Assembly (NCBI RefSeq): GCF_000243095.1
Contig: NZ_AHJE01000102.1
Location: forward strand, 1-64,000
Direction of reading: 5' to 3'
DNA from: Cupriavidus basilensis OR16
Lineage (GTDB): Bacteria; Pseudomonadota; Gammaproteobacteria; Burkholderiales; Burkholderiaceae
Length of the DNA: 64,000 nucleotides
The notes below the pieces were generated by a model. It ran no database searches and was not told the origin of the DNA. It worked only from the letters and a program-made list of their open reading frames with translations. Numbering within the stretch: the stretch's first letter is position 1; every line of letters starts with the position of its first letter. Positions 1-64,000 of this stretch are shown one piece after another. The position numbers and the translations under genes are program-made.

Positions 1-1
1 C

Positions 2-691
2 ACGGTGCGCCAGAACGCGGACAACGCCCGACAGGCCAGCGGCCTGGCGGCGAACGCTTCCGAGATCGCCGTCAAGGGCGGCGAAGTGGTGGGCCGTGTG
101 GTGCAGACCATGGACGACATCAACGGCGCTTCGAAGAAGATCGTCGACATTATCGGCGTGATCGAAGGCATTGCGTTCCAGACCAATATCCTGGCACTGA
201 ACGCGGCGGTGGAAGCCGCGCGCGCCGGCGAACAAGGCAGGGGCTTCGCGGTGGTGGCGGGCGAGGTACGCGGGCTGGCACAGCGCAGCGCGAACGCAGC
301 CAAGGAAATCAAGGGCCTGATCGGCGACACGGTGGCGCGGGTGGACAACGGCTCGGCGCTGGTGGGCCAGGCCGGGCTGACCATGGGCGAGATCGTGCAA
401 GCGGTCAAGCGCGTGACGGACATCATGGGCGAGATCAGCTCGGCGTCCGCCGAGCAGAGCTCTGGCATCGAGCAGGTCAACAAGGCCGTGGCGCAAATGG
501 ACGAGGTAACGCAACAGAACGCGGCACTGGTGGAGCAGGCCGCTGCCGCGGCCGGCTCGCTGGAAGATCAGGCCGGTCGCCTGCGCGATGCGGTGGCGAC
601 CTTCCGCGTCAGCTTGCGTCCCGAAGCACGGCCAGTGCGCGCCCGCCAGGACGACGCGCAGCGCGGCGCGCGGCAACTGGCGCGTGCCTGA
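2..691 (+). CDS. Methyl-accepting chemotaxis protein, C-terminal part (cut by window start)
   Basis: This is the cytoplasmic signalling half of a chemoreceptor; the sensor, membrane segments and HAMP domain lie before the window. The frame is open from base 2, so the GTG at base 5 is not the true start. It contains the hairpin tip with the invariant stretch around [20 protein letters not shown], where receptors contact CheA and CheW, flanked by heptad-repeat methylation helices. It is almost the same protein as the signalling domain of the next gene, differing at roughly a dozen positions. Unlike that gene, it ends in RQLARA and has no Trp-x-x-Phe tail for CheR/CheB docking. It is probably a tandem duplicate of the downstream receptor. 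Confidence 0.93.
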
Positions 692-847
692 GCAGGGAAA
701 GTGAAAAGGCAGTGCTGAGGCAATCAGCCCGAAAGCGTGTTCTAGAAGAAAGAGAAGTAGCGCCTGTCGTGCGCACCGCCGGCAACTCGCCAGCAGCGGA
801 CAGATGAGGCCCCCGGTCAAGTCATTCAGAAAAAAGAGGTAGTCTGC

Positions 848-2653
848 ATGCAATGGTTCAATCAGCTCCGCGTCACGACCAAGCTGGTCGTTGGCTTTCT
901 GGTCGTGTCGCTTATCGGCTCGGTGATGGGTCTGCTGGGCGTCGTCAATATGGGACGCATGACGGACTGGACCAGCCGGATTTACAACGACGACCTGCAG
1001 GCGCTCAAGGCGGTGCAGAGCGGCAACATCGACCTGCTCTATTCCAGCCGCGCCCAGATTGCGCTGCTGTCGGCATCGACCATGGGCGAGCGTGCCGGCG
1101 AGAAGGAAGAGATCGATAAATCGCTGGTCCGTCTGGACGAGAGCATGAAGCGCGCGCGCCCGGCGTTCGGCCAGCCCGAGGGAATGGCGCTCGTCAAGCA
1201 ATTCGATACCCTGCTGCCGGCCTACCGGGAACGCCTGGCCAAGTATGTAGCGCTCGTCGGCAAGCAGCCGCTCGATACCTCGCAGTTCGAGAGCCAGGTC
1301 TTCACCGAAAGCGCCGATCTGGTCAAGGATAGCCGCGCGCTCGAAGACGTGATGGCAAAGATGGTCACGCGCCGCGACAATCGCGCACTGGCCAATATGG
1401 ATGAAGCACGCGGTGTCTACGAGAGCACGCGCCTGTGGATGCTGGGCCTGGTGCTGGGCGGCCTGGCCGTCTCCGTGCTGCTGGGCGCCTTCCTGGCCCG
1501 TACGCTGTCGCGCCAGCTGGGCGGCGAGCCGGCCTATGCGGCGGCCATCGCCTCGCGTATCTCCGAGGGCGACTTCTCTGCCGACGTGAAGCTGCGTGCG
1601 GGCGACAAGGACAGCCTGCTGCACGCCATGAAGCTGATGCAGCAGCAACTCTCGGCCATGGTGCGCGACTTCAAGGATTCCGCCGAATCGATCGCCTCTG
1701 CCTCGCGTGAGATCGCTGCGGGCAACAGCGACCTGTCGCAACGTACCGAACAGCAGGCGGCGTCGCTGGAGGAAACCGCGTCCAGCATGGAAGAGCTGAC
1801 CAGCACGGTGCGCCAGAACGCGGACAACGCGCGCCAGGCCAGCGGCCTGGCGGCCAACGCCTCCGAGACCGCGCTCAAGGGTGGCGAAGTGGTGGGCCGC
1901 GTGGTGAAGACCATGGATGAGATTAACGATGCATCCAAGAAGATCGTCGACATTATCGGTGTGATCGAAGGCATTGCGTTCCAGACCAATATCCTGGCAC
2001 TGAACGCGGCAGTGGAAGCCGCGCGTGCTGGCGAGCAAGGGCGCGGCTTCGCGGTGGTGGCGGGCGAGGTGCGCAGCCTGGCGCAGCGCAGCGCGAACGC
2101 GGCCAAGGAAATCAAGGGCCTGATCGGCGACACGGTGGCACGGGTGGACAACGGCTCGGCGCTGGTGGGCCAGGCCGGGCACACCATGGGCGAGATCGTG
2201 CAGGCGGTCAAGCGCGTGACGGACATCATGGGCGAGATCAGCGCGGCCTCCGCCGAGCAGAGCTCGGGCATCGAGCAGGTCAATAGGGCCGTGGCGCAAA
2301 TGGACGAGGTGACGCAGCAAAACGCGGCGCTGGTCGAGGAGGCCGCTGCGGCTGCCGGTTCGCTGGAAGACCAGGCTACGCGCCTGCAAACCTCGGTGGC
2401 AGGCTACCGCCTGGCTGGAACGGATGCCTTTGCCGGCTCCCGCGTGGAAGCGCCGCGGCCCAAGGTGATCGCGGCGTCCAAGCCCAAGCGCAAGGAGCCG
2501 TCGGCACCCGCCGCCCGCGACGACGAGGCCGGCCACGCCGAGGCAGCACCGGCAGAAACGGCCGAGCGCGAAGCCCCTGCGCCCGCCGTGGCACGCGCGC
2601 CCCGTCCCGCAGCGCTAGCGACCTCCGACAGCGGCGACTGGAGCGCCTTCTGA
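848..2653 (+). CDS. Methyl-accepting chemotaxis protein, full length
   Basis: This is a 601-residue transmembrane chemoreceptor. A membrane segment at about residues 13-33 is followed by a periplasmic four-helix-bundle-type sensor (about 34-193). A second membrane segment (about 194-216), a HAMP domain and a long coiled-coil signalling domain with the conserved [18 protein letters not shown] tip complete the layout. The tail is an Ala/Pro-rich linker ending in DWSAF, which matches the W-x-x-F pentapeptide used by Tar/Tsr-type receptors to tether CheR and CheB. The ligand cannot be read from the sequence. The gene sits just before the flagellar master regulator and the chemotaxis operon, so it probably feeds the CheA encoded downstream. 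The start follows an AAAAGAGG ribosome site. Confidence 0.95.
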
Positions 2654-2707
2654 CGGCATGCAAGCGAGGGACTCCCGCCGTAAGCGTCATAGCCAGAACT
2701 GCACATC

Positions 2708-3442
2708 ATGAATACCGAAATCACCCTGGCGCTGCCCGAAGAAGCTGCGGCCAAACTACGCGCCGAGTTCGAGCACTTCGTCAATGTCTCCACGGGGCTG
2801 GACAACGAGTTCACGCCGCCGGGCTTTGATGACTTCCTGCGTGCGCGCCTGCTGCACCATGACGGCCCGCTGACTGAGCGTGCCGTCACGCGGCTGCTTT
2901 CGGGCGGGGAGTACGCCTGGGCCAAGCGCGTGTTCAACAAGCAGCTGCCCAACGCCATGGCAACGCTGATGCGCGACGCGCAGCGCTATGGCTACGGCCT
3001 GGCGGTCCGCCACGAATGGACCCCCCAGGAGCGCCTTGCGCACGCCCGTGACTGGTCCCGTCAGATCCTGGAGGACGCCGGGGCCGACCTGGCTTTCATC
3101 GATCCCCTGGCATCCCAGCTGGCCACCTCGGCGGTGGATATCCGCACGCTCGAGGAGCAGATGCAGACACCGGCGTGGCGCGTGGCCGAGAGCCTGCGCC
3201 GCCGGGTCTACGACGTCATGTACATGGTGCAGACAGAGCGCACGGCGGGCACGGCACGCTCGCGGCTGGGCGAGCTGCGTGCATTGCTGGGGCTATCGAT
3301 GGACTACGGCACGGTGAGTGCCGAGGAAGCCGCACGCGTGATGGAGCAGGTGGAGCAAACCTGCCCGCATCTGTTCCGCGAAGAGCCAGACGACCTGTTC
3401 GCACGGGTGGCTGCATGGCTGCGCCGGGTCCTAGTGCTCTGA
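2708..3442 (+). CDS. Protein of unknown function between chemoreceptor and flhDC
   Basis: I do not recognise this 244-residue protein. It is soluble, with no signal peptide or membrane segment, and is rich in charged residues and predicted helix. It has few cysteines and no obvious catalytic motif or P-loop. Its codon use and GC content match the neighbours, which argues for a real gene. It starts 54 bp after the chemoreceptor stop on the same strand and ends before the long flhDC regulatory region, so it may be co-transcribed with the receptor. A link to chemotaxis or motility is inferred only from position. Confidence 0.7.
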   Translation: MNTEITLALPEEAAAKLRAEFEHFVNVSTGLDNEFTPPGFDDFLRARLLHHDGPLTERAVTRLLSGGEYAWAKRVFNKQLPNAMATLMRDAQRYGYGLAVRHEWTPQERLAHARDWSRQILEDAGADLAFIDPLASQLATSAVDIRTLEEQMQTPAWRVAESLRRRVYDVMYMVQTERTAGTARSRLGELRALLGLSMDYGTVSAEEAARVMEQVEQTCPHLFREEPDDLFARVAAWLRRVLVL

Positions 3443-3851
3443 CGCCGGCTCGTCAATAGAGGAATGCGACTAGTGCGCTCCCTGGCGAAGTGATCCAAAA
3501 GCAATTTTAGATCTTTTCCTCTGTTACATACGCGTAACAGTTTTGATGCAAATCACATGACAAGGAGGTGACTTGTTACAAACTTCGAATCCCATGTATG
3601 TTTCATGCGACATAGCTCTATCCCAACGTAAGAGGGGATTGGCAGTCTGGTCTAATTGCCGATATAACTCTGTCAGTCGCACTTACACTCTGTAACATCT
3701 GTAACGTTTCAGAAAAGTCTGACCAAGCGCAGTTCCTTAGTTGTATGCAGTACCCGTCGAACACGCACTCAAACGATCTGGTCGCCTTCAGCCTTCGGCT
3801 GCGGGTAAGCGCCGGACAAGCGGTCGAAGGGTTTTTGGTAGCGGGGAAAAA
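3443..3851 (+). promoter_or_regulatory. Long upstream region of flhDC with repeated TGTTAC/GTAACA motifs
   Basis: This 409-bp region is AT-richer than its surroundings and has no convincing gene. It holds a perfect inverted repeat CTGTTAC-N6-GTAACAG at 3521-3540, another TGTTAC at 3574-3579, and GTAACA at 3692-3697 followed by GTAACG at 3701-3706. Such spaced half-sites are typical of a transcription factor that binds several times. flhDC promoters in other bacteria integrate many regulators, so the location fits. Which protein binds is unknown. Confidence 0.5.
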
Positions 3852-4169
3852 TTGGAAAGCAGTGAAGTTCTCCAGGAGATCAGGGAGGTCAATCTCGCCT
3901 ATCTGCTGCTCGCGCAACGCCTGGTGCGCGAAAACCATCTGGAAGCCATGTTCCGGCTTGGCGTCAGCAAGGAAATTGCCGACATTCTCGCCAAGTTGAC
4001 GCCGGCCCAGCTTGTCAAACTGGCAGCATCAAACATGGTCCTATGCCGTTTTCGGTTCGACGACCACGCCTTGCTGTCTACACTCACCCATACGGCCAAG
4101 AGCCATGATATGCAGCAGATCCATGCTGCGATCCTGCTCGCACGGCAGCCCGTGGAGTCGCTCAATTGA
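3852..4169 (+). CDS. flhD: Flagellar transcriptional regulator FlhD
   Basis: FlhD partners with FlhC in the FlhD4C2 complex that switches on class 2 flagellar operons. The 105-residue product matches the family length and pattern ([41 protein letters not shown]). I place the start at TTG 3852, preceded by GGGGAAAA at ribosome-site distance, because the in-frame extension back to 3741 has no similarity to FlhD. The stop overlaps the flhC start, so the two are translationally coupled, as expected for subunits of one complex. The TTG start suggests translation may be kept low. Confidence 0.93.
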
Positions 4170-4771
4170 CCGCGCTCCTGCAGGCCCCATCAGCCCGGAG
4201 TACCACGGCCACTCCCGTCCCCAATCGCAAGAGTGTCTTGCAGGATGCCAACCAGACCCAGCTCGCCATTGAGCTGATCGGCCTGGGTGCGCGCCTGCAG
4301 GTGCTCGAAGCCGAGACCACGCTCTCGCGCGATCGCCTGATCCGCCTCTACAAGGAGCTGCGCGGCGCCTCGCCGCCCAAGGGCATGCTCCCCTTCTCGA
4401 CCGACTGGTTCACCACCTGGTTGCCCAACATCCATTCCTCGCTGTTCTTCTCGGCCTATCAGTTCATGGTCCAGCAGGGCGAGACAGTTGGCATCCGCGG
4501 CGTGGTGGCAGCCTATCGGCTCTATCTTGAGCACGTATCGCTGCTCGAAAGCGAAATTGTCTTAAGTTTCACCCGTGCCTGGACGTTAGTACGGTTTTTC
4601 GAGAGCAACATGCTGCAGCTTTCCAGCTGCACCTGCTGCGGCGGGCGCTTCGTTGCGCACGCGTACGAGCCGCATGCGAATTTCGTATGCAGCCTGTGCC
4701 GTCCGCCCTCGCGTGCTGGCAAGGCCAAGAAGCTCTCGAAGGACATCGCACCAGCGCAAGCTGTCGCCTGA
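4166..4771 (+). CDS. flhC: Flagellar transcriptional regulator FlhC
   Basis: FlhC is the main DNA-binding and zinc-carrying subunit of FlhD4C2. The match is clear from [17 protein letters not shown], the [10 protein letters not shown] stretch, AYRLYLE and RAWTLVRF. The zinc site is formed by cysteines in SCTCCGG and VCSLC near the C-terminus. The listed start is a TTG overlapping the flhD stop by four bases. A second TTG, giving [13 protein letters not shown] and a length nearer that of the E. coli protein, is also possible, so the first 20 or so residues are uncertain. It ends 240 bp before motA. Confidence 0.93.
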
Positions 4772-4798
4772 CTGAAATCCTTGGGTCGATAGGTCACT

Positions 4799-4834
4799 AA
4801 GTCTTCAAGTCTTGCCGTCTTGAGTCGTTAAGTC
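4799..4834 (+). repeat. Regularly spaced (A/G)AGTC motifs upstream of motA
   Basis: The 240-bp gap between flhC and motA (4772-5012) has no gene. It holds AAGTC at 4799, 4807 and 4830 and GAGTC at 4822, spaced 8, 15 and 8 bases apart, with an inverted copy (GACTT) at 4848. This could be a binding array for a regulator of the mot-che operon or simply a low-complexity patch. I see no clear sigma-28 or FlhDC box here. Confidence 0.4.
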
Positions 4835-5012
4835 ATAAGACGGACCAGACTTCAGGACCCACGGCTTTAAGGTCCGAACGTCCCAAGGTCTCAGATTCGA
4901 TGGCAGCCTGCGTGACAGGTGAGCCCAGCCAAGGCAGGCGGTTAATCCGTCTGCCTTGGAGGGGTGACCCTTGTGCATGCCTGACGTGTGTTTTTCTGAC
5001 GGGGAATCAATC

Positions 5013-5876
5013 GTGCTAGTTGTAATTGGCTTTGTTGTCGTGATAGTGGCGGTGCTTGGTGGATACGCCATGACCGGCGGCCATATGGGCGCGCTTTATC
5101 AACCGGCAGAGCTTGTCATCATTGGTGGAGCCGCAATCGGCGCCTTCATCAGCTCCAATAATGGCAAGGCCATCAAGGCCACCATGCGCGTGCTGCCTAC
5201 GCTGTTTCGCAGCAGCAAGTACAGCAAGGCGCTCTACATGGAGGTCATGGCGCTGCTCTACGTCCTGCTGTCCAAGGCCCGCCGCGAAGGCATCCTGTTC
5301 CTCGAGAAGGAAATCGCGGATCCGGCGGCCAGCAGCGTGTTCAGCCAGTATCCGCGCATTCTCGCCGACCCGGGGATGATGGAGTTCCTCACGGACTACC
5401 TGCGCATGATGGTCAACGGCAATATGAACGCCTTCGAGATCGAGACCTTGATGGATCACGAGATCGAGACCTTCCGCCACGAGGCCGAGGTGCCGGCGCA
5501 TGCGCTGACCCGTATCGGCGACGGCCTGCCCGCCTTCGGCATTGTGGCCGCGGTGATGGGCGTGGTGCACGCGCTGGCCTCGGCGGACCTGCCGCCGGCG
5601 GAGCTCGGCGCGCTGATCGCGCACGCCATGGTCGGCACCTTCCTCGGCATCTTGCTCGCCTACGGCTTTGTCTCGCCGCTGGCGGCGCGGGTCGAGCACC
5701 AGGTGGACGAGACCGTGAAGATGTATGAGTGCATCAAGGTCACGCTGCTGGCTTCGCTCAATGGCTACGCGCCTCTGGTGGCGGTGGAATTCGGCCGCAA
5801 GGTGTTGTACTCGACCGAGCGGCCATCCTTCCTCGAACTGGACGACCACGTTCGCGAAGTCAAGAGCATCACCTGA
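5013..5876 (+). CDS. motA: Flagellar motor stator protein MotA
   Basis: MotA forms, with MotB, the proton-conducting stator that turns the flagellar rotor. The 287-residue product has four membrane segments: two near the N-terminus (LVVIGFVVVIVAVLGGYAM and ELVIIGGAAIGAFI) and two near residues 165-215. A large cytoplasmic loop between them carries the charged residues that touch FliG. I choose GTG 5013, preceded by GGGGAA and giving the standard N-terminus at the first membrane helix, over a TTG at 4971 that would add a polar extension. motB follows after 18 bp. Confidence 0.95.
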   Translation: MLVVIGFVVVIVAVLGGYAMTGGHMGALYQPAELVIIGGAAIGAFISSNNGKAIKATMRVLPTLFRSSKYSKALYMEVMALLYVLLSKARREGILFLEKEIADPAASSVFSQYPRILADPGMMEFLTDYLRMMVNGNMNAFEIETLMDHEIETFRHEAEVPAHALTRIGDGLPAFGIVAAVMGVVHALASADLPPAELGALIAHAMVGTFLGILLAYGFVSPLAARVEHQVDETVKMYECIKVTLLASLNGYAPLVAVEFGRKVLYSTERPSFLELDDHVREVKSIT

Positions 5877-5894
5877 CGAAGAGGAGCGACAGCG

Positions 5895-6917
5895 ATGAGC
5901 AGTGAGCACGGTGCGCACCCCATTGTCGTCAAACGCATCAAGAAGAGCAGCGCCGGGCATCATGGCGGATCGTGGAAGATTGCCTACGCCGACTTCATGA
6001 CCGCAATGATGGCGCTGTTCCTGGTGCTTTGGCTGTTGAAGGCTGCGCAGCCCAAGGACCTGGTGCAGTTGGCGGAATATTTCCGCACGCCGCTGAAAGT
6101 GGCCATTGCGGGGGGCAACAAGAGCAGCCTGTCTTCCAGCGTGATCCCGGGCGGCGGCACGGACGTGACCCGCCAGGATGCGGAAGTCAGGAAGACCCCC
6201 GAGGACGCCACGGAAAAGGCCAGGGAGCGCCAGGAGGGCGAGCGCCTGCGCGCGCTCAAGAAGCGTCTCGAGCAGATCATCGAGAACAACCCGGTGCTGC
6301 GCCAGTTCCGCCCGCAGTTGCTGCTCGATATCACCAGCGAAGGTTTGCGTATCCAGATCCTCGATACGCAGAACCGACCGATGTTCCGCACCGGCAGCGC
6401 CGCGGTCGAGCCGTATATGCGCACCATCCTGCGCGAGATCGGCCCGGTGCTCAACGAATTGCCCAACAAGGTCAGCCTGTCGGGCCATACCGACTCCGCC
6501 AACTATTCCAATGGCGAACGCACATACAGCAACTGGGAGCTGTCCTCGGACCGCTCCAATGCCTCCCGGCGCGAGCTGATTGCCGGTGGCATGAACGAGG
6601 GCAAGGTGCTGCGCGTGATTGGCCTGGCCGCGACCATGCCGCTCGACAAGAAGGACGATCTCGCGCCGGTGAATCGCCGCATCAGCATCGTGGTGCTGAA
6701 CCAGCGCGCGCAGTCCCGGATCGAGGCTGAGAATGCCAGCGCCGCCGAGGTTTCGATAGCAGCAAAGGCCGGTGAAGCCGGCCAGGAAGTGCAGGCAGGC
6801 CTGGCGGCCGCCTCCGCCCCCGCAACCCCAGTCGCGCCGGCCGCTTCGGCCGCCCCGGCCGCGGCTGCGCCGGGCAACGCCGCCGCGGCCCCGGCAAAGC
6901 CGGGCAGTGTTCAATGA
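5895..6917 (+). CDS. motB: Flagellar motor protein MotB
   Basis: MotB anchors the stator to peptidoglycan and carries the proton-binding aspartate. The single membrane helix near residues 28-50 ([18 protein letters not shown]) includes that Asp. The periplasmic OmpA-like domain has the peptidoglycan-binding pattern [10 protein letters not shown] and the Arg-rich NRRISIVVL end. The tail is an Ala/Pro-rich low-complexity stretch beyond the OmpA fold, giving 340 residues. It follows motA closely and precedes cheA by 59 bp, suggesting one mot-che transcript. Confidence 0.95.
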
Positions 6918-6976
6918 AGACCGCCTGCCATGCCGGCAGCGGGCTTCGCAGCAAAATTCAGTGAGCCAGGACGGTT

Positions 6977-8995
6977 ATGTCTGTCGATATCGATATCACG
7001 CAGTTCTACCAGACCTTTTTCGAGGAGGCGGAAGAGCTCCTCGTGGAAATGGAGCAACTGCTGCTCGGGCTGGATCTCGAATCCCCCGATGCGGAAGAGC
7101 TCAATGCGATTTTTCGCGCGGCGCACTCTATCAAGGGCGGTGCGGCCACGTTCGGCTTCGCGGCCCTGACCGAAACCACGCACCTGCTGGAAAACCTGCT
7201 TGACCGCACGCGGCGGCGGGAACTGGCGTTGTCCCGGACCATCATCGACACTTTTCTGGAAACCAAGGACGTGTTGCAAGATCAGCTCAACGCCTACCGT
7301 AGCGGTACGGAACCCGATCCGGAAACGCTGGCGCGTATCTGCGCCGTTCTTCAGCAACTGGCGCTCGAGGCCGCGGGCGGCACGCCGGCAGCGGCGCCGG
7401 CCCCGGCGCCTGCCGCGGTAGCTGCGGCGTGCGCGCCTGCGCCCGCCGGCGGCGGCCTGAAGGTGACGCTAGTCAAGGTGTCGCCATCGGACCAGGCCTT
7501 GTTGCGCGAAGAGCTCGCCAACCTGGGCGAGATCACCGGCCAGAAGGAAGAGGGCGGCGACCTCACCGTGTGGCTGTCGAGCCAGTGCAGCGCCGATGAC
7601 ATCATCGCGGTTTGCTGCTTCGTCGTCGACGGCGACCAGATCGTCGTCGAGGCGGTGGACGGGCCCGCTCCAGATGGAGCGGCTGCGCCGGTAGCGGCGG
7701 CCCCGGCGCCTGCGCCGGTCGCCGCCGCGCCGGCGGCTGCAGCCCCGGCCGCGCCCGCTCCCGCAAAGGAGAAGGCCAAGGCGCAGCCCGCCGCGGCCGC
7801 GCACGCGCAGGAGTCCGGCTCGATCCGGGTCCCCACCGAAAAGGTGGACCAGATCATCAACCTGGTGGGCGAACTGGTCATCACGCAATCGATGCTGGCG
7901 CAGACCGCGTCGGCGCTCGATCCGGTGCTGTTCGACCGCCTGTTCTCCGGCATGGGCCAGCTCGAGCGCAATGCGCGCGACTTGCAGGAAGCGGTGATGT
8001 CGATCCGCATGATGCCGATGGACTACGTGTTCTCGCGCTTCCCGCGCCTGGTGCGCGACCTGGCCGGCAAATTGGGCAAGCAGATCGACCTGGTCACCTT
8101 CGGCAAGGCCACCGAGCTCGACAAGAGCCTGATCGAACGCATCATCGACCCGCTCACCCATCTGGTGCGCAACAGCCTGGACCACGGCATCGAGACACCG
8201 GACTTGCGCGTTGCCGCAGGCAAGGAACCCACCGGCCAGCTGATCCTGTCGGCCCAGCACCACGGTGGCAACATCGTCATTGAAGTGAGCGACGACGGCG
8301 GCGGCCTGCGCCGCGACAAGATTCTCGCCAAGGCGCTGCAGAACGGCCTGCCGGTGTCGGAAAGCATCAGCGACGAGGAAGTCTGGCAGTTGATCTTCGC
8401 GCCGGGCTTCTCCACCGCCGAAGCGGTGACCGACCTGTCCGGCCGCGGCGTGGGCATGGACGTGGTGAAGCGGAACATCCAGGAAATGGGTGGCCACGTC
8501 GAGGTCACCTCGCGTCCCGGCCTGGGCACCACCACCCGCATCGTGCTGCCGCTGACGCTGGCGATCCTCGATGGCATGTCCGTCAAGGTAGGCGCCGAGA
8601 CCTTCATCCTGCCGCTGAACTGCGTGATGGAGTCGCTGCAGCCCAAGCCGGAAGACGTGCACACGGCAGCCAACAACGATCGCGTGATGCATGTGCGCGG
8701 CGAGTACCTGCCGCTGCTGGAGCTGCACCGGGTGTTCAACGTGGACGAAGCGGTGCACGAACCGACCCAGGGCATCGCCGTGATCCTGCAGGCCGAAGGC
8801 AAGCGCTTCGCGCTGCTGGTGGACCAGTTGATTGGCCAGCACCAGGTCGTGCTGAAGAATCTCGAAACCAACTACCGCAAGGTGCCTTGCATTTCCGCCG
8901 CCACCATCCTTGGCGACGGCAGCGTGGCACTGATCGTGGACGTCGGCGCGCTACAGCGCACCGGAGTGCGCCGCCAAGACCCGGCGCTTGCTTAA
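6977..8995 (+). CDS. cheA: Chemotaxis histidine kinase CheA
   Basis: CheA autophosphorylates in response to chemoreceptors and passes phosphate to CheY and CheB. The layout of the 672 residues is complete. An HPt domain carries phospho-His50 in AAHSIKGG. A P2-like response-regulator-binding domain follows, bounded by Ala/Pro linkers (about 130-160 and 235-280). The dimerisation helices start near IRVPTEKVDQIINLVGEL. The ATP-binding domain has an N box (HLVRNSLDHGIE), G1 (DDGGG) and G2 (GRGVGMDVV). A CheW-like coupling domain is at the end. cheW follows after 21 bp. Confidence 0.97.
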   Translation: MSVDIDITQFYQTFFEEAEELLVEMEQLLLGLDLESPDAEELNAIFRAAHSIKGGAATFGFAALTETTHLLENLLDRTRRRELALSRTIIDTFLETKDVLQDQLNAYRSGTEPDPETLARICAVLQQLALEAAGGTPAAAPAPAPAAVAAACAPAPAGGGLKVTLVKVSPSDQALLREELANLGEITGQKEEGGDLTVWLSSQCSADDIIAVCCFVVDGDQIVVEAVDGPAPDGAAAPVAAAPAPAPVAAAPAAAAPAAPAPAKEKAKAQPAAAAHAQESGSIRVPTEKVDQIINLVGELVITQSMLAQTASALDPVLFDRLFSGMGQLERNARDLQEAVMSIRMMPMDYVFSRFPRLVRDLAGKLGKQIDLVTFGKATELDKSLIERIIDPLTHLVRNSLDHGIETPDLRVAAGKEPTGQLILSAQHHGGNIVIEVSDDGGGLRRDKILAKALQNGLPVSESISDEEVWQLIFAPGFSTAEAVTDLSGRGVGMDVVKRNIQEMGGHVEVTSRPGLGTTTRIVLPLTLAILDGMSVKVGAETFILPLNCVMESLQPKPEDVHTAANNDRVMHVRGEYLPLLELHRVFNVDEAVHEPTQGIAVILQAEGKRFALLVDQLIGQHQVVLKNLETNYRKVPCISAATILGDGSVALIVDVGALQRTGVRRQDPALA

Positions 8996-9016
8996 CGCTC
9001 AGGAGAACAAGACATC

Positions 9017-9511
9017 ATGGCCGGCATCGGACACATCGATACCCCCGGGAGCGAGGCTTCGGGGCAGGAGTTCCTGGTTTTCACGCTGGGAAGCGAAGAA
9101 TATGGCATCGACATTCTCAAGGTGCAGGAGATCCGCGGCTACGACGCGGTGACCCGCCTGGCGAATGCGCCTGACTTCATCAAGGGCGTGACCAATCTGC
9201 GCGGCGTGATCGTGCCGATCGTGGACCTGCGCCTGAAGTTCCGCTTGGGCAACGTGCGCTACGACCACCAGACCGTGGTCATCATCCTCAATATCGCCGG
9301 CCGTGTGGTCGGCATCGTGGTGGATGGCGTATCGGACGTGCTGACCCTGACTGGCGAAGCCATCAAGCCGGCGCCGGAGTTCGGCGTGTCGGTCTCCAAC
9401 GATCACCTGACCGGCCTCGGCACTGTCGACGGCCGCATGCTGATCCTGATCGACATCGAGAAGCTGATGACCAGTGCCGAAATGGAACTGGTCGAAGCCG
9501 AACTCGCCTGA
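9017..9511 (+). CDS. cheW: Chemotaxis coupling protein CheW
   Basis: CheW links chemoreceptor tips to CheA in the polar signalling array. The 164-residue protein has one CheW domain with the usual landmarks: [21 protein letters not shown] at the start of the fold, the [13 protein letters not shown] motif, and [12 protein letters not shown]. An AGGAG ribosome site precedes the ATG. The gene lies in the compact cheA-W-R-D-B block, where partners of one complex are made together. Confidence 0.96.
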
Positions 9512-9582
9512 TCCCGACCGGATCCGCCTGAGTTCGCCAAAGCAAGCCCCAGCAAGACCACGGCCAAAAGCCCTCGCAACAC

Positions 9583-10485
9583 ATGACGCAGCTTCGCCCA
9601 ACCGCTTTTGCCGCCGGCCCGCAATCAGCGCAGCCCGCTTCCCCGCGGCGAGACGAGCCGCGTGACTTCCTGCTGACCGAGCGGGACTTCGAGAAAATCC
9701 GCGCGATGATTCATCGCCGCGCGGGCATCTCGCTTGGCAGCCACAAGCGAGAGATGGTGTACAGCCGGCTGGCGCGGCGGCTGCGCACGCTGCAACTGGT
9801 CGATTTCGGCACCTACCTGGCCATGCTGGACGCCGATGAAGGCTCGGACGAGTGGGAGTTCTTTACCAATGCGCTCACCACCAACCTGACGTCGTTCTTC
9901 CGCGAGGCACATCACTTTCCCCTGCTGGCGGAGCACGCCAAGAAGACCGGCCGGCCTTACTCGGTATGGTGCTCGGCCGCGTCTACCGGCGAGGAGCCCT
10001 ACTCGATCGCCATCACGCTGGCCGAAGCGCTTGGCGAGCGCGCGGCCACGGTGCTGGCCACCGATATCGACACCCAGGTGCTGGCCAAGGCCCGCTCTGG
10101 TGTCTATACGGCCGAGCAGGTGAACAAGCTCTCGCCCGAGCGGCTCAAGCGTTTTTTCCTCAAGGGCACCGGCCAGCGCGCCGGCGCGGTCAAGGTCAAG
10201 CCGGACCTGGCAGGCACCATCAGTTTCGAGCCGCTTAACCTGCTGGCGCCGGACTGGGGGATCCGCGAGAAGTTCGACGCGATCTTCTGCCGCAACGTGA
10301 TGATCTATTTCGACAAGCCGACCCAGGGCAAGATCCTCGAGCGCTTCGTGCCGTTGCTCAAGCCGCACGGGCTGCTGTTCGCGGGCCACTCGGAAAATTT
10401 CTCCTACGTGACGCGCGCCTTCCAGCTGCGCGGGCAGACGGTCTATGAGCTGGCGCCGCCATCGGCCCGGCTGGGAGGATCGTGA
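9583..10485 (+). CDS. cheR: Chemotaxis methyltransferase CheR
   Basis: CheR methylates glutamates on chemoreceptors using S-adenosylmethionine and so sets adaptation. The 300-residue protein has the N-terminal helical CheR domain (IHRRAGISLGSHKREMVYSRL) and a Rossmann-type methyltransferase domain. Visible landmarks are TNLTSFFREAHHF, the cofactor-binding region WCSAASTGEEPYSIAI, and FDAIFCRNVMIYFD. Its docking target, a W-x-x-F pentapeptide, is present on the second chemoreceptor in this window. It overlaps cheD by one base. Confidence 0.96.
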   Translation: MTQLRPTAFAAGPQSAQPASPRRDEPRDFLLTERDFEKIRAMIHRRAGISLGSHKREMVYSRLARRLRTLQLVDFGTYLAMLDADEGSDEWEFFTNALTTNLTSFFREAHHFPLLAEHAKKTGRPYSVWCSAASTGEEPYSIAITLAEALGERAATVLATDIDTQVLAKARSGVYTAEQVNKLSPERLKRFFLKGTGQRAGAVKVKPDLAGTISFEPLNLLAPDWGIREKFDAIFCRNVMIYFDKPTQGKILERFVPLLKPHGLLFAGHSENFSYVTRAFQLRGQTVYELAPPSARLGGS

Positions 10486-11141
10486 TGCGCACTCCGCAAT
10501 TGCCCGAGGCGATCGCTACCCGCAGCTACTTTGACCGCGAATTCGGCAAGCAAGCCATCAAGCTGCTGCCCAACGAGTATTACGTGACCCGCGAAGACGT
10601 GGTGCTGACCACCGTGCTCGGCTCGTGCGTAGCGGCGTGCATCCGCGACGAGACGGCCGGGGTAGGGGGCATGAACCACTTCATGTTGCCGGATGACGAT
10701 GGGGTAGGCGCCGACCGGCTGCTGTCCGCGTCGATGCGCTACGGCTGCTACGCGCTGGAGGTGCTGGTCAATGAACTGCTGAAGATGGGCGCACGCCGCG
10801 AGCGGCTCGAAGCCAAGGTGTTTGGCGGCGGCGCGGTGCTGGCCAACATGACCACGCTCAACATCGGCGACCGCAATGCGGAGTTCGTGATCCGTTACCT
10901 GAAGACCGAGGGCATCCGCCTGGCCGCGCAGGACCTGCGTGGCCCGCATGCGCGCCGGGTCAGCTATTTCCCGCTTACCGGGCTGGCGCTGGTACGCCGG
11001 CTCACGCGCCAGGACGACCAGGTGGTGGTCGAGCGAAACGAACGCGCCCTGGCAAGCGCCATCGCCAGTTCCGCGACGACGCCCGCAAAGGGCGGCGCGG
11101 AGCTGTTTTCACGGCGTGCGCCTTCGGCTGCCGTCTCCTGA
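10485..11141 (+). CDS. cheD: Chemoreceptor glutamine deamidase CheD
   Basis: CheD deamidates glutamines in chemoreceptors, turning them into methylatable glutamates. The 218-residue product has the catalytic Cys/His pattern: [14 protein letters not shown] followed by [11 protein letters not shown]-terminal tail of about 30 residues is probably disordered. I take the ATG at 10485, overlapping the cheR stop, because its spacing from the GGAGGA ribosome site is better than that of the GTG three bases upstream. Confidence 0.95.
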
Positions 11142-11164
11142 TACGACAAGGACTTTTTCCAGAC

Positions 11165-12241
11165 ATGACTGCGGCCAAGATCAAGGTATTGTGCGTGGAT
11201 GACTCCGCGCTGATACGCAGCCTGATGACGGAGATCATCAACAGCCAGAGCGATATGGAGGTGGTGGGTACCGCCCCCGACCCGCTGGTGGCGCGCGATC
11301 TGATCAAGCGCCTGAACCCGGATGTGCTCACGCTCGACGTGGAAATGCCGCGCATGGACGGGCTGGATTTCCTTGAGCGGCTCATGCGCCTGCGTCCGAT
11401 GCCGGTGCTGATGGTGTCGTCGCTGACCGAGCGCGGCTCGGAAATCACGATGCGCGCGCTGGAACTCGGCGCGGTGGATTTCGTCACCAAGCCCAAGCTC
11501 GGCATCCGCGACGGCCTGATGGATTACACCGATACCATCGCCGACAAGATCCGCGCCGCGTCGCGTGCGCGCATTCGCAGCAACGTACCCGCCAGCGGGG
11601 CAGCGGCAACGCCGGCTACTCCGATGCTGCGCAGCCCGTTGCTGTCCACGGAAAAGCTGATCATCGTCGGGGCGTCCACCGGCGGCACCGAGGCCATCAA
11701 GGAGTTCCTGATGCCGATGCCGCCTGATTGTCCCGCGGTGATGATCGTCCAGCATATGCCGGCCGGCTTCACGCGTTCATTCGCGCAGCGCCTGGACGGC
11801 CTGTGCCGGATCACGGTCAAGGAAGCCGAGCACGGCGAGCGCGTGCTGCCCGGCTATGCCTATATCGCCCCGGGCGACTCGCATCTGCTGCTCGCGCGCA
11901 GTGGGGCCAACTATGTGGCCCACCTGTCGCAGGAGCCGGCGGTCAACCGGCACCGGCCGTCGGTCGAGGTGCTGTTCGACTCCGCGGCCAAGCATGCCGG
12001 CAAGAACGCCATTGGCGTCATGCTGACCGGCATGGGCAAGGATGGTGCGCAAGGCATGCTGCGCATGCGCGAGGCCGGCGCCTACAACCTGGCGCAGGAC
12101 GAAAGCTCCTGCATCGTGTTCGGCATGCCCAAGGAGGCGATTGCCGCCGGTGGGGTGCATGAGGTAGTACCGCTGCACGCGATGAGCCAGCGCGTGATGG
12201 CACGCCTGGCCACCTTCGGGACCCGCGCGCAGCGCGTTTGA
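11165..12241 (+). CDS. cheB: Chemotaxis response regulator and methylesterase CheB
   Basis: CheB removes methyl groups from receptors once phosphorylated by CheA, opposing CheR. The N-terminal receiver domain has the acidic pair in CVDDSALIR, phospho-acceptor Asp in [12 protein letters not shown], and Thr/Lys partners (VTKPK). After a linker, the methylesterase domain shows the catalytic Ser in [10 protein letters not shown], His in IVQHMPAGF, and Asp in [10 protein letters not shown]. The 358-residue length is normal. A GC-rich hairpin follows the stop, before cheY. Confidence 0.97.
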
Positions 12242-12252
12242 CAGGGCACAAG

Positions 12253-12285
12253 CGCCAGCCCGGCCGCATACCGGCGGGGCTGGCG
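12253..12285 (+). terminator. GC-rich hairpin between cheB and cheY
   Basis: A 9-bp perfect stem, CGCCAGCCC paired with GGGCTGGCG, encloses a 15-base loop. It is not followed by a T-run, so it is not a classical terminator. It may act as an attenuator or RNA-stability element separating cheB from cheY expression. Confidence 0.4.
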
Positions 12286-12329
12286 TAAGTATTGAAGCAA
12301 CTTTCCACAACTGTATTGGAGCCGTTAGA

Positions 12330-12725
12330 GTGGACAAGAACATGAAGATCCTGGTGGTCGATGACTTCCCCACCATGCGTCGCATCATCCGCAACCTGCT
12401 TAAGGAACTGGGCTTTGCCAACGTCGAGGAAGCCGAAGACGGCGCCGCGGGCCTGGAGAAAGTCAAGGACGGCAGTTTCCAGTTCGTCATTTCCGACTGG
12501 AACATGCCGAACATGGACGGCCTGAGCATGCTGCAGGCGATCCGCGCCGAAGGGGCGCTCGCCAAGTTGCCGGTACTGATGGTGACGGCCGAGGCCAAGA
12601 AGGAAAACATCATCGCCGCGGCACAAGCCGGTGCGAACGGCTATGTGGTCAAGCCGTTCACGGCAGCGACGCTCGATGAGAAGATTACCAAGATCTTCGA
12701 GAAGCTGGCGAAGGAAGGGGCATAA
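12330..12725 (+). CDS. cheY: Chemotaxis response regulator CheY
   Basis: Phosphorylated CheY binds the FliM/FliN switch and reverses the motor. The 131-residue single receiver domain is very close to the enterobacterial protein. It has the acidic pocket Asp11/Asp12, phospho-acceptor Asp56 in [10 protein letters not shown], Thr86 in [11 protein letters not shown], and Lys108 in VVKPFTAAT. The start is GTG 12330, preceded by a GGAG ribosome site; an ATG four codons downstream would remove the usual N-terminus. cheZ follows within about 10 bp, so kinase-target and phosphatase are made together. Confidence 0.97.
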
Positions 12726-12735
12726 GGTGGGTGAC

Positions 12736-13371
12736 ATGTCGACGACTCCGACTCTAAGCAACGAATCCGCCGAGCAGTTGTTCCAGCGCATTGGCGCCCT
12801 GACACGGATGCTGCGCGACAACATGCGCGAATTGGGGCTCGACAAGGAAATCGAGCGCGCCGCACAGGCCATTCCCGACGCGCGCGACCGCCTTAGCTAT
12901 ATCGCCTCCATGACCGAACAGGCTGCCGAGCGCACGCTGACCGCGGTGGAGCTGGCGCAGCCGATCCAGTCCGGCATGGAGAAACAGGCCGAAGCGCTCG
13001 ACAAGCGCTGGGAAGCCTGGTTCGAAAAGCCGGTGGAGCTGGGAGACGCGCGCGAGCTCGTGCTCGACACCCGCGCCTTCCTGACGGATGTGCCGCAGCA
13101 GGCCCGCGCCACTGGCAGCCACCTGCTCGACATCATGATGGCGCAGGACTTCCAGGACCTGACCGGCCAGGTCATCAAGAAGATGATGGACATGATCCAC
13201 TCCCTGGAGCAGGAACTGCTGCAGGTGCTGATCGACAATGTCCCGGCCGATCGCCGCGTGGAAGCGCCGGCCACGCTGATGAATGGCCCGCAGGTCAATC
13301 CGGAAGGCAAGGCCGACGTGGTCTCCGACCAGTCACAGGTCGACGACCTGCTCGCCAGCCTGGGCTTTTGA
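12736..13371 (+). CDS. cheZ: CheY phosphatase CheZ
   Basis: CheZ accelerates dephosphorylation of CheY-P. The 211-residue helical protein carries the diagnostic active-site stretch [17 protein letters not shown], whose Gln inserts into the CheY pocket, and a C-terminal CheY-binding helix ([10 protein letters not shown]). I choose ATG 12736, behind AAGGTGG; a GTG three codons upstream is an alternative. The much longer upstream frame overlaps cheY and is not real. It ends the che operon. Confidence 0.95.
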
Positions 13372-13571
13372 TCGCCAGGGGCGGATGCGGCGCCGCTAGC
13401 GGCGCCGCGCCGTCCCGTGTGCACCCCTTGCCGGGCGGCACAGCCGGAACGCCCCCGCCGCCCAGGCGAGGGCAGCGCATCGCGCATGCCGCCCCTCCCC
13501 CCGCGCGCCGCGCGACCCGCCCAAGCAGCGCCATCGCGCAAACAGCGCCACAATCCCAGTCCTATTCCGGT

Positions 13572-13599
13572 TAATGCCCGCCGGTTTCCGCTCCGATAA
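13572..13599 (+). promoter_or_regulatory. Possible sigma-28 promoter upstream of flhB
   Basis: TCCGATAA at 13592-13599 is the same -10 octamer seen in the strong flgM promoter of this window. TAATGCCC lies 12 bases upstream, but only TAA matches the TAAAGTTT -35 consensus. It lies 45 bp before the flhB start in the 270-bp cheZ-flhB gap. flhB is usually a class 2 gene, so this may be secondary or false. Confidence 0.35.
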
Positions 13600-13644
13600 T
13601 CGATCCTGACGAACGGCCGCATGCCGCTTCGTAACGGAGCGGCC

Positions 13645-14787
13645 ATGTCCGAAGAAAGCGATCTCGAGAAAACCGAACCTGCCTCAGCGCGGCGCCTGGA
13701 AAAGGCGCGCGAAGAGGGGCAGGTCGTGCGTTCGCGCGAGCTCGCCACGCTGATCATGCTGATGAGTGGCGTAGTGGGCCTGGGGACGCTGGGCGGCACG
13801 CTTGCCAACAAGCTCGATGCCGTGTTGCACGCCAGCCTGGCCTTTGAGCCGGCGATTGCCTTCGACACGTCTCGCATGATGTCGCGCTTTGGCGTGGCGG
13901 TCTGGGAGGGCCTGCTGGCCTTCCTGCCGCTGCTGCTGTTCTTTGGCGCGGCAGCGCTGGTCGGGCCCATGCTGCTGGGTGGCTGGATGTTCTCCGCCAA
14001 GTCCTTCGCCCCCGATTTCTCCCGCCTCTCGCCGCTCAAGGGGCTGGGCAGGCTGTTCTCCTCGCAGTCGCTGGTGGAGCTGGCCAAGGCCATTGCAAAG
14101 GCGCTGCTGGTTGGCAGCGTCGCCGGCTGGGTGCTGTGGCGGCGGTTGCCCGAAGCCATCGCGCTGATGAGCGCGCCGATCCACGAAGCACTGCTGCACA
14201 TGCTGGAGATGGTGCTGAGCTGCTCCGCGATGGTGGCGGGTTCGCTGGTGCTGGTGGTGGTGCTCGACGTGCCCTGGCAGTACTGGACCTTCTACAAGAA
14301 GCTGCGCATGACCAAGGAAGAGGTCAAGCAGGAGCACAAGGACAGCGAAGGCGACCCGCACATCAAGGCGCGCATCCGCCAGCAGCAGCGCGCCATGGCC
14401 AAGCGCCGCATGATGTCCGAGGTGCCCAAGGCGGATGTGGTGGTCACCAACCCGACCCACTTCGCCGTGGCGCTGCGCTACGAAGAAGGCCGCATGAGCG
14501 CGCCGCGCGTGGTCGCCAAGGGCAGTGACGCGATTGCCGCGCGCATTCGCGAGATTGCCGTCGAGAACGGCGTGCCGTTGCTGTGCGCGCCGCCGCTGGC
14601 GCGCGCGCTGCATCGTCACGTGGAACTGGGCAGGGAAATCCCTGCCGGCCTGTACACCTCCGTGGCCGAAGTCCTGGCCTGGGTCTATCAACTGAAGCAC
14701 TGGCACCACAGCAACGGCCCGCACCCGGCGGCGCCTTCCGATCTGCTGGTGCCTGACGAGTTAGCCGTACCGGAAAGCCAAGCATGA
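13645..14787 (+). CDS. flhB: Flagellar export apparatus protein FlhB
   Basis: FlhB is a membrane gate component of the flagellar type III export apparatus and controls the switch from hook to filament export. The 380-residue protein has a basic N-terminus (EKTEPASARRLEKAREEGQV), four membrane helices between about residues 30 and 210, and a cytoplasmic domain. That domain has the self-cleaving NPTH motif at Asn269-Pro270. I use ATG 13645, preceded by GGAG, since it gives the standard MSEESDLEKTEPAS start; an ATG eight codons upstream is in frame but has no ribosome site. It overlaps flhA by four bases. Confidence 0.96.
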   Translation: MSEESDLEKTEPASARRLEKAREEGQVVRSRELATLIMLMSGVVGLGTLGGTLANKLDAVLHASLAFEPAIAFDTSRMMSRFGVAVWEGLLAFLPLLLFFGAAALVGPMLLGGWMFSAKSFAPDFSRLSPLKGLGRLFSSQSLVELAKAIAKALLVGSVAGWVLWRRLPEAIALMSAPIHEALLHMLEMVLSCSAMVAGSLVLVVVLDVPWQYWTFYKKLRMTKEEVKQEHKDSEGDPHIKARIRQQQRAMAKRRMMSEVPKADVVVTNPTHFAVALRYEEGRMSAPRVVAKGSDAIAARIREIAVENGVPLLCAPPLARALHRHVELGREIPAGLYTSVAEVLAWVYQLKHWHHSNGPHPAAPSDLLVPDELAVPESQA

Positions 14788-16873
14788 ACGCATTGACCTC
14801 GCTGTTCAAACTGCCGGGGGGCCAGACAGGCGGGCAGATGAAGGCCCTGGCCGGCCCGCTGCTGATCATCATGATCCTCGGCATGATGATCCTGCCGCTG
14901 CCGCCCTTCATTCTTGACCTGCTGTTTACCTTCAACATCGCCCTGTCGATCATATGGTGCTGCTGGTAGGCATGTACACCCAGAAGGCGCTGGACTTCGC
15001 CGCCTTCCCGGCCGTGCTGCTGTTCACCACGCTGCTGCGCCTGTCGCTCAACGTGGCCTCGACCCGGGTCGTGCTGATGGAAGGGCACACCGGGCCGGAT
15101 GCCGCGGGCAAGGTGATCGAGGCTTTCGGCCACTTCCTGGTGGGCGGCAACTTCGCCGTGGGCATCGTGGTGTTCGCGATCCTGGTGGTGATCAACTTCA
15201 TGGTCATCACCAAGGGCGCGGGGCGTATCGCCGAAGTTGGCGCGCGCTTCATGCTCGACGCCATGCCCGGCAAGCAGATGGCGATCGACGCCGATCTCAA
15301 CGCCGGCCTGATCAACGAAGAAGGCGCCAAGAAGCGCCGCGCCGAGGTCTCGCAGGAATCGGATTTCTACGGCGCCATGGACGGCGCCAGCAAGTTCGTG
15401 CGCGGCGATGCCGTGGCGGGCCTGATGATCATGTTCATCAACGTCGGCGCCGGCATGGTGGTGGGCATGGTGCAGCACGACCTGGACTTCGCCACCGCGG
15501 TGCGCAACTACACCCTGCTGACCATCGGCGACGGCCTGGTGGCGCAGATCCCGGCGCTGGTGATCTCCACCGCGGCCGGCGTGATCGTCTCGCGGGTCTC
15601 CAACGAGCAGGACGTGGGCCAGCAGCTGACCGGCCAGCTGTTCTCCAATCCGCGCGTGCTCTACCTGACCGGCGCCATCATCGGCATGATGGGCATCATC
15701 CCGGGCATGCCGCACTTCGCCTTCCTGGCCTTCGCCGGCGCGCTGGTGTGGTTCGGCCGCTATGTGGCGCGGCGCGACGTGGCGCAGGCGCAAGAACAGA
15801 AGCGCGAGGAGCGCACCCCCACGGTGGCGCCCGAATCGACCGAAGCCAGCTGGGACGACGTCACCCTGGTCGATCCGCTCGGCATGGAAGTGGGCTATCG
15901 CCTGATCCCGCTGGTGGACCGCGCGCAGAATGGCGAGCTGCTCGGCCGCATCAAGAGCATCCGCAAGAAGGTGGCGCAGGAGATCGGCTTCCTGGTGCCG
16001 GTGGTGCATATCCGCGACAACCTGGAACTCAAGCCCAACGCCTACCGCATCACGCTCAAAGGCGTGGAGATCGGCCGCGGGGAAGCCGCGCCCGGGCAGT
16101 GGATGGCGATCAACCCCGGCCAGGTGTCCGGCGCGCTGCCCGGCACCCCCAGCCAGGATCCGGCCTTCGGCCTGCCTGCGGTGTGGATCGAGGGTGGCCT
16201 CAAGGAACAGGCGCAGACCTACGGCTATACGGTGGTGGATGCCAGCACGGTAGTGGCCACTCACCTCAACCACCTGATCCACATGCATGCGGCCGAGTTG
16301 CTTGGCCGCCAGGAAGTGCAGGCGCTGCTCGACCGCATCGCCAAGGAATCCCCCAAGCTCACCGAAGACCTGGTCCCCAAGGTCATCACGCTCACTGCGC
16401 TGCAGAAGATCCTGCAGAACCTGCTGGACGAAAGCGTGCCGATCCGCGACATGCGCACCGTGCTGGACGTGGTGGCCGAGCATGCGCCGAAGGTCAGCGA
16501 CCCCAACGAGCTCACGTCGCTGGTGCGCGTGGCGCTGGGCCGCGCCATCACCCAGCAGTGGTTCCCCAACGGCGCGGACCTCCAGGTCATCGGGCTCGAT
16601 GCCGGGCTGGAACGCGTGCTGTCGCAAGCGCTCACTAACGGCGGTGGCATCGAGCCGGGCCTGGCCGACGCGCTGCTGCAGCAGACCCACGCGGCGGTGC
16701 AAAGGCAAGAGCATCTGGGCCTGGATCCGGTGCTGCTGGTGCCGCATCCGCTGCGCCCGCTGCTGGCGCGCTTCCTGCGCCGGACCATGCCGCAACTCAA
16801 GGTGCTCTCGCATGCCGAGGTACCGGACAACCGAAATATCAGGATCACCGCCATGATCGGTGGCGCAGCGTGA
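14784..16873 (+). pseudogene. flhA: Flagellar export protein FlhA, broken by one frameshift
   Basis: FlhA is the major export-gate protein. The first 57 residues (to LLFTFNIALSI) are in one frame, which then reads into a stop at about 14970. The rest, from MVLLVGMYTQ to the end at 16873, is in another frame and gives a normal FlhA: seven further membrane helices, the FHIPEP region (AKKRRAEVSQESDFYGAMDGA) and a full cytoplasmic domain. The junction reads ATCATATGG at about 14950-14958, where ATCATGG would restore the frame: two extra bases (AT). If real, the strain should lack flagella; a sequence error is equally possible. All else is intact. Confidence 0.9.
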
Positions 16874-16886
16874 GGGGTTTCGCAAA

Positions 16887-19105
16887 ATGAGCGTAGCTAA
16901 ATTCGTGGCGGCCAATGGCCGCGAGGCCCTGCGGCAGGTGCGCGAGGCGATGGGACCGGACGCCGTGGTGCTGTCCAACCGTACCGTCGAAGGTGGCGTG
17001 GAGATCGTCGCCATGCGCGACACCGATCTCGGCGCGATCTCCAGCAGCGCACCGGTCTTCACGCCGCCGCCAGCGGTGGTGGCTGTCGACGGCGCCCTTG
17101 GCGACCTGCGTGGCGAGCTGCAGACCATGCGCGCCATGATGGAGCGCCAGTTCTCCGGCGTGGGCACGCACAGCCTGCCGTCCATGGGTGGAGACCCGCT
17201 GCGCGATTCGCTGTTCACCTGGTTAGTGACCGCTGGCTTTTCCGGACAGCTCGCCCGTTCGCTGCTGGGCCACCTGCCGCTGGGTCATGACCGGCCGGCC
17301 GCCATGACCTGGATCCGCCAGGAACTCGCGCGCAAGGTGCCGGTGCTGAACGACGAAGATGCGCTGTTCGCCCAGGGTGGCGTATTGGCGCTGGTCGGCC
17401 CGACCGGCGTAGGCAAGACCACCACCACCGCCAAGCTGGCTGCGCGCTTCGTGCTCAAGCATGGCCCGGAACGCCTGGCTCTGCTGACCACCGATACGTT
17501 CCGGATTGGCGCGCACGAGCAACTGCGCATCTACGGCGACATCCTTGGCGTGCCGGTGCACGCGGTCAAGGATGCTGCCGACCTGCGCTTCGCGCTGGCG
17601 GCGCTGACCGAGAAGCACCTGGTGATCATCGACACAGTGGGCATGAGCCAGCGCGACCGCAACCTGTCCGAGCAGATCGCCATGCTGGCCGGTGTGCAGG
17701 CGCCGGTGCAGCGCATCCTGCTGCTCAACGGCGCCAGCCACGGCGACACGCTCAACGAAGTCGTCCATGCCTACCGCCACGATGCCACGCCCGACGGTGG
17801 CATCGATGGCTGCATTGTCAGCAAGCTGGACGAGGCCACGCACCTGGGCTCCGTGCTCGACGTGGTGATCCGCCACCGCCTGCCGGTGTATTACGCCTCC
17901 ACCGGCCAGCGCGTGCCCGAGCACCTTGAACTCGCCAACGGGGCGGCCTTGGTCGAGCGCGCCTTCCAGACGCCGCGCCGCGGCTCGGTGTTTGCCGACG
18001 CGGAAGCCGCGCGGCGCGCCATGCCCGCGCAGGACGACAGCGATGGCACACGCGCGGCCAGCCCCGGCGGCGCCGACGGCATGCTGCGCTCGCTGACCGA
18101 CAGCGCCAACGCGGTGGGCGATTGCGTGGAGCAACTGAACGCCGGTAGCTATAGCTTCGAACTGGTCCGCTCGCTGTGGCAGCAACGCGCCGAGAGCGCA
18201 CCCTCGCCGCGCCTGATGGCGCAGCAAGTGCGCGAGGCCGCCTGCCGCGACCTCGCGCGCTGGCAGCACACGCTGTTCCTGGCGGACCGCGATGGGCTGC
18301 CGGTGCGGCCGCCGCAGCACCCGCAGGCCGGACCGGCCCGGCGCTGCAAGCCGGCCAGGGCGGATGGGAAGCCGATGCGGCCACGCTGTGCGCCGCCCAT
18401 CGCCGCCGCCCGCACCCGTGGTCAACGTACTCGACGCCATGCCGGCCGCCCCCCGTGCTGGCGCGCTGGCAGCAAGCTGGCGAGCGCTGGTTGGCCACCG
18501 CGCGCAAAACCACCCGCGTGGCTAGCGGCGGCGCGGCCGTCAAGCTCGATGCGCTAGCCGAGACGCTGACCTTCCACGCCGTGCAAGACATGGACTATCG
18601 CGGCCGCGACGCTGTGCAGTGGATCGCGCAAAGCCCGGTACGCGTGCTCGAAGGCCAGGCACGCGGCACCCGCGGCGCCGAGGGCGGTACCGAGGCAGGG
18701 TTGCTGGTGTCGCGCGTGGTCGACCGCGAGAACGGCCAGACGCTCGCCGTTCACTACCTGCTGTGGGCCCGCTGGGCCGAAGCCGGCGAGGCGCAACTGC
18801 GCACGCTGCGCCATGCGATGCGTCTCGAGCAGGCCTGCGACGACTCGGTCGCCGCATTCCTGGCACGGCTGACCGGCCGCGCGCCGGCTCGCCAGGCTTC
18901 CGGCGCCGCCGTGCTGGTCGAAGGCATCGGCCGTCTGCTGGCCTTGCTCGACGTGCTGGAGAACTATCCGGCCCGCGGCCGTGCCACGCAGCCCGCTGTC
19001 CAGGAGACCCCGCCGGAGCCGTTCCATCTGGGCGACGCAGGTGGCCTGCTCGAGGCGAGCATGAGCGCTAGCCGCGTGTTCGACACGCTGGCGCAGGGAG
19101 AATAA
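16887..19105 (+). pseudogene. flhF: Flagellar GTPase FlhF, with several frameshifts in the C-terminal extension
   Basis: FlhF is an SRP-type GTPase that helps place the flagellum. From ATG 16887 the frame encodes the N-terminal region (MSVAKFVAANGREALRQVREAMGP starts it) and a GTPase domain with P-loop GPTGVGKTTTTAK, DTFRIGAHEQ and SKLDEATHLG. After about 18305 the meaningful reading moves to another frame, briefly to the third (about 18400-18450), then back, ending at 19105 with a residue stretch such as ARWQQAGERWLATARKT. At least three small indels are needed, clustered in about 150 bp of very GC-rich sequence. The GTPase core is unaffected. The extra C-terminal domain, of unknown role, is long for FlhF. 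Confidence 0.8.
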
Positions 19106-19108
19106 GAC

Positions 19109-19925
19109 GTGACTTCACTCGCCTCCGACCAGGCGGAAAGCCTGCGGCGCATGCTGGCGCCCCGCGCTACGCGCCGCGTTGCCGTGGTCGCAAGCGATGC
19201 CGGCGCCGGCGCCACCACGGTGGCGCTGGGCCTGGCCAACGCGCTCGCCCTGCAAGGCGAACGCGTGCTGCTCATCGACGAAGACCGCTTTGGCGCCCGC
19301 GCCACCGGCTTGCGGCGCCATGCCGGAAGGCACCCTGGCCGCCGTGCTTGGCGGCGCGGTGACGCTCGACGCCGCGCTCGGCAAGCGTCCCGCCGGCACC
19401 ATCGCCGTACTGCCGGGCAGCCCCCAGGCCAATGGCGACCTGCAGTTGCTGAAGCCTTTTCGCACCGTGCTCAGCGATGCCCGCGCCGATGCCGATGGCG
19501 GCCTGTCGCAAATGGCCGGCGCGGCGCACAACCTCATCGTGGTGCTACGCGCGGAGCCGGCCTCGATCAAGGCGGCTTACGCTTGTATCAAGCAGCTCAA
19601 TCACCTGTACGCCTGCCGGCGTTTCCACCTGGTGATCAATGCCGCCGCCGGGGACGCCGCCGCCAATGCGGTGCTGGGCAACCTGGCCCGCACCGCCAGC
19701 CAGTACCTTGGCGTGGAGGCAAGTCCCGCGGGCAGCCTGCCCAACGATCCGCTGGTTGAGCGCAGTACCGCATTGGGCCGTTGCGTGGTCGAGGCCTTCC
19801 CGGCCGCGCCCGCTACCGCCGCACTACGCCGAATTGCCACGGGCATTGCCAGCTGGCCAATGTCCGCCGATCTCCGTTCAACCCTGTCGGCACCGATGGC
19901 GCCGACGGCCACGGCCCTGGCGTAA
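19109..19925 (+). pseudogene. flhG: Flagellar number regulator FlhG (FleN/MinD-like), one frameshift
   Basis: FlhG is a MinD-like ATPase that works with FlhF to limit flagellar number. From GTG 19109 one frame gives the N-terminus with a deviant Walker A-like stretch, ASDAGAGATTVALGLANAL, and LLIDEDRFGARATG. Near 19300-19325 the meaningful reading moves to another frame (MPEGTLAAVLGGAVTLDAALG) and continues to the stop at 19925, including PEPTA-like REPASIKAAYACIKQLN. One missing or extra base explains it. The protein is somewhat divergent from Pseudomonas FleN, lacking the canonical KGGVGKT lysine, as several beta-proteobacterial forms appear to. Confidence 0.75.
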
Positions 19926-19965
19926 GCGCCGGGACCTGCAAGCCAGGACTCACGAGAATTCCACC

Positions 19966-20682
19966 ATGTATACGATTCAGGGAAAGCTCGAACAGACGGA
20001 CACCGTGACGGCGCATGCGTCGCTGGTGCGTCGTATTGCCTTGCAACTGGCGGCCAAGCTGCCTGCCAGCGTGCAGCTCGACGACTTGATCCAGGCCGGC
20101 ATGATCGGCCTGCTCGACGCCGCCAAGCGCTACGAAGACACGCACGGTGCGCGTTTCGAGACCTATGCCAGCCAGCGCATCCGCGGCGCCATGCTCGACG
20201 AGGTTCGCGCCAACGACTGGCAATCGCGCAGCCTGCGCCAGTTCACGCGACGGATCGAGCGCACCGTGCGCGGCCTGGAACAAACACTGGGCCGCGCGCC
20301 GCTCGATTCCGAAGTGGCGCAGGAGCTGGAGCTGCCGCTCGACGAATACCAGACGCTGCTCAACGAGGTCTATGGCTGCCAGTTGCTGCACTACGAAGAC
20401 TTCGAGCGCTCCGGCGAAGAAGACTTCCTGGACCGGCACCTGAGCGTGAGCGATGACGGCAACCCGCTGACAGTGCTGATGGAAAGCGGCATGCGCGAAG
20501 CGCTGATCCGCGCCATCGAGCGCCTGCCCGAGCGGGAGAAGCTGGTGCTGTCGCTATGCTATGACCAGGAGCTGAACCTGCGGGAAATCGGCGCGGTGCT
20601 GGAAGTCACTGAGTCGCGTGTCTGCCAGATCCGTAGCCAGGCGATTACGCGGCTGCGTTCGCAGTTGCGCGGGTTGCTGTGA
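19966..20682 (+). CDS. fliA: RNA polymerase sigma factor FliA (sigma-28)
   Basis: FliA directs transcription of late flagellar and chemotaxis genes. The 238-residue protein has region 2 (LIQAGMIGLLDAAKRYEDTHGARFETYASQRIRGAMLDEVR begins it), region 3, and a region 4 helix-turn-helix (LNLREIGAVLEVTESRVCQIRSQA). Start ATG 19966 gives the family length; longer in-frame reading upstream lies inside flhG. Its antagonist FlgM is encoded on the other strand 1.4 kb away. It overlaps flhE by four bases. Confidence 0.97.
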   Translation: MYTIQGKLEQTDTVTAHASLVRRIALQLAAKLPASVQLDDLIQAGMIGLLDAAKRYEDTHGARFETYASQRIRGAMLDEVRANDWQSRSLRQFTRRIERTVRGLEQTLGRAPLDSEVAQELELPLDEYQTLLNEVYGCQLLHYEDFERSGEEDFLDRHLSVSDDGNPLTVLMESGMREALIRAIERLPEREKLVLSLCYDQELNLREIGAVLEVTESRVCQIRSQAITRLRSQLRGLL

Positions 20683-21110
20683 GCGGCTGGTTTCATCGCC
20701 TCGGCGTGGCCACGCTGGCTGTGGCGTGCTGCCCGGCACTGGCCTGGCCCGTCGGGCAGTCGCTGCATAGCTGGTCGGCCTCGGTGAACGGGCCGGCGCT
20801 GCATGGCAAGGGCTTTCGCACCGTCTCTGCCCCGATCTCGCCTACCGGCTATTTACCGCAGGCGCAAGGGGCGATTACCACGGTGCGGTGGCGCTATAGT
20901 TTCTCGCGTACGCCGCCAAATGAATTGCAGGCTTACCTTTGCAATGCACAGCGATGTGTGTTGCTTTCTGGGGCTGAGGGGCTGACCGACGCGTTTAGCG
21001 GGGACGATGCCGCCAAAGGCTTTGTGTTTGCTTTTCAGGTGCCGGGGAAGGGGGCGCTGATGCCGGTGTTGATTGGGCAGTCGAATGAGGTGACTGTCAG
21101 CTTTCGTTGA
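20679..21110 (+). CDS. flhE: Flagellar protein FlhE
   Basis: FlhE is a periplasmic protein implicated in keeping the flagellar export gate from leaking protons. The 143-residue product has an N-terminal signal peptide (LGVATLAVACCPALA) and a small beta-rich domain. It matches the enterobacterial protein in TTVRWRYSFSRTPPNELQAYLC, a Cys pair likely disulfide-bonded (LCNAQRC), and PVLIGQSNEVTVSFR at the end. The GTG start overlaps the fliA stop. In enterics flhE follows flhA, so its coupling to fliA here is a different arrangement. Identification is by residue pattern. Confidence 0.85.
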   Translation: MSGWFHRLGVATLAVACCPALAWPVGQSLHSWSASVNGPALHGKGFRTVSAPISPTGYLPQAQGAITTVRWRYSFSRTPPNELQAYLCNAQRCVLLSGAEGLTDAFSGDDAAKGFVFAFQVPGKGALMPVLIGQSNEVTVSFR

Positions 21111-21130
21111 TGGGGCGTTGGTGCCAGCCT

Positions 21131-21190
21131 CAACCACAACTTCAGCTTCAGCTTCAACTGCAGTTTCAACGGCAGCCGCAGTTTCATCGC
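21131..21190 (+). repeat. Low-complexity CTTCAG-type repeat between flhE and flgN
   Basis: The gap between the converging flhE and flgN genes holds a run of imperfect hexamers (CTTCAG, CTTCAA, GTTTCA) with about 6-base periodicity. No gene is convincing here. Confidence 0.45.
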
Positions 21191-21229
21191 TACTGCGCGG
21201 AGGCGACAACGAATCGCTGGTCTGCCTCT

Positions 21230-21300
21230 ATCGCTCGCCCTGGTTTGCTCCCCTCCCGCGCGCAGCGTACGAGGGGCCCGGGGGGAGAGGGCGGGCACTC
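21230..21300. repeat. GC-rich REP-like hairpin, possible two-way terminator
   Basis: CCCCTC at 21250-21255 pairs with GAGGGG at 21271-21276, flanked by further C-rich and G-rich arms (GCTCGCCCTGG and GAGAGGGCGGGC). This resembles the intergenic hairpin repeats of Ralstonia/Cupriavidus genomes. Lying between convergent operons, it could stop transcription from both sides. Confidence 0.5.
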
Positions 21301-21331
21301 GCGGGAGCGAGATGCCACAAACTACCAAATC

Positions 21332-21790
21332 TCAGCCACTTGCCAGACTAACCCCTTGCGGTCCAGTCTGTGTACGCCCATCCGGCCCGTACAGCGTGGT
21401 GTTATCACCCCGCTGGCGCAACGCCAGAATCGCTTCCTCGGTGAACTCGAGATGCGCATCCACCACCGCGGCATTCAGCGCATTGGCATCGCTTGCAGTG
21501 CGGGCGGCAAACACCAGCGTGCGCCATGCAGCCTCCACGGACGGATCGATCTGCCGGCCGAACAACTGCCCGCCCGCGCCGGTGCGAATCCCCATCGCGC
21601 CCATCTGCGCTTCACGCGTGCGCGTCAGGGTGCCAAGCAGTTCCGCCAGTTCGACCTTGCGTGCCAGCAGCCCGGCCAGGGCCTGGTAATCGCCGGCCTT
21701 GATCAGGCTTCGTTCTTCGCCTAGCACGGCGGCGAATTCCTGCGCCAGCTCGGTCTCGCGGCGCAGGTTCTGGATCAGGGACTGGCTCAT
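21332..21790 (-). CDS. flgN: Flagellar export chaperone FlgN
   Basis: FlgN binds the hook-junction proteins FlgK and FlgL and delivers them to the export apparatus. The 152-residue protein is all-helical with heptad patterns (LIQNLRRETELAQEFAAVLGEERSLIKAGDYQALAGLLARK is the long first helix) and a disordered tail containing the YGPDG motif often seen at the end of FlgN. It lies 32 bp downstream of flgM. Its clients flgK and flgL are in this window at 30.7-33.9 kb. Confidence 0.9.
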   Translation of the reverse strand: MSQSLIQNLRRETELAQEFAAVLGEERSLIKAGDYQALAGLLARKVELAELLGTLTRTREAQMGAMGIRTGAGGQLFGRQIDPSVEAAWRTLVFAARTASDANALNAAVVDAHLEFTEEAILALRQRGDNTTLYGPDGRTQTGPQGVSLASG

Positions 21791-21822
21791 GGCTTGCCTA
21801 TCTTAGGGTGAGGTTGGCTAAG

Positions 21823-22125
21823 TCAGGCGCCGCCGCTGAGTTCGCGCAGGGACGCGAGCAGGCCGTCGGCGATCTTGCTTGGGTCGATCTTGATGCGGCC
21901 TTCGGAGATGGCCTGGCGGATTTCCTCGACCTTGGCGGTATCGATATCGCCGTCATGGTCTTCCGCCATGCGCGCGCCGATCTCGCGCACCTGGGCAGAC
22001 AGCGGGCTGCTGACGCGCACGCTGGACGTTTCCGGGGCGGCGGCCGATCCGGGGGCGCCGGCCACGCTGCGCACGGCGCCGTTGGCGTCGCTCGGCCTCG
22101 ACGAGGTGGTCTGATTGATCTTCAC
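21823..22125 (-). CDS. flgM: Anti-sigma-28 factor FlgM
   Basis: FlgM holds FliA inactive until the hook is complete, then is exported. The 100-residue protein has the disordered N-terminus (MKINQTTSSRPS) and the sigma-binding C-terminal helices (DIDTAKVEEIRQAISEGRIKIDPSKIADGLLASL). A near-perfect sigma-28 promoter lies just upstream, so FliA should drive its own inhibitor. flgN follows on the same strand. Confidence 0.95.
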   Translation of the reverse strand: MKINQTTSSRPSDANGAVRSVAGAPGSAAAPETSSVRVSSPLSAQVREIGARMAEDHDGDIDTAKVEEIRQAISEGRIKIDPSKIADGLLASLRELSGGA

Positions 22126-22152
22126 GATGATTCCTTGCTGGGTACCTTTGGC

Positions 22153-22179
22153 TTATCGGATGCATCGGGCGAAACTTTA
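22153..22179 (-). promoter_or_regulatory. Sigma-28 promoter of flgM
   Basis: Read on the minus strand: TAAAGTTT (22179-22172), 11 bases, then TCCGATAA (22160-22153). This matches the enterobacterial sigma-28 consensus TAAAGTTT-N11-GCCGATAA at 15 of 16 positions. It ends 28 bp upstream of the flgM start. Confidence 0.85.
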
Positions 22180-22293
22180 GGGCGAATTGCGGCGCCGCAA
22201 TGCCGTTTTTCCAGCCCGGGAGCGCGCGTTATTGTCTCATGGGGAGGCCCATGAGACGGCTACGCAACCCCAAGGCGTCGCCGCCCCGATCCG

Positions 22294-23013
22294 TTATTGC
22301 GCAAGCACCACCGTATCGCCGTTGCGCACCAGCGCATTGACCACCTGACCGTTCTTGAGCCGCACCTGGACGTTGTTGCCCACCGCGGCTTCGGCCATGA
22401 CCTTGCCTTCGCTGCTGAGCTGGAACGAGTCGCCTTCCACCACCACGGTCACGTTCTGACCTTGGCGTACGGCGATGGCCTTCTTCAGCAGATCCATCCG
22501 CATCGGCGAACCTGCGGCGATGCGGTTGGCCGCAACGGCCCCGGCCACCTGTGCGGGATCCGTCACCACCGCGCGTGGCAGCGATGCCAGGTCGCCCTGG
22601 CGGACTTCGAGGTCGGCCGCAACAATGGCCTCGCCGGGCATGAGGTTGCGCCCGGCCACATAGTAGTCCGCCACCACCGACACGCGCGCTTGCACATAAC
22701 GGGTCCAGGGGCGCTCGCCGGCGCAGCGCACGCCGACCGAGACCCGGCCCCAGGGGGACGTGCCAGGCGGCAGGAACGGCTCGGGCAGCGGGCAATCCGG
22801 CGCGCGCCCGCCCGAGGGCGGCACCACCTGGATGCTGGCCTTGCCGGGCAGGCCGGCGGTCTGCTGCTCAAGGAACCGCTCGACCGCGGCGCGCACCGGG
22901 TCTTCGGGAAATGGCGAGGGCGGCGCCGCGCCGGCGCTGCCGGGCAGCGTGCCGCCAGCGGCCAGCACGCAGAGCAGGGCGCGCGCCGCGGCGGCCCGGA
23001 AACGAGGGTTCAT
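22294..23013 (-). CDS. flgA: Flagellar P-ring assembly chaperone FlgA
   Basis: FlgA is a periplasmic chaperone for assembly of FlgI into the P ring. The 239-residue product has a signal peptide (RALLCVLAAGGTLPGSAGA) and a C-terminal SAF-type domain recognised by YYVAGRNLMPGEAIVAADLEVRQGDLASLP and the ending VQVRLKNGQVVNALVRNGDTVVL. I choose ATG 23013, which starts at the signal peptide; the frame continues upstream without a plausible leader. It is divergent from flgB, with a 221-bp shared control region. Confidence 0.93.
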   Translation of the reverse strand: MNPRFRAAAARALLCVLAAGGTLPGSAGAAPPSPFPEDPVRAAVERFLEQQTAGLPGKASIQVVPPSGGRAPDCPLPEPFLPPGTSPWGRVSVGVRCAGERPWTRYVQARVSVVADYYVAGRNLMPGEAIVAADLEVRQGDLASLPRAVVTDPAQVAGAVAANRIAAGSPMRMDLLKKAIAVRQGQNVTVVVEGDSFQLSSEGKVMAEAAVGNNVQVRLKNGQVVNALVRNGDTVVLAQ

Positions 23014-23234
23014 GTGTACGTCCAAGCAAGGATGCGACGTGGGCCACACCGCGAAAGCGGGCGTCACGTGCGTGTCAACGGGTCCCATTGTAGGCAGCCC
23101 CGCGTTCTTGCTCGAGTCGAAATGCGCGGTTTTCTTGGCCCTATTCGTGCGATTGGCACGACGGGGCGCCCCTAAGATGGCACACCTGAAGAAGGTCGAC
23201 CTTCGTTGCTCTCCCCCTCCAGCGAGACACAGAC

Positions 23235-23645
23235 ATGATTGACAGACTCGATGCGGCGTTGCGCTTCCAACAAGAAGCGCTGAGCTTGCGGACCCAAAGG
23301 CAATCGGTGATTGCCTCCAATATCGCCCACGCCGACACACCTGGCTACAAGGCGCGCGACTTTGATTTTTCCAGCACGCTGGCGCAAAGCGTCGAGCGCG
23401 GAAAGCAGGCCGAAGGCGTGTCGCTGTCCACTACCTCGGCGCGGCACCTGCCGGGCGTGGCATCGTCGTTCGCCGACAAGATGCAACTCGACTACCGCAT
23501 CCCGATGCAGTCGAGCATCGATGGCAATACCGTCGAGATGGACACCGAGCGCGTCGCCTTTGCCGACAACGCGGTGCACTTCGAGTCCGGGCTGACCGTG
23601 ATGAGCGCCAAGATCAAGACCATGCTGTCGGCCATCCAGCAGTGA
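23235..23645 (+). CDS. flgB: Flagellar basal-body rod protein FlgB
   Basis: FlgB is a proximal rod subunit exported through the flagellar type III system. The 136-residue protein has the rod N-terminal motif ([24 protein letters not shown]) and the C-terminal helix with [21 protein letters not shown]. It is the first gene of the flgBCDEFGHIJ operon and starts 221 bp from the divergent flgA. flgC follows after 7 bp. Confidence 0.96.
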
Positions 23646-23652
23646 GCACGCC

Positions 23653-24060
23653 ATGCCAGCAATGAACATCTTCGAAGTCGCCGGTTCGGCCATGGCGGCG
23701 CAGTCGCAGCGCATGAACGTGACCGCGTCCAACCTGGCCAATGCCGACAGTGCCGTCGGCCCCAACGGCCAGCCTTACCGCGCCAAGCAAGTGGTGTTCG
23801 GCCTGGCCGCCACGCCGGGCCAGAACGACGTGGGCGGCGTGCAGGTGGAGGGCGTGATGGAAGATCCGTCACCCCCGCGCATGGTGCACAACCCCACGCA
23901 TCCGCTGGCCAACGCCGACGGCTACGTCACGATGCCAAACGTCAACCCGGTGGAGGAGATGGTCAACATGATCTCGGCCTCGCGTTCCTACCAGGCCAAC
24001 GTGGAAGTCCTCAACACCGCCAAGAACATGATGCTCAAGACACTGACCATCGGTCAGTAA
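23653..24060 (+). CDS. flgC: Flagellar basal-body rod protein FlgC
   Basis: FlgC is a second proximal rod subunit. The 135-residue protein has the N-terminal flagellar rod motif ([18 protein letters not shown]) and the C-terminal motif [31 protein letters not shown]. These two helices pack as a coiled coil in the rod. Length is normal for the family, and it sits in its expected place between flgB and flgD. Confidence 0.97.
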
Positions 24061-24074
24061 AACCGGGATATGCA

Positions 24075-24743
24075 ATGACCACGACTTCTGCCACTGGCGG
24101 CACCAGCGCCGCCGGGATCAACAATACCCTGCAAAGCGGCAGCGCCTCCGCTGCTGACCTGCAAAACAGCTTCCTGACGATGCTGGTCACGCAGATGAAC
24201 AACCAGGATCCGCTCAACCCGATGGATAACTCGCAGCTGACTTCGCAGCTCGCGCAGATCAGCCAGGTTAGCGGCATGCAGACCTTGAACACCACGCTGA
24301 ACTCGCTGCTCTCGCAGGTCAGTGCCAGCCGCGCGATGGATTCGGCGGCGCTGATCGGCCACACCGTGATGGTGCCGGGCAACGCCACGACGGTCGCTGG
24401 CGGCGTGCCGGGCCAGATCGGCGTCGACCTGCCGTCGACCGCCGACGCGGTCACCGTCCAGGTGCTCGACAAGGACGGCAACGTGGTGCGCAACATCAAC
24501 ATGAATGGCCAGACCGCCGGCGTGCACGACGTTGCCTGGGACGGCAAGAACGACGCAGGCGTCGCGGTTGCGGACGGCGATTACAGCTTCAAGGTCACCG
24601 CCACCGCCAACGGCAAGGATGTGGCGCCGGTCGCGCTGGTCTACGGCAAGGTAAACAGCATCAGTGGTGACTCCACAGGCGTGCTGGTCGACATCGGCGG
24701 CGGTCGCACCGCACCGGTCGACGGCGTTCGCCGCATTCTTTAA
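24075..24743 (+). CDS. flgD: Hook assembly scaffold FlgD
   Basis: FlgD caps the growing hook and is removed afterwards. The 222-residue protein has the N-terminal conserved block (LQNSFLTMLVTQMNNQDPLNPMDNSQLTSQLAQIS) and a C-terminal pair of beta domains with the FlgD Ig-like signature (VHDVAWDGKNDAGVAVADGDYSF). Placement before flgE is standard; a 54-bp gap with an AGGAGA ribosome site separates it from the hook gene. Confidence 0.96.
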   Translation: MTTTSATGGTSAAGINNTLQSGSASAADLQNSFLTMLVTQMNNQDPLNPMDNSQLTSQLAQISQVSGMQTLNTTLNSLLSQVSASRAMDSAALIGHTVMVPGNATTVAGGVPGQIGVDLPSTADAVTVQVLDKDGNVVRNINMNGQTAGVHDVAWDGKNDAGVAVADGDYSFKVTATANGKDVAPVALVYGKVNSISGDSTGVLVDIGGGRTAPVDGVRRIL

Positions 24744-24797
24744 TCACGTAGCCTCGCGAGAAGCGCCGGCAGGATTTCAGGTAATTAGGAGAAAATC

Positions 24798-26039
24798 ATG
24801 GGTTTCGGTCAAGGGGTAAGCGGCATTAACGCCGCCGCATCGAATCTGGACGTCATCGGCAACAACATCGCCAACGCCAACACGGTCGGCTACAAGCAAT
24901 CGACCGCGCAGTTCGCCGACGTGTACGCCGGCACCAAGATTGGCCTGGGCACGACCGTGAATTCGGTGGTGCAGTCGTTCAACCAGGGCAATATCGAATC
25001 GAGCGGCAATGCGCTCGATGTGGCCATTACCAATGGCAATGGATTCTTCCGCCTGACCGACTCCTCGGGCTCGGTCTTCTACTCGCGCAATGGCCAGTTC
25101 CAGCGCCAGCAGGACGGCAGCCTCACCAACGCCCAAGGCCTGAAGCTGACCGGCTACCCGGCTGGCACGACGGGCGGCGGCGCTGTGCAGCCGCAGCCGC
25201 TGGTGGTGCCGAATACGACGATGGCCGCCAAGGCGACGACCACCCTCGGCATCTCCTTCAACCTGAATTCCGGCAGCACGGTACCGACCACGCCGTTCGC
25301 CAGCACCCCGGCGGCGCTGCCCACGTCCAGCATGTTCAACTACAGCTCGGGCGTCACGGTCTATGACTCGCTGGGCAACGCCAAGCAGCTGACCGCGTAC
25401 TTCTCCACGGGCACGCCCGGCGCGGGCACGTTCCCGGCAGCGGGTGGCGGCGGCACCGACTGGACGATGAACCTGACCGATGCGGCGGGCAACGTGGTTG
25501 GCGCGCCGATCACGCTCAAGTTCGACTCGAAGGGCACGCTGCAGGTGCCGGCCGCCGGCGCCTCCACCGCGATCAATATTCCCGCTGCCAATGGCGCGGC
25601 CCCCCTGGCTATCGCGATGGACCTGACCGGCACGACGCAGTTCGCCGGCGCCAACGATACCAAGCCGCCTGTGCAGAACGGCTATACCGCGGGCAGCCTG
25701 CTCGGCTTCGCGATCCAGCCGGATGGCACCATCCTTGGCAGCTACTCGAACCAGCAGACCCAGAATCTGGGCCAGGTCGTGATGGCCGGCTTCGGCAACG
25801 TGCAGGGGCTCAAGCCGGAGGGCAACAACGTGTGGTCCGCGACCGGCGCGTCAGGCCAGGCCGTGGTCGGCGCGGCCGGCGGCAGCCTTGGCACGCTCAA
25901 GTCCAATGCGGTGGAGGCGTCCAACGTGGATCTGTCCGGCCAGCTGGTCAGCCTGATCGTGGCGCAGCGCAACTACCAGGCCAATGCGCAGACCATCAAG
26001 GCGCAGGACACGGTCATGCAGACGCTGGTCAACCTGTAA
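24798..26039 (+). CDS. flgE: Flagellar hook protein FlgE
   Basis: FlgE polymerises into the hook. The 413-residue protein begins with the rod/hook helix (GVSGINAAASNLDVIGNNIANANTVGYK) and ends with VEASNVDLSGQLVSLIVAQRNYQANAQTIKAQDTVMQTLVNL. Between these are the TFAS/D1-D2 beta domains (FYSRNGQF, VYDSLGNAKQLTAYF). The length is typical of beta-proteobacterial hooks. The AGGAGA site and ATG at 24798 give the expected N-terminus. Confidence 0.97.
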   Translation: MGFGQGVSGINAAASNLDVIGNNIANANTVGYKQSTAQFADVYAGTKIGLGTTVNSVVQSFNQGNIESSGNALDVAITNGNGFFRLTDSSGSVFYSRNGQFQRQQDGSLTNAQGLKLTGYPAGTTGGGAVQPQPLVVPNTTMAAKATTTLGISFNLNSGSTVPTTPFASTPAALPTSSMFNYSSGVTVYDSLGNAKQLTAYFSTGTPGAGTFPAAGGGGTDWTMNLTDAAGNVVGAPITLKFDSKGTLQVPAAGASTAINIPAANGAAPLAIAMDLTGTTQFAGANDTKPPVQNGYTAGSLLGFAIQPDGTILGSYSNQQTQNLGQVVMAGFGNVQGLKPEGNNVWSATGASGQAVVGAAGGSLGTLKSNAVEASNVDLSGQLVSLIVAQRNYQANAQTIKAQDTVMQTLVNL

Positions 26040-26080
26040 TGCGCGGCGTTGGCAAGACGAGCCGCAGCTAAGGGGACGCC

Positions 26081-26824
26081 ATGGACCGCATGATCTATAC
26101 CGCCCTGTCGGGGGCCAAGCAGACGCTCGACCAGCAGGCCGCGGTGTCCAACAACCTGGCCAATACGTCCACGCCGGGCTTTCGCGCGCAGGTCAATATG
26201 TTCCGCGCGGTACCGGTGGTGGGGCAAGCCTCGCCAACGCGTGCCTTCACGCTGGCTTCCACCCCTGGCGCCGACTTCAAGGCCGGCCCGCTGACGTACA
26301 CCGAGCGTCCGCTGGACGTGGCGCTGCAGGGCAATGGCTGGCTGACGGTCCAGGCGCCAGACGGCACGGAAGCCTATACGCGCGCCGGTTCGCTGCAGGT
26401 GTCGGCGGACGGGCAGCTGGTCACCAGCACCGGCTTGCAGGTGATGGGCGATGGCGGCCCGATCTCCGTGCCGCCGGGCTCGGCGGTGACGATCGGCAGC
26501 GATGGCACGATCACCGCGCGCGGCCCCGGCGAGACCTCCGCGGGCCTGGCCCAGGTGGGCAAGCTGCGGCTGGTGAATCCGCCGCCCGATTCGATCGCCC
26601 GAGGCGACGACGGCCTGTTCCGGCTGCGCCCTGGCGCGCAGCCGCTGCAGGTTGATGCCAACATCCGCGTCATTTCCGGCGCGATCGAAGGCAGCAACGT
26701 CAACCCGGTCGAGGCGATGGTCGACATGATCGCCAACGCCCGCCGCTTCGAGATGCAGATGAAGATGATCCAGGGCGCTGACACCAACGATCAGCGCGCC
26801 AATCAACTGCTTTCGAATAACTGA
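26081..26824 (+). CDS. flgF: Flagellar basal-body rod protein FlgF
   Basis: FlgF is a proximal rod subunit below FlgG. The 247-residue protein starts MDRMIYTALSGAKQTLDQQAA with VSNNLANTSTPGFR, and ends with SNVNPVEAMVDMIANARRFEMQMKMIQ. The central segment has the flagellar basal body signature LQGNGWLTVQAPDGTEAYTRAGSLQV. It lies between flgE and flgG as usual, and its frame is intact. Confidence 0.96.
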   Translation: MDRMIYTALSGAKQTLDQQAAVSNNLANTSTPGFRAQVNMFRAVPVVGQASPTRAFTLASTPGADFKAGPLTYTERPLDVALQGNGWLTVQAPDGTEAYTRAGSLQVSADGQLVTSTGLQVMGDGGPISVPPGSAVTIGSDGTITARGPGETSAGLAQVGKLRLVNPPPDSIARGDDGLFRLRPGAQPLQVDANIRVISGAIEGSNVNPVEAMVDMIANARRFEMQMKMIQGADTNDQRANQLLSNN

Positions 26825-26875
26825 ACTTTGAATTGATGCGCTGCCGCGGCTCGCGGCAGCCTTGTGAGGACAAAC

Positions 26876-27661
26876 ATGATCCGCTCTCTCTGGATTGCCA
26901 AGACCGGCCTCGATGCGCAGCAGACGCAGATGGACGTGATCTCGAACAACCTGGCCAACGTCTCCACCAACGGCTTCAAGCGTGGGCGTGCCGTGTTCGA
27001 GGAACTGATGTACCAGACCATCCGCCAGCCCGGTGCGTTGTCGTCTGACCAGACCACCTTGCCGTCGGGCCTGCAACTGGGCACCGGCGTGCGCCCCGTG
27101 GCGACCGAGCGCATCCATACCCAGGGCAATCCGCAGCAGACCGGCAATAGCAAGGACGTGGCCGTGATCGGCCAGGGCTTCTTCCAGGTCACGATGCCCG
27201 ACGGCACCACCGCCTATACGCGCGATGGCTCGTTCCAGACTGACCAGAACGGCCAGTTGGTGACGTCAAGCGGCTTCGTGATCCAGCCCGCCATTACCCT
27301 GCCGGCCAACTACACGTCGCTGACGGTCGCGCGTGACGGCGTGGTCTCGGTGACGCAACCCGGTTCGACAGCCAACGTGCAGGTCGGCCAGCTGCAGCTG
27401 GCTACTTTCGCGAACCCGGCCGGCCTGGAGAGCCTCGGCGAGAACCTGTACGTGCAGACCGATGCGTCGGGGGCGCCGAACACCACGGTGCCTGGCTTGA
27501 ACGGCTCCGGCACGCTGCAGCAAAACTACGTCGAAGCGTCCAACGTCAACGTGGTCGAGGAGCTGGTCAGCATGATCCAGACCCAGCGCGCCTACGAAAT
27601 CAACAGCAAGGCCGTGCAGACGTCCGACCAGATGCTGCAGCGACTCACCCAGCTGGGATGA
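26876..27661 (+). CDS. flgG: Flagellar distal rod protein FlgG
   Basis: FlgG forms the distal rod that passes through the P and L rings. The 261-residue protein has the helix [30 protein letters not shown] after the start, the FlgG-specific insert region ([38 protein letters not shown]), and [30 protein letters not shown] at the end. I choose ATG 26876 behind GAGGA; an in-frame GTG four codons upstream is less likely. It overlaps flgH by four bases. Confidence 0.97.
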
Positions 27662-28332
27662 CCATGATTGCCTCGCTGACTCGCCTGGGCGCGCTTGCCC
27701 TTTGCTGCTTCGCGACAGGTTGCGCGATGATGCCGCGCGAGCCGCTGGTCCAGCTGCCCACCTCCGCGCGGGCAGAGCCGCGCGCGCTGGCGCCGGCGAG
27801 CGGATCGATCTACCAGTCGTCGTACGCGGGCAATCCGTTGTTCGAGGATCGCCGGCCGCGCAATGTGGGCGACATCCTCACCATCGTGATCAGCGAGAAC
27901 GTCAACGCCAGCAAGAACTCCGGCACCAACGCCAGCCGCACGTCCAACAGCGCGCTGGCCTTCGATGCCGTGCCGCGGGCGCTTGGCGGGCTGTTCAGCA
28001 GCGCCCAGAACGCGACCATGAGCGGCGCCAATGCGCTCAAGGCCAGCGGCGGCGCCAGCGCCACCAACACGTTCAACGGCACCATCACCGTGACCGTGCT
28101 GGAGGTGCTGGCCAACGGCAACCTCATCGTCTCCGGCGAGAAGCAGATGGCGATCAACCAGGGCGCGGAATACATCCGCTTCTCCGGGGTGGTCAATCCG
28201 CGCACGATCACCGGCGACAACGCGGTGCCGTCCACGCAGGTGGCGGACGCACGCATCGAGTACACCGCCAAGGGCTATATCGACGAAACGCAGAACATGG
28301 GCTGGCTGCAGCGTTTCTTCCTTAATCCTTAA
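27658..28332 (+). CDS. flgH: Flagellar L-ring lipoprotein FlgH
   Basis: FlgH builds the outer-membrane L ring. The 224-residue precursor has a lipoprotein signal with lipobox-like FATGC, so Cys22 would be lipidated. The mature domain shows the family pattern [17 protein letters not shown]-type (here [23 protein letters not shown]), [27 protein letters not shown] and the ending [18 protein letters not shown]. The ATG overlaps the flgG stop; an ATG two codons later is an alternative. Confidence 0.96.
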
Positions 28333-28362
28333 TGTTTCACCGTATTGATCACCGACCGCGTC

Positions 28363-29494
28363 ATGTCCCTGTCTTCGTTCCCCGCCTTGCGCTGCCGCTT
28401 CGTCCGCGCTCTCTTCCTGGCGCTGACGCTGGGCCTGCTAGCGGGCGCGTCGCACGCGAACGGCTGAAGAACCTGGCCAATTTCCAGGGCGTGCGCGACA
28501 ACCCGCTGGTGGGCTACGGCCTGGTGGTGGGGCTGGATAACACCGGCGACCAGACCATGCAGACGCCGTTCACCACGCAGAGCCTGACCAACATGCTCTC
28601 GCAGCTCGGCATCACCCTGCCGGCCGGCAAGAACATGCAGCTCAAGAACGTGGCGGCGGTGATGGTCACGGCCACGCTGCCGCCGTTCGCGCGGCCCGGC
28701 AGCCAGCTCGACGTGGTGGTGTCCTCGATGGGTAACGCCAAGAGCCTGAGGGGCGGCACCTTGCTGATGACGCCCTCAAGGGCGCCGACGGCCAGGTCTA
28801 CGCGATCGCGCAAGGCAACATGCTGGTGGGCGGCGCGGGCGCGTCGGCCAACGGCAGCAAGGTGCAGGTCAACCAGCTGGCGGTGGGCCGCATCGCCAAC
28901 GGTGGTATCGTGGAACGCGCGGTGCCGGCGTTCCAGCCCGAAGGCGGCATCCTGAACCTGGAGCTGCGCGAAACCGACTACGGCACGGCCGAGCGCGTTG
29001 TCGAGGCGATCAATCGCGCGATGGGCGGCGGCGTAGCCAGCGCGCTGGACGGCCGGGTGGTACAGGTGCGCACGCCCGCGGCCCCGAGCGCGCGGGTGGG
29101 CTTCATGGCCCGTATCGAAAATATCGAAGTCACGCGCGCCAAGGCCGCGGCCAAGGTCATCCTGAACGCGCGTACCGGCTCGATCGTGATGAACCAGGCT
29201 GTCACCGTGGACGACTGCGCGGTGGCGCATGGCAATCTGTCGGTGGTGATCAACACCCAACCGGTGATCAGCCAGCCGGCACCCTTCAGTGGTGGCCAGA
29301 CGGTGGTGGCGCCGGTGTCGCAGATCAATATGAAGCAAGAGGGCGGCGCGCTGCAGATGGTCAAGGCCGGCGCCTCGCTGGCCGCGGTGGTCAAGGGCCT
29401 GAACGCGCTGGGCGCGACGCCTGCCGACCTGCAGACCATTCTTGAAGCCATGCGTGCCGCCGGCGCGCTGCGCGCCGACCTCGAGATCATCTGA
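28363..29494 (+). pseudogene. flgI: Flagellar P-ring protein FlgI, two frameshifts
   Basis: FlgI forms the periplasmic P ring. A signal peptide ([20 protein letters not shown] starts it) runs from ATG 28363 in one frame. Near 28457 the reading must shift to give [29 protein letters not shown] there would be in frame as GCGGAACGG (one G missing). A second shift near 28772 (ACGCCCTCAAGG for ACGCCCCTCAAGG, one C missing) is needed to reach [22 protein letters not shown] and the rest, which runs intact to 29494. Both sites are single-base losses in short G or C runs, more like read errors than decay. With both repaired the protein is a normal FlgI. Confidence 0.9.
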
Positions 29495-29496
29495 TC

Positions 29497-30518
29497 ATGT
29501 CAGCCAGCCGCGTGGCCGCACAGGCCGAACTCTCGCAACGCTTTGCCCTGGATACGCAGGGCTTCGAGGGCCTCAAGCAAAGTGCGCGTAACGGGGCCAC
29601 CCCGGAAACCCTGCGTACCGCCGCGCGCCAGTTCGAGGCGGTGTTCACGCAGATGGTGCTCAAGAGCATGCGCGACGCCACGCCGCAGGATGGCCTGTTC
29701 GACAACGAGCAGACCAAGCTGTACATGTCGATGATGGACCAGCAGCTGTCCCAGCAGATGTCCTCGCGCGGCATCGGCCTGGCCGACGTGATGGTGCGCC
29801 AGCTCGCGCGTGCCAGCGGCGCGGGCCTGCCGCCCGAGCTCGCCGGCGCGGCCGCGAACAGGCCGCCGTGCAGGCGGGCATGGACGATGCGGCCCCCGGG
29901 CTTGCAAGCAAGCTGTACATGCGCAACGGTGACGCGGACATCCCGCGTGCGGGCAGCGTCGTGGCCGGCACCAGCTGGAACCCCACGGCGGGCTTGCGCC
30001 AATACCAGTCGCAGGACACGGGCGCCTGGCAGGGCGGCAACGCCGTGCTGCCGGAAGACACGCCCGCCCACATCAGCGCCTTCGTTTCCCGCATGGCGGG
30101 GCCGGCGCAATCCGCGGCCCGCGCCACCGGCGTGCCGGCCAAGCTGATCCTGGGCCAGGCGGCGCTCGAATCCGGCTGGGGCCGGCGCGAGATTGCCTAC
30201 CCGGACGGCAGCACCACCTTCAATGTCTTCGGCATCAAGGCGGGCGCCAACTGGAAGGGCCAGGTCGCGGAAATCACCACCACCGAATATGTCGATGGCC
30301 AGCCGCAGAAGGTGCGCGCGCGCTTCCGCGCCTACGGCTCGTACGATGAAGCCTTTGCCGACTACGGCCGCTTGCTGAGCAACAACCCGCGCTACGCCGA
30401 GGTATTGGCCGCGGCCACGCCGGACGATGCGGCGCGGGGCCTGCAGCGGGCCGGTTACGCAACGGATCCGGCCTATGGCGAGAAGCTGGTCCGGATCATG
30501 CGAAAAGTGCCTGTCTGA
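29497..30518 (+). pseudogene. flgJ: Flagellar rod-cap and peptidoglycan hydrolase FlgJ, one frameshift
   Basis: FlgJ caps the rod, and its C-terminal domain cuts peptidoglycan to let it through. The N-terminal rod-scaffold domain (AARQFEAVFTQMVLKSMRDA, LSQQMSSRGIGLADVMVRQL) is in one frame. The hydrolase domain (AKLILGQAALESGWGRREI with the catalytic Glu, YGSYDEAFADYGRLLSNNPRY) is in another. The switch is at about 29853-29858 in the linker, where GCCGCGAACAG would be in frame as GCCGCGGAACAG. The same base loss occurs in flgI. After repair the protein has the two-domain beta/gamma-proteobacterial form. Confidence 0.9.
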
Positions 30519-30534
30519 GCGCATGCCGCATCCG

Positions 30535-30553
30535 GGCGGGGAGCACGCCCGCC
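30535..30553 (+). terminator. Hairpin after flgJ
   Basis: GGCGGG (30535-30540) pairs with CCCGCC (30548-30553) across a 7-base loop, 17 bp after the flgJ stop. There is no T-run, so it is at best a weak terminator separating flgBCDEFGHIJ from flgKL. Confidence 0.35.
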
Positions 30554-30579
30554 GGACGTAAATTGTCGGCGTCGCGCAC

Positions 30580-30607
30580 TAAAGTCTCCTTGTACTTCTG
30601 CCGTTAC
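30580..30607 (+). promoter_or_regulatory. Likely sigma-28 promoter of flgKL
   Basis: TAAAGTCT (30580-30587) and GCCGTTAC (30600-30607) match the sigma-28 -35 and -10 octamers at 7 and 6 of 8 positions. The spacer is 12 bases, one longer than usual. It lies about 125 bp upstream of flgK, a class 3 gene in many bacteria. Confidence 0.6.
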
Positions 30608-30733
30608 TTACATCATTCACCGCCGTTCATGTCCGGCAGCGGCGAACCGGCATCGAAGGTCCCGCGAGAAGCGGCCACGGTGCACGGATCGCCAGGTCAG
30701 GCACACGGCAGCCACCAGATGCGGGGTTAGAGC

Positions 30734-32647
30734 ATGTCTCTCTTCAATATCGGACTTTCCGGCCTGAACACGGCGCAGAACGCGTTGACGACGGTTGGCC
30801 ACAATATCAGTAACGCCGCCACGCCTGGCTATACACGGCAGAACACCCTCATCGCGTCCGCGGGTGGCCAGTACACCAGCAGCGGCTTCTATGGCCAGGG
30901 CTCCAACACGACCTCGGTGGTTCGCGCCTATGACGAGTTCCTGACCGGCCAGCTGCGCAATGCGCAGTCCGCCAGCGCCCAACTCTCGACGTACTCCGAC
31001 CAGATCAGCCAGATCGACAACCTGCTGGCCGACCAGAAGGGTGGCATCGCACCGCTGATGCAGAAGTTCTTCGCCGCCGTGCAAGGTGTATCGGACACGC
31101 CGGCCGATCCGGCCGCGCGCCAGAACATGATCAATGCCGGGCAATCGCTCACCGGCCAGATGCGCGCCGCCAATTCCTATTTCCAGCAGTTGCGCGACGG
31201 CGTCAATACCCAGGTGCAGAGCTCGGTCACGCAGATCAACGCCTACTCCCAGCAGCTTGCCAAGCTTAACGATCAGATCACGCGCGCCACCGCGGCCGGC
31301 GGCGGTCAGCCGCCCAACGACCTGCTTGACCAGCGTGACCAGCTGGTCTCGCAGCTGACCCAGTTGGTAGGCGTCAAGGTAGTGCCGCAAGACAATACCT
31401 ATAACGTGTTCGTCGGCAACGGCCAGCCCCTGGTGATGGGCTCGAACTCCTATGACCTGAAGGCTGTGCAATCGTCGGCCGACCCGTCGCGCACCACGGT
31501 CGCATACACGCAAGCCAACGGCAACGTGACCGAGATGGACGAAAGCACCCTCACGGGCGGCTCCCTCGGCGGTTTGCTCAAGTTCCGGACGGAGTCGCTG
31601 GATTCCGCGCAGAATGCCATCGGACGGCTGTCGGTGACGCTGGCCCAGACCTTCAACGACCAGCATAAGCTCGGCGTGGACCTGACCGGCCAGATCGGCG
31701 GCAACCTGTTCAAGCTCGGCACCCCCGTCACGCTGCCCAAGAGCTCCAATACCGGTACCTCGCTGGTGTCGACCAGCATCAGCAACACGTCCCTGCTGAC
31801 CACCAGCGACTACACGCTGACCTACGACGGCACCAACTACTCGCTCACGCGCATGTCCGACAACAAGGTCGTGGCTACGCAGGCGGGCGCCGCCGCCACC
31901 TATCCGCTGACGCTGTCGGCGGACGGCGTGAATGTCAAGATCCCCACGGCGATGTCAGCCAATGATTCCTACCAGATCCAGCCGACCCGCAACGTGGCGG
32001 CGGCAATGGACATGGCCATCAGCGATCCCGCCAAGATTGCTGCCGCGGGCCCGCTGCGCGCCAGCGCAGGCACCACCAACACCGGTACGGGCACGGCCAA
32101 GGTGAGCAACGTGGCGCAAGGCTTCAGCCTGCCCGCCACCGCGATCACGGCTACTTACAACGGCGTCAACTATGTCTTCACCGATGCGAGCGGCGCTGCG
32201 GTAGTCCCCACCAGCGGCCCGACCCCCAATGGCACGGCGACGGACTACTCGTTCAACGGCGTTACGGTCAGTTTCGACGGCGCCCCCAAGAACGGCGACA
32301 GCTTCACGCTGGCCCCCAACCTGAACGGCGTATCCGATAACGGCAACGCGCTGACGCTGGCCAAGCTGCAAACCACCAAGACCATCGGCGGCGTGTCGAG
32401 CTACAACGACGCCTTCGCGCAGCTGGTCAACGATGTCGGCAGCCGCGCAAAGTCAGTCCAGATCGCGTCGACGTCGCAGGACAGCGTCACTACCCAGGTG
32501 ACGACGGCGCAGCAGAGCATCTCGGGCGTGAACATGGATGAGGAAACCGTCTCCATGCTGCGCTTCCAGCAGCTCTACCAGGCGAACGCCAAGGTCATCC
32601 AGACCGCCACCACGCTGTTCGACACCATCATCGGTATCGGCCGCTGA
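30734..32647 (+). CDS. flgK: Hook-filament junction protein FlgK (HAP1)
   Basis: FlgK is the first junction ring between hook and filament. The 637-residue protein has the N-terminal helix (FNIGLSGLNTAQNALTTVGHNISNAATPGYTRQ), a helical D1 domain rich in Gln and Asn (LRNAQSASAQLSTYSDQISQIDNLLAD), a long beta-rich variable centre, and the C-terminal signature SGVNMDEETVSMLRFQQLYQANAKVIQTATTLFDTIIGI. It is in frame throughout. FlgN, encoded at 21.3 kb, should be its chaperone. flgL follows after 37 bp. Confidence 0.97.
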   Translation: MSLFNIGLSGLNTAQNALTTVGHNISNAATPGYTRQNTLIASAGGQYTSSGFYGQGSNTTSVVRAYDEFLTGQLRNAQSASAQLSTYSDQISQIDNLLADQKGGIAPLMQKFFAAVQGVSDTPADPAARQNMINAGQSLTGQMRAANSYFQQLRDGVNTQVQSSVTQINAYSQQLAKLNDQITRATAAGGGQPPNDLLDQRDQLVSQLTQLVGVKVVPQDNTYNVFVGNGQPLVMGSNSYDLKAVQSSADPSRTTVAYTQANGNVTEMDESTLTGGSLGGLLKFRTESLDSAQNAIGRLSVTLAQTFNDQHKLGVDLTGQIGGNLFKLGTPVTLPKSSNTGTSLVSTSISNTSLLTTSDYTLTYDGTNYSLTRMSDNKVVATQAGAAATYPLTLSADGVNVKIPTAMSANDSYQIQPTRNVAAAMDMAISDPAKIAAAGPLRASAGTTNTGTGTAKVSNVAQGFSLPATAITATYNGVNYVFTDASGAAVVPTSGPTPNGTATDYSFNGVTVSFDGAPKNGDSFTLAPNLNGVSDNGNALTLAKLQTTKTIGGVSSYNDAFAQLVNDVGSRAKSVQIASTSQDSVTTQVTTAQQSISGVNMDEETVSMLRFQQLYQANAKVIQTATTLFDTIIGIGR

Positions 32648-32684
32648 TCGCTTCTGAAGACCCGGATCATCTAAAGGAACTGAC

Positions 32685-33917
32685 ATGCGCGTTGCAAGCT
32701 CCACGCTCTACCAACTCGGCCTGGCTTCCATGAACAGCCAGCAAGGCTCGTTGCTGCACGTGCAGCAACAGCTCGGCACCGGCCGCCGTATCCTGACCCC
32801 GTCCGACGACCCGGTGGGCGCCACTCGGGCGCTGGTGGTCTCGCAGTCCAGCGCCGTCAACGACCAGTACGCCACTTCCCGCAAGCAAGCCAACACCAAC
32901 CTGTCGCTGGAACTGGGCTCGCTCAACAGCGTGGTCACCACCGTCCAGAACATCCAGACGCTGGTGGTGCAAGCCGGCAACGGCACCATGAGCGATGCCG
33001 ACCGCACCTCGGTCGCCTCTTCGCTGCAAGACGCATACAACCAGCTGCTCGGCCTCTCCAACGCCGACAACGGCAACGGCCAGTTCCTGTTCGCGGGCTA
33101 TCAGTCGTCCACGCCGCCGTTCGCGAAGAACGGCAGCGGCGCGGTGGTCTACGGGGGCGATACCGGCCAGCAACTGTTGCAGGTCGACGTGGCCCGCCAG
33201 ATGCCCACCAACGACAATGGCAACGCGATCTTCATGAGCGTGCAGTCCACCGCCACGTACGTCGCCTCCTCGCCCAGCGCCAATACCGGCACCGCGGAAT
33301 TCAGCGCGATCTCGGTGACAGATCCGACCAACGCGCTGTACGGCCACAGCCTCTCGCTCAATTTCGCCACCAATGCCGTCACCGGCAAGATGCAGTACCA
33401 AGTGATGGACCAGAGCGCAGCGCCGCCGGCCGCCGTCGGTGCCCCGGTGGATTATGTGGATGGCGCAGGCATCTCGGTCGGCGGGCTCTCGCTGTCGATC
33501 AAGGGCACGCCCAAGGATGGCGATGTCGTCAACCTGCAACCCGCGAAGCAAGCCGGCACGGACATCTTCGCCAACCTGCAGAGCGTCATCAACGCCTTGA
33601 AGCAGCCGCAGGTCACCGACAACGACCGCGCCACGCTGGCCAACGCACTGTCCACGGCAAACCGCCAGATGGCCAACTCGCTGGACAACGTCAGCACGGT
33701 GCAGACCTCCGTCGGCTCGCGCATGAATGAGCTCGATGCGCTCGATACCATTGGCACCAACCGCGGGTTGAACTACACCCAGACGCTGTCGGGCCTGCAA
33801 GACCTGGATTACTACTCGGCCATGACCGAGTACTACCAGCGCCAGACTTCGCTGCAGGCGGCGCAGCAATCGTTTATGCAGATTCAAGGGATGAATCTGT
33901 TCAAGTATCTGGGGTAG
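32685..33917 (+). CDS. flgL: Hook-filament junction protein FlgL (HAP3)
   Basis: FlgL is the second junction ring and touches the first flagellin. The 410-residue protein has a flagellin-like N-terminus (MRVASSTLYQLGLASMNSQQ, then QLGTGRRILTPSDDPVGATRAL) and C-terminus (TVQTSVGSRMNELDALDT, QDLDYYSAMTEYYQRQTSLQAAQQSFMQIQGMNLFKYL). The variable middle is beta-rich. It ends the flagellar block of this window; a 1-kb region without intact genes follows. Confidence 0.97.
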   Translation: MRVASSTLYQLGLASMNSQQGSLLHVQQQLGTGRRILTPSDDPVGATRALVVSQSSAVNDQYATSRKQANTNLSLELGSLNSVVTTVQNIQTLVVQAGNGTMSDADRTSVASSLQDAYNQLLGLSNADNGNGQFLFAGYQSSTPPFAKNGSGAVVYGGDTGQQLLQVDVARQMPTNDNGNAIFMSVQSTATYVASSPSANTGTAEFSAISVTDPTNALYGHSLSLNFATNAVTGKMQYQVMDQSAAPPAAVGAPVDYVDGAGISVGGLSLSIKGTPKDGDVVNLQPAKQAGTDIFANLQSVINALKQPQVTDNDRATLANALSTANRQMANSLDNVSTVQTSVGSRMNELDALDTIGTNRGLNYTQTLSGLQDLDYYSAMTEYYQRQTSLQAAQQSFMQIQGMNLFKYLG

Positions 33918-33960
33918 GCGCTGGATCCCGGCGCATAGGGAAATAGTGTGCCGGTCGATC

Positions 33961-34045
33961 AAAGATTGGGAAGTTGCTATCGAAAGGGCGGGAAGAACTG
34001 CTCAACTCCCCGGAAACCCCGGCCCGGGACGGCTTCCCAATCTTT
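33961..34045. repeat. 13-bp perfect inverted repeat after flgL
   Basis: AAAGATTGGGAAG at 33961-33973 is exactly inverted as CTTCCCAATCTTT at 34033-34045, with 59 bp between. The arms are long enough to be transposon ends or the stem of a structured RNA. The enclosed segment has no gene. The T-run at the end of the second arm could let it act as a terminator of flgKL. Confidence 0.55.
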
Positions 34046-34365
34046 AGGTTAGCATCGGCTGCCTGTATATTCTTCCGGCGCTGGGAAATCACTTCCCGAT
34101 CACAAAAGAGTGTGCGGCTGGAACAACGTAGCCACCTCTAATCTAGCAAGCGGTTCAGGTCAGGAAACGCTCCCCCTTCACCGTGCGTGCTGACAGTGCG
34201 AGGGGCATGCATCAAGGATCCCCACTGCCTCGTCATGAGGTGGTCGACTGGAAAGTGTCGGCGGGGCCTTGGAACTTGGACGAGAACCTGCGAATCAAGT
34301 AGCGTTCCGGTCCTGTTCCAAGCCATGCTGGTGCCCTGCCACGTCCTGGCCAGGTCTTGCCGGTC

Positions 34366-34434
34366 GGCGCGCACCTCGGCTATCTGCGCTTCGAGAGCCT
34401 CCCTTTGGGCCTACAGTTCCACGTAGGTTGCCAT
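34366..34434 (-). pseudogene. Remnant of an H-NS family gene (start only)
   Basis: From ATG 34434, behind a GGGAGA ribosome site, the minus strand reads MATYVEL, a TAG stop, then AQREALEAQIAEVRA. This is the opening of Burkholderiaceae H-NS-like proteins, with a Lys codon changed to stop. Similarity is lost after about 23 codons and no DNA-binding domain follows. The surrounding 33918-34983 holds no other recognisable gene, only short frames that look non-coding. Confidence 0.55.
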
Positions 34435-34871
34435 TTCGTTCTCCCATAATTTCTCTGTCACCGAAGCGAGGAATTTGAGGCGCCCGCCTCCAGCCCGATC
34501 CGAGGGTGCCAGCCGGCCAGCGCTGCTCTATCGCAGCCGTGTCAAAGGCCAGCCACTTCTACGACGTTCACCTCGAAAGCAGTAACGATCCTTTCGAGCG
34601 CAAGATTCGCCGTTCCGGTTTCACTGCGAGAGACGTGGTTGTGGTCAAGTCAGACCCGGTCACACGACGCAGGCCGTGTAGACATCTTATGACGCGCCCA
34701 AAGCCGCGCGCAGTTGTCCATCTGTGCAGGCAGTGCTACTGCATTGAATTGGCAGCGCTATACCACCGTAGGAGGCACGCGCTGCGGATGAAAAGATGGC
34801 CATTACCTGCAAGACCATCTCCGTTTTTTCGTACAAAATCAATCATCAAAATATTTGAATGAAATATCCAT

Positions 34872-34885
34872 GAATTGGCCAATTC
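34872..34885. promoter_or_regulatory. Perfect 14-bp palindrome upstream of the isochorismatase-like gene
   Basis: GAATTGGCCAATTC lies about 100 bp before the start at 34984, with flanking CCATG and CATGG extending the symmetry. It is a good operator candidate for a dimeric regulator; the regulator is unknown. Confidence 0.45.
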
Positions 34886-34983
34886 CCACATGGGGAGCTC
34901 TCGTATAGTTCAGTACATGGCGGCGCGAAAACAATAATCCTGCCACGTAAAGTTCAACCAATTTCAACGAGATAGCCGATACC

Positions 34984-35670
34984 ATGTCCAATTCGAAACT
35001 TGAAGTGCTGACCCCGCAAAACAGCCAGCTGATCTTCATCGACCACCAGCCGCAAATGGCCTTCGGCGTGCAGTCGATGGACCGCCAGGCCATGAAGAAC
35101 AACGTGGTGGGCCTGGCCAAGGCTGCCAGGATCTTCAACATCCCCACCACCATCACCACGGTGGAGAGCGAATCGTTCTCTGGTTTCACCTACCCGGAAC
35201 TGCTGGACGTGTTCCCCGGCCAGCCGACGCTGGAACGCACCTCGATGAACTCTTGGGATGACCAGAAGGTACGCGATGCGCTGGCCGCCAACGGCCGCAA
35301 GAAGATCATCGTGGCCGGCCTGTGGACCGAGGTCTGCAACACCACCTTCGCGCTCTGCGCGATGCATGACAGCGACTACGAGATCTACATGGTGGCCGAT
35401 GCTTCCGGCGGCACCAGCAAGGAAGCGCACGACTACGCCATGCAGCGCATGGTGCAGGCCGGCGTGGTGCCGGTGACCTGGCAGCAGGTGCTGCTGGAAT
35501 GGCAGCGCGACTGGGCCCACCGCGACAGCTATGACGCGGTGATGAAGCTGGTCAAGGAGCACTCGGGCGCCTACGGCATGGGCGTGGACTACGCCTATAC
35601 CATGGTGCACAAGGCCGCGCAGCGCACGGCCACGCCGCACGAATCCATTGCCCCGGTGCCGGCCCGCTGA
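34984..35670 (+). CDS. Isochorismatase-family hydrolase, YcaC-like
   Basis: Isochorismatase-like hydrolases cleave amides, ureido groups or vinyl ethers with an Asp-Lys-Cys triad. The 228-residue cytosolic protein has the family Asp20 in FIDHQPQMAFG and nucleophile Cys118 in GLWTEVCNTTFALCAM, preceded by the ERTSMNSWDD segment seen in YcaC-type proteins. The substrate cannot be read. Maleamate hydrolases of N-heteroaromatic breakdown share this fold, but the match here is nearer to YcaC. It converges on the FAD monooxygenase at 35689, so the two are not one operon. Confidence 0.85.
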   Translation: MSNSKLEVLTPQNSQLIFIDHQPQMAFGVQSMDRQAMKNNVVGLAKAARIFNIPTTITTVESESFSGFTYPELLDVFPGQPTLERTSMNSWDDQKVRDALAANGRKKIIVAGLWTEVCNTTFALCAMHDSDYEIYMVADASGGTSKEAHDYAMQRMVQAGVVPVTWQQVLLEWQRDWAHRDSYDAVMKLVKEHSGAYGMGVDYAYTMVHKAAQRTATPHESIAPVPAR

Positions 35671-35688
35671 GCCGTGCTGCCGTGCCGG

Positions 35689-36849
35689 TCAGCCAGCCGG
35701 CATGCCGCCCATGATGCGCCTGCCCAGCGTGATGCCCCACTGGGCCAGGCGCGTATCGGCGGCCCACTGGCTTCGATCCCATAGCGCGAGCGCGTCGTCG
35801 ATGCCCTCGCCGGTCTGCAGCGCGCGTGCCAGGGCCACGGCATTGGCTGCCGCCTTGCCCGCGCCTGCGCCCGTATGTGGACGTGCCACGAAGGCGGCGT
35901 CGCCTAGCAGCACAGCGCGGCCAAAACGCATGCGCGGCGCCGAGTAGTCCTGGATCAGTTGCAGGAAGGGATCGGGGGTCGATGTGACCAGACTCGCGAA
36001 CACGGGCGCGAGTCTGTCCGCCGCCTCGTGCTGCAGCGCCCTGGCATCGGCATCCTTGACCGCGCCCGGGGGCAGCGAATGCGTGTGCTGGCGGCCATGG
36101 CGATCCAGCAGCACCGCCGCCAGCGGTTCTCCGGCGGGCAGGGCGCGGTACCAGACCCAGTTCAGGCGCCGTTCGTTGCGCCGGGCCGATCCGTCCTCGC
36201 CAGGAATCAGGTAGGTCAGCATCTGGTGTCGCGGCCCGTTCTGGAAGGCGAAGGCATCGACCAGCAGCGACCTGGCCTGCTCGCCCAGCGCTGTCTCGGG
36301 CAACACGCCACGCCAGGCGACGTAGCCGGCGTAGGCGGGTGCATCGCCGGGCAGCAACGTCTGGCGCACCGTGGACAATGGCCCGTCGGCGCCGACCAGC
36401 AGATCCGCGCGCTCGGTGCGGCCGGAGGCAAAGCTCGCCGTGACATGATCGGCCTCGCGGGCCAGCGCGACTAGTTCCTCGCCGGCATGGATCGTGTCCG
36501 GATCGAGTGCGCCTTTCATCAGGGCATATAGCCCGTTCCAGGCGATCTGCGTCTGCGGCATGTAGACGCGGCGAACGGCACCCTCGCGGTCCAGGAAGAT
36601 GCGGTCCTTCGACGGCACGCCGAACCCTGGCGGATGCGCGACCCCGGCGAAGGCCAGCGCGTCGAGCACGCCGGGCTGCAGCACGAGCCCGCCGCCGCGG
36701 CTGTCGAGCTGCTGCGGCGAGCGCTCGAAGACGTCGACATCCCAGCCGATGGCGCGCAGGCAGATGGCGGTAAAGAGCCCGCCGAGCGAGCCGCCGATGA
36801 CGATGGCGCGGTTGGGTCTGGTCGTGGGCATGGTGGGCATGATGGTCAT
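35689..36849 (-). CDS. FAD-dependent monooxygenase (first of three related copies)
   Basis: This is a class A flavin monooxygenase, which hydroxylates aromatic rings using NAD(P)H and oxygen. It shows the dinucleotide fold RAIVIGGSLGGLFTAICLRAIGWDVDVFERS, the DG motif (DLLVGADGPLSTVRQ) and the GD motif (RAVLLGDAAFVARPHTGAGAGKAAANA). The YAGYVAWRG stretch is typical of the 2,6-dihydroxypyridine 3-monooxygenase-like subgroup. The closest relative here is the copy at 48190-49347, which shares the ending pattern QWGI-x-x-G-x-RIMG. I pick ATG 36849; ATGs at 36840 and 36831 are possible. It lies downstream of the molybdenum hydroxylase operon, same strand. Confidence 0.88.
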   Translation of the reverse strand: MTIMPTMPTTRPNRAIVIGGSLGGLFTAICLRAIGWDVDVFERSPQQLDSRGGGLVLQPGVLDALAFAGVAHPPGFGVPSKDRIFLDREGAVRRVYMPQTQIAWNGLYALMKGALDPDTIHAGEELVALAREADHVTASFASGRTERADLLVGADGPLSTVRQTLLPGDAPAYAGYVAWRGVLPETALGEQARSLLVDAFAFQNGPRHQMLTYLIPGEDGSARRNERRLNWVWYRALPAGEPLAAVLLDRHGRQHTHSLPPGAVKDADARALQHEAADRLAPVFASLVTSTPDPFLQLIQDYSAPRMRFGRAVLLGDAAFVARPHTGAGAGKAAANAVALARALQTGEGIDDALALWDRSQWAADTRLAQWGITLGRRIMGGMPAG

Positions 36850-36907
36850 GGCGTTGAGGTTCGGGGGCCGGGCCGCGCTCAGCGCCCGGGCCATGGCACG
36901 CTACGCG

Positions 36908-39172
36908 CTACGGCGCGATTTCCCTGCGCAGCCGCTCGCCGCCCAGCGGCATGTCGCGCAGGCGCTTGCCGGTGGCATCGAACAGGGCATTGCCGATGGC
37001 GCCCGCGGTGGGCCCCATCGCCGCTTCGGCCACGCCCAGGAACGGCGTGCCGGGGCGGTCGATCAGGTGCACGTTGATGGTGGCGGGCACGGCGGAGAAG
37101 CGCATGATTGGATAGGCACTCCAGTCGAAGCTGCCGATGCCGCCGGTGTCGAAGCGCAACGCCTCGTACAGCGTCCAGCTCGCGGACTGCAGGATGCCGC
37201 CCTCGATCTGGTTGCGCACGCCATCCGGACTGACGATCTGCCCGCAATCGACGGCCACCTCGGCATGCTCGAGACGCACCAGGCCCGTGTCGCGCACCAC
37301 CGAAATCTCCAGCGCGATCGCCACGTAGCCCATCAGGTTCTTGTACCTGGCGAACGCGAAGCCGACGCCGCGGCCGGGCTTGCGGCCGCGCCTGGGCCAG
37401 CCGAATCTGGTTGCGGCGAGCTGGATGACGTCGCGCGCGCGCTGGTCTTCCATATGCCGCAGCCGGAACGCCACGGGGTCGGTGTTGGCCGCGGCAGCCA
37501 ACTCGTCCATGAAGCTCTCGATCGCGAAGACGTTCATGTGCGCGCCCAGCGAGCGCATCGCCGAGGTCCGCAGCGGCATGGTCGGCGAGAAGTGATTGAC
37601 GATGTGCGAGGCCGGGAGCCTGTAGAGCGGAATCGCGTTGCGGTCGCCGCCGCCCTCAGGTTGCAGCATCGGGACCGAGGGCGCGGGCGCGAAGGGCCTG
37701 GCCAACTGGGTGGCTGGCAGCAGCCGGCCCGCGTTGACCACGCGCTCGTTATGCGAGCTGCTCCACAGCGCGTAGTCCCAGTCGACGATATGGCCGCCGG
37801 CATCGAGCGAGGCCTTGACCTCGGTGACCATGGCTGGCGTGTAGTGGTCCCACAGGTTCTCCTGGTCGCGCATCCATTGCACGCGCACTGGCTGTGCGGG
37901 CAGGGCGCGGGCCAGATAGGCCGCGTGCGCCGCGGCGTCGTCCGCGCCGTTGTGCCCGTAGCAGCCCGATCCTTCCATGTGGATGCAGCGCAGCTTGTCC
38001 TTGGGCATCGACAGCATCTCGGCCAGGCCGTCGCGCAGCGGGTAGACGCCCTGGGAGTGGGTCCATACGGTCAGCACGCCATCCTGCATCTGCGCCACGG
38101 CGCACGAGGGGCCGATCGATCCGTGCATCAGGTAGTGCTTGGAATAGGTGGCGGCCAGCGTCCTGGCGCCCGCCGCCACAGCGCCCCGCGTGTTGGCGAT
38201 CTCGATGTGCTGCGTGGAGATCTGCTTGAGCTGCGCGATCACGTCGGCGGGGCGGGGCAGCGCACGTCCCTTGCTCCAGCGGCAAGCGGCGCCGAGCACG
38301 CGCTGAGCCAGTACCGCCTGCCATTCCCCCCTGGCCACCACGGCGAGCAAGCTGCCGTCGCGCACGACGGCGATCACGCCGGGCATGGACTTGACCGCGG
38401 TGTCGTCGACCGACAGCAGGGTGGCGTCATAGGCAGGCGGCAGCACCACGCGCGCATGCACCATGCCCGGCATGGCCAGGTCCTGGACGTAGCTCGGCTT
38501 GCCGCTGACTTTGCCGGGAATGTCCAGCCGCGGCATCGACGTGCCGATCACGGAGAACGACTTCGGGTCGCGCAGCGGCGAGGCGGGTGTTGCCGTGCGG
38601 TGCAGGTCAACCACGGGCAACAGTTCGCCGAACGACAGCGAGCGCCCGTCGGGGGCCGTGATGCGTGCATTGGCGATCGTCAGCGACGCCGCATCGACAC
38701 GCAACTGCCGCGCGGCGGCGCCCGTCAGCAGCCCGCGCACCTGGGCCGCGGCGTTGAGCAGGGCGCTACCGCTATCGGCCATGGTGTGGCTGCCGGCAGT
38801 CAGCCCTTCGTCCGGCGAGCGGCCGGTATCGGCGCTCAGGAAGGTGATCAGCGCGGGCGCCATCTGCAGTTCTTCCGCCGCCACCTGGAGCAGCGCGGTG
38901 CGCACGCCGGTGCCCAGCTCGACCTTGCCGGTGTACACCGTGACCTGGTTATTGGGCGCGATCTTGATCCAGGCGTCGAGATAGGGGTTGGTCTTCAGGC
39001 TGCCCGCCAGCGCCTGGTATTGCCGCGCGATCTGCACGGCCGCGCCCTCGTCGGCCAGCACGGTCTGCGCCATGGCCTCGCGGCCCGGCAGCAGCGTGAA
39101 GCCCACCACCAGCGAGCCCGAGACCAGGAAGGCGCGGCGGCCCAGGTCGATGTGGTCGTCATGGCTGCTCAT
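36908..39172 (-). CDS. Molybdenum hydroxylase large subunit (isoquinoline 1-oxidoreductase / xanthine dehydrogenase family)
   Basis: This is the molybdopterin-binding subunit of a periplasmic hydroxylase or aldehyde oxidase. The 754-residue protein starts with a Tat-type signal (GRRAFLVSGSLVVGFTLLPG). It keeps the family pattern PGVIAVVRDGSLLAVVA, the molybdopterin contacts (MHGSIGPSCAVAQ) and the catalytic Glu in FLGVAEAAMGPTAGAIGNA. The order Mo subunit, 2Fe-2S subunit, cytochrome c matches known three-part hydroxylases that pass electrons to the respiratory chain. I start at 39172, where the Tat signal begins, overlapping the 2Fe-2S gene by four bases. The substrate may be an aldehyde or an N-heterocycle. 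Confidence 0.9.
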   Translation of the reverse strand: MSSHDDHIDLGRRAFLVSGSLVVGFTLLPGREAMAQTVLADEGAAVQIARQYQALAGSLKTNPYLDAWIKIAPNNQVTVYTGKVELGTGVRTALLQVAAEELQMAPALITFLSADTGRSPDEGLTAGSHTMADSGSALLNAAAQVRGLLTGAAARQLRVDAASLTIANARITAPDGRSLSFGELLPVVDLHRTATPASPLRDPKSFSVIGTSMPRLDIPGKVSGKPSYVQDLAMPGMVHARVVLPPAYDATLLSVDDTAVKSMPGVIAVVRDGSLLAVVARGEWQAVLAQRVLGAACRWSKGRALPRPADVIAQLKQISTQHIEIANTRGAVAAGARTLAATYSKHYLMHGSIGPSCAVAQMQDGVLTVWTHSQGVYPLRDGLAEMLSMPKDKLRCIHMEGSGCYGHNGADDAAAHAAYLARALPAQPVRVQWMRDQENLWDHYTPAMVTEVKASLDAGGHIVDWDYALWSSSHNERVVNAGRLLPATQLARPFAPAPSVPMLQPEGGGDRNAIPLYRLPASHIVNHFSPTMPLRTSAMRSLGAHMNVFAIESFMDELAAAANTDPVAFRLRHMEDQRARDVIQLAATRFGWPRRGRKPGRGVGFAFARYKNLMGYVAIALEISVVRDTGLVRLEHAEVAVDCGQIVSPDGVRNQIEGGILQSASWTLYEALRFDTGGIGSFDWSAYPIMRFSAVPATINVHLIDRPGTPFLGVAEAAMGPTAGAIGNALFDATGKRLRDMPLGGERLRREIAP

Positions 39173-39678
39173 CGTGCCCCCTCCTTGTTGCCCTCGGCCT
39201 TGACCCCGCCCGGGCGCGCGGCGCCGGGCGTGCCGGCCACGGCGCGGATGGCCGCCAGGATGCGCATATGGGTGCCGCACCGGCACAGGTTGGGCTCCAT
39301 GTGCGCGCGCAGCTCGGCGTCGGTGGGATGGGCGTTGACCTCCAGCAGGGCTTGCGCACGCATGATCATGCCGGCGATGCAGTAGCCGCACTGCGCCGCC
39401 TGGTGGTCAATGAACGCCTTCTGCAAGGGGCCCGGCCTGTCGGCGGCACCCAGGCTTTCGATGGTGCGCACCGGCCGCCTGCCAATCGATGCCACCGGCA
39501 TCAGGCACGAAAACACCGGGCGGTCGCCGACGATGACGGTGCAGGCGCCGCACTGGCCCAGGCCGCAGCCGAACTTGGCGCCGTGCAGGTGCAGCTCGCC
39601 GCGCAGGGCATAGAGAAGCGGCGTGGACGGATCGATGTCCAACTCGTGGCTGGCGCCGTTGACGGTGAGCTTGATCAT
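39169..39678 (-). CDS. 2Fe-2S subunit of molybdenum hydroxylase
   Basis: This is the iron-sulfur electron-transfer subunit paired with the molybdenum subunit. The 169-residue protein has a plant-type 2Fe-2S domain (CGLGQCGACTVIVGDRPVFSC) and a C-terminal helical 2Fe-2S domain (QCGYCIAGMIMRAQALL, NLCRCGTHMRI). No signal peptide is present; it is presumably carried out with the Tat-bearing large subunit. ATG 39678 overlaps the upstream cytochrome gene by four bases, so all three subunits are translationally coupled. Confidence 0.93.
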   Translation of the reverse strand: MIKLTVNGASHELDIDPSTPLLYALRGELHLHGAKFGCGLGQCGACTVIVGDRPVFSCLMPVASIGRRPVRTIESLGAADRPGPLQKAFIDHQAAQCGYCIAGMIMRAQALLEVNAHPTDAELRAHMEPNLCRCGTHMRILAAIRAVAGTPGAARPGGVKAEGNKEGAR

Positions 39679-40889
39679 CTCGATTCGTTCCCTTTCCTGA
39701 GTGTAGCGACGGTGTCCTGCACACCGGCCCACGGTGGCTGCCGGGCGTAGGTGGCACGCAGGTAGGCCGCCAGGTCGGCAAGCTGCTGGTCGTCGAAGGC
39801 CTGTGCGAATGCTGGCATGTAGTGCATGGCGTCCTCGCCGTTCCACGCCACGCCTTGCAACATCATCTGGATGGCATTGCGCGGCGTGCCGGCTTGGAGC
39901 GCGGAACTGCTGGCGAGGCTGGGGCGGGCACCCACGCTCTGCATCGGCGCACCGGTGCCATGGCAGGCGGCGCACGCCCCGCTGAAGAGCGCCGCGCCGC
40001 GCGCGATGGCGGAAGGGTTTGCCACGGCCGCCGAGACCGGCATCACGGTGGGCGCGGGTGCCGGCTTGTGCAGCGACATCAGATAGGTCGCGATGGCATC
40101 GACGTCCGCCTCGGGCACGGTGGCCAACTCGAGCGTGACCGGCAGCATTGGGCCGGCTGCCGCGCCATGCGCGCCGGAGACGCCGGTGCGCAGGTAGGTC
40201 GCTAGCTGCGCCTTGGTCCAGGGCACGGGCCCGCCCGCCAGGCGGTTCAGCGGCGGCGCTTCCCAGTTGTCCACCTCGCCGCCGTCGAAGGCGCGGCCCA
40301 GTTTTTCCCCGCCGATCGCATTGAGCGGCGAGTGGCAGGCGGCGCAGTGGCCAAGTCCGTCCACCAGCAGGCGGCCGCGGTTCCAGGCTTCATCCTGCGC
40401 GGGATCGTGTTGCGTTTCGCCGGGCCGCAGGAACAGCACGTTCCAGAAGGCGACCAGAGGCCGGAAGTTGAGCGGGAAGATCAATGCGTTGGCGGGCGGA
40501 TTGGTGAAGTGGATGTACGGAAACGCCGGATAGAGCTGGTGGCCGTCGCGTGCGATGCCGCGCCGCATGGCGCGCGCGAAGGCCTCCAGCGACCAGCTGC
40601 CGATGCCGGTTTGCGCATCGGGCGTGATGTTGGTGGAGTAGATCGTGCCAAACGGCGTGACCAGTGGCAGGCCGCCGGCAAAGGGCTGGCCGCCCCTGGC
40701 CGTATGGCATACCGCGCAGTCGCCGAGCGCGACCACGCGGGCGCCCTCCAGCGTCAGCGCCCGGTCGAAGGACGAGGGCGCCGGCGCGGCGATCGGCGCG
40801 ATGGCCGGCTCCCACATGATGCAGGCGGCAGCTACCAGGGCAACGGCGGCCGCCCCAGCTGCCGCGAAAAGGACGGGCCGTCGTTTCAT
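39675..40889 (-). CDS. Triheme cytochrome c subunit of the molybdenum hydroxylase
   Basis: This membrane-anchored cytochrome c probably carries electrons from the hydroxylase to the respiratory chain. The 404-residue precursor has an N-terminal signal or anchor (RRPVLFAAAGAAAVALVAAACI) and three CxxCH heme sites (CAVCH, CAACH, CAACH). The layout is that of the cytochrome subunits of alcohol and aldehyde dehydrogenases. I start at ATG 40889, giving the signal peptide; the frame upstream is not meaningful. It is the first gene of the operon. The 270 bp before it show no gene. Confidence 0.93.
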   Translation of the reverse strand: MKRRPVLFAAAGAAAVALVAAACIMWEPAIAPIAAPAPSSFDRALTLEGARVVALGDCAVCHTARGGQPFAGGLPLVTPFGTIYSTNITPDAQTGIGSWSLEAFARAMRRGIARDGHQLYPAFPYIHFTNPPANALIFPLNFRPLVAFWNVLFLRPGETQHDPAQDEAWNRGRLLVDGLGHCAACHSPLNAIGGEKLGRAFDGGEVDNWEAPPLNRLAGGPVPWTKAQLATYLRTGVSGAHGAAAGPMLPVTLELATVPEADVDAIATYLMSLHKPAPAPTVMPVSAAVANPSAIARGAALFSGACAACHGTGAPMQSVGARPSLASSSALQAGTPRNAIQMMLQGVAWNGEDAMHYMPAFAQAFDDQQLADLAAYLRATYARQPPWAGVQDTVATLRKGNESR

Positions 40890-41160
40890 GCCTGGCCTGC
40901 CGGGAGGAAATGCCGGTTCATGGCGGGAATCCTTGTATCGATGGGGCCCGCGGCTCGCATCCCATGCATCGGGACCTTGGCAGCGGCGGGACGGCACTGC
41001 CCAGCTCGCATGGTAGGAGTCGTGCTGGCCGGCAACAATCAGACGAGTGGTCTGCGGCGCTCAGACCAAAGTATGAGCAGGTGGCGCGATGGCGCTACGC
41101 CGCGCAGCGGCAGGCGGCCGGCCTGGCCGAGCACGCCGGCCGCCTGCCGTCCACCCGCAT

Positions 41161-42292
41161 TCACGCCGCCACCGGATAGTCGGTGTAGCCCCCGGCACCG
41201 CCGCCGAAGAAGGACGAGGCATCGGGCGTGTTCAACGGCAGGCCGCCGCGCAGCCGGGCGGGCAGATCGGGATTGGCGATGAACGGGCGGCCGAAGATGA
41301 ACGGGCGGCCGAAGGCGATGATGTCGGCGCGGCCGCTGGCGAGCGCGTGCTCGGCGCTGTCGCGCCCGTAGCCGCCCGCCAGCATCAGCACGCCGTGGAA
41401 GGCCGCGCGCAGTTGCTGGATGATCGCGTCCCAGCGGGGATCGGCGTGCTCCTCCTTGACGGTGCCGACCATGGCCGGCTCGACCAGGTGCAGGTAGGCC
41501 AGGCCCCGGGTATCGAGCTGGCGCACCGATGTAGCCGAAGGTCTCTTCAGGCGATGCATCCCCCATGCCCATGAAGCGCCCCATGGGCGTCAGCCGCACG
41601 GCAACGCGCGCGGGCCCGACCTCCGCCGCGATCGCGTCCACCACCTCAAGCAGCAGCCGTGCCCGGTTCTCGATGCTGCCGCCGTAGGCGTCGTCGCGCT
41701 GGTTGCTGTTGGAGTTGATGAACTGGTCGAGCAGGTAGCCGTTGCCGGCGTGGATCTCCACGCCGTCCATGCCCGCGGCCATGGCGTTGCGGGCGGCATC
41801 CCGGTAGTCGGACACGATGGCGCGGATGCCGTCGAGGGTCAGCGCCTGGGGCACGGGTACGTCGCCCCAGGCGCCGTTGCCCTGCGCGTCGATGATGAAG
41901 GTCTTGCCGGGGACGGGCAGGGCGCTGGGCGCCACCGGCAGCGCGCCGCCGGGCTGGAACACCGGGTGCGAAACGCGGCCGACGTGCCACAGCTGCAGGA
42001 AGATGATGCCGCCCTGGTCATGCACGGCGTCGCTGACGGCCTGCCATCCCTGGATTTGCGCTGGACTATGGATGCCCGGCGTCCAGGCGTAGCCCTGGCC
42101 CTGCTGCGAGATCTGCGTGGCTTCGCTGATGATCAGCGCCGCGCCGGCACGCTGCCGGTAGTACTCGACATTCAAGTCGGTGGGCACGTTGCCGGGCTGG
42201 CCAGCACGCGAGCGCGTCAGCGGCGCCATCGCAACGCGATGCGCCAGGGTATGGTTGCCGAGGCGAATGGGGGTGAAGAGATGGTGGGTCAC
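41161..42292 (-). pseudogene. Old yellow enzyme family NADH:flavin oxidoreductase, one frameshift
   Basis: OYE-family enzymes reduce activated alkenes or nitro compounds using FMN. The N-terminal three-fifths reads normally from ATG 42292: PIRLGNHTLAHRVAMAPLTRSRA, FLQLWHVGRVSHP, GVEIHAGNGYLLDQF and YGGSIENRARLLLEVVDA. Near 41530 the frame breaks after ETFGYI, and the sequence resumes in another frame (VRQLDTRGLAYLHLVEP) to the stop at 41161, including ADIIAFGRPFIFGRPFIANPDLP. One extra G (ATCGGTG for ATCGTG) explains it. All family landmarks are present once repaired. Confidence 0.88.
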
Positions 42293-42433
42293 GGTGGTTC
42301 TCCGTCAGGTGCGATGGGTCGGTCGGCGGCAGCAGGCTTGCCTTTGCGCCGCGCTGGCTGTCTCGGGAAGAGATGACCTGAAGAGTAGACGCCAACCCAT
42401 CGGTGGAGAATCGGGTCGCCGCGCAACGTTGCG

Positions 42434-42448
42434 TTGCGCTGGCGGCAA
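42434..42448. promoter_or_regulatory. LysR-type box TTGC-N7-GCAA upstream of the OYE gene
   Basis: TTGCGCTGGCGGCAA fits the T-N11-A architecture of LysR operators and overlaps the palindrome CGCAACGTTGCG at 42422-42433. Two further copies with the same arms are at 49432 and 49479. It lies about 140 bp upstream of the OYE start, beside a lysR gene. Confidence 0.5.
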
Positions 42449-42484
42449 GGGGCGGGGGGCGGGGACTGGACGGGGGACGGGGCG

Positions 42485-43408
42485 TCAGCCGCCCGCTTCG
42501 CCCCCGCCGGTCGGACCAGGAATCCGCGAGAGAAACTCGAGGAAGGCGGCGATGCGCCGCGAGCCGCGCTGGTTGGGCAGGTAGAGCGCGGTGATGGCCG
42601 AGCTGGCGCGGTTGGGGTTGACGGTCCAGTCGTCCAGGATGGCGGTCAGGCGCCCGCTCTGTATATCCTCGTCGACCAGCCAATCGGGCAGCAGGGCGAT
42701 GCCGGCGTCGGCCAGCGCCAGTTCGCGCAGCACTTCGGCGTTGTTGCTCTTGAAGGTGCCCGGAACGGGCACCTGGATTTCCTCGGTGCCGCGCCGCAAG
42801 GTCCACAACTGCTGGCCCGCGCCGTAGGTGAAGCGCAGGCACGCGTGCCCGGCCAGCTCTGCTGGCGCGGTGGGGATGCCGCGCTGCTGCAGATAGCCCG
42901 GGCTTGCCACCACCCTGCGCCGGAACGTACCGATCCGACGCGCCACCACTTCGTCGAGCGACGCGGCACTGCCCAGGCGCACGGATAGATCGATGCGTTC
43001 GCCGAGCAGGTCGACAATCTCGTCGGTCAGCGTTACCTCCAGTTCCAGCTTCGGGTACTGCGCAATCAGGCTGCCGAGGAACGGCGCGATGCAGCGGCGC
43101 CCGAACGCCACCGGCAGCGACACGCGCAGCTGGCCCACCGGCGTATCGCCGCGGTCGGCGATCAGCGCGTCAGCTTCCGCCACCGCATCGAGGATCTTGC
43201 GCGCCCGCTGGTAGTAGGCAGCGCCGGCTTCGGACACCGTCACCTGCCGGGTCGACCGGTTCAGCAGCACGGTGCCCAGCTCCTCCTCCAGGCCGTCCAT
43301 CATGCGGGTCACGGATGACGTGGCCAGGTTGACCCGGCGCGCAGCCGAGGAGAACCCCTTGGCGTCGACCGTCTCGACGAACAGCTTCAAAGCCAGCAGC
43401 TTGTCCAT
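42485..43408 (-). CDS. LysR-family transcriptional regulator
   Basis: This is a LysR-type DNA-binding regulator with a small-molecule-sensing domain. The 307-residue protein has the N-terminal winged helix-turn-helix (ALKLFVETVDAKGFSSAARRVNLATSSVTRMMDGLEEELGTVLLNRSTR) and the periplasmic-binding-protein-like effector domain (GQLRVSLPVAFGRRCIAPFL). It is of the subgroup often annotated as controlling aromatic or redox genes. ATG 43408 is chosen over longer readings that lack similarity. It probably acts on the neighbouring OYE gene; TTGC-N7-GCAA boxes nearby are candidate sites. Confidence 0.92.
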   Translation of the reverse strand: MDKLLALKLFVETVDAKGFSSAARRVNLATSSVTRMMDGLEEELGTVLLNRSTRQVTVSEAGAAYYQRARKILDAVAEADALIADRGDTPVGQLRVSLPVAFGRRCIAPFLGSLIAQYPKLELEVTLTDEIVDLLGERIDLSVRLGSAASLDEVVARRIGTFRRRVVASPGYLQQRGIPTAPAELAGHACLRFTYGAGQQLWTLRRGTEEIQVPVPGTFKSNNAEVLRELALADAGIALLPDWLVDEDIQSGRLTAILDDWTVNPNRASSAITALYLPNQRGSRRIAAFLEFLSRIPGPTGGGEAGG

Positions 43409-43437
43409 GGGTAAGACTCCAGCGGTAAGGGCGGCGT

Positions 43438-44136
43438 TTATCCTCGCAGGGACTCCGTTGCCGGCTTGTCGGGCGCGCGCAGGGAACGCATGACGGCAGG
43501 CGCGCCGTGGAGAAACATGTCTACCTTGCGGCGGATCACGGCGCTGACGTCCGAGGGCACCTTGAGGCCGTAGACCCATTTGCGCACGCCGAGATAGAAG
43601 ATGGCCGCGTGCAGGCCCCAGATCATCTCGACCTCGGCCTCCAGCTCCGCGGCGTTGCGCGGCTCCGGGATGCCGTACTCAGCACGCACCTCGGCCAGCA
43701 CGGGCAGGAAGACGTTGCTGCGCAGCTTGTTGAGGTACTTGTTGTTGATGCCTTCGCGCGTGAGGCCGGCAAAGATGAAGACCCGGATCCATTCCTCGCG
43801 CAGGATCACCGAGGCGTAGTCGAGGTAGAACGCATACAGCCGTTCGGTCAGCGGCGTGGCACGATCGGCGATCTGGCGCTCCCAGTCGGGCCGCCACTGG
43901 AACACTTCGCTGTAGACGCGATCGATCAGCGCCTCCTTGCTGGCGAAGTAGCGGTACAGCAAGGGTTGGGTGACGCCGATCTGCTTGGCGAGATCGCGGG
44001 TGCTGCCGGAGAAGCCGTTACGCGTGAAGTGTTCGATGGCCTTCTGCACGATCTGCTGCTCCCGCTCTTCGGGGAGCAGCCGTTTTCCGGTCTTGGCCGG
44101 TGCATCGTTCCCGGGCGGCGTTGCGTCTCGTTTCAT
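43438..44136 (-). CDS. TetR/AcrR-family transcriptional regulator
   Basis: This is a ligand-responsive repressor. The 232-residue protein has the TetR N-terminal helix-turn-helix (EREQQIVQKAIEHFTRNGFSGSTRDLAKQIGVTQPLLYRYFASKEALIDRVYSEV) and a helical ligand-binding domain. ATG 44136 is taken from the MKRDATPPGN start; the longer upstream frame has no meaning. The sequence TGATAAATTGT 60 bp upstream recurs before the VOC/monooxygenase operon at 48.0 kb, which suggests self-control and a shared target. Confidence 0.92.
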   Translation of the reverse strand: MKRDATPPGNDAPAKTGKRLLPEEREQQIVQKAIEHFTRNGFSGSTRDLAKQIGVTQPLLYRYFASKEALIDRVYSEVFQWRPDWERQIADRATPLTERLYAFYLDYASVILREEWIRVFIFAGLTREGINNKYLNKLRSNVFLPVLAEVRAEYGIPEPRNAAELEAEVEMIWGLHAAIFYLGVRKWVYGLKVPSDVSAVIRRKVDMFLHGAPAVMRSLRAPDKPATESLRG

Positions 44137-44181
44137 TCGTTCACCTGTGGCAGGCACGCCCCGTGCGGGGCGTTTGCGGCA

Positions 44182-44206
44182 TTGTACCAATCGGGTGATA
44201 AATTGT
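44182..44206 (-). promoter_or_regulatory. Candidate TetR operator upstream of tetR
   Basis: Read on the minus strand this is ACAATTTATCA-N2-CGAT-N3-TA. The same pattern occurs at 48060-48085 before the VOC gene. It lies 46-70 bp upstream of the tetR start. Confidence 0.45.
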
Positions 44207-44257
44207 GACGCGCGGCAGGGCTGCCGGCAGTGCGGCCGGCAGCACCGGGCACGGGTA

Positions 44258-45907
44258 CTACTGCGGCTTGACCAGCCCGAGCTCGCAATCGACCAGCTGA
44301 TTGTTGAAGGCGCCGCGTTCGCGCGCACCGCGCGCCGACCGGTCGGTGACCGAGAACACGTAGATGCCGGCAAAGGCCACCAGCATGGAGAACAGCGCTG
44401 GATACTCGTACGGGTAGATGGCACTCGCATGGCCGAGCACCTGCACCCACACGGTCGGGCTGAGCACCGTCAGCACCACCGCGGTCAGCAGCCCAAGCGA
44501 GCCGCCGGCCACGGCGCCCCGCGTAGTCAGCCCGCGCCAGTAGATCGACAGCAGCAACACCGGGAAATTCGAGCTGGCGGCAATGGAAAAGGTCAGGCTG
44601 ACGATAAAGGCAATGGTCTGCTTCTCGAACAGGATGCCCAACAGGATGGACAGTACGCCCAGCACGAGCGTGGTCATCCGGGAGACACGCATCTCCTCCT
44701 TGTCGGTGGCGTTGCCCTGGCGCAGGACCTTGGCATAGAGATCGTGCGAGATGGCCGAGGAACCGGCCAGCGTGAGCCCCGCCACCACGGCCAGGATGGT
44801 CGAGAACGCCACCGCGCAGATGAAGCCGAGGAAGACGTTGCCGCCGACGGCATGGGCCAGGTGCACGGCCACCATGTTGACGCCGCCGATCACCGCGCCG
44901 GCAGGCGTGTGGTAGGCCGGCTCGCTGGCCACCAGCGCGATGGTGCCAAAGCCGATGACGATGATCAGCGCGTAGCCGATGCCGACGATGCCAGTGGCAT
45001 AGAGGATGCTCTTGCGTGCCGCCTTGACGTCGCCGACGGTGAAGAAGCGCATCAGGATATGCGGCAGGCCGGCGGTACCGAAGATCAGCGCCAGGCCGAG
45101 CGATACCGCCGAGACGGGATCGGAGACCAGGCCGCCCGGGCTCATGATGGCCGCGTGCTTGCCGTGGGCCTCGATGGCCTGCGCGAACAGCGCGTTCAGG
45201 CTGAAGCCGAAGCGGCTCATGACCATGAACGCCATGAAGGCAGCACCGGCGAGCAGCAGCACCGCCTTGATGATCTGGATCCAGGTGGTGGCCAGCATGC
45301 CGCCGAAGAACACATAGACCACCATCAGCACGCCGACCAGCACGACCGCCGCCGTGTAGCTGAAGCCAAACAGCAGCTCCACCAGCTTGCCGGCCCCCAC
45401 CATCTGCGACACCAGGTACAGCAGCACGATGACGATGGAACTGGACGCGGAGAACGCGCGGATGGGGCGCTGCTGCAGCCGGTAGGAGACCACGTCCGCC
45501 AGCGTGAAGCGGCCGAGGTTGCGCAGCGGCTCGGCGATCAGGAACAGGATGATCGGCCAACTGGCCAGGAAGCCGATGGAGTAGATCAGGCCGTCGTAGC
45601 CGCTGGTGAAGACCAGCGCGGAGATGCCCAGCAGGGAGGCCGCCGACATGTAGTCGCCGGCAATGGCCCAGCCGTTCTGCAAAGCGGTGATCTTGCCGCC
45701 AGCGGCATAGTGGTCGGCCACGCTGTGATTGCTCTTGGCAGCCCAGCGCGTGACCACGAGCGTGGCGGCGACGAACACCAGAAACATGGCGATGGCGATG
45801 ACATTGATGCCCTGGCCTACCGAACTCGGCGCCGCGAACGCGGGCAGAGCGGTAAGCAGCAGGGCTGCGGCAATGGCGGCAATGGCGGCAATGGCGGGTT
45901 GCTTCAT
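44258..45907 (-). CDS. actP: Cation/acetate symporter, ActP-type (SSS family)
   Basis: ActP-type proteins import acetate or other short monocarboxylates with a cation. The 549-residue protein has an N-terminal signal-like segment ([14 protein letters not shown]) and about 13 membrane helices. It keeps the sodium:solute symporter patterns: [44 protein letters not shown] and [16 protein letters not shown] start at ATG 45907; the frame runs on upstream only through the DUF485 gene. Placement after a DUF485 gene is the usual yjcH-actP pairing. The substrate in this region might instead be an aromatic acid. Confidence 0.92.
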
Positions 45908-46191
45908 TTTTCTGCCCCTTGCTTGAGGTCGCTGATGCGCTGGTCGTACACGGTGTTGGTGCGATGCACGTACACCGCCACCAGCAGGAAGGTCACCGCG
46001 AACATGCCGAAGCCCACGGGAATGCCCACGCTCATGGGCTGGCCCAGTGTCAGTTGGCGGCCCAGCAGCGCAGGCCGGAAGGCGAGCGTGAGGATGTAGC
46101 CGAAGTACACCGCCAGCATGATGGCGGTCAGGGCCCACGCGAACCTGCGCCGCGCGCGCACCAGGGACTGGAATGCCGGATTGGCGAGCAA
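45904..46191 (-). CDS. yjcH: DUF485 membrane protein, partner of ActP (YjcH-like)
   Basis: This small inner-membrane protein is nearly always encoded next to ActP. It has two membrane helices ([22 protein letters not shown] and [24 protein letters not shown]). The open frame begins at a TTG (46191) in mid-protein. A better start is TTG 46265, behind GGAG, reading [13 protein letters not shown] in another frame. One missing G near 46228 (GCGAAAG for GCGGAAAG) would join them. The gene is therefore probably 45904-46265 with a sequence error. It overlaps actP by four bases. Confidence 0.82.
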
Positions 46192-46320
46192 GGGATTCGG
46201 TGGTGGCGCAGCGGGCGCGGCGCTTTCGCGGCGGCTGCGGCAAAGGTGGGGGCGGTATGTTCCAAGATTGTCTCCGTTGGGGGCGATTGGTTTTGCGCGG
46301 GGCGGGGGGCTGCGGCGCGC

Positions 46321-47545
46321 TCAGAAGCGCGTCGACACCGCCGTCTCGCGCATCACGGCTTCCGGCGTGCGATAACGTTCGGCCATCTGGCGGTCGGTCT
46401 CGTTCTTGAGTTGCGCTTGCATATAGGCGCCGAGGTGTCGCGCATGCTCGACGATGGCGGCGCCCACCTGCACGCGCTCGGCGCTGTAGCTCTCCAGGGC
46501 GGCACTGACGCCGTCATGCGCTTGCAGGGCCTTGACCGCGCGTATGGGGTCGCCCGCTGGCCTTGGTCACGCCCATGCCGCAATGCGGGCGCGCCACGAA
46601 GGCAGCGTCGCCGAGCAGCGCCACCCGGCCGAAGGCCATGCGGGGCACCTCGAGGTCGAAGATGGGCTGGAACAGCGGTTGCGCGGCCTTGGTGACGACC
46701 TCGGCAAACTGGGGCGCAAGGTTGGCCAGCGCGGCATTCTCCATACTCGCCAGCACGTCGGGGCGGATCAGCCCCGGCGGGATGCCGCCGGACCAGCGCT
46801 TGCCGCTGGCGTCGGTCAGCAGGTCGGGCAGGTCCACGTCCTCGCTGGTGGCGCGGTACCACACGAAGTTGTAGCGGCGCTCGCCGGCCCGGGTACTGTT
46901 GCCCTGGCCCGCCACCGGGTAGCCGAGGATCTGCTCGCGCGGCGGCAGGCAGAAGGCGAATTTCTCGAACAGCATGTCGCGCGTGGCTTCGCTCAGGTTC
47001 GCTTCGTCCACCAGGCCGCGCCAGGCGATGTACCCTGCGTACTGGAGCCGGGCCTCGGGCAACAGGCGCTCGCGCAACGCGGAGCGGAAGCCGTCCGCGG
47101 CGATGACAAGATCGGCGTGATGGATCGAGCCGTCGTCCAGCGTTACCTCGGCGTGGCCGGGCTCGCTGCGCACCGATACCACATTGGCGCCCGTGCGGTA
47201 GGTGCCCCCGGTGAAGGCGGACCGCAGCACGTGGTACATCTTGCCCCATGCCGTCAGCGTTTGCGGCAGCTCTCGCTGCGACAGGACGCTGCCGTCCTGG
47301 CCCAGCGTCAGCCGGGACTTCACCTGCACGCCGATGGCGTCGTCCACCTCGACCCCGGCGGCGGCCAGGGCCTCGAACAATTCCGGATGCGTGACGATGC
47401 CCGCGCCGCGCCCGGCAAGGGCTTCGGGAACACGCTCGCATACCTCCACCTCCCACCCGCCGCGGGCGAGCAGGTTGGCAGCGAACAGCCCCCCCAGCGA
47501 GCCGCCCACGATGATGGCCTTTGGCCGTGTCGAAAGGGTTGTCAT
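46321..47545 (-). pseudogene. FAD-dependent monooxygenase (second copy), one frameshift near its end
   Basis: This class A flavin monooxygenase belongs to the same subgroup as the copies at 35.7 and 48.2 kb. The main part from ATG 47545 is intact: KAIIVGGSLGGLFAANLLARGGWEVEVCERV, DLVIAADGFRSALRERLLPEARLQYAGYIAWRG and VALLGDAAFVARPHCGMGVTKA. Near 46548-46560 one extra base (AGCGGGCGACC) puts the tail in another frame. That tail continues [18 protein letters not shown] and ends [18 protein letters not shown] at 46321. It starts 2 bp after the VOC gene, forming an operon; the pair probably act on one substrate. Confidence 0.85.
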
Positions 47546-47547
47546 GA

Positions 47548-48036
47548 TCAGTCTCCTGCCACTGCCGGGAGGGGGGCGCGCGCGCCGTTGCCCGGGATTT
47601 CAAGGCCCGCGACCTCGGCGGCGGGGTAGTTCAGTTCGATGGTGACGCCGGAAGGATCCTCGATGAACACCTGGTGCAAGCCCAGGCTGGGGACGGTGCG
47701 GTCGCGCCACGGGATGCCCTCGGCGCCCAGCTTTGCCCACATCTGCGCCACGCCGGTGGCCAGGAACGCGATGTGGTCGAGGGTGCCGGTGCCCGTCGCC
47801 GCGGGGGCGCGGTCGCCAAGGTAAGCGGACAACCCGCCGGGGTTGTCGGGGTCGACACCGATGATGTGGACCGTGCCGAAGTCGCCTTCGTCCCCGCCCA
47901 TGTACAGCCATGCGCCGGGGAAATCAAAAGGAGGGCGGTAGCCTCGCTTGAAGCCGAGAATGCGTTCGTAGAAGGCGCAGGATTGCTCGAGGTCCGTGGT
48001 GCGGATCGAGAAGTGCGCGAGCTTGCGGATGGTCAT
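47548..48036 (-). CDS. VOC/glyoxalase-family protein
   Basis: This is a vicinal-oxygen-chelate metalloprotein, a fold used by glyoxalases, extradiol dioxygenases and resistance proteins. The 162-residue protein has two beta-alpha-beta-beta-beta repeats. Likely metal ligands are His in KLAHFSIRTTDL, His in TLDHIAFLA, and Glu in TIELNYP. The partner is the adjacent FAD monooxygenase, so an aromatic-ring or ring-cleavage-product role is plausible but unproven. I start at ATG 48036; the earlier reading has no similarity. The shared TGATAAATTGT box precedes it. Confidence 0.85.
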   Translation of the reverse strand: MTIRKLAHFSIRTTDLEQSCAFYERILGFKRGYRPPFDFPGAWLYMGGDEGDFGTVHIIGVDPDNPGGLSAYLGDRAPAATGTGTLDHIAFLATGVAQMWAKLGAEGIPWRDRTVPSLGLHQVFIEDPSGVTIELNYPAAEVAGLEIPGNGARAPLPAVAGD

Positions 48037-48059
48037 GGTTGCCTCTGCTATTGATCGAT

Positions 48060-48085
48060 CGATTAGTGATCGTTTGATAAATTGT
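48060..48085 (-). promoter_or_regulatory. Candidate TetR operator before the VOC/monooxygenase operon
   Basis: ACAATTTATCA-N2-CGAT-N3-TA on the minus strand, 24-49 bp upstream of the VOC start, matches the element before tetR at 44182-44206. It also includes GATCGATC at its edge. Confidence 0.45.
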
Positions 48086-48189
48086 AGGGCGGCTGAGTGG
48101 AATGGCCAAGAGCGGGCAAGGGGGGGACTTACCCTGATCGGCGCGGCGTGTACCGGCTGCGCCACTTCTGTGCAGGGCGGCTCCCGGCC

Positions 48190-49347
48190 TTAGTGCTGCG
48201 CGATCCCCATGATGCGGTTACCCATGCGGATACCCCACTGGGTCATCTTCTCGCCTTGCGCGTGTTCGCCCTGCTGCCAGATCTGTAGCGCCTGATCCGG
48301 GTCGGCCGTGCCGTCGAGCGCCGTGGCCAGCGCCACCGCATTGGCCGCAGCCTTGGCGGTGCTGCCGGCGGTATGGGGACGGGGAATGAAGGCGGCATCG
48401 CCGGTCAGCAGTACGCGGCCGAACACCATGCGCGGCACCTGCAGGTCCTGGATGGCCTGGACGAAGATCTGATCGGTGTTGTCGATCAGCGCGCGGAACG
48501 CGGGGTTGGCGCGCGCGGTTGCGGTCTGGCGAAACCAGCTCTCCTGCTCGGCCGACAACATGCCCGGCGGGATCGAATGGCTGCGGCGTTTTCCGTTGCG
48601 ATCGGTGAGCACGGCATCGAGCGCCACGCCGGGGTCGGCCTTCAGGTACCACAGCCAGTTGAAGCGGCGCCGTCCGGGCGCCGTCGCACCGTCGGCACCG
48701 GGCACCATGTACTGCAGCATCATCGAGTCGCTGTCTTGCTGGAACACGAAGTTCTCGTGCAGCAGCGGCCTGGCCGCTTCGGGCAGACGGTCTTCGTCGA
48801 CAAGTCCACGCCAGACGACATAGCCCGCATAGCTGGGGGCGACACCGGGCAGCACGATACTGCGCACCGTGGAGCCAGCGCCGTCGGCACCGACCAGCAA
48901 TGCACCGCACGCCTGGCGTCCATCGGCGAAGGTGGCGCGAACGCCGTGCTCGTCCTGCGCGATCGCGGTGAGCGCTGCGCCGCGGTGATAGTGCGCTGCC
49001 GGGAAATGATCGAGCAGGGTGGCATACAGCGTGCTCCATGAGGTCTGTGTCTGCGGCATGCGCTGGCGGTGGAGCACGTCGCCGCCGTGGTCCAGGAACA
49101 GCCGGTCGTGCGAGCGCACACCCAGCGCTCCGTGCGCGGCGATGCCGGCGAACGAGAACGCCCGCAGCACCTCCGGCTGCAACACAATGCCGCCACCACG
49201 GCTGTCGAGCTCCGATGCCGAACGTTCGAACACGTCGACCTGCCAGCCCACGGCGCGCAGCGCGGTGGCCGTGAACAGGCCGCCCAGCGAACCGCCGATG
49301 ACCAGGGCCTTGCGCGGGCCGACGGAGGATGCCTCGTTGGTGCTCAT
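48190..49347 (-). CDS. FAD-dependent monooxygenase (third copy)
   Basis: This 385-residue class A flavin monooxygenase has the fold motifs KALVIGGSLGGLFTATALRAVGWQVDVFERS, GALLVGADGAGSTVRS and VLLTGDAAFIPRPHTAGSTAKAAANAVALATAL. It shares with the copy at 35.7 kb the GGGxVLQP segment and the QWGI-x-x-G-x-RIMG tail, so those two are nearer to each other than to the copy at 46.3 kb. It is intact. ATG 49347 is taken; the upstream frame has no meaning. It is divergent from a DsbA-family gene across a 226-bp gap holding two LysR-type boxes. Confidence 0.9.
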   Translation of the reverse strand: MSTNEASSVGPRKALVIGGSLGGLFTATALRAVGWQVDVFERSASELDSRGGGIVLQPEVLRAFSFAGIAAHGALGVRSHDRLFLDHGGDVLHRQRMPQTQTSWSTLYATLLDHFPAAHYHRGAALTAIAQDEHGVRATFADGRQACGALLVGADGAGSTVRSIVLPGVAPSYAGYVVWRGLVDEDRLPEAARPLLHENFVFQQDSDSMMLQYMVPGADGATAPGRRRFNWLWYLKADPGVALDAVLTDRNGKRRSHSIPPGMLSAEQESWFRQTATARANPAFRALIDNTDQIFVQAIQDLQVPRMVFGRVLLTGDAAFIPRPHTAGSTAKAAANAVALATALDGTADPDQALQIWQQGEHAQGEKMTQWGIRMGNRIMGIAQH

Positions 49348-49431
49348 GTGTCGCTCCAGAGTGCGAGTGGATGGACTGCATCGTAGAAGCGTCGGGGCCC
49401 GCGGAGAATGCATGGCGGGGGCAAAGCAGTT

Positions 49432-49446
49432 TTGCGTGGGCGGCAA
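49432..49446. promoter_or_regulatory. LysR-type box TTGC-N7-GCAA (copy 2)
   Basis: TTGCGTGGGCGGCAA, with the same arms as the site at 42434, in the divergent gap between the third monooxygenase and the dsbA-like gene. Confidence 0.4.
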
Positions 49447-49478
49447 CGGAGTGGGCGCACTCGCCCGCGAACCTGGCG

Positions 49479-49493
49479 TTGCGCCGCCGGCAA
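49479..49493. promoter_or_regulatory. LysR-type box TTGC-N7-GCAA (copy 3)
   Basis: TTGCGCCGCCGGCAA, extended to a longer inverted repeat (ACCTG-G-CGTTGC and GCAACG-CAGGT) spanning 49471-49500. Over 20 bp it agrees with the 42431 site at 17 positions. Confidence 0.5.
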
Positions 49494-49573
49494 CGCAGGT
49501 TTGTGCTGGCATGCCATTCCGCTGATGCGGCCCGCCGTCTACGCTCGCTGCATCACTCACGCAAGGAGCCGTC

Positions 49574-50224
49574 ATGAAACCCGTCGACACCCAGATCACC
49601 TATGACTTTATTTGCCCGTGGTGCTGGATCGGCCATCGCAACCTGAAGGCCGCCATCGAGCGCGTGCCGGCCGAGGTCGCCCCCGCGATGTCTTATGTGC
49701 CCTACGAACTCAACCCGGACATGCCGGTGGAAGGCGCCGACCGCAAGGCCTACCGTACCGCGAAGTTCGGCAACTGGGCGCGTTCGCAGGCCATGGACGC
49801 AGAGGTGGCGATGATGGGGAGGCGCGCCGGGCTGGATTTCAACTATGACCTGATCACGGTCACGCCCAATACCCGGCTTGCGCACCGGCTGATGGCTTTC
49901 GCCCAACAGATCGGCGACACAGCCATGGTGGAGGCGTTGTTCGAGGCCATATTCGCTGCGTACTTTTCCCGCGGGGAGCACATCGGCCTGATCGATGTAC
50001 TCGTGCCGCTGGCCGTATCGGCTGGATTCGATGCACAGGCCGTGCGGAACCACCTGTCGGGCACCGACGGCGAAGCGGAGGTCGTGGCGGCGCAGGCGAA
50101 GGCGCAGCGCGAGGGCGTCCGCTCCGTGCCGACGATCCGGATCGGCAGCGCCGCCATCGCCGGGGCGCAGCCGCCTTCGATCATGGAAAAGGCGTTGCAG
50201 GCGGCAGTGGGCGAGGCCATCTGA
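49574..50224 (+). CDS. DsbA-family oxidoreductase, FrnE-like
   Basis: This is a cytosolic thioredoxin-fold protein of the DsbA/FrnE type, with CPWC at residues 14-17 (ICPWCWIGHRNLKAAI) and the cis-Pro loop in GVRSVPTIRIGS. There is no signal peptide, so it is not a periplasmic disulfide former. Members of this group reduce or isomerise substrates such as glutathione adducts or quinoid compounds. The 216-residue length is normal. It heads a plus-strand run of redox genes and is divergent from an FAD monooxygenase. Confidence 0.9.
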   Translation: MKPVDTQITYDFICPWCWIGHRNLKAAIERVPAEVAPAMSYVPYELNPDMPVEGADRKAYRTAKFGNWARSQAMDAEVAMMGRRAGLDFNYDLITVTPNTRLAHRLMAFAQQIGDTAMVEALFEAIFAAYFSRGEHIGLIDVLVPLAVSAGFDAQAVRNHLSGTDGEAEVVAAQAKAQREGVRSVPTIRIGSAAIAGAQPPSIMEKALQAAVGEAI

Positions 50225-50284
50225 TCACGAGCGCGCAGCACGCCCCAACGGGCGGCTGCCGCAAAGAACCTGGAGAACACAAAA

Positions 50285-50926
50285 ATGGACAAGCAAGCGA
50301 CCCTGCATTACGTGTATGACCCGTTTTGCGGATGGTGCTACGGTCTTGCACCGCTCGTGTTGGCCGCCGACGAGGCCGGCCTGAGGGTGGTGCCGCACAG
50401 CGGCGGCATGCTGGCAGGAGAACGAGCGCAGAACATGTCCGCCGAATGGCGGGATTTCGTTCGCCCTCACGAGGAGCGCATCACCGCCCTGAGCGGGCAA
50501 CCATTCAGCGAGACCTACCAGCAGGGCACGCAGTTCGACTATGACGTCAGGCTGGATTCCGGCCCGCCCACCGCGGCGATGCTGGCCGCCGAATCCGTCG
50601 GCGGTGCCGGGTTGAAGATGCTCGAACGTCTTCAGGTTGCGTACTACCGCGAAGGCCGCCCGATCGCCGAGCGCAGCGAACTGATCCAGATCGCAGAGGA
50701 ACTGGGGCTCGATGCAGCTTCGTTCGCAAACGCCCTTGATCAGGCGAGCGCGACGCTGCCTGACCATTTCGCGCAGACGCAGGCGCTACTCGAGGAGATC
50801 GGCGGCCATGGCTACCCGGCGCTGGCGATCGAGCAGGGCGGCAAGATCTCTAGGCTGCGTACGGGGCGGTATTTCGGGAAGCCGGAGCTGTTCAGGAAGG
50901 CGATGGAGGAGGTTTTGGCGCAGTGA
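50285..50926 (+). CDS. DsbA-family protein with CGWC motif
   Basis: This second thioredoxin-fold protein of the DsbA family is cytosolic. It has Cys-Gly-Trp-Cys (FCGWCYGLAPLV), a helical insertion, and the cis-Pro loop in GGHGYPALAIEQGG. The 213-residue size fits. It follows the FrnE-like gene by 60 bp, on the same strand, so the two probably act in one thiol-based pathway. No substrate can be named. Confidence 0.88.
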   Translation: MDKQATLHYVYDPFCGWCYGLAPLVLAADEAGLRVVPHSGGMLAGERAQNMSAEWRDFVRPHEERITALSGQPFSETYQQGTQFDYDVRLDSGPPTAAMLAAESVGGAGLKMLERLQVAYYREGRPIAERSELIQIAEELGLDAASFANALDQASATLPDHFAQTQALLEEIGGHGYPALAIEQGGKISRLRTGRYFGKPELFRKAMEEVLAQ

Positions 50927-51050
50927 GTGCGCGCCAATTCCCCCAGTTCCCACAGTTCCTCGAAGCGATCAGCCGCGTTCTCATTTCGCGGCTTGCCTTC
51001 AGCGCCGCCGCCGCAATCGAACGCCGACGGCACATCGCGGCAGGCATGGA

Positions 51051-51074
51051 ACCATCTACTTATTAGATAGATAT
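51051..51074. promoter_or_regulatory. Operator-like sequence upstream of wrbA, shared with the lysR gene at 57.3 kb
   Basis: ACCATCTA-N3-ATTAGATAGATAT lies 90 bp before the wrbA start. The sequence at 57286-57309 is identical except for the three middle bases. It contains ATCTA and TAGAT half-sites consistent with a LysR-type operator. Confidence 0.6.
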
Positions 51075-51164
51075 TATCGAAATTAATAGGCTACCGAGAT
51101 GGATGGGTGGCAGCTACGATTCAGCTCATACGGCTCGCTGAGCCGCGCCACCAGGAGAGTTCAA

Positions 51165-51764
51165 ATGACCAAGGTTCTTGTTCTGTATTACTCGTCGTAC
51201 GGCCACATCGAAAGAATGGCGAATGCCATTGCCGAAGGCGCGCGCGCAGCGGGCGCTCTCGTCGACGTCAAGCGCGTGCCCGAGACCGTGCCGGAAGACA
51301 TCGCAAAAAGCGCTTACTTCAAGCTTGATCAATCCGCCGCGGTCGCCACGGTTGCAGAACTCGAGCACTACGATGCGATCGTCGTCGGCACCGGCACGCG
51401 CTTCGGCCGCATGTCCTCGCAGATGGCGTCGTTCCTTGATCAAGCTGGTGGCCTCTGGGTACGCGGCGCGCTCAACGGCAAAGTCGGCGCGGCCTTTTCG
51501 TCGAGTGCGACACAGCACGGCGGCCAGGAAACCACGCTTTTCTCCATCATCACCAACCTGCTGCACTTCGGCATGACGATCGTGGGATTGCCGTATAGCC
51601 ATCAGGGCCAGATGAGCATGTCCGAGATTGTCGGCGGTGCCCCGTATGGCGCGACCACCGTCGCCGGTGGCGACGGCTCGCGCCAGCCGAGCGAGATCGA
51701 CCTCGCTGGCGCCCGCCACCAGGGAGAACTGGTCGCGAAGACGGCGGCCAAGCTTCGCGCCTGA
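51165..51764 (+). CDS. wrbA: NAD(P)H:quinone oxidoreductase WrbA
   Basis: WrbA is a flavodoxin-like FMN enzyme that reduces quinones by two electrons, avoiding radicals. The 199-residue protein has the FMN phosphate loop ([20 protein letters not shown]), [19 protein letters not shown], and [16 protein letters not shown] choose ATG 51165, behind AGGAGAG, which gives the standard length; a longer frame upstream is not WrbA-like. It begins an operon of quinone- and redox-type genes and has an operator-like repeat upstream. Confidence 0.96.
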
Positions 51765-51813
51765 ATACGGCACACCGCCCGCAGCAGAGCCCCCCCTTCG
51801 AACGGAGCAAATC

Positions 51814-52260
51814 ATGCAACAACAAGACATCGGCGAGATCGCCAAGGCCGTAGTGCGTCGCAATACCACGGAAGTCCAGGGTGGCGGTGACTGGGCCCTG
51901 TTCGACGCCCTGTTCTCGGACGACTTCCTGGACCACACCCCGCAACCGAATTGCACCCCGGACAAGGCCGGCGCGTTGGGCCTGTATCGCAAGCTGCGGG
52001 AGGCATTCCCCGACTTCCACGCCGAAATCCACTGGCAGCGCGCGGTCGGCGATGTGGTCACCACCTACAAGACCTACCATGGCACGCACAAGGGCGACTT
52101 CCTGGGTATTGCGCCGACGAACCGCGCGGTGCGGTTCGAGACGGTCGACGCCATGCGGGTGCAAGACGGCAAGATCACCGAGCATTGGGGTGTCGCCAAT
52201 CTGTTCTCGGTGCTTCAGCAACTGGGCGCATGGCCCGTCGGCTCTGGAGAGCCCGCATGA
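51814..52260 (+). CDS. Ester cyclase / SnoaL-like polyketide cyclase family protein
   Basis: This small NTF2-fold protein is of the SnoaL-like ester cyclase group, which act on or bind small cyclic molecules. The 148-residue product has the patterns DALFSDDFLDHTPQPN, FPDFHAEIHWQRAVGDVV, GIAPTNRAVRFETVDAMRVQDGKITEHWGVANLFSVLQQLG. The His and Asp residues in the pocket are typical. The true activity is unknown. It lies 50 bp after wrbA and overlaps the SDR gene by four bases (ATGA). Confidence 0.85.
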   Translation: MQQQDIGEIAKAVVRRNTTEVQGGGDWALFDALFSDDFLDHTPQPNCTPDKAGALGLYRKLREAFPDFHAEIHWQRAVGDVVTTYKTYHGTHKGDFLGIAPTNRAVRFETVDAMRVQDGKITEHWGVANLFSVLQQLGAWPVGSGEPA

Positions 52261-53030
52261 ACACCAACATCCTCGCTGGCAAGGTCGTGGTTGTGACCGG
52301 CGCGGCCAGTGGCATCGGCAAGGCGGTTGCCGTCCAGGCTGCCCGCCATGGCGCCAAGGCGATCATTGTCTCGGACCTGAACGCCGAGCCGCGCGAGGGC
52401 GGGCGCTCCACCCTCGCCGAGATCTCGGATATTGGCGTGCCCGCACGGTTCCATCGGGCTGACGTCAGCCAGCGCGCCGACGTCGACGCGCTGGTCGAGG
52501 CGGCAGAAGCATTTGGCGGCATCGACGTGATGGTGGCCAACGCCGGCATCACGGCAAAAGCCGACGGATTCGACGTCACCGAGGAGGACTTCCATCGCCT
52601 GATGCGGGTGAACCTGGACGGCACGCTCTTCAGCGCGCAGGCCGCCGCCCGGCGGATGAAGGCGAGCGGCAGGGCAGGAAGCATCGTGCTCATGGCCAGC
52701 ATGGGCGGGATCGCCGGCGCAGGCATCACGGTGGGCTACTCCACCAGCAAGGGCGGGGTCGTGCTGATGGCCAAGTCCCTGGCCGATGCCCTGGGGCCGG
52801 ACGGCATTCGCGTCAACGCCGTTGCCCCAGGGACCATCGATACACACCTGCTGCGCACAAGCCCCGGTATCGCCGAGGCGGCAGAGGGTTTTCGCCGGCG
52901 CACTCCGTTGCGCCGGCTCGGCAAGCCCTCGGAGATCGGTGACGCGGTGGCGTGGCTGGGCTCCGATCTGTCCAGTTATGTGACCGGCACCGCCTTGCTC
53001 GTCGACGGCGGACTGCTGGCCGTAATCTGA
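52257..53030 (+). CDS. Short-chain dehydrogenase/reductase
   Basis: This is an SDR oxidoreductase with cofactor motif VTGAASGIGKAVAVQ, the NAG motif (ANAGITAK), catalytic Ser in VLMASMGGIAG, and YSTSK catalytic Tyr/Lys. The ending YVTGTALLVDGG is that of FabG-like members. At 257 residues it is of classical type. The ATG overlaps the ester cyclase stop, so the two are translationally coupled. The substrate is unknown; the neighbours suggest quinone or carbonyl metabolism. Confidence 0.93.
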   Translation: MNTNILAGKVVVVTGAASGIGKAVAVQAARHGAKAIIVSDLNAEPREGGRSTLAEISDIGVPARFHRADVSQRADVDALVEAAEAFGGIDVMVANAGITAKADGFDVTEEDFHRLMRVNLDGTLFSAQAAARRMKASGRAGSIVLMASMGGIAGAGITVGYSTSKGGVVLMAKSLADALGPDGIRVNAVAPGTIDTHLLRTSPGIAEAAEGFRRRTPLRRLGKPSEIGDAVAWLGSDLSSYVTGTALLVDGGLLAVI

Positions 53031-53067
53031 AGACCAGCACTACAACCCATTCACAGGAGTACAAGAC

Positions 53068-54021
53068 ATGAGCACCGTCATCCGATTCCACGCCCACGGC
53101 GGCCCCGAGGTCCTCGAGGTGGAACAGCAAACCATTGCGCAACCCGGCCACGGCGAGGTTCGCCTGCGCCACGAGGCCATTGGCGTGAACTTCATCGACA
53201 CTATCTTCCGCAAGGGCATCTTCCCGGTGCCGTTGCCTTCCATCCCAGGCGTCGAAGGCGCTGGCGTTGTCGAGGCCCTGGGCGAAGGCGTACGCGGTTT
53301 CGCCGTGGGCGATCGCGTCGCCTACTTCCTGTCCCCGGGAAGCTATGCACAAGAGCGGACCATCGACGCCCAAGCCCTCGTCCAGCTGCCACGGGATGTG
53401 TCGGCCGAGCAGGCGGCGGCAGTCCTGACCAAAGGCCTGACGGCATGGTCCGCCCTTCACGGGTTCCATCAGATCAAGCGTGGCGAGACCATCCTTGTCC
53501 AGGGCGCGACCAGCGCGGTGGGCCGGCTCCTCTCGCGCTGGGCACGCGCGCTCGGCGCCACGGTGATCGGCACCGGCGGCGTTGCCAAGCAAGACACGCT
53601 GCGCGCGGATGTCGATCATGCACTGGCCTCGGATGATCCGGATCTCGGTGCGCAGATCCGCGATATCGCCCCTGCCGGCGTGGACGTCGTCTATGAATTC
53701 GTGGGCCAGGCCACCTTCGCGGCTTCGGTGGCGGCGGTGCGGGATGGCGGAACGATCGTGAACATCGGTGCCGCCTCGGGCGCGCCCGAGATCGACCAGG
53801 CCGCCCTCGCGGCTCGGCAAGTGCGCGTCGCCGGAGGGCCGATGGCCCAACACCTGCAAGGCCAGGCGCGCGACGAAGCCGTCGCCGCGGTGTTCGAAGC
53901 GCTGCGTACGGGTGTCTTCGGCGAGACCGAGCTTGCGCGCTACCCCCTCGCCGACGCGTCGCGCGCGCATGAGGACATCGCCGAACGCCGCCGCGCCGGC
54001 ACAGCCATTCTCATTCCCTGA
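53068..54021 (+). CDS. Quinone oxidoreductase, zeta-crystallin-like (MDR family)
   Basis: This NADPH-dependent quinone reductase of the medium-chain dehydrogenase family lacks the zinc sites of alcohol dehydrogenases. The 317-residue protein starts MSTVIRFHAHGGPEVLEVEQQT. It has VNFIDTIFRKGIFPVPLPSIPGVEGAGVVEALGEGV, the GATSAVGRLLSRWARALGATVIGT Rossmann loop, and the ending AHEDIAERRRAGTAILIP. It is intact and sits 38 bp after the SDR, in the wrbA operon. Confidence 0.93.
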   Translation: MSTVIRFHAHGGPEVLEVEQQTIAQPGHGEVRLRHEAIGVNFIDTIFRKGIFPVPLPSIPGVEGAGVVEALGEGVRGFAVGDRVAYFLSPGSYAQERTIDAQALVQLPRDVSAEQAAAVLTKGLTAWSALHGFHQIKRGETILVQGATSAVGRLLSRWARALGATVIGTGGVAKQDTLRADVDHALASDDPDLGAQIRDIAPAGVDVVYEFVGQATFAASVAAVRDGGTIVNIGAASGAPEIDQAALAARQVRVAGGPMAQHLQGQARDEAVAAVFEALRTGVFGETELARYPLADASRAHEDIAERRRAGTAILIP

Positions 54022-54124
54022 GCTCATTCCCTGAGGCGCTCGCGGCGCAAGCGCCCTGCCTCGCGCCGCGGCTGTCAGCACGGGCGCCTGCCGCCCGGCC
54101 TCTAAGCTACCTGGAGACCAAACG

Positions 54125-54784
54125 ATGCAACATACCACCCTGATCAAGGGCCGCACCGACCTGCGCACGGCAGACGCCCTGACCCTGATGAATGTCTCGC
54201 CGAAGTTCGACGTCACGCAATGGCCCAGGCAGGTGGAGAGGTTCCTGCACGACACGGAGAATCCTCTGCACCGGGCAATCCTCAAGAACTACCTGCGCCA
54301 CCTCCTGCTGGAAGTCTCCGGCCATTGGAACCAGATCATCGTGCCCGAACTCACCGTGGAAGAGCCCATGTATCGCGTGGGAGACCGGCGGGAGATGCGG
54401 GTCTTCACGGGCAAGGCCGCCGTCGAAGGCTTCTATCGCGAAGCGTTTGAAACCCGGACCAACGTCATGGGCGCGCGGACCATGAATATGGGCGTCGAAG
54501 ACTATGGCGTTACCACCGAGGCCGTCTGGACGCACGTCGTTCCCGGCGCGATGCTCGGGGACCATGATATCGACGCGGATCCCGCGGCGCACTACCTCAT
54601 GACACATCACCTGTTCCAGATCTTTACCTATACCAGCGAGGCCAGGCCCAGGCTGATCGCGGAGCGGATCTACGATGACCCGGAGAGCTACAGCTACCAA
54701 AAGCTGGCGCCGGCAGACGTCGTGACGCCGGAGATGGCCCGCGCACAGCTGGCGCCATTCCTGGCGCGTGCGACGCTTGAGTAG
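54125..54784 (+). CDS. NTF2-fold / SnoaL-like protein of unknown function
   Basis: This is a 219-residue soluble protein with an alpha-plus-beta build consistent with the NTF2/SnoaL fold: FLHDTENPLHRAILKNYLRHLLLEVSGHWNQI, then a charged sheet (MYRVGDRREMRVFTGKAAVEGFYREAF). No catalytic motif is recognised. It may bind a small ligand related to the quinone-type enzymes upstream. It lies 103 bp after the quinone reductase, same strand. Confidence 0.75.
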   Translation: MQHTTLIKGRTDLRTADALTLMNVSPKFDVTQWPRQVERFLHDTENPLHRAILKNYLRHLLLEVSGHWNQIIVPELTVEEPMYRVGDRREMRVFTGKAAVEGFYREAFETRTNVMGARTMNMGVEDYGVTTEAVWTHVVPGAMLGDHDIDADPAAHYLMTHHLFQIFTYTSEARPRLIAERIYDDPESYSYQKLAPADVVTPEMARAQLAPFLARATLE

Positions 54785-54969
54785 GCTGGGCGGAGGACCC
54801 GTTGTCAGACACGCCGGCACGCTGCATGTCGGTTGCGTCCCGCTTTCGCCGTGGGCGCGGTGGCGCCGCGTTGATGAACCCGAGGCCTGACGACGGGACC
54901 ACCGGGCTAAGCGACCCCACCACGCCAGCCTCCTGCAAGCAGGTACGAGTCAATCACATGGGTAACACC

Positions 54970-55400
54970 CTGAGGCTCAGATAGCCATTCTGGTCTGGCG
55001 TTCGTCGATCTGGCCCAATGCCATCGGGCCGGAAAAGTCGACGCGCCATATCGACACGCCACCATCCCTCTCCAATCCCTCTCCAATCGCGTCCAGTCCA
55101 ACGGTTACGCCGTGGCGCAAGTCCCACGTAGATGATCTTCCCGGCCCTGTGGATCAAGCCGCTGCTGGTCACCTGGTGAGGCTCGACGTGGCGCGCGGAC
55201 TCCATCTTCGGCAACCGACTCGGATAGGCGCGCACTGACTCCGAATAGCAGCTCCCAGGGGGTGCTCTGGCGCAACGCTTCGTGCGGCCTCCGCACGTGA
55301 TGGCAGCGCCGGAACGCATCCATCCGCCGCTGCTGCGCCTCAGCGTGGCAGCCGGCGGTTGTGCCGTAGGCATCCACTCGTGCCGCCCGTCGTTGCTCCG
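54970..55400 (-). pseudogene. Decayed IS481/IS3-like transposase remnant
   Basis: Fragments in different minus-strand frames resemble the C-terminal end of integrase-type transposases: RRPHEALRQSTPWELL (the RPHEAL-x-x-x-TP motif) followed by PSRLPKMESARHVEPHQV, VTSSGLIHRAGK, and LGQIDERQTR-like text. The order is right but frames are broken and the catalytic core is missing. I cannot define the element's ends. The 54785-55747 gap holds nothing else but a terminator-like hairpin. Confidence 0.6.
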
Positions 55401-55694
55401 GATGTTCCCGGATTGGTAGTACAGCGGATAGCGGCCGGCACGGTCCACTACCGTCAGCGGAAAGCACCACCGCCAAGGTGGGGGATTGGTATTTGTGGGA
55501 AGGGAGGGGCATCCGGGCTTGCGCTATCGGCACGTCAGAGACAATGCGATCGACGGCGCTACGATGGCAGCGCTAATTGCGCGGAGATGTCCGGATGCTA
55601 TCCAGGAGGTGCCATGAATCCACGGCGCGTTCACGAAGTCATGCGCCAGGATTTTCCAGCTTCCGATGCGGCGCCACGAGCGTGGAAACGCCGA

Positions 55695-55733
55695 AACCCG
55701 GGTAGCGAGGCGGTGCCTCGGCTATCCCGGGTT
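55695..55733 (-). terminator. Strong hairpin after doxX, likely terminator
   Basis: Arms AACCCGGG-TAGC-GAGGC and GCCTC-GGCTA-TCCCGGGTT pair nearly perfectly with a 3-base loop and two one-base bulges. It lies 14 bp past the doxX stop on the minus strand, where it is followed by TT-rich sequence. Confidence 0.6.
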
Positions 55734-55747
55734 GCAGGACCTTGTCG

Positions 55748-56185
55748 TTACTGCGCCGCTACAGCCCGCGTCACTTGCGTGCGGCGGCCATCGAAGCTGA
55801 ACGCGCCGGCGCCGTAGTACATCACCTGCACCAGGCCGCCTGCCATGGCCAGGTTCTTGAGGAAGTGGAACATCTGGTTCTGGTCGCCCAGCGCATGGTG
55901 GAAGATCAGCGCGGTCAACACGGCGTAGACCGCAAGCAGCGTGGCCACCAGTCGCGTCCGGTAGCCGGCGATGAGCAGCACGCTGCCGGCGAGTTCGAGC
56001 ACCAGTGCGCCGAAGTAGCCCAGCGCCGGCACAGGCAGACCGAGCGAGCCGATATAGCCGATGGTAGCGGCAGGTGCCATCAATTTGCCAATAGCGCTGA
56101 CGAGGAAGATGGCGGCGATGAGAATGCGGCCGATCAGGGGAAGGGCCGGGTGTGCATTGGCGTTGGTCGAAGTCATGGTTTGCAT
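55748..56185 (-). CDS. DoxX-family inner-membrane protein
   Basis: DoxX-type proteins are small four-helix membrane proteins linked to thiol or quinone chemistry and oxidative stress. The 145-residue protein shows LPLIGRILIAAIFLVSAIGKLM, then GYFGALVLELAGSVLLIAGY, two further helices (LLAVYAVLTALIFHHAL) and NLAMAGGLVQVMYYGAGAFSFD at the end. It lies downstream of pirin on the same strand, separated by a repeat-rich leader, and probably shares control by the divergent LysR. Confidence 0.9.
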   Translation of the reverse strand: MQTMTSTNANAHPALPLIGRILIAAIFLVSAIGKLMAPAATIGYIGSLGLPVPALGYFGALVLELAGSVLLIAGYRTRLVATLLAVYAVLTALIFHHALGDQNQMFHFLKNLAMAGGLVQVMYYGAGAFSFDGRRTQVTRAVAAQ

Positions 56186-56201
56186 CCTTTGTTTGAAAAA
56201 T

Positions 56202-56279
56202 GTGAGGTGATGGGTAAGTGGTAGGTGGTGGGTGGTAGGTAGTAAGCGGTAAGTCGTGAGTACTGGGTACTGGGTAGTG
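56202..56279. repeat. G-rich GGTAGGTGG-type repeat between doxX and pirin
   Basis: On the plus strand the sequence is a run of short G-rich units (GGTAAGTGGTAGGTGGTG, GGTGGTAGGTAGTAAG, GTACTGGGTACTGGGTA). This is the 5' leader of doxX, which reads it as a C-rich transcript. The 128-bp gap has no gene. Confidence 0.55.
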
Positions 56280-56313
56280 ACGCGGAAAATGCGTGTCTCG
56301 CGGCCGCCGCGGG

Positions 56314-57207
56314 TTACCGCAGGCGACCCTCGGCGCGGAGCTGCATGCCGATCCGTGCAATCTCGGCTTCGCCCTTGCGCAGCGCCTCGTCCGACGTATG
56401 GACGGAGTAGTAGCCAAGCGACAGGTCGTGCGGATGCGGGATTGCCGACGCGACGATGAAATCCGCATCTGACTGGGCTGCAAATTCGAGCAGGTCTTCC
56501 GACTGGGCGAAGACAACGAGTTCGTCATGCAGGACCTCGTTGCCGACAGCCAGCGTGCCACGGTTGGCATGCGCCCAGGCCACCGTGTGGCCTTCGGGCG
56601 GCTGGTAGCGCCAGCGCTCGCCGGCGGCCAGGCGCACGTGCTGCAGCGCCACGCCGGCAGGCGCGGCAACCGGGCTGTTCCTGCCGGACTGGGTGCCGAG
56701 AATCACGCGTGCCGGACCCGCGCGCGGAATCGTCGAAGCGGGGAGGTACTGGCTATGCGGCAGCCCGTTTTCGAGACTGCGCGGCAAGGCGACCCAAAGC
56801 TGATAGCCTTGGAACCTCTCGCCCTTGGCGGGACTGGCGCCGTGCCAGATGCCATTTCCAGCTCGCATCCACTCCACACTGCCTGAATGCAGCACGCCGG
56901 CCGCACCGGTCGTGTCCTCATAGTCCAGTTCGCCCTCGATCAGCACGGTGAGCGTGGCAATGCCCGAATGCGGGTGCATGGGGAACAGCGCGTCGCCGGA
57001 AGGCGCGAAGTCGAAGTAGTCGAGAAAGACAAAGGGCTTGATCAATTGCCCCACGTCTCCCGGGCTGACGATCCGCGTGACGGGGCCGTGCCGGCGCCCT
57101 TTGGTGCGCAGCACGATGGGACGGGTGGCTGCCGCTTGCGGCTGGGCCATGGGGTACCGGGTCTGGCGCTCTTCGGCTGCGCGTCCGGCTTGCGTTGCGG
57201 ATTTCAT
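56314..57207 (-). CDS. Pirin-family protein
   Basis: Pirins are bicupin metalloproteins; some bacterial ones act as quercetinases and others affect redox metabolism. The 297-residue protein has the N-terminal cupin pattern FVFLDYFDFAP, MHPHSGIATLTVLIEGELDYEDT and RAGNGIWHGAS, with the His/Glu metal ligands, and a second cupin (WAHANRGTLAVGNEVLHDELVVFAQ). ATG 57207 is preceded by GGAG. It is divergent from a LysR gene, the usual sign of control by it, and the same operator-like sequence lies between them. Confidence 0.9.
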   Translation of the reverse strand: MKSATQAGRAAEERQTRYPMAQPQAAATRPIVLRTKGRRHGPVTRIVSPGDVGQLIKPFVFLDYFDFAPSGDALFPMHPHSGIATLTVLIEGELDYEDTTGAAGVLHSGSVEWMRAGNGIWHGASPAKGERFQGYQLWVALPRSLENGLPHSQYLPASTIPRAGPARVILGTQSGRNSPVAAPAGVALQHVRLAAGERWRYQPPEGHTVAWAHANRGTLAVGNEVLHDELVVFAQSEDLLEFAAQSDADFIVASAIPHPHDLSLGYYSVHTSDEALRKGEAEIARIGMQLRAEGRLR

Positions 57208-57285
57208 GAAAGCTCCTTCAGTGATGCCATGACCGAAGGTTAGGTGCTTGACATCTATGCCGGTAGCCTATATTTATCGATGTGT

Positions 57286-57309
57286 ACCATCTATGGATTA
57301 GATAGATAT
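57286..57309. promoter_or_regulatory. Operator-like sequence at the lysR start, shared with wrbA
   Basis: ACCATCTA-N3-ATTAGATAGATAT overlaps the first two bases of the lysR ATG at 57308. It includes ATCTA-N5-TAGAT, a T-N11-A type LysR box (57289-57303). It matches 51051-51074 upstream of wrbA at 21 of 24 bases. Confidence 0.6.
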
Positions 57310-58216
57310 GCTTGACGGCGTCTCGCTGGATCAGTTGCGCACATTCATTGCCGCTGCCGACGAGGGCAGCTTCTCCGCTGCAGGCCGCAAGCTGCGCCGC
57401 GCGCAGTCGGTAGTGAGTCATACGCTCGCCAACCTCGAGAGCCAGATCGACGTGCAGTTGTTCGACCGCAACGGGCGCTACCCGCGCCTGACCGAACAAG
57501 GTACTGCGTTGCTGGCACAAGCGCGGATGGTAGTAAGCGGCATGGACGGCTTCAAGTCAAAGGCACGCGCGATTGCGGAGGGGCTTGAGCCGGAGCTGTC
57601 GGTGGTGGTCGATGTCATGTACCCGATGGCCTCGCTGACCGGGGCAGTCGGCGAGTTTCGCGATGCATTTCCGCACACGCCGCTGCGCCTGTACGTCGAG
57701 GCACTGGGTGCGGTCCTGCAGCCGGTGCTCGATGGCGTTTGCCGGATCGGCATCAGCGGATCGATGCCCGCAGTTCCGGAAACGCTTGACGCGGAAAAGC
57801 TGCTCGATGTGCCCATGGTCACCGTGACCGCGCCATCGCATCCACTGGCCGCGCACCGAGGTGTGATCCGCCAGCGCACACTGGAGGGCCACGTCCAACT
57901 GGTCCTGACCGACCGCACCACCCTGACCGAGGGCAAGACCTTCGGTGTTTTTGCGCCGCTCACCTGGCGTCTGGCCGATCTGGGTGCCAAACATGCTTTC
58001 CTGCGCGCCGGCTTCGGCTGGGGGCACATGCCGGTTGCCATGGTGCAGGAGGATCTCGATGCAGGCACCCTGGTCATGTTGCGCCTGGAGAACTTCCAGC
58101 CGCGAACCCCGCCCATTGCCATGTTCGCGGTCTACCGCAAGGATATGCCACCAGGCCCCGCCGGCCGCTGGTTCCTCAAACGGCTGATGCAGCCCTTGCC
58201 AGGTTCGTCGAAATAG
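57308..58216 (+). CDS. LysR-family transcriptional regulator
   Basis: This LysR-type regulator of 302 residues has the helix-turn-helix LRTFIAAADEGSFSAAGRKLRRAQSVVSHTLANLESQIDVQLFDRNGRYPRLT and an effector domain (LSVVVDVMYPMASLTGAVGEFRDAFPHTPLRL). It is divergent from pirin and doxX. The operator-like sequence spanning its start codon recurs before wrbA, so it may govern pirin-doxX, wrbA and itself. It sits in an oxidative/quinone stress context; the inducer is unknown. Confidence 0.92.
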   Translation: MLDGVSLDQLRTFIAAADEGSFSAAGRKLRRAQSVVSHTLANLESQIDVQLFDRNGRYPRLTEQGTALLAQARMVVSGMDGFKSKARAIAEGLEPELSVVVDVMYPMASLTGAVGEFRDAFPHTPLRLYVEALGAVLQPVLDGVCRIGISGSMPAVPETLDAEKLLDVPMVTVTAPSHPLAAHRGVIRQRTLEGHVQLVLTDRTTLTEGKTFGVFAPLTWRLADLGAKHAFLRAGFGWGHMPVAMVQEDLDAGTLVMLRLENFQPRTPPIAMFAVYRKDMPPGPAGRWFLKRLMQPLPGSSK

Positions 58217-58344
58217 ACATCACGATCGGCGTGGCTCGCGCGGGGGATCCCTAGCCCCAACGGCCGGTGAATCCCTCCCGGGGTGTTGAATGGAGTCAGG
58301 CGACCAGAAGCGCTCGGCGGCGACGTAGCCGCGCTGGCAGCGAG

Positions 58345-59100
58345 TCACCCGGCCAGCACCGGCGTGATCTGTGCGTTGAAGCCATTGACCAGGTCGTGCT
58401 CGCCGGGCCCCGGGTTGCCGCGGAACTGCTTGGCGCCTTCAACCAGAATCTCATCTGCATCGGTTCCGAGAACCGTCATCGTTTCGTCGATGAACGCTTC
58501 AAGCGGCATCGCCAGTTCGGCTTCGCGGCTGTTCATGAGGTCCGTGCGTACCCAGGGCGGCGCGATCTCCAGTACGCGCACCGTCGTGTCCCGCAGCATG
58601 AAGCGTTGCGATAGGACGTACGAATGAAGCGCTGCCTTGGTCGAGGAATACACGGCAGTCACGGCTAGCGGCACGAATGCAAGCACCGAGCTGGTATAAG
58701 CGACGACCGCATCGTTCCTGGTCTTGAGATGATCGATCAATGCGGACGTCATGCGGATCGGCCCCATCAGGTTGGTCGTGATGGTGGACACCATCAACGC
58801 GTCATCGACCTTTCCACCCGCCTGGTCCGGCTGCATGACGCCCGCGTTGTTGATCAGCACGTTGAGATCGGGATAGTCCGCGATCAATCGCGCCGCTACC
58901 CGCTCGATGCTGGCGGCATCGGTGATGTCGAGCTCGACCGCGGCCATCCCCGGGTTCGCCGCCACCACTTCGTCCAGATGGCTGCGCCGGCGGCCGGCGA
59001 TGATGACCTTGTTGCCACGCTTGTGGAGCGCCTCCGCCAGCCCGCGGCCAATGCCCGAACCGCCGCCCGTGATGAAGATCGTGTTTCCGGTGAGTTTCAT
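58345..59100 (-). CDS. Short-chain dehydrogenase/reductase, DltE-like
   Basis: This 251-residue SDR has cofactor motif ITGGGSGIGRGLAEAL, the NNAGVMQ motif, catalytic Ser in YTSSVLAFVP, and YSSTK Tyr/Lys. The PPWVRTDLMNS segment follows, as in DltE-like members. It is cytosolic, with NAD(P) dependence likely. It is encoded downstream of an NTF2-fold protein on the same strand (42-bp gap), so the two probably form an operon controlled by the adjacent TetR-type site. Confidence 0.93.
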   Translation of the reverse strand: MKLTGNTIFITGGGSGIGRGLAEALHKRGNKVIIAGRRRSHLDEVVAANPGMAAVELDITDAASIERVAARLIADYPDLNVLINNAGVMQPDQAGGKVDDALMVSTITTNLMGPIRMTSALIDHLKTRNDAVVAYTSSVLAFVPLAVTAVYSSTKAALHSYVLSQRFMLRDTTVRVLEIAPPWVRTDLMNSREAELAMPLEAFIDETMTVLGTDADEILVEGAKQFRGNPGPGEHDLVNGFNAQITPVLAG

Positions 59101-59142
59101 GATCGTTTCCTTTTTGTGTTTCAGTGGGTGGTGCTTTCGCGG

Positions 59143-59544
59143 TCAGGCAGGGAATCGGTCGCCGAACATCGGCAGGCCGCTCACGGATTGCGTCTGGGTC
59201 GCCTCATCCTGAAGGACGTCCCAGTGCTCAGCCAGCTTGCCGTCTTCGAATCGGACAACGTCCGCAGCAATCCAGGCTGCGGGCCGGCCGTTGCCGGAGA
59301 AGCGGCCATGTGCGATGACATAGTCGCCCTCAGCCATGATCAGGTGGTTCTCGTAGCGCAAGGTATCGGGAAGCGCGCGGACCAGATCGAACAGGCCTTT
59401 GCGTCCCGGTGCGATATGTGCGCTGTGTTGAATATAGCGATCGGACCAGAGTTGCTCTGCCGCAACGTAGTCTCGCTTGTTGAAAAGGGTGTCGAACGCT
59501 TCCAGCACAATCGCCTTGTTCTGTTCAGGAGTAGTTTTCGTCAT
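59143..59544 (-). CDS. NTF2-like / SnoaL-family protein
   Basis: This is a 133-residue protein of the SnoaL-like NTF2 fold: VLEAFDTLFNKRDYVAAEQLWSDRYIQHSAHIAPGRKG, then LIMAEGDYVIAHGRFSG and VVRFEDGKLAEHWDVLQDE. Such proteins are often encoded with SDRs and may act as accessory isomerases or binding proteins. ATG 59544 is preceded by AAGGA. The promoter region between this gene and the truncated TetR holds two inverted repeats. Confidence 0.85.
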   Translation of the reverse strand: MTKTTPEQNKAIVLEAFDTLFNKRDYVAAEQLWSDRYIQHSAHIAPGRKGLFDLVRALPDTLRYENHLIMAEGDYVIAHGRFSGNGRPAAWIAADVVRFEDGKLAEHWDVLQDEATQTQSVSGLPMFGDRFPA

Positions 59545-59648
59545 ATCGCTATCCTTCTTGACGGATCAGGTGGCAACGCGGTCAGGCGTCGGTTGGTCGG
59601 TTGGGCCCATGCTGCTTGGACGCCCAAGTCGAGTAGGCTATACTCAAC

Positions 59649-59668
59649 ACAATGGTGACTGACATTGT
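59649..59668. promoter_or_regulatory. TetR-type operator candidate 1
   Basis: ACAATG-N8-CATTGT, perfect 6-bp arms, in the gap between the NTF2/SDR operon and the truncated tetR. Confidence 0.6.
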
Positions 59669-59705
59669 CTATGCGATGAATTGTGGTGATCCGCGCCAGC
59701 AATGT

Positions 59706-59723
59706 CAATGGTGATCGCCATTG
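59706..59723. promoter_or_regulatory. TetR-type operator candidate 2
   Basis: CAATGG-N6-CCATTG, perfect 6-bp arms; shares the CAATGGTGA core with the site at 59649. Two copies in one divergent gap fit control of both directions. Confidence 0.6.
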
Positions 59724-59773
59724 TATTTTTCGATCAGGCGCATTGGGCCGTTGGCGGCCGAAGAGGGGAGGGA

Positions 59774-60064
59774 ATGGGGGTTTCCAAGCAACAGGCGGTC
59801 GAAAACCGGCTGGCGATCGTGGCCGCCGCCGAGAGGCTGTTCCGCGAGCGCGGCGTCGATGGGGTCGGGCTCGCCGAACTGATGAAGGCGGCAGGCTTTA
59901 CACAGGGTGGTTTCTACAACCACTTCAAATCAAAGGACGCGCTGGTTGCCGCAGTGATGGACAAGGCCATGGAGGATGGAGGAGACGCGTTCGTCTCCAT
60001 CATCGAAAATCATCCAGCAGGGCTTTGGCCTCCTTCCAGTCGGCGAGGTCGAAACCCTCGGTAA
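59774..60064 (+). pseudogene. Truncated TetR-family regulator (DNA-binding domain only)
   Basis: This frame starts ATG 59774 behind GAGGGGAGG and encodes a normal TetR helix-turn-helix region (RLAIVAAAERLFRERGVDGVGLAELMKAAGFTQGGFYNHFKSKDALVAAVMDKAM). After about residue 76 it runs into the 3' end of the cyclase gene on the opposite strand, whose stop is at 60000, and ends at 60064. The ligand and dimer domain is missing. A deletion or insertion junction near 59990-60000 is likely. The DNA-binding half may still exist, but a working repressor is unlikely. Confidence 0.75.
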
Positions 60065-63000
60065 AGCTGCCATGGATATCAGCCAGCGTAGTGCGCGCTG
60101 CGTCCAATTTTCCTTGCAGGATCCGTAGCCTTGCGAGACTCAATGCGGCTTGCAGTTCCAACGACCTGGCACCCTGCGCACGGGCCACCGCAATTGCCTT
60201 GTGAAAGCACGCCTCAGCCTCGTTTGGGCTGGCTGGTGTAGAGGGGCTATCCTTTGATTGCCGGAGCAGAAGTTCGCCCTTGAGCCGATGCAGCTTGGCT
60301 TCGTCAACCTGCTCTCCAGTTTCTTCGGCCAGCGCGAGCGCCTCGGCCACCCGGTCAAGGCCGGCGCCGAGTTGCCCAGCGCTTCCATACGCGTCGGCCA
60401 GCAGGGCAAGCAGGCCTGGCCTTCCGAGCGCCGCGCCGGTCGTCTCACAGGCGCGGAGGCCATGGTGTATCCGGGCAATCCCATCCTCATGACGTCCCCC
60501 CTTGGCCAACGCCCAGCCCTGCAGAGCCGCTCCCAATCCCTGATAGAACGGAAGCCCTTGCTCATCCGACACCGCGATGGCGGCATCGGCGTACTCGCGA
60601 GTCAGTTCGAACTCGCCCCGGCATTGATGGACCTCGGCCGCAAAGATCAGGCAGAGGGCAAGGTTGTAGGCGTCAGGGCGCGTTCGGGCCAGCGCAACGG
60701 CCTTATGGCTATGCAAGAGGGCCAGATCGGGCTTGCCGAGGTACCACAGGTTCCATCCAAGCGCGGCCATGGCGTGAACAGCCGGGTCTCGCCCGTAACC
60801 CAGAAGAAAGTCGTACTGTGGCTGGTCTGGACGCTGCAGTTGCAGCACCTGCTCCATATGGGTGCGAGCTTCGTCTAGCAAGCCCAGACGGAAGGCGGTG
60901 GCGCCTAGCGCGCGATGCGCCTCTGCGAGATGTTCAGGCTTGTGGGTCTGCAAGGCCAGGCCAAGCAGGCGTTTCCCGAGCGCTTTCGCTGTCTCGTATT
61001 GTGCACGCAACTGATAGAACGTCCACAGGCCCAATAGAGCGGAGAAGATGTATTGGGTTTGCCCTTCCAGTTCGCACATTGCCAGCGCACGCTTGTAATT
61101 GGATTCCACTTCTGGGGAGGCCTGGCCTCGCACGGCTGCCAAGGCTGGCCCGAGAGTCAGTCGCAGCGTAAGCTCCTGGCGTGCGCCCTCCGCGCTGTCG
61201 GGCGATTGCCTTAGCAGTTCGATGGCTGTGGATAGCTGACGGATCGCTTCCGTCAGGGCGGAACGCTGCAGGGCTTGCTGGCCGGCGCAGCGCAGATACT
61301 CGACAGCCTTTGGGACGTTGCCGCTGAGCCTGTAGTGGTGAGCGAGTTCGCCGCAATAGTCCTTCAGGCGGCTTTGGAATAGCGTTTCGATGGCTTGTGC
61401 AGTGCGTTCGTGCAACGCGCAGCGACGCTCCGTAAGCAGCGAATTGCCAGCGACTTCCTGGGTCAAGGCGTGCTTGAATGCATACTCGATCTCAGGGTAG
61501 GCGGGGCGCTCGTATATGAAGTCCGCTGCTTGCAGGTCCGACAGAAGCGGGCGTAGCTTGTCTTGTGCAAGTGCGGTGATGTGCTGAACCAGCGTCAAGG
61601 GGAAATCCTTCCCGACCACGGCAAGAGTTTGCAACAGTTCCTTGTGCCCGAAGGGGAGTCGGTCGATGCGGGCGGCAAGCACCCCCTGTACTGTCGTTGG
61701 GATGTGCAAAAGAGCGGGAGCTTCCTCGACGCGGTAACAGCCAGGGTGGCCGAGCAGGGTGCCCTCCTCGAAAAGGGTCTGGACGACTTCTTCCATGAAG
61801 AACGGGTTCCCTTCAGTCTTCTCAAGGATGAGCCGCTTGAGCGGAACGAGGCTGCGCTCATCTCCAAGCAGGGCGGTTAGCAAGCCTTGGGCTTCAGCTG
61901 GTCCCAGTGGCTCCAGGTGCAGTTGCGTGTAGTGGCGCCTGGCGCCCCAGTCATGGGTATGCTCCGGTCGGTAGTTGACCAGCAAGACGATCCTCGCATC
62001 CGGCACGCAATCGAAGAAAACATCGAGGAACGCAGTGGTCTCGCTATCTAGCCATTGAAGGTCTTCGAAAATAAGCAGTAGTGGCTGATTGAGGCTTTCT
62101 CGGAGCAGCAGGTTTGCTATCGCATCAAATGTTCGCTTGCGCCGAATCGTCGTGTCCATGTTTGACAGCGCCAAACCGGGTTCAGCGATGCCAAACAGGT
62201 AGAGCAAGTATGGCAGGTGGTCTTCCAGCGAACGCGCTAACGTGAGCAGTTTTCCCGTGATCCTTTCGCGACAACTGCGGTCATCATCTTCTGAGGCTAT
62301 CTGAAAATAGCCTTTCAGGAGCTCAATCAACGGTAGATAGGCAAAGGCCTTGCCGTGCGAAACCGAGAAAGTCTCGAGCAAAAGGCAGCCTTGACGTGAC
62401 CGCGCCTTGAACTCGTGGAATAGCCGGGATTTTCCTACCCCGGCTTCGCCCTGCACGCCGACAACTTGTCCGTGTCCTTCCTTGGCCAGGGCCACGGCAT
62501 TTTGCAGTTGCTGCATCTCATCCTGGCGGCCCACAAATCTTGCCAGTCCACGATGCGCTGCCACCTGGAGCCGTGTGCGCAGAGCGCCGAGACCTTGAAC
62601 CTCATAGACATCGAGTGGTTCGCGGACACCCTTGACCTGCGTGGTACCCAGGGCCCTGAAGTCGAAGTATCCCTCCGCCAGCTTGTGGGTGGCCGCACTC
62701 ACCAGGATGGACGCAGGCCTGGCCATACCTTCCATCCGTGACGCAATGTGGATAGTGTGGCCTACCGGATCGTAGTCGGTGTGCAGGTCATCCTTGCGGA
62801 TCGAGCGCACAACGACCTCGCCGGAGTGAATGCCGACCCGGATCTCCAACGGCACGCCTTGGTCCAGGCGAACCCGGTCACTGTGGCGGCGCATCGCCTC
62901 CTGCATGCGCAGCGCCGCGTACAGGGCCCGCAGCGCATGGTCCTCGTGGGCAATGGGGGCGCCGAACAGAGCCAGGATACCGTCGCCCAGAAATTTGGCG

Positions 63001-63428
63001 ACATAGCCCTCATAGTGGTGCACGGCCTCCATCATCAGCGTCACCACGGGGTCAATCAGGCGCCGCGCCTCCTCGGGGTCCAGGTCCTGGATCAACGCCG
63101 TCGAGCCAGCCATGTCGGCGAACAGCGCAGTGATGGTCTTGCGCTCACCGAAGCTCCCACCCCTGGCTTCCATGGCCGCCAATTCGGCCAGGATACGCTC
63201 CGCCAGATGGGGCGGCGTGTAGTGAACAGGAGCCAGGCCCTTGGCGTTGGCTATCTCACGCGTCCCAGAGATGACTTCGTTCAGCGAAACGCCACAAGCG
63301 CCGCAGAACTTTGCAATGGGGCTGACTTGCTCGCCGCAGCTTGGACACCTTCGTACGAGCTTGGCACCGCACCCCTCGCAAAAGTTTCCCAGCGCGAGAT
63401 TTTCGAAGCCACAAGTCGCGCAGCGCAT
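60000..63428 (-). CDS. Zinc-ribbon, adenylate/guanylate cyclase-like, AAA ATPase and TPR protein
   Basis: This 1142-residue soluble multi-domain signalling protein has four parts. Two zinc ribbons (MRCATCGFENLALGNFCEGCG and RRCPSCGEQVSPIAKFCGACG) open it. A class III nucleotidyl-cyclase homology domain (KTITALFADMAGSTALIQ, KFLGDGILALFG) follows. An AAA-type NTPase has a Walker A (VQGEAGVGKSRLFHEFKAR) and Walker B (LLLIFEDLQWLDSET). The C-terminal 400 residues are TPR-like. The cyclase metal Asps are present, but the usual VNxAxR transition-state Asn appears as His (GHTIHIASRM), as in several relatives. I start at ATG 63428. The input signal and output are unknown. Confidence 0.88.
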   Translation of the reverse strand: MRCATCGFENLALGNFCEGCGAKLVRRCPSCGEQVSPIAKFCGACGVSLNEVISGTREIANAKGLAPVHYTPPHLAERILAELAAMEARGGSFGERKTITALFADMAGSTALIQDLDPEEARRLIDPVVTLMMEAVHHYEGYVAKFLGDGILALFGAPIAHEDHALRALYAALRMQEAMRRHSDRVRLDQGVPLEIRVGIHSGEVVVRSIRKDDLHTDYDPVGHTIHIASRMEGMARPASILVSAATHKLAEGYFDFRALGTTQVKGVREPLDVYEVQGLGALRTRLQVAAHRGLARFVGRQDEMQQLQNAVALAKEGHGQVVGVQGEAGVGKSRLFHEFKARSRQGCLLLETFSVSHGKAFAYLPLIELLKGYFQIASEDDDRSCRERITGKLLTLARSLEDHLPYLLYLFGIAEPGLALSNMDTTIRRKRTFDAIANLLLRESLNQPLLLIFEDLQWLDSETTAFLDVFFDCVPDARIVLLVNYRPEHTHDWGARRHYTQLHLEPLGPAEAQGLLTALLGDERSLVPLKRLILEKTEGNPFFMEEVVQTLFEEGTLLGHPGCYRVEEAPALLHIPTTVQGVLAARIDRLPFGHKELLQTLAVVGKDFPLTLVQHITALAQDKLRPLLSDLQAADFIYERPAYPEIEYAFKHALTQEVAGNSLLTERRCALHERTAQAIETLFQSRLKDYCGELAHHYRLSGNVPKAVEYLRCAGQQALQRSALTEAIRQLSTAIELLRQSPDSAEGARQELTLRLTLGPALAAVRGQASPEVESNYKRALAMCELEGQTQYIFSALLGLWTFYQLRAQYETAKALGKRLLGLALQTHKPEHLAEAHRALGATAFRLGLLDEARTHMEQVLQLQRPDQPQYDFLLGYGRDPAVHAMAALGWNLWYLGKPDLALLHSHKAVALARTRPDAYNLALCLIFAAEVHQCRGEFELTREYADAAIAVSDEQGLPFYQGLGAALQGWALAKGGRHEDGIARIHHGLRACETTGAALGRPGLLALLADAYGSAGQLGAGLDRVAEALALAEETGEQVDEAKLHRLKGELLLRQSKDSPSTPASPNEAEACFHKAIAVARAQGARSLELQAALSLARLRILQGKLDAARTTLADIHGSFTEGFDLADWKEAKALLDDFR

Positions 63429-63597
63429 GATGCCCCCCACCGTCTTCGCACGTCCTAGATCATTAGAGGCGTGATCGGCCGTCGTAGCAAGCCAGACCTT
63501 GCATCATCGAACTTTGCCGGAGACATCGAAGAGGAGAGATCGGGCCCGACGCCGCAACGGGGAACGGTCGCAAGCCTGCGGACCCGCGAGAACCCGG

Positions 63598-64000
63598 TCA
63601 GCTGCGCACTGCCCTCTTGGTGATGGGGCGCTTGTTGTTTGCCTGGGAGGTTTGACGAGGAAGTATCTTTTCAGCGTCACCCGGGTTTGGCTTGCTCGTT
63701 CGTGGGGCGCCGGCCCGTACTCCAAATAGCAGCGCCTCGACCGTGCTCCAATAGGATTCGATGACGGCCGGGTCGGATGCGGAAAGCTTGTTGGTCGCCA
63801 GCATCTCCGAGCCAAAAGTGGAGAGTGTCGATGTCAGGCTGATCATCAGATAATGGAGGATGATAGGCTCGACTTTAGGCAAGACGCCTTCCTCCTGCGC
63901 TTCTCCGATTTGCGGCAGCACGCGATCAATCAGCGGCCGGAGTACCGTATCCGCGAGCCATTGAAGCCGCGGACTGTACTCAAGGTATTCCTGAAGCATA
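63598..64000 (-). CDS. C-terminal part of a TetR-family-like regulator (cut by window end)
   Basis: The readable 134 residues are helical and end at a stop at 63598-63600. The pattern (LQWLADTVLRPLIDRVLPQIGEAQEEGVLPKVEPIILHYLMISLTSTLSTFGSEM) resembles the TetR C-terminal ligand/dimer domain, with a basic tail (KKRPITKRAVRS-like). The helix-turn-helix and true start lie beyond the window. The 157-bp gap to the cyclase gene holds no gene. Confidence 0.6.
   Translation of the reverse strand, partial: MLQEYLEYSPRLQWLADTVLRPLIDRVLPQIGEAQEEGVLPKVEPIILHYLMISLTSTLSTFGSEMLATNKLSASDPAVIESYWSTVEALLFGVRAGAPRTSKPNPGDAEKILPRQTSQANNKRPITKRAVRS

Follow-up and report, generated by a model that had tools for sequence, protein, structure and literature searches.

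NodD is a LysR-type regulator. The rhizobial nod box, as a section of PMC5596368 presents it, is a conserved promoter element of 47 bp that contains the palindrome ATC-N9-GAT. In Escherichia coli, the LysR-type activator YhaJ is encoded divergently from a pirin-like gene and also controls a DoxX gene located elsewhere; according to sections of PMC5031710, its regulon comprises yhaJ/yhaK (pirin-like), yqjF (DoxX), yhhW, ygiD, and ybiJ, the regulated promoters carry a T-N11-A box, and hydroquinone is an inducer. In the portions of the main text of PMC5031710 considered here, wrbA was not mentioned. In the P. fluorescens In5 study, one expression table includes both a pirin gene and a DoxX gene, and LysR genes come up at other points; a LysR-pirin-DoxX regulon was not seen in the portions of that study considered here.

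The window analysed here, a 64,000-nucleotide stretch of the Cupriavidus basilensis OR16 genome, contains genes of these kinds in two sets. A LysR-type regulator (57308..58216, + strand) has an N-terminal winged HTH and a C-terminal LysR substrate domain (Pfam PF00126, 1.8e-19; PF03466, 2.3e-24), and is divergent from genes for pirin (56314..57207, − strand; PF02678) and DoxX (55748..56185, − strand; PF07681). The other set, all on the + strand, begins with wrbA, encoding NAD(P)H:quinone oxidoreductase type IV (51165..51764; NCBIfam TIGR01755, 302 bits against a cut-off of 132.5), followed by genes for a SnoaL-like cyclase/isomerase fold protein (51820..52260; PF07366), a short-chain dehydrogenase (SDR; 52251..53030; PF13561), and a quinone reductase-like dehydrogenase of the zinc-type ADH superfamily (53068..54021; PF00107/PF08240). 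The best NCBIfam match of the last of these was PRK10754, NADPH:quinone reductase, with 200.7 bits, which is under the cut-off of 348. A conserved protein with no Pfam match (54125..54784, + strand) may be encoded by the last gene of the wrbA operon; in Paraburkholderia (L050, L052, L056), its relatives (78-79%) are encoded close to the lysR orthologue. Between the two sets there is a stretch with a match to an integrase-core gene.

The initial annotation had reported a repeated 24-bp sequence and proposed it as an operator unlikely to have arisen by chance. The repeat, ACCATCTA-N3-ATTAGATAGATAT, was indeed found at 51051-51074, ending 90 bp upstream of the wrbA ATG (51165), and at 57286-57309, covering the lysR ATG (57308); the copies agree in 21 of 24 bases and differ at the three in the centre, CTT in copy 1 and TGG in copy 2. 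It occurs twice in the window with 0 expected, and just these two copies were recovered when up to 3 mismatches were allowed (mean of 0 in 100 dinucleotide shuffles), so the argument against chance was upheld. The genome scan for more copies (assembly of 8,546,215 bases) returned two exact matches of the 20-base core, both in the window, no further copy with fewer than 3 mismatches, and two extra matches at 3 mismatches versus one for the reversed control. The sequence is therefore not a dispersed repeat.

The repeat is real and the operator proposal stands, with the refinement that the functional unit is longer and the same-strand identity is partly accidental. The module to which copy 1 belongs points rightward and that of copy 2 leftward. 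At its ends (ACC..., ...AGATAT), the 24-mer covers different parts of the two modules, so that part of the identity is coincidental. The true repeat is an oppositely oriented promoter module, not a same-strand 24-mer.

Each module combines an ATC-N9-GAT dyad of the T-N11-A type with a third half-site, a TAGGCT block, and, 22 nt beyond, a −10 box TAnnnT, in this order, and is directed towards wrbA (+ strand) in copy 1 and towards pirin (− strand) in copy 2. The dyad reads ATCTA-N5-TAGAT in both. At the wrbA promoter (42-bp matrix match, 51052-51093, + strand), the predicted LysR recognition dyad ATCTA-CTTAT-TAGAT (51054..51068) is centred at about −66 from the putative wrbA start, and is followed on the same strand by the third half-site ATCGA on the activation-site side (51076..51080), the TAGGCT block in the putative ABS/−35 region (51087..51092), and a predicted −10 box TACGAT (51115..51120) at module position 63-68. 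The 42-bp module of the pirin promoter (57264..57305, − strand) points away from lysR; its predicted recognition dyad, ATCTA-ATCCA-TAGAT (57289..57303, − strand; about −66), is common to the pirin promoter and the lysR leader, and its predicted −10 box is TAACCT (57237..57242, − strand), again at position 63-68. A T-N11-A dyad is thus placed between lysR and a divergent likely target, as in LysR-type promoters. The putative lysR promoter, TTGACA ... TATATT (57248..57274, + strand; 15-bp spacing, or 17 with TATTTA), overlaps the pirin promoter on the opposite strand.

For comparison across genomes, the best 80 of 104 orthologous loci were used, of which L113 was excluded because it is without upstream DNA; the remaining 79 and the window make up the 80 sequences referred to below. 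A matrix was trained on the lysR-adjacent sites of 66 of the 79 orthologues, leaving out 13 low-scoring ones and the window itself. In the window, it scored 52.9 bits at the pirin site and 47.9 bits at the wrbA site, and the next position scored −12.8 bits, which places the two sites about 60 bits over every other position. No position exceeded 8 bits in the controls (reversed sequences on both strands and a mononucleotide shuffle on one strand), and first-order random sequence, over 9.9 million positions, reached 3.1 bits at most. The 42-bp element directly upstream of the lysR ATG was conserved in 77 of the 80 sequences, being absent in L070, L075, and L077. Sites away from lysR that scored above 20 bits numbered 18, spread over 16 of the 80 sequences; the 20-bit cut was chosen after viewing the 19 sites listed above 12 bits, and the one left out (L050, 14.1 bits) has no −10 box at position 63.

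These distal sites are informative about the architecture. The third half-site ATC (matrix positions 24-26) was kept at 0.96-0.99 in lysR-adjacent sites and at 0.83-1.00 in the others, and GGCT (positions 37-40, inside the search matrix) was invariant (1.00) in the 18 distal sites. TAnnnT at position 63-68, outside the matrix, was present in 18/18 distal sites, and at 49 other offsets in at most 1 of 18; among lysR-adjacent sites it was found at position 63 in 72 of 77 (at most 2 at other offsets), being missing in five. The spacing expected of LysR-type promoters, with a recognition site near −65 and an activation site near −35, would fit this predicted −10 box (18 of 18). A TATA block near-constant in the lysR-adjacent sites was not kept in the distal ones. 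TAGGCT or TATAGG, the first choice for the −10 box, was consequently dropped, since the distal sites keep GGCT without the TATA part and have TAnnnT 22 nt further on in every case.

The genes accompanying the module were also recurrent. Among lysR-adjacent sites, the nearest divergent gene that could be recognised encoded pirin in 39 cases (window included), DoxX in 22, and WrbA in 6, i.e., in 67 of the 75 with an ORF (in L050 and L053, no ORF of 90 aa begins within 450 nt). Downstream of the 18 distal sites, which are not phylogenetically independent, were wrbA (7, window included), pirin (4), SnoaL (2), SDR (2), doxX (1), and FMN reductase (1) genes, together 17 of 18, the exception being an MFS transporter gene. 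Outside the window, the element thus precedes six more wrbA genes.

In a scan of the genome itself with a profile model, the two window sites alone were below E 0.4, with the pirin-promoter module at E 1.7e-4; the training set of model R1 includes the window wrbA site and the L039 and L048 sites (taken as G029 and G009), so its E-values are flattering for these three genomes. In a family survey of 249 genomes, the module was detected in 23 of 27 with an orthologue of the regulator and in 2 of 222 without (Fisher p 3e-26; orthologue threshold E 1e-95, site threshold E 1e-3). The orthologue and site surveys were taken as covering the same genomes, as they are equal in size and the listed handles agree. 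Two genomes (G122, G218) had a site without an orthologue and four (G166, G197, G198, G258) an orthologue without a site at these thresholds, the site scan having filters that lose weak matches. Much of the co-occurrence is automatic, because 21 of the 32 family sites adjoin a lysR start.

Since ATC-N9-GAT boxes also accompany paralogous LysR genes in the genus (L019, L020, L022, L023), the dyad alone does not name its binder, and a paralogous LysR might bind the sites alongside or in place of the 57308 product. LysR genes are numerous in the genome (39 scored matches); one paralogue (C296) is 51% identical to the 57308 product, and another group about 37%. We nevertheless consider this unlikely, as the full module was absent in 24 loci of other LysR genes (L013-L034, L165, L166; best score, −10.1 bits) and follows orthologues of the 57308 regulator rather than the genus.

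That the promoter was merely duplicated along with a mobile element, with no shared regulation now, would fit the integrase-core match between the two gene sets and the occurrence of the wrbA set only in pieces among the matches listed from 36 other genomes. Against this, the two copies have no evident similarity outside the module in an ungapped view, and the positions conserved in both are the ones conserved between genera; moreover, Pandoraea (L062, L063), Herbaspirillum (L059), and a record named Cupriavidus basilensis (L061) have their own wrbA module, diverged yet intact. Duplication of this kind thus appears very improbable. Chance or low-complexity likeness has a negligible probability: both copies are AT-rich and intergenic, like many promoters, but the counts given above (0 expected), the gap of about 60 bits to the rest of the window, and the fixed −10 spacing already refute it.

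Comparative evidence beyond the 24-mer, namely conservation of the element, its recurrence, the divergent genes, and co-occurrence, supports the proposal that the LysR-type regulator governs pirin-doxX, the wrbA operon, and its own gene. The 24-mer is very probably the core of the binding site of the 57308 regulator, which would activate pirin-doxX and wrbA-SnoaL-SDR-quinone reductase and repress lysR. In the mechanism we infer, a LysR tetramer would hold the ATC-N9-GAT dyad at about −66 as recognition site; upon a small-molecule signal, its second dimer would move to ATCGA/TAGGCT, the activation site at about −35, and the shifted tetramer would bring RNA polymerase to the −10 box. This would take place in leftward orientation at pirin-doxX and in rightward orientation at the wrbA set. 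As the dyad is located just downstream of the putative lysR start and beside the start codon, binding would also repress lysR. Gene content and the YhaJ analogy point to a quinone or redox stress as the signal, most likely a quinone or hydroquinone that the regulon products would reduce or degrade.

No specific name for this type of regulator was found in the sources searched, and among open PMC papers neither a LysR-pirin-wrbA regulon nor any report of wrbA with LysR in Cupriavidus was found. Tentatively, the regulator may represent an unnamed widespread LysR subfamily that responds to quinones or hydroquinones and has its own cassette of about 69 bp (dyad, third half-site, TAGGCT, fixed −10) which has moved before different detoxification genes (pirin, doxX, wrbA, SnoaL, SDR, FMN reductase). 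If so, one cassette before genes that vary between genomes would mean a regulon rebuilt with exchangeable enzymes. The module itself supplies a computable operator for a LysR group that has no name among the NCBIfam models listed and predicts its targets in many beta-proteobacteria, and each predicted promoter with its exact −10 box could be tested by simple reporters. Pirin, DoxX, and WrbA are thereby united in one predicted response, beside the E. coli YhaJ case.

Control of two gene sets by one LysR-type regulator is itself a familiar kind of control. For the 57308 product, the best NCBIfam profiles, the PunR, AceR, and AllS equivalogs, scored 96-108 bits and covered most of the protein; with cut-offs of 345-500 bits, these matches fall far short of giving it a name. 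In the 25 listed matches out of 48, every LysR model stayed under its own cut-off. The module shares with the nod box an ATC-N9-GAT palindrome within a long promoter element, a likeness that covers palindrome and element length; the nod box precedes nod genes, whereas the module precedes pirin, doxX, wrbA, SnoaL, SDR, and a few other genes. With YhaJ, it shares a LysR gene divergent from a pirin-like gene, a DoxX target (33% identity to E. coli YqjF, annotated as DoxX, over 118 aa), and a T-N11-A box. However, the YhaJ box as given in sections of PMC5031710 is TCA-N7-TGA, unlike the ATC-N9-GAT dyad of the window, and no module was present in the 12-kb E. coli yhaJ region (best score, −3.7 bits). 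YhaJ and the 57308 regulator are 28% identical, and against YhaJ the genome has a closer relative (C375; 120 bits, 55% over residues 5-122) than the 57308 product (83 bits, 27%), which, together with the different box, rules out orthology. By analogy, the predicted regulatory logic resembles that of E. coli YhaJ, exerted by a regulator that is not YhaJ.

The initial annotation had described a 24-mer at 51051-51074 and 57286-57309 with only three centre bases differing, and sequence inspection confirmed it. A chance origin, already considered unlikely, agreed poorly with the 0 copies expected in the window, and the proposed genome scan for extra copies found no further match to the 20-base core with fewer than 3 mismatches (8.5 Mb genome). 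The boundaries of the 24-mer cut into a longer unit, and its outer bases coincide with different module parts in each copy: ATC-N9-GAT, then 7 bases, ATCGA and TAGGCTACCG had identical spacing in copy 1 (before wrbA, read rightward) and copy 2 (between lysR and pirin, read leftward).

LysR orthologues were taken from named genomes (the best 80 of 104 relatives), 79 of them with upstream DNA used. Aligned by fixed distance to the lysR start codon, independently of any motif, these 79 loci showed 84-95% conservation of the GCCTAT block and of all three GAT/ATC half-sites. A 42-position matrix was derived from 66 of the 79 loci, with the window excluded; the element abutted the lysR ATG in 65 of the 66, and ends 2 bases earlier in the window. 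The window sites scored 52.9 and 47.9 bits, versus -12.8 at the next position. Across 80 sequences (the 79 loci plus the window), the matrix found lysR-adjacent sites in 77 and, away from lysR, 19 sites above 12 bits, 18 of them above 20 bits and spread over 16 sequences, these counted sites not being phylogenetically independent. The 18-site set leaves out one 14.1-bit site lacking the -10. As controls, reversed sequences and a mononucleotide shuffle gave no score above 8 bits, and the highest matrix score in first-order random sequence was 3.1 bits.

Outside the 42 matrix positions, every one of the 18 sites away from lysR carried TAnnnT at position 63-68, as did 72 of the 77 lysR-adjacent sites; at each of 49 other offsets the motif turned up in no more than 1 of the 18 and 2 of the 77, respectively. 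With TAnnnT as the -10, the dyad centre would fall near -66 and the TAGGCT block near -35, which are the known site positions in LysR-type promoters. The two-site scheme as such is described in two publications (PMC5031710, PMC11739112). The TATA part preceding GGCT was near-constant in lysR-adjacent sites only, consistent with a lysR -10 on the opposite strand, with TTGACA at 57248. This predicted promoter would place the dyad at roughly +7 to +21 relative to lysR, from which we infer autorepression of lysR.

Downstream of the 18 sites not adjacent to lysR lay wrbA (7, window included), pirin (4), SnoaL (2), SDR (2), and doxX, FMN reductase and MFS transporter (1 each). The lysR-adjacent sites (75 with an ORF) preceded pirin (39), doxX (22), wrbA (6) and 8 others, comprising two SnoaL-like, two isochorismatase-like, one NADP oxidoreductase, one without family, one FAA hydrolase and a close copy of the latter. 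Because wrbA follows both kinds of site, it appears divergent from lysR in some genomes, whereas in others it stands behind a module of its own; within this genus the latter arrangement is seen outside the window too, in a record named Cupriavidus basilensis (L061). Two back-to-back modules, 39 bp apart and away from lysR, were found in Variovorax beijingensis (L058, 6089-6211), the leftward one before doxX and the rightward one before an SDR gene. The module ahead of the MFS transporter, in Collimonas (L083, 11207-11248), was strong at 49.1 bits and possibly represents an efflux arm of the regulon.

Between the wrbA operon and doxX, 100 bases of the segment 54950-55560 aligned (76%) with an integrase-core gene carried by a C. 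taiwanensis plasmid; two ORFs tested in this segment had no Pfam domain, and it is probably a transposase relic. A conserved 219-aa protein is encoded at 54125-54784, with no Pfam match even at E 5; in Paraburkholderia, relatives at 78-79% lie close to the lysR orthologue.

Co-occurrence with the regulator was surveyed using a sequence model from 55 sites, including the window wrbA site. In the own genome, the two window sites alone scored below E 0.4. Among the 60 genomes searched for relatives (own included), all 8 with an orthologue at >=61% had a site below E 1e-3, as did 0 of the remaining 52. Within 249 family genomes, the site (E 1e-3) occurred in 25, the orthologue (E 1e-95) in 27 and both in 23 (Fisher p 3e-26). 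The 32 family sites comprised 21 adjoining the lysR start, 6 elsewhere on the orthologue's contig and 5 on contigs without it: two in a genome with no orthologue at E 1e-95 (G218), two in one with orthologues on other contigs (G260), and a weak one without -10 (G122). The ATC-N9-GAT dyad type was also found at paralogous LysR genes, and the wrbA operon as a block had piecewise matches only, among the matches listed (36 other genomes). All results derive from sequence comparison, and we infer a quinone as the signal.

The ATC-N9-GAT palindrome is common to the module and the nod box, where it lies within a 47-bp element (PMC5596368). In Escherichia coli, the LysR regulator YhaJ is encoded divergently from pirin-like yhaK, regulates yqjF and yhhW too, and is needed for induction by hydroquinone and other compounds (PMC5031710). 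The K-12 annotation gives yqjF as a DoxX protein. The closest YhaJ relative in the own genome (L166; G000 C375, 75637-76543) appeared as two separate matching pieces, perhaps through a frameshift or assembly error. The 57308 LysR would share the regulatory logic of YhaJ, but the different box of YhaJ (TCA-N7-TGA), the 28% identity of the proteins and the closer relative in the genome rule out that it is YhaJ itself. Judged by these features, the 57308 protein is thus a LysR family member, neither YhaJ nor NodD, that would work like YhaJ.
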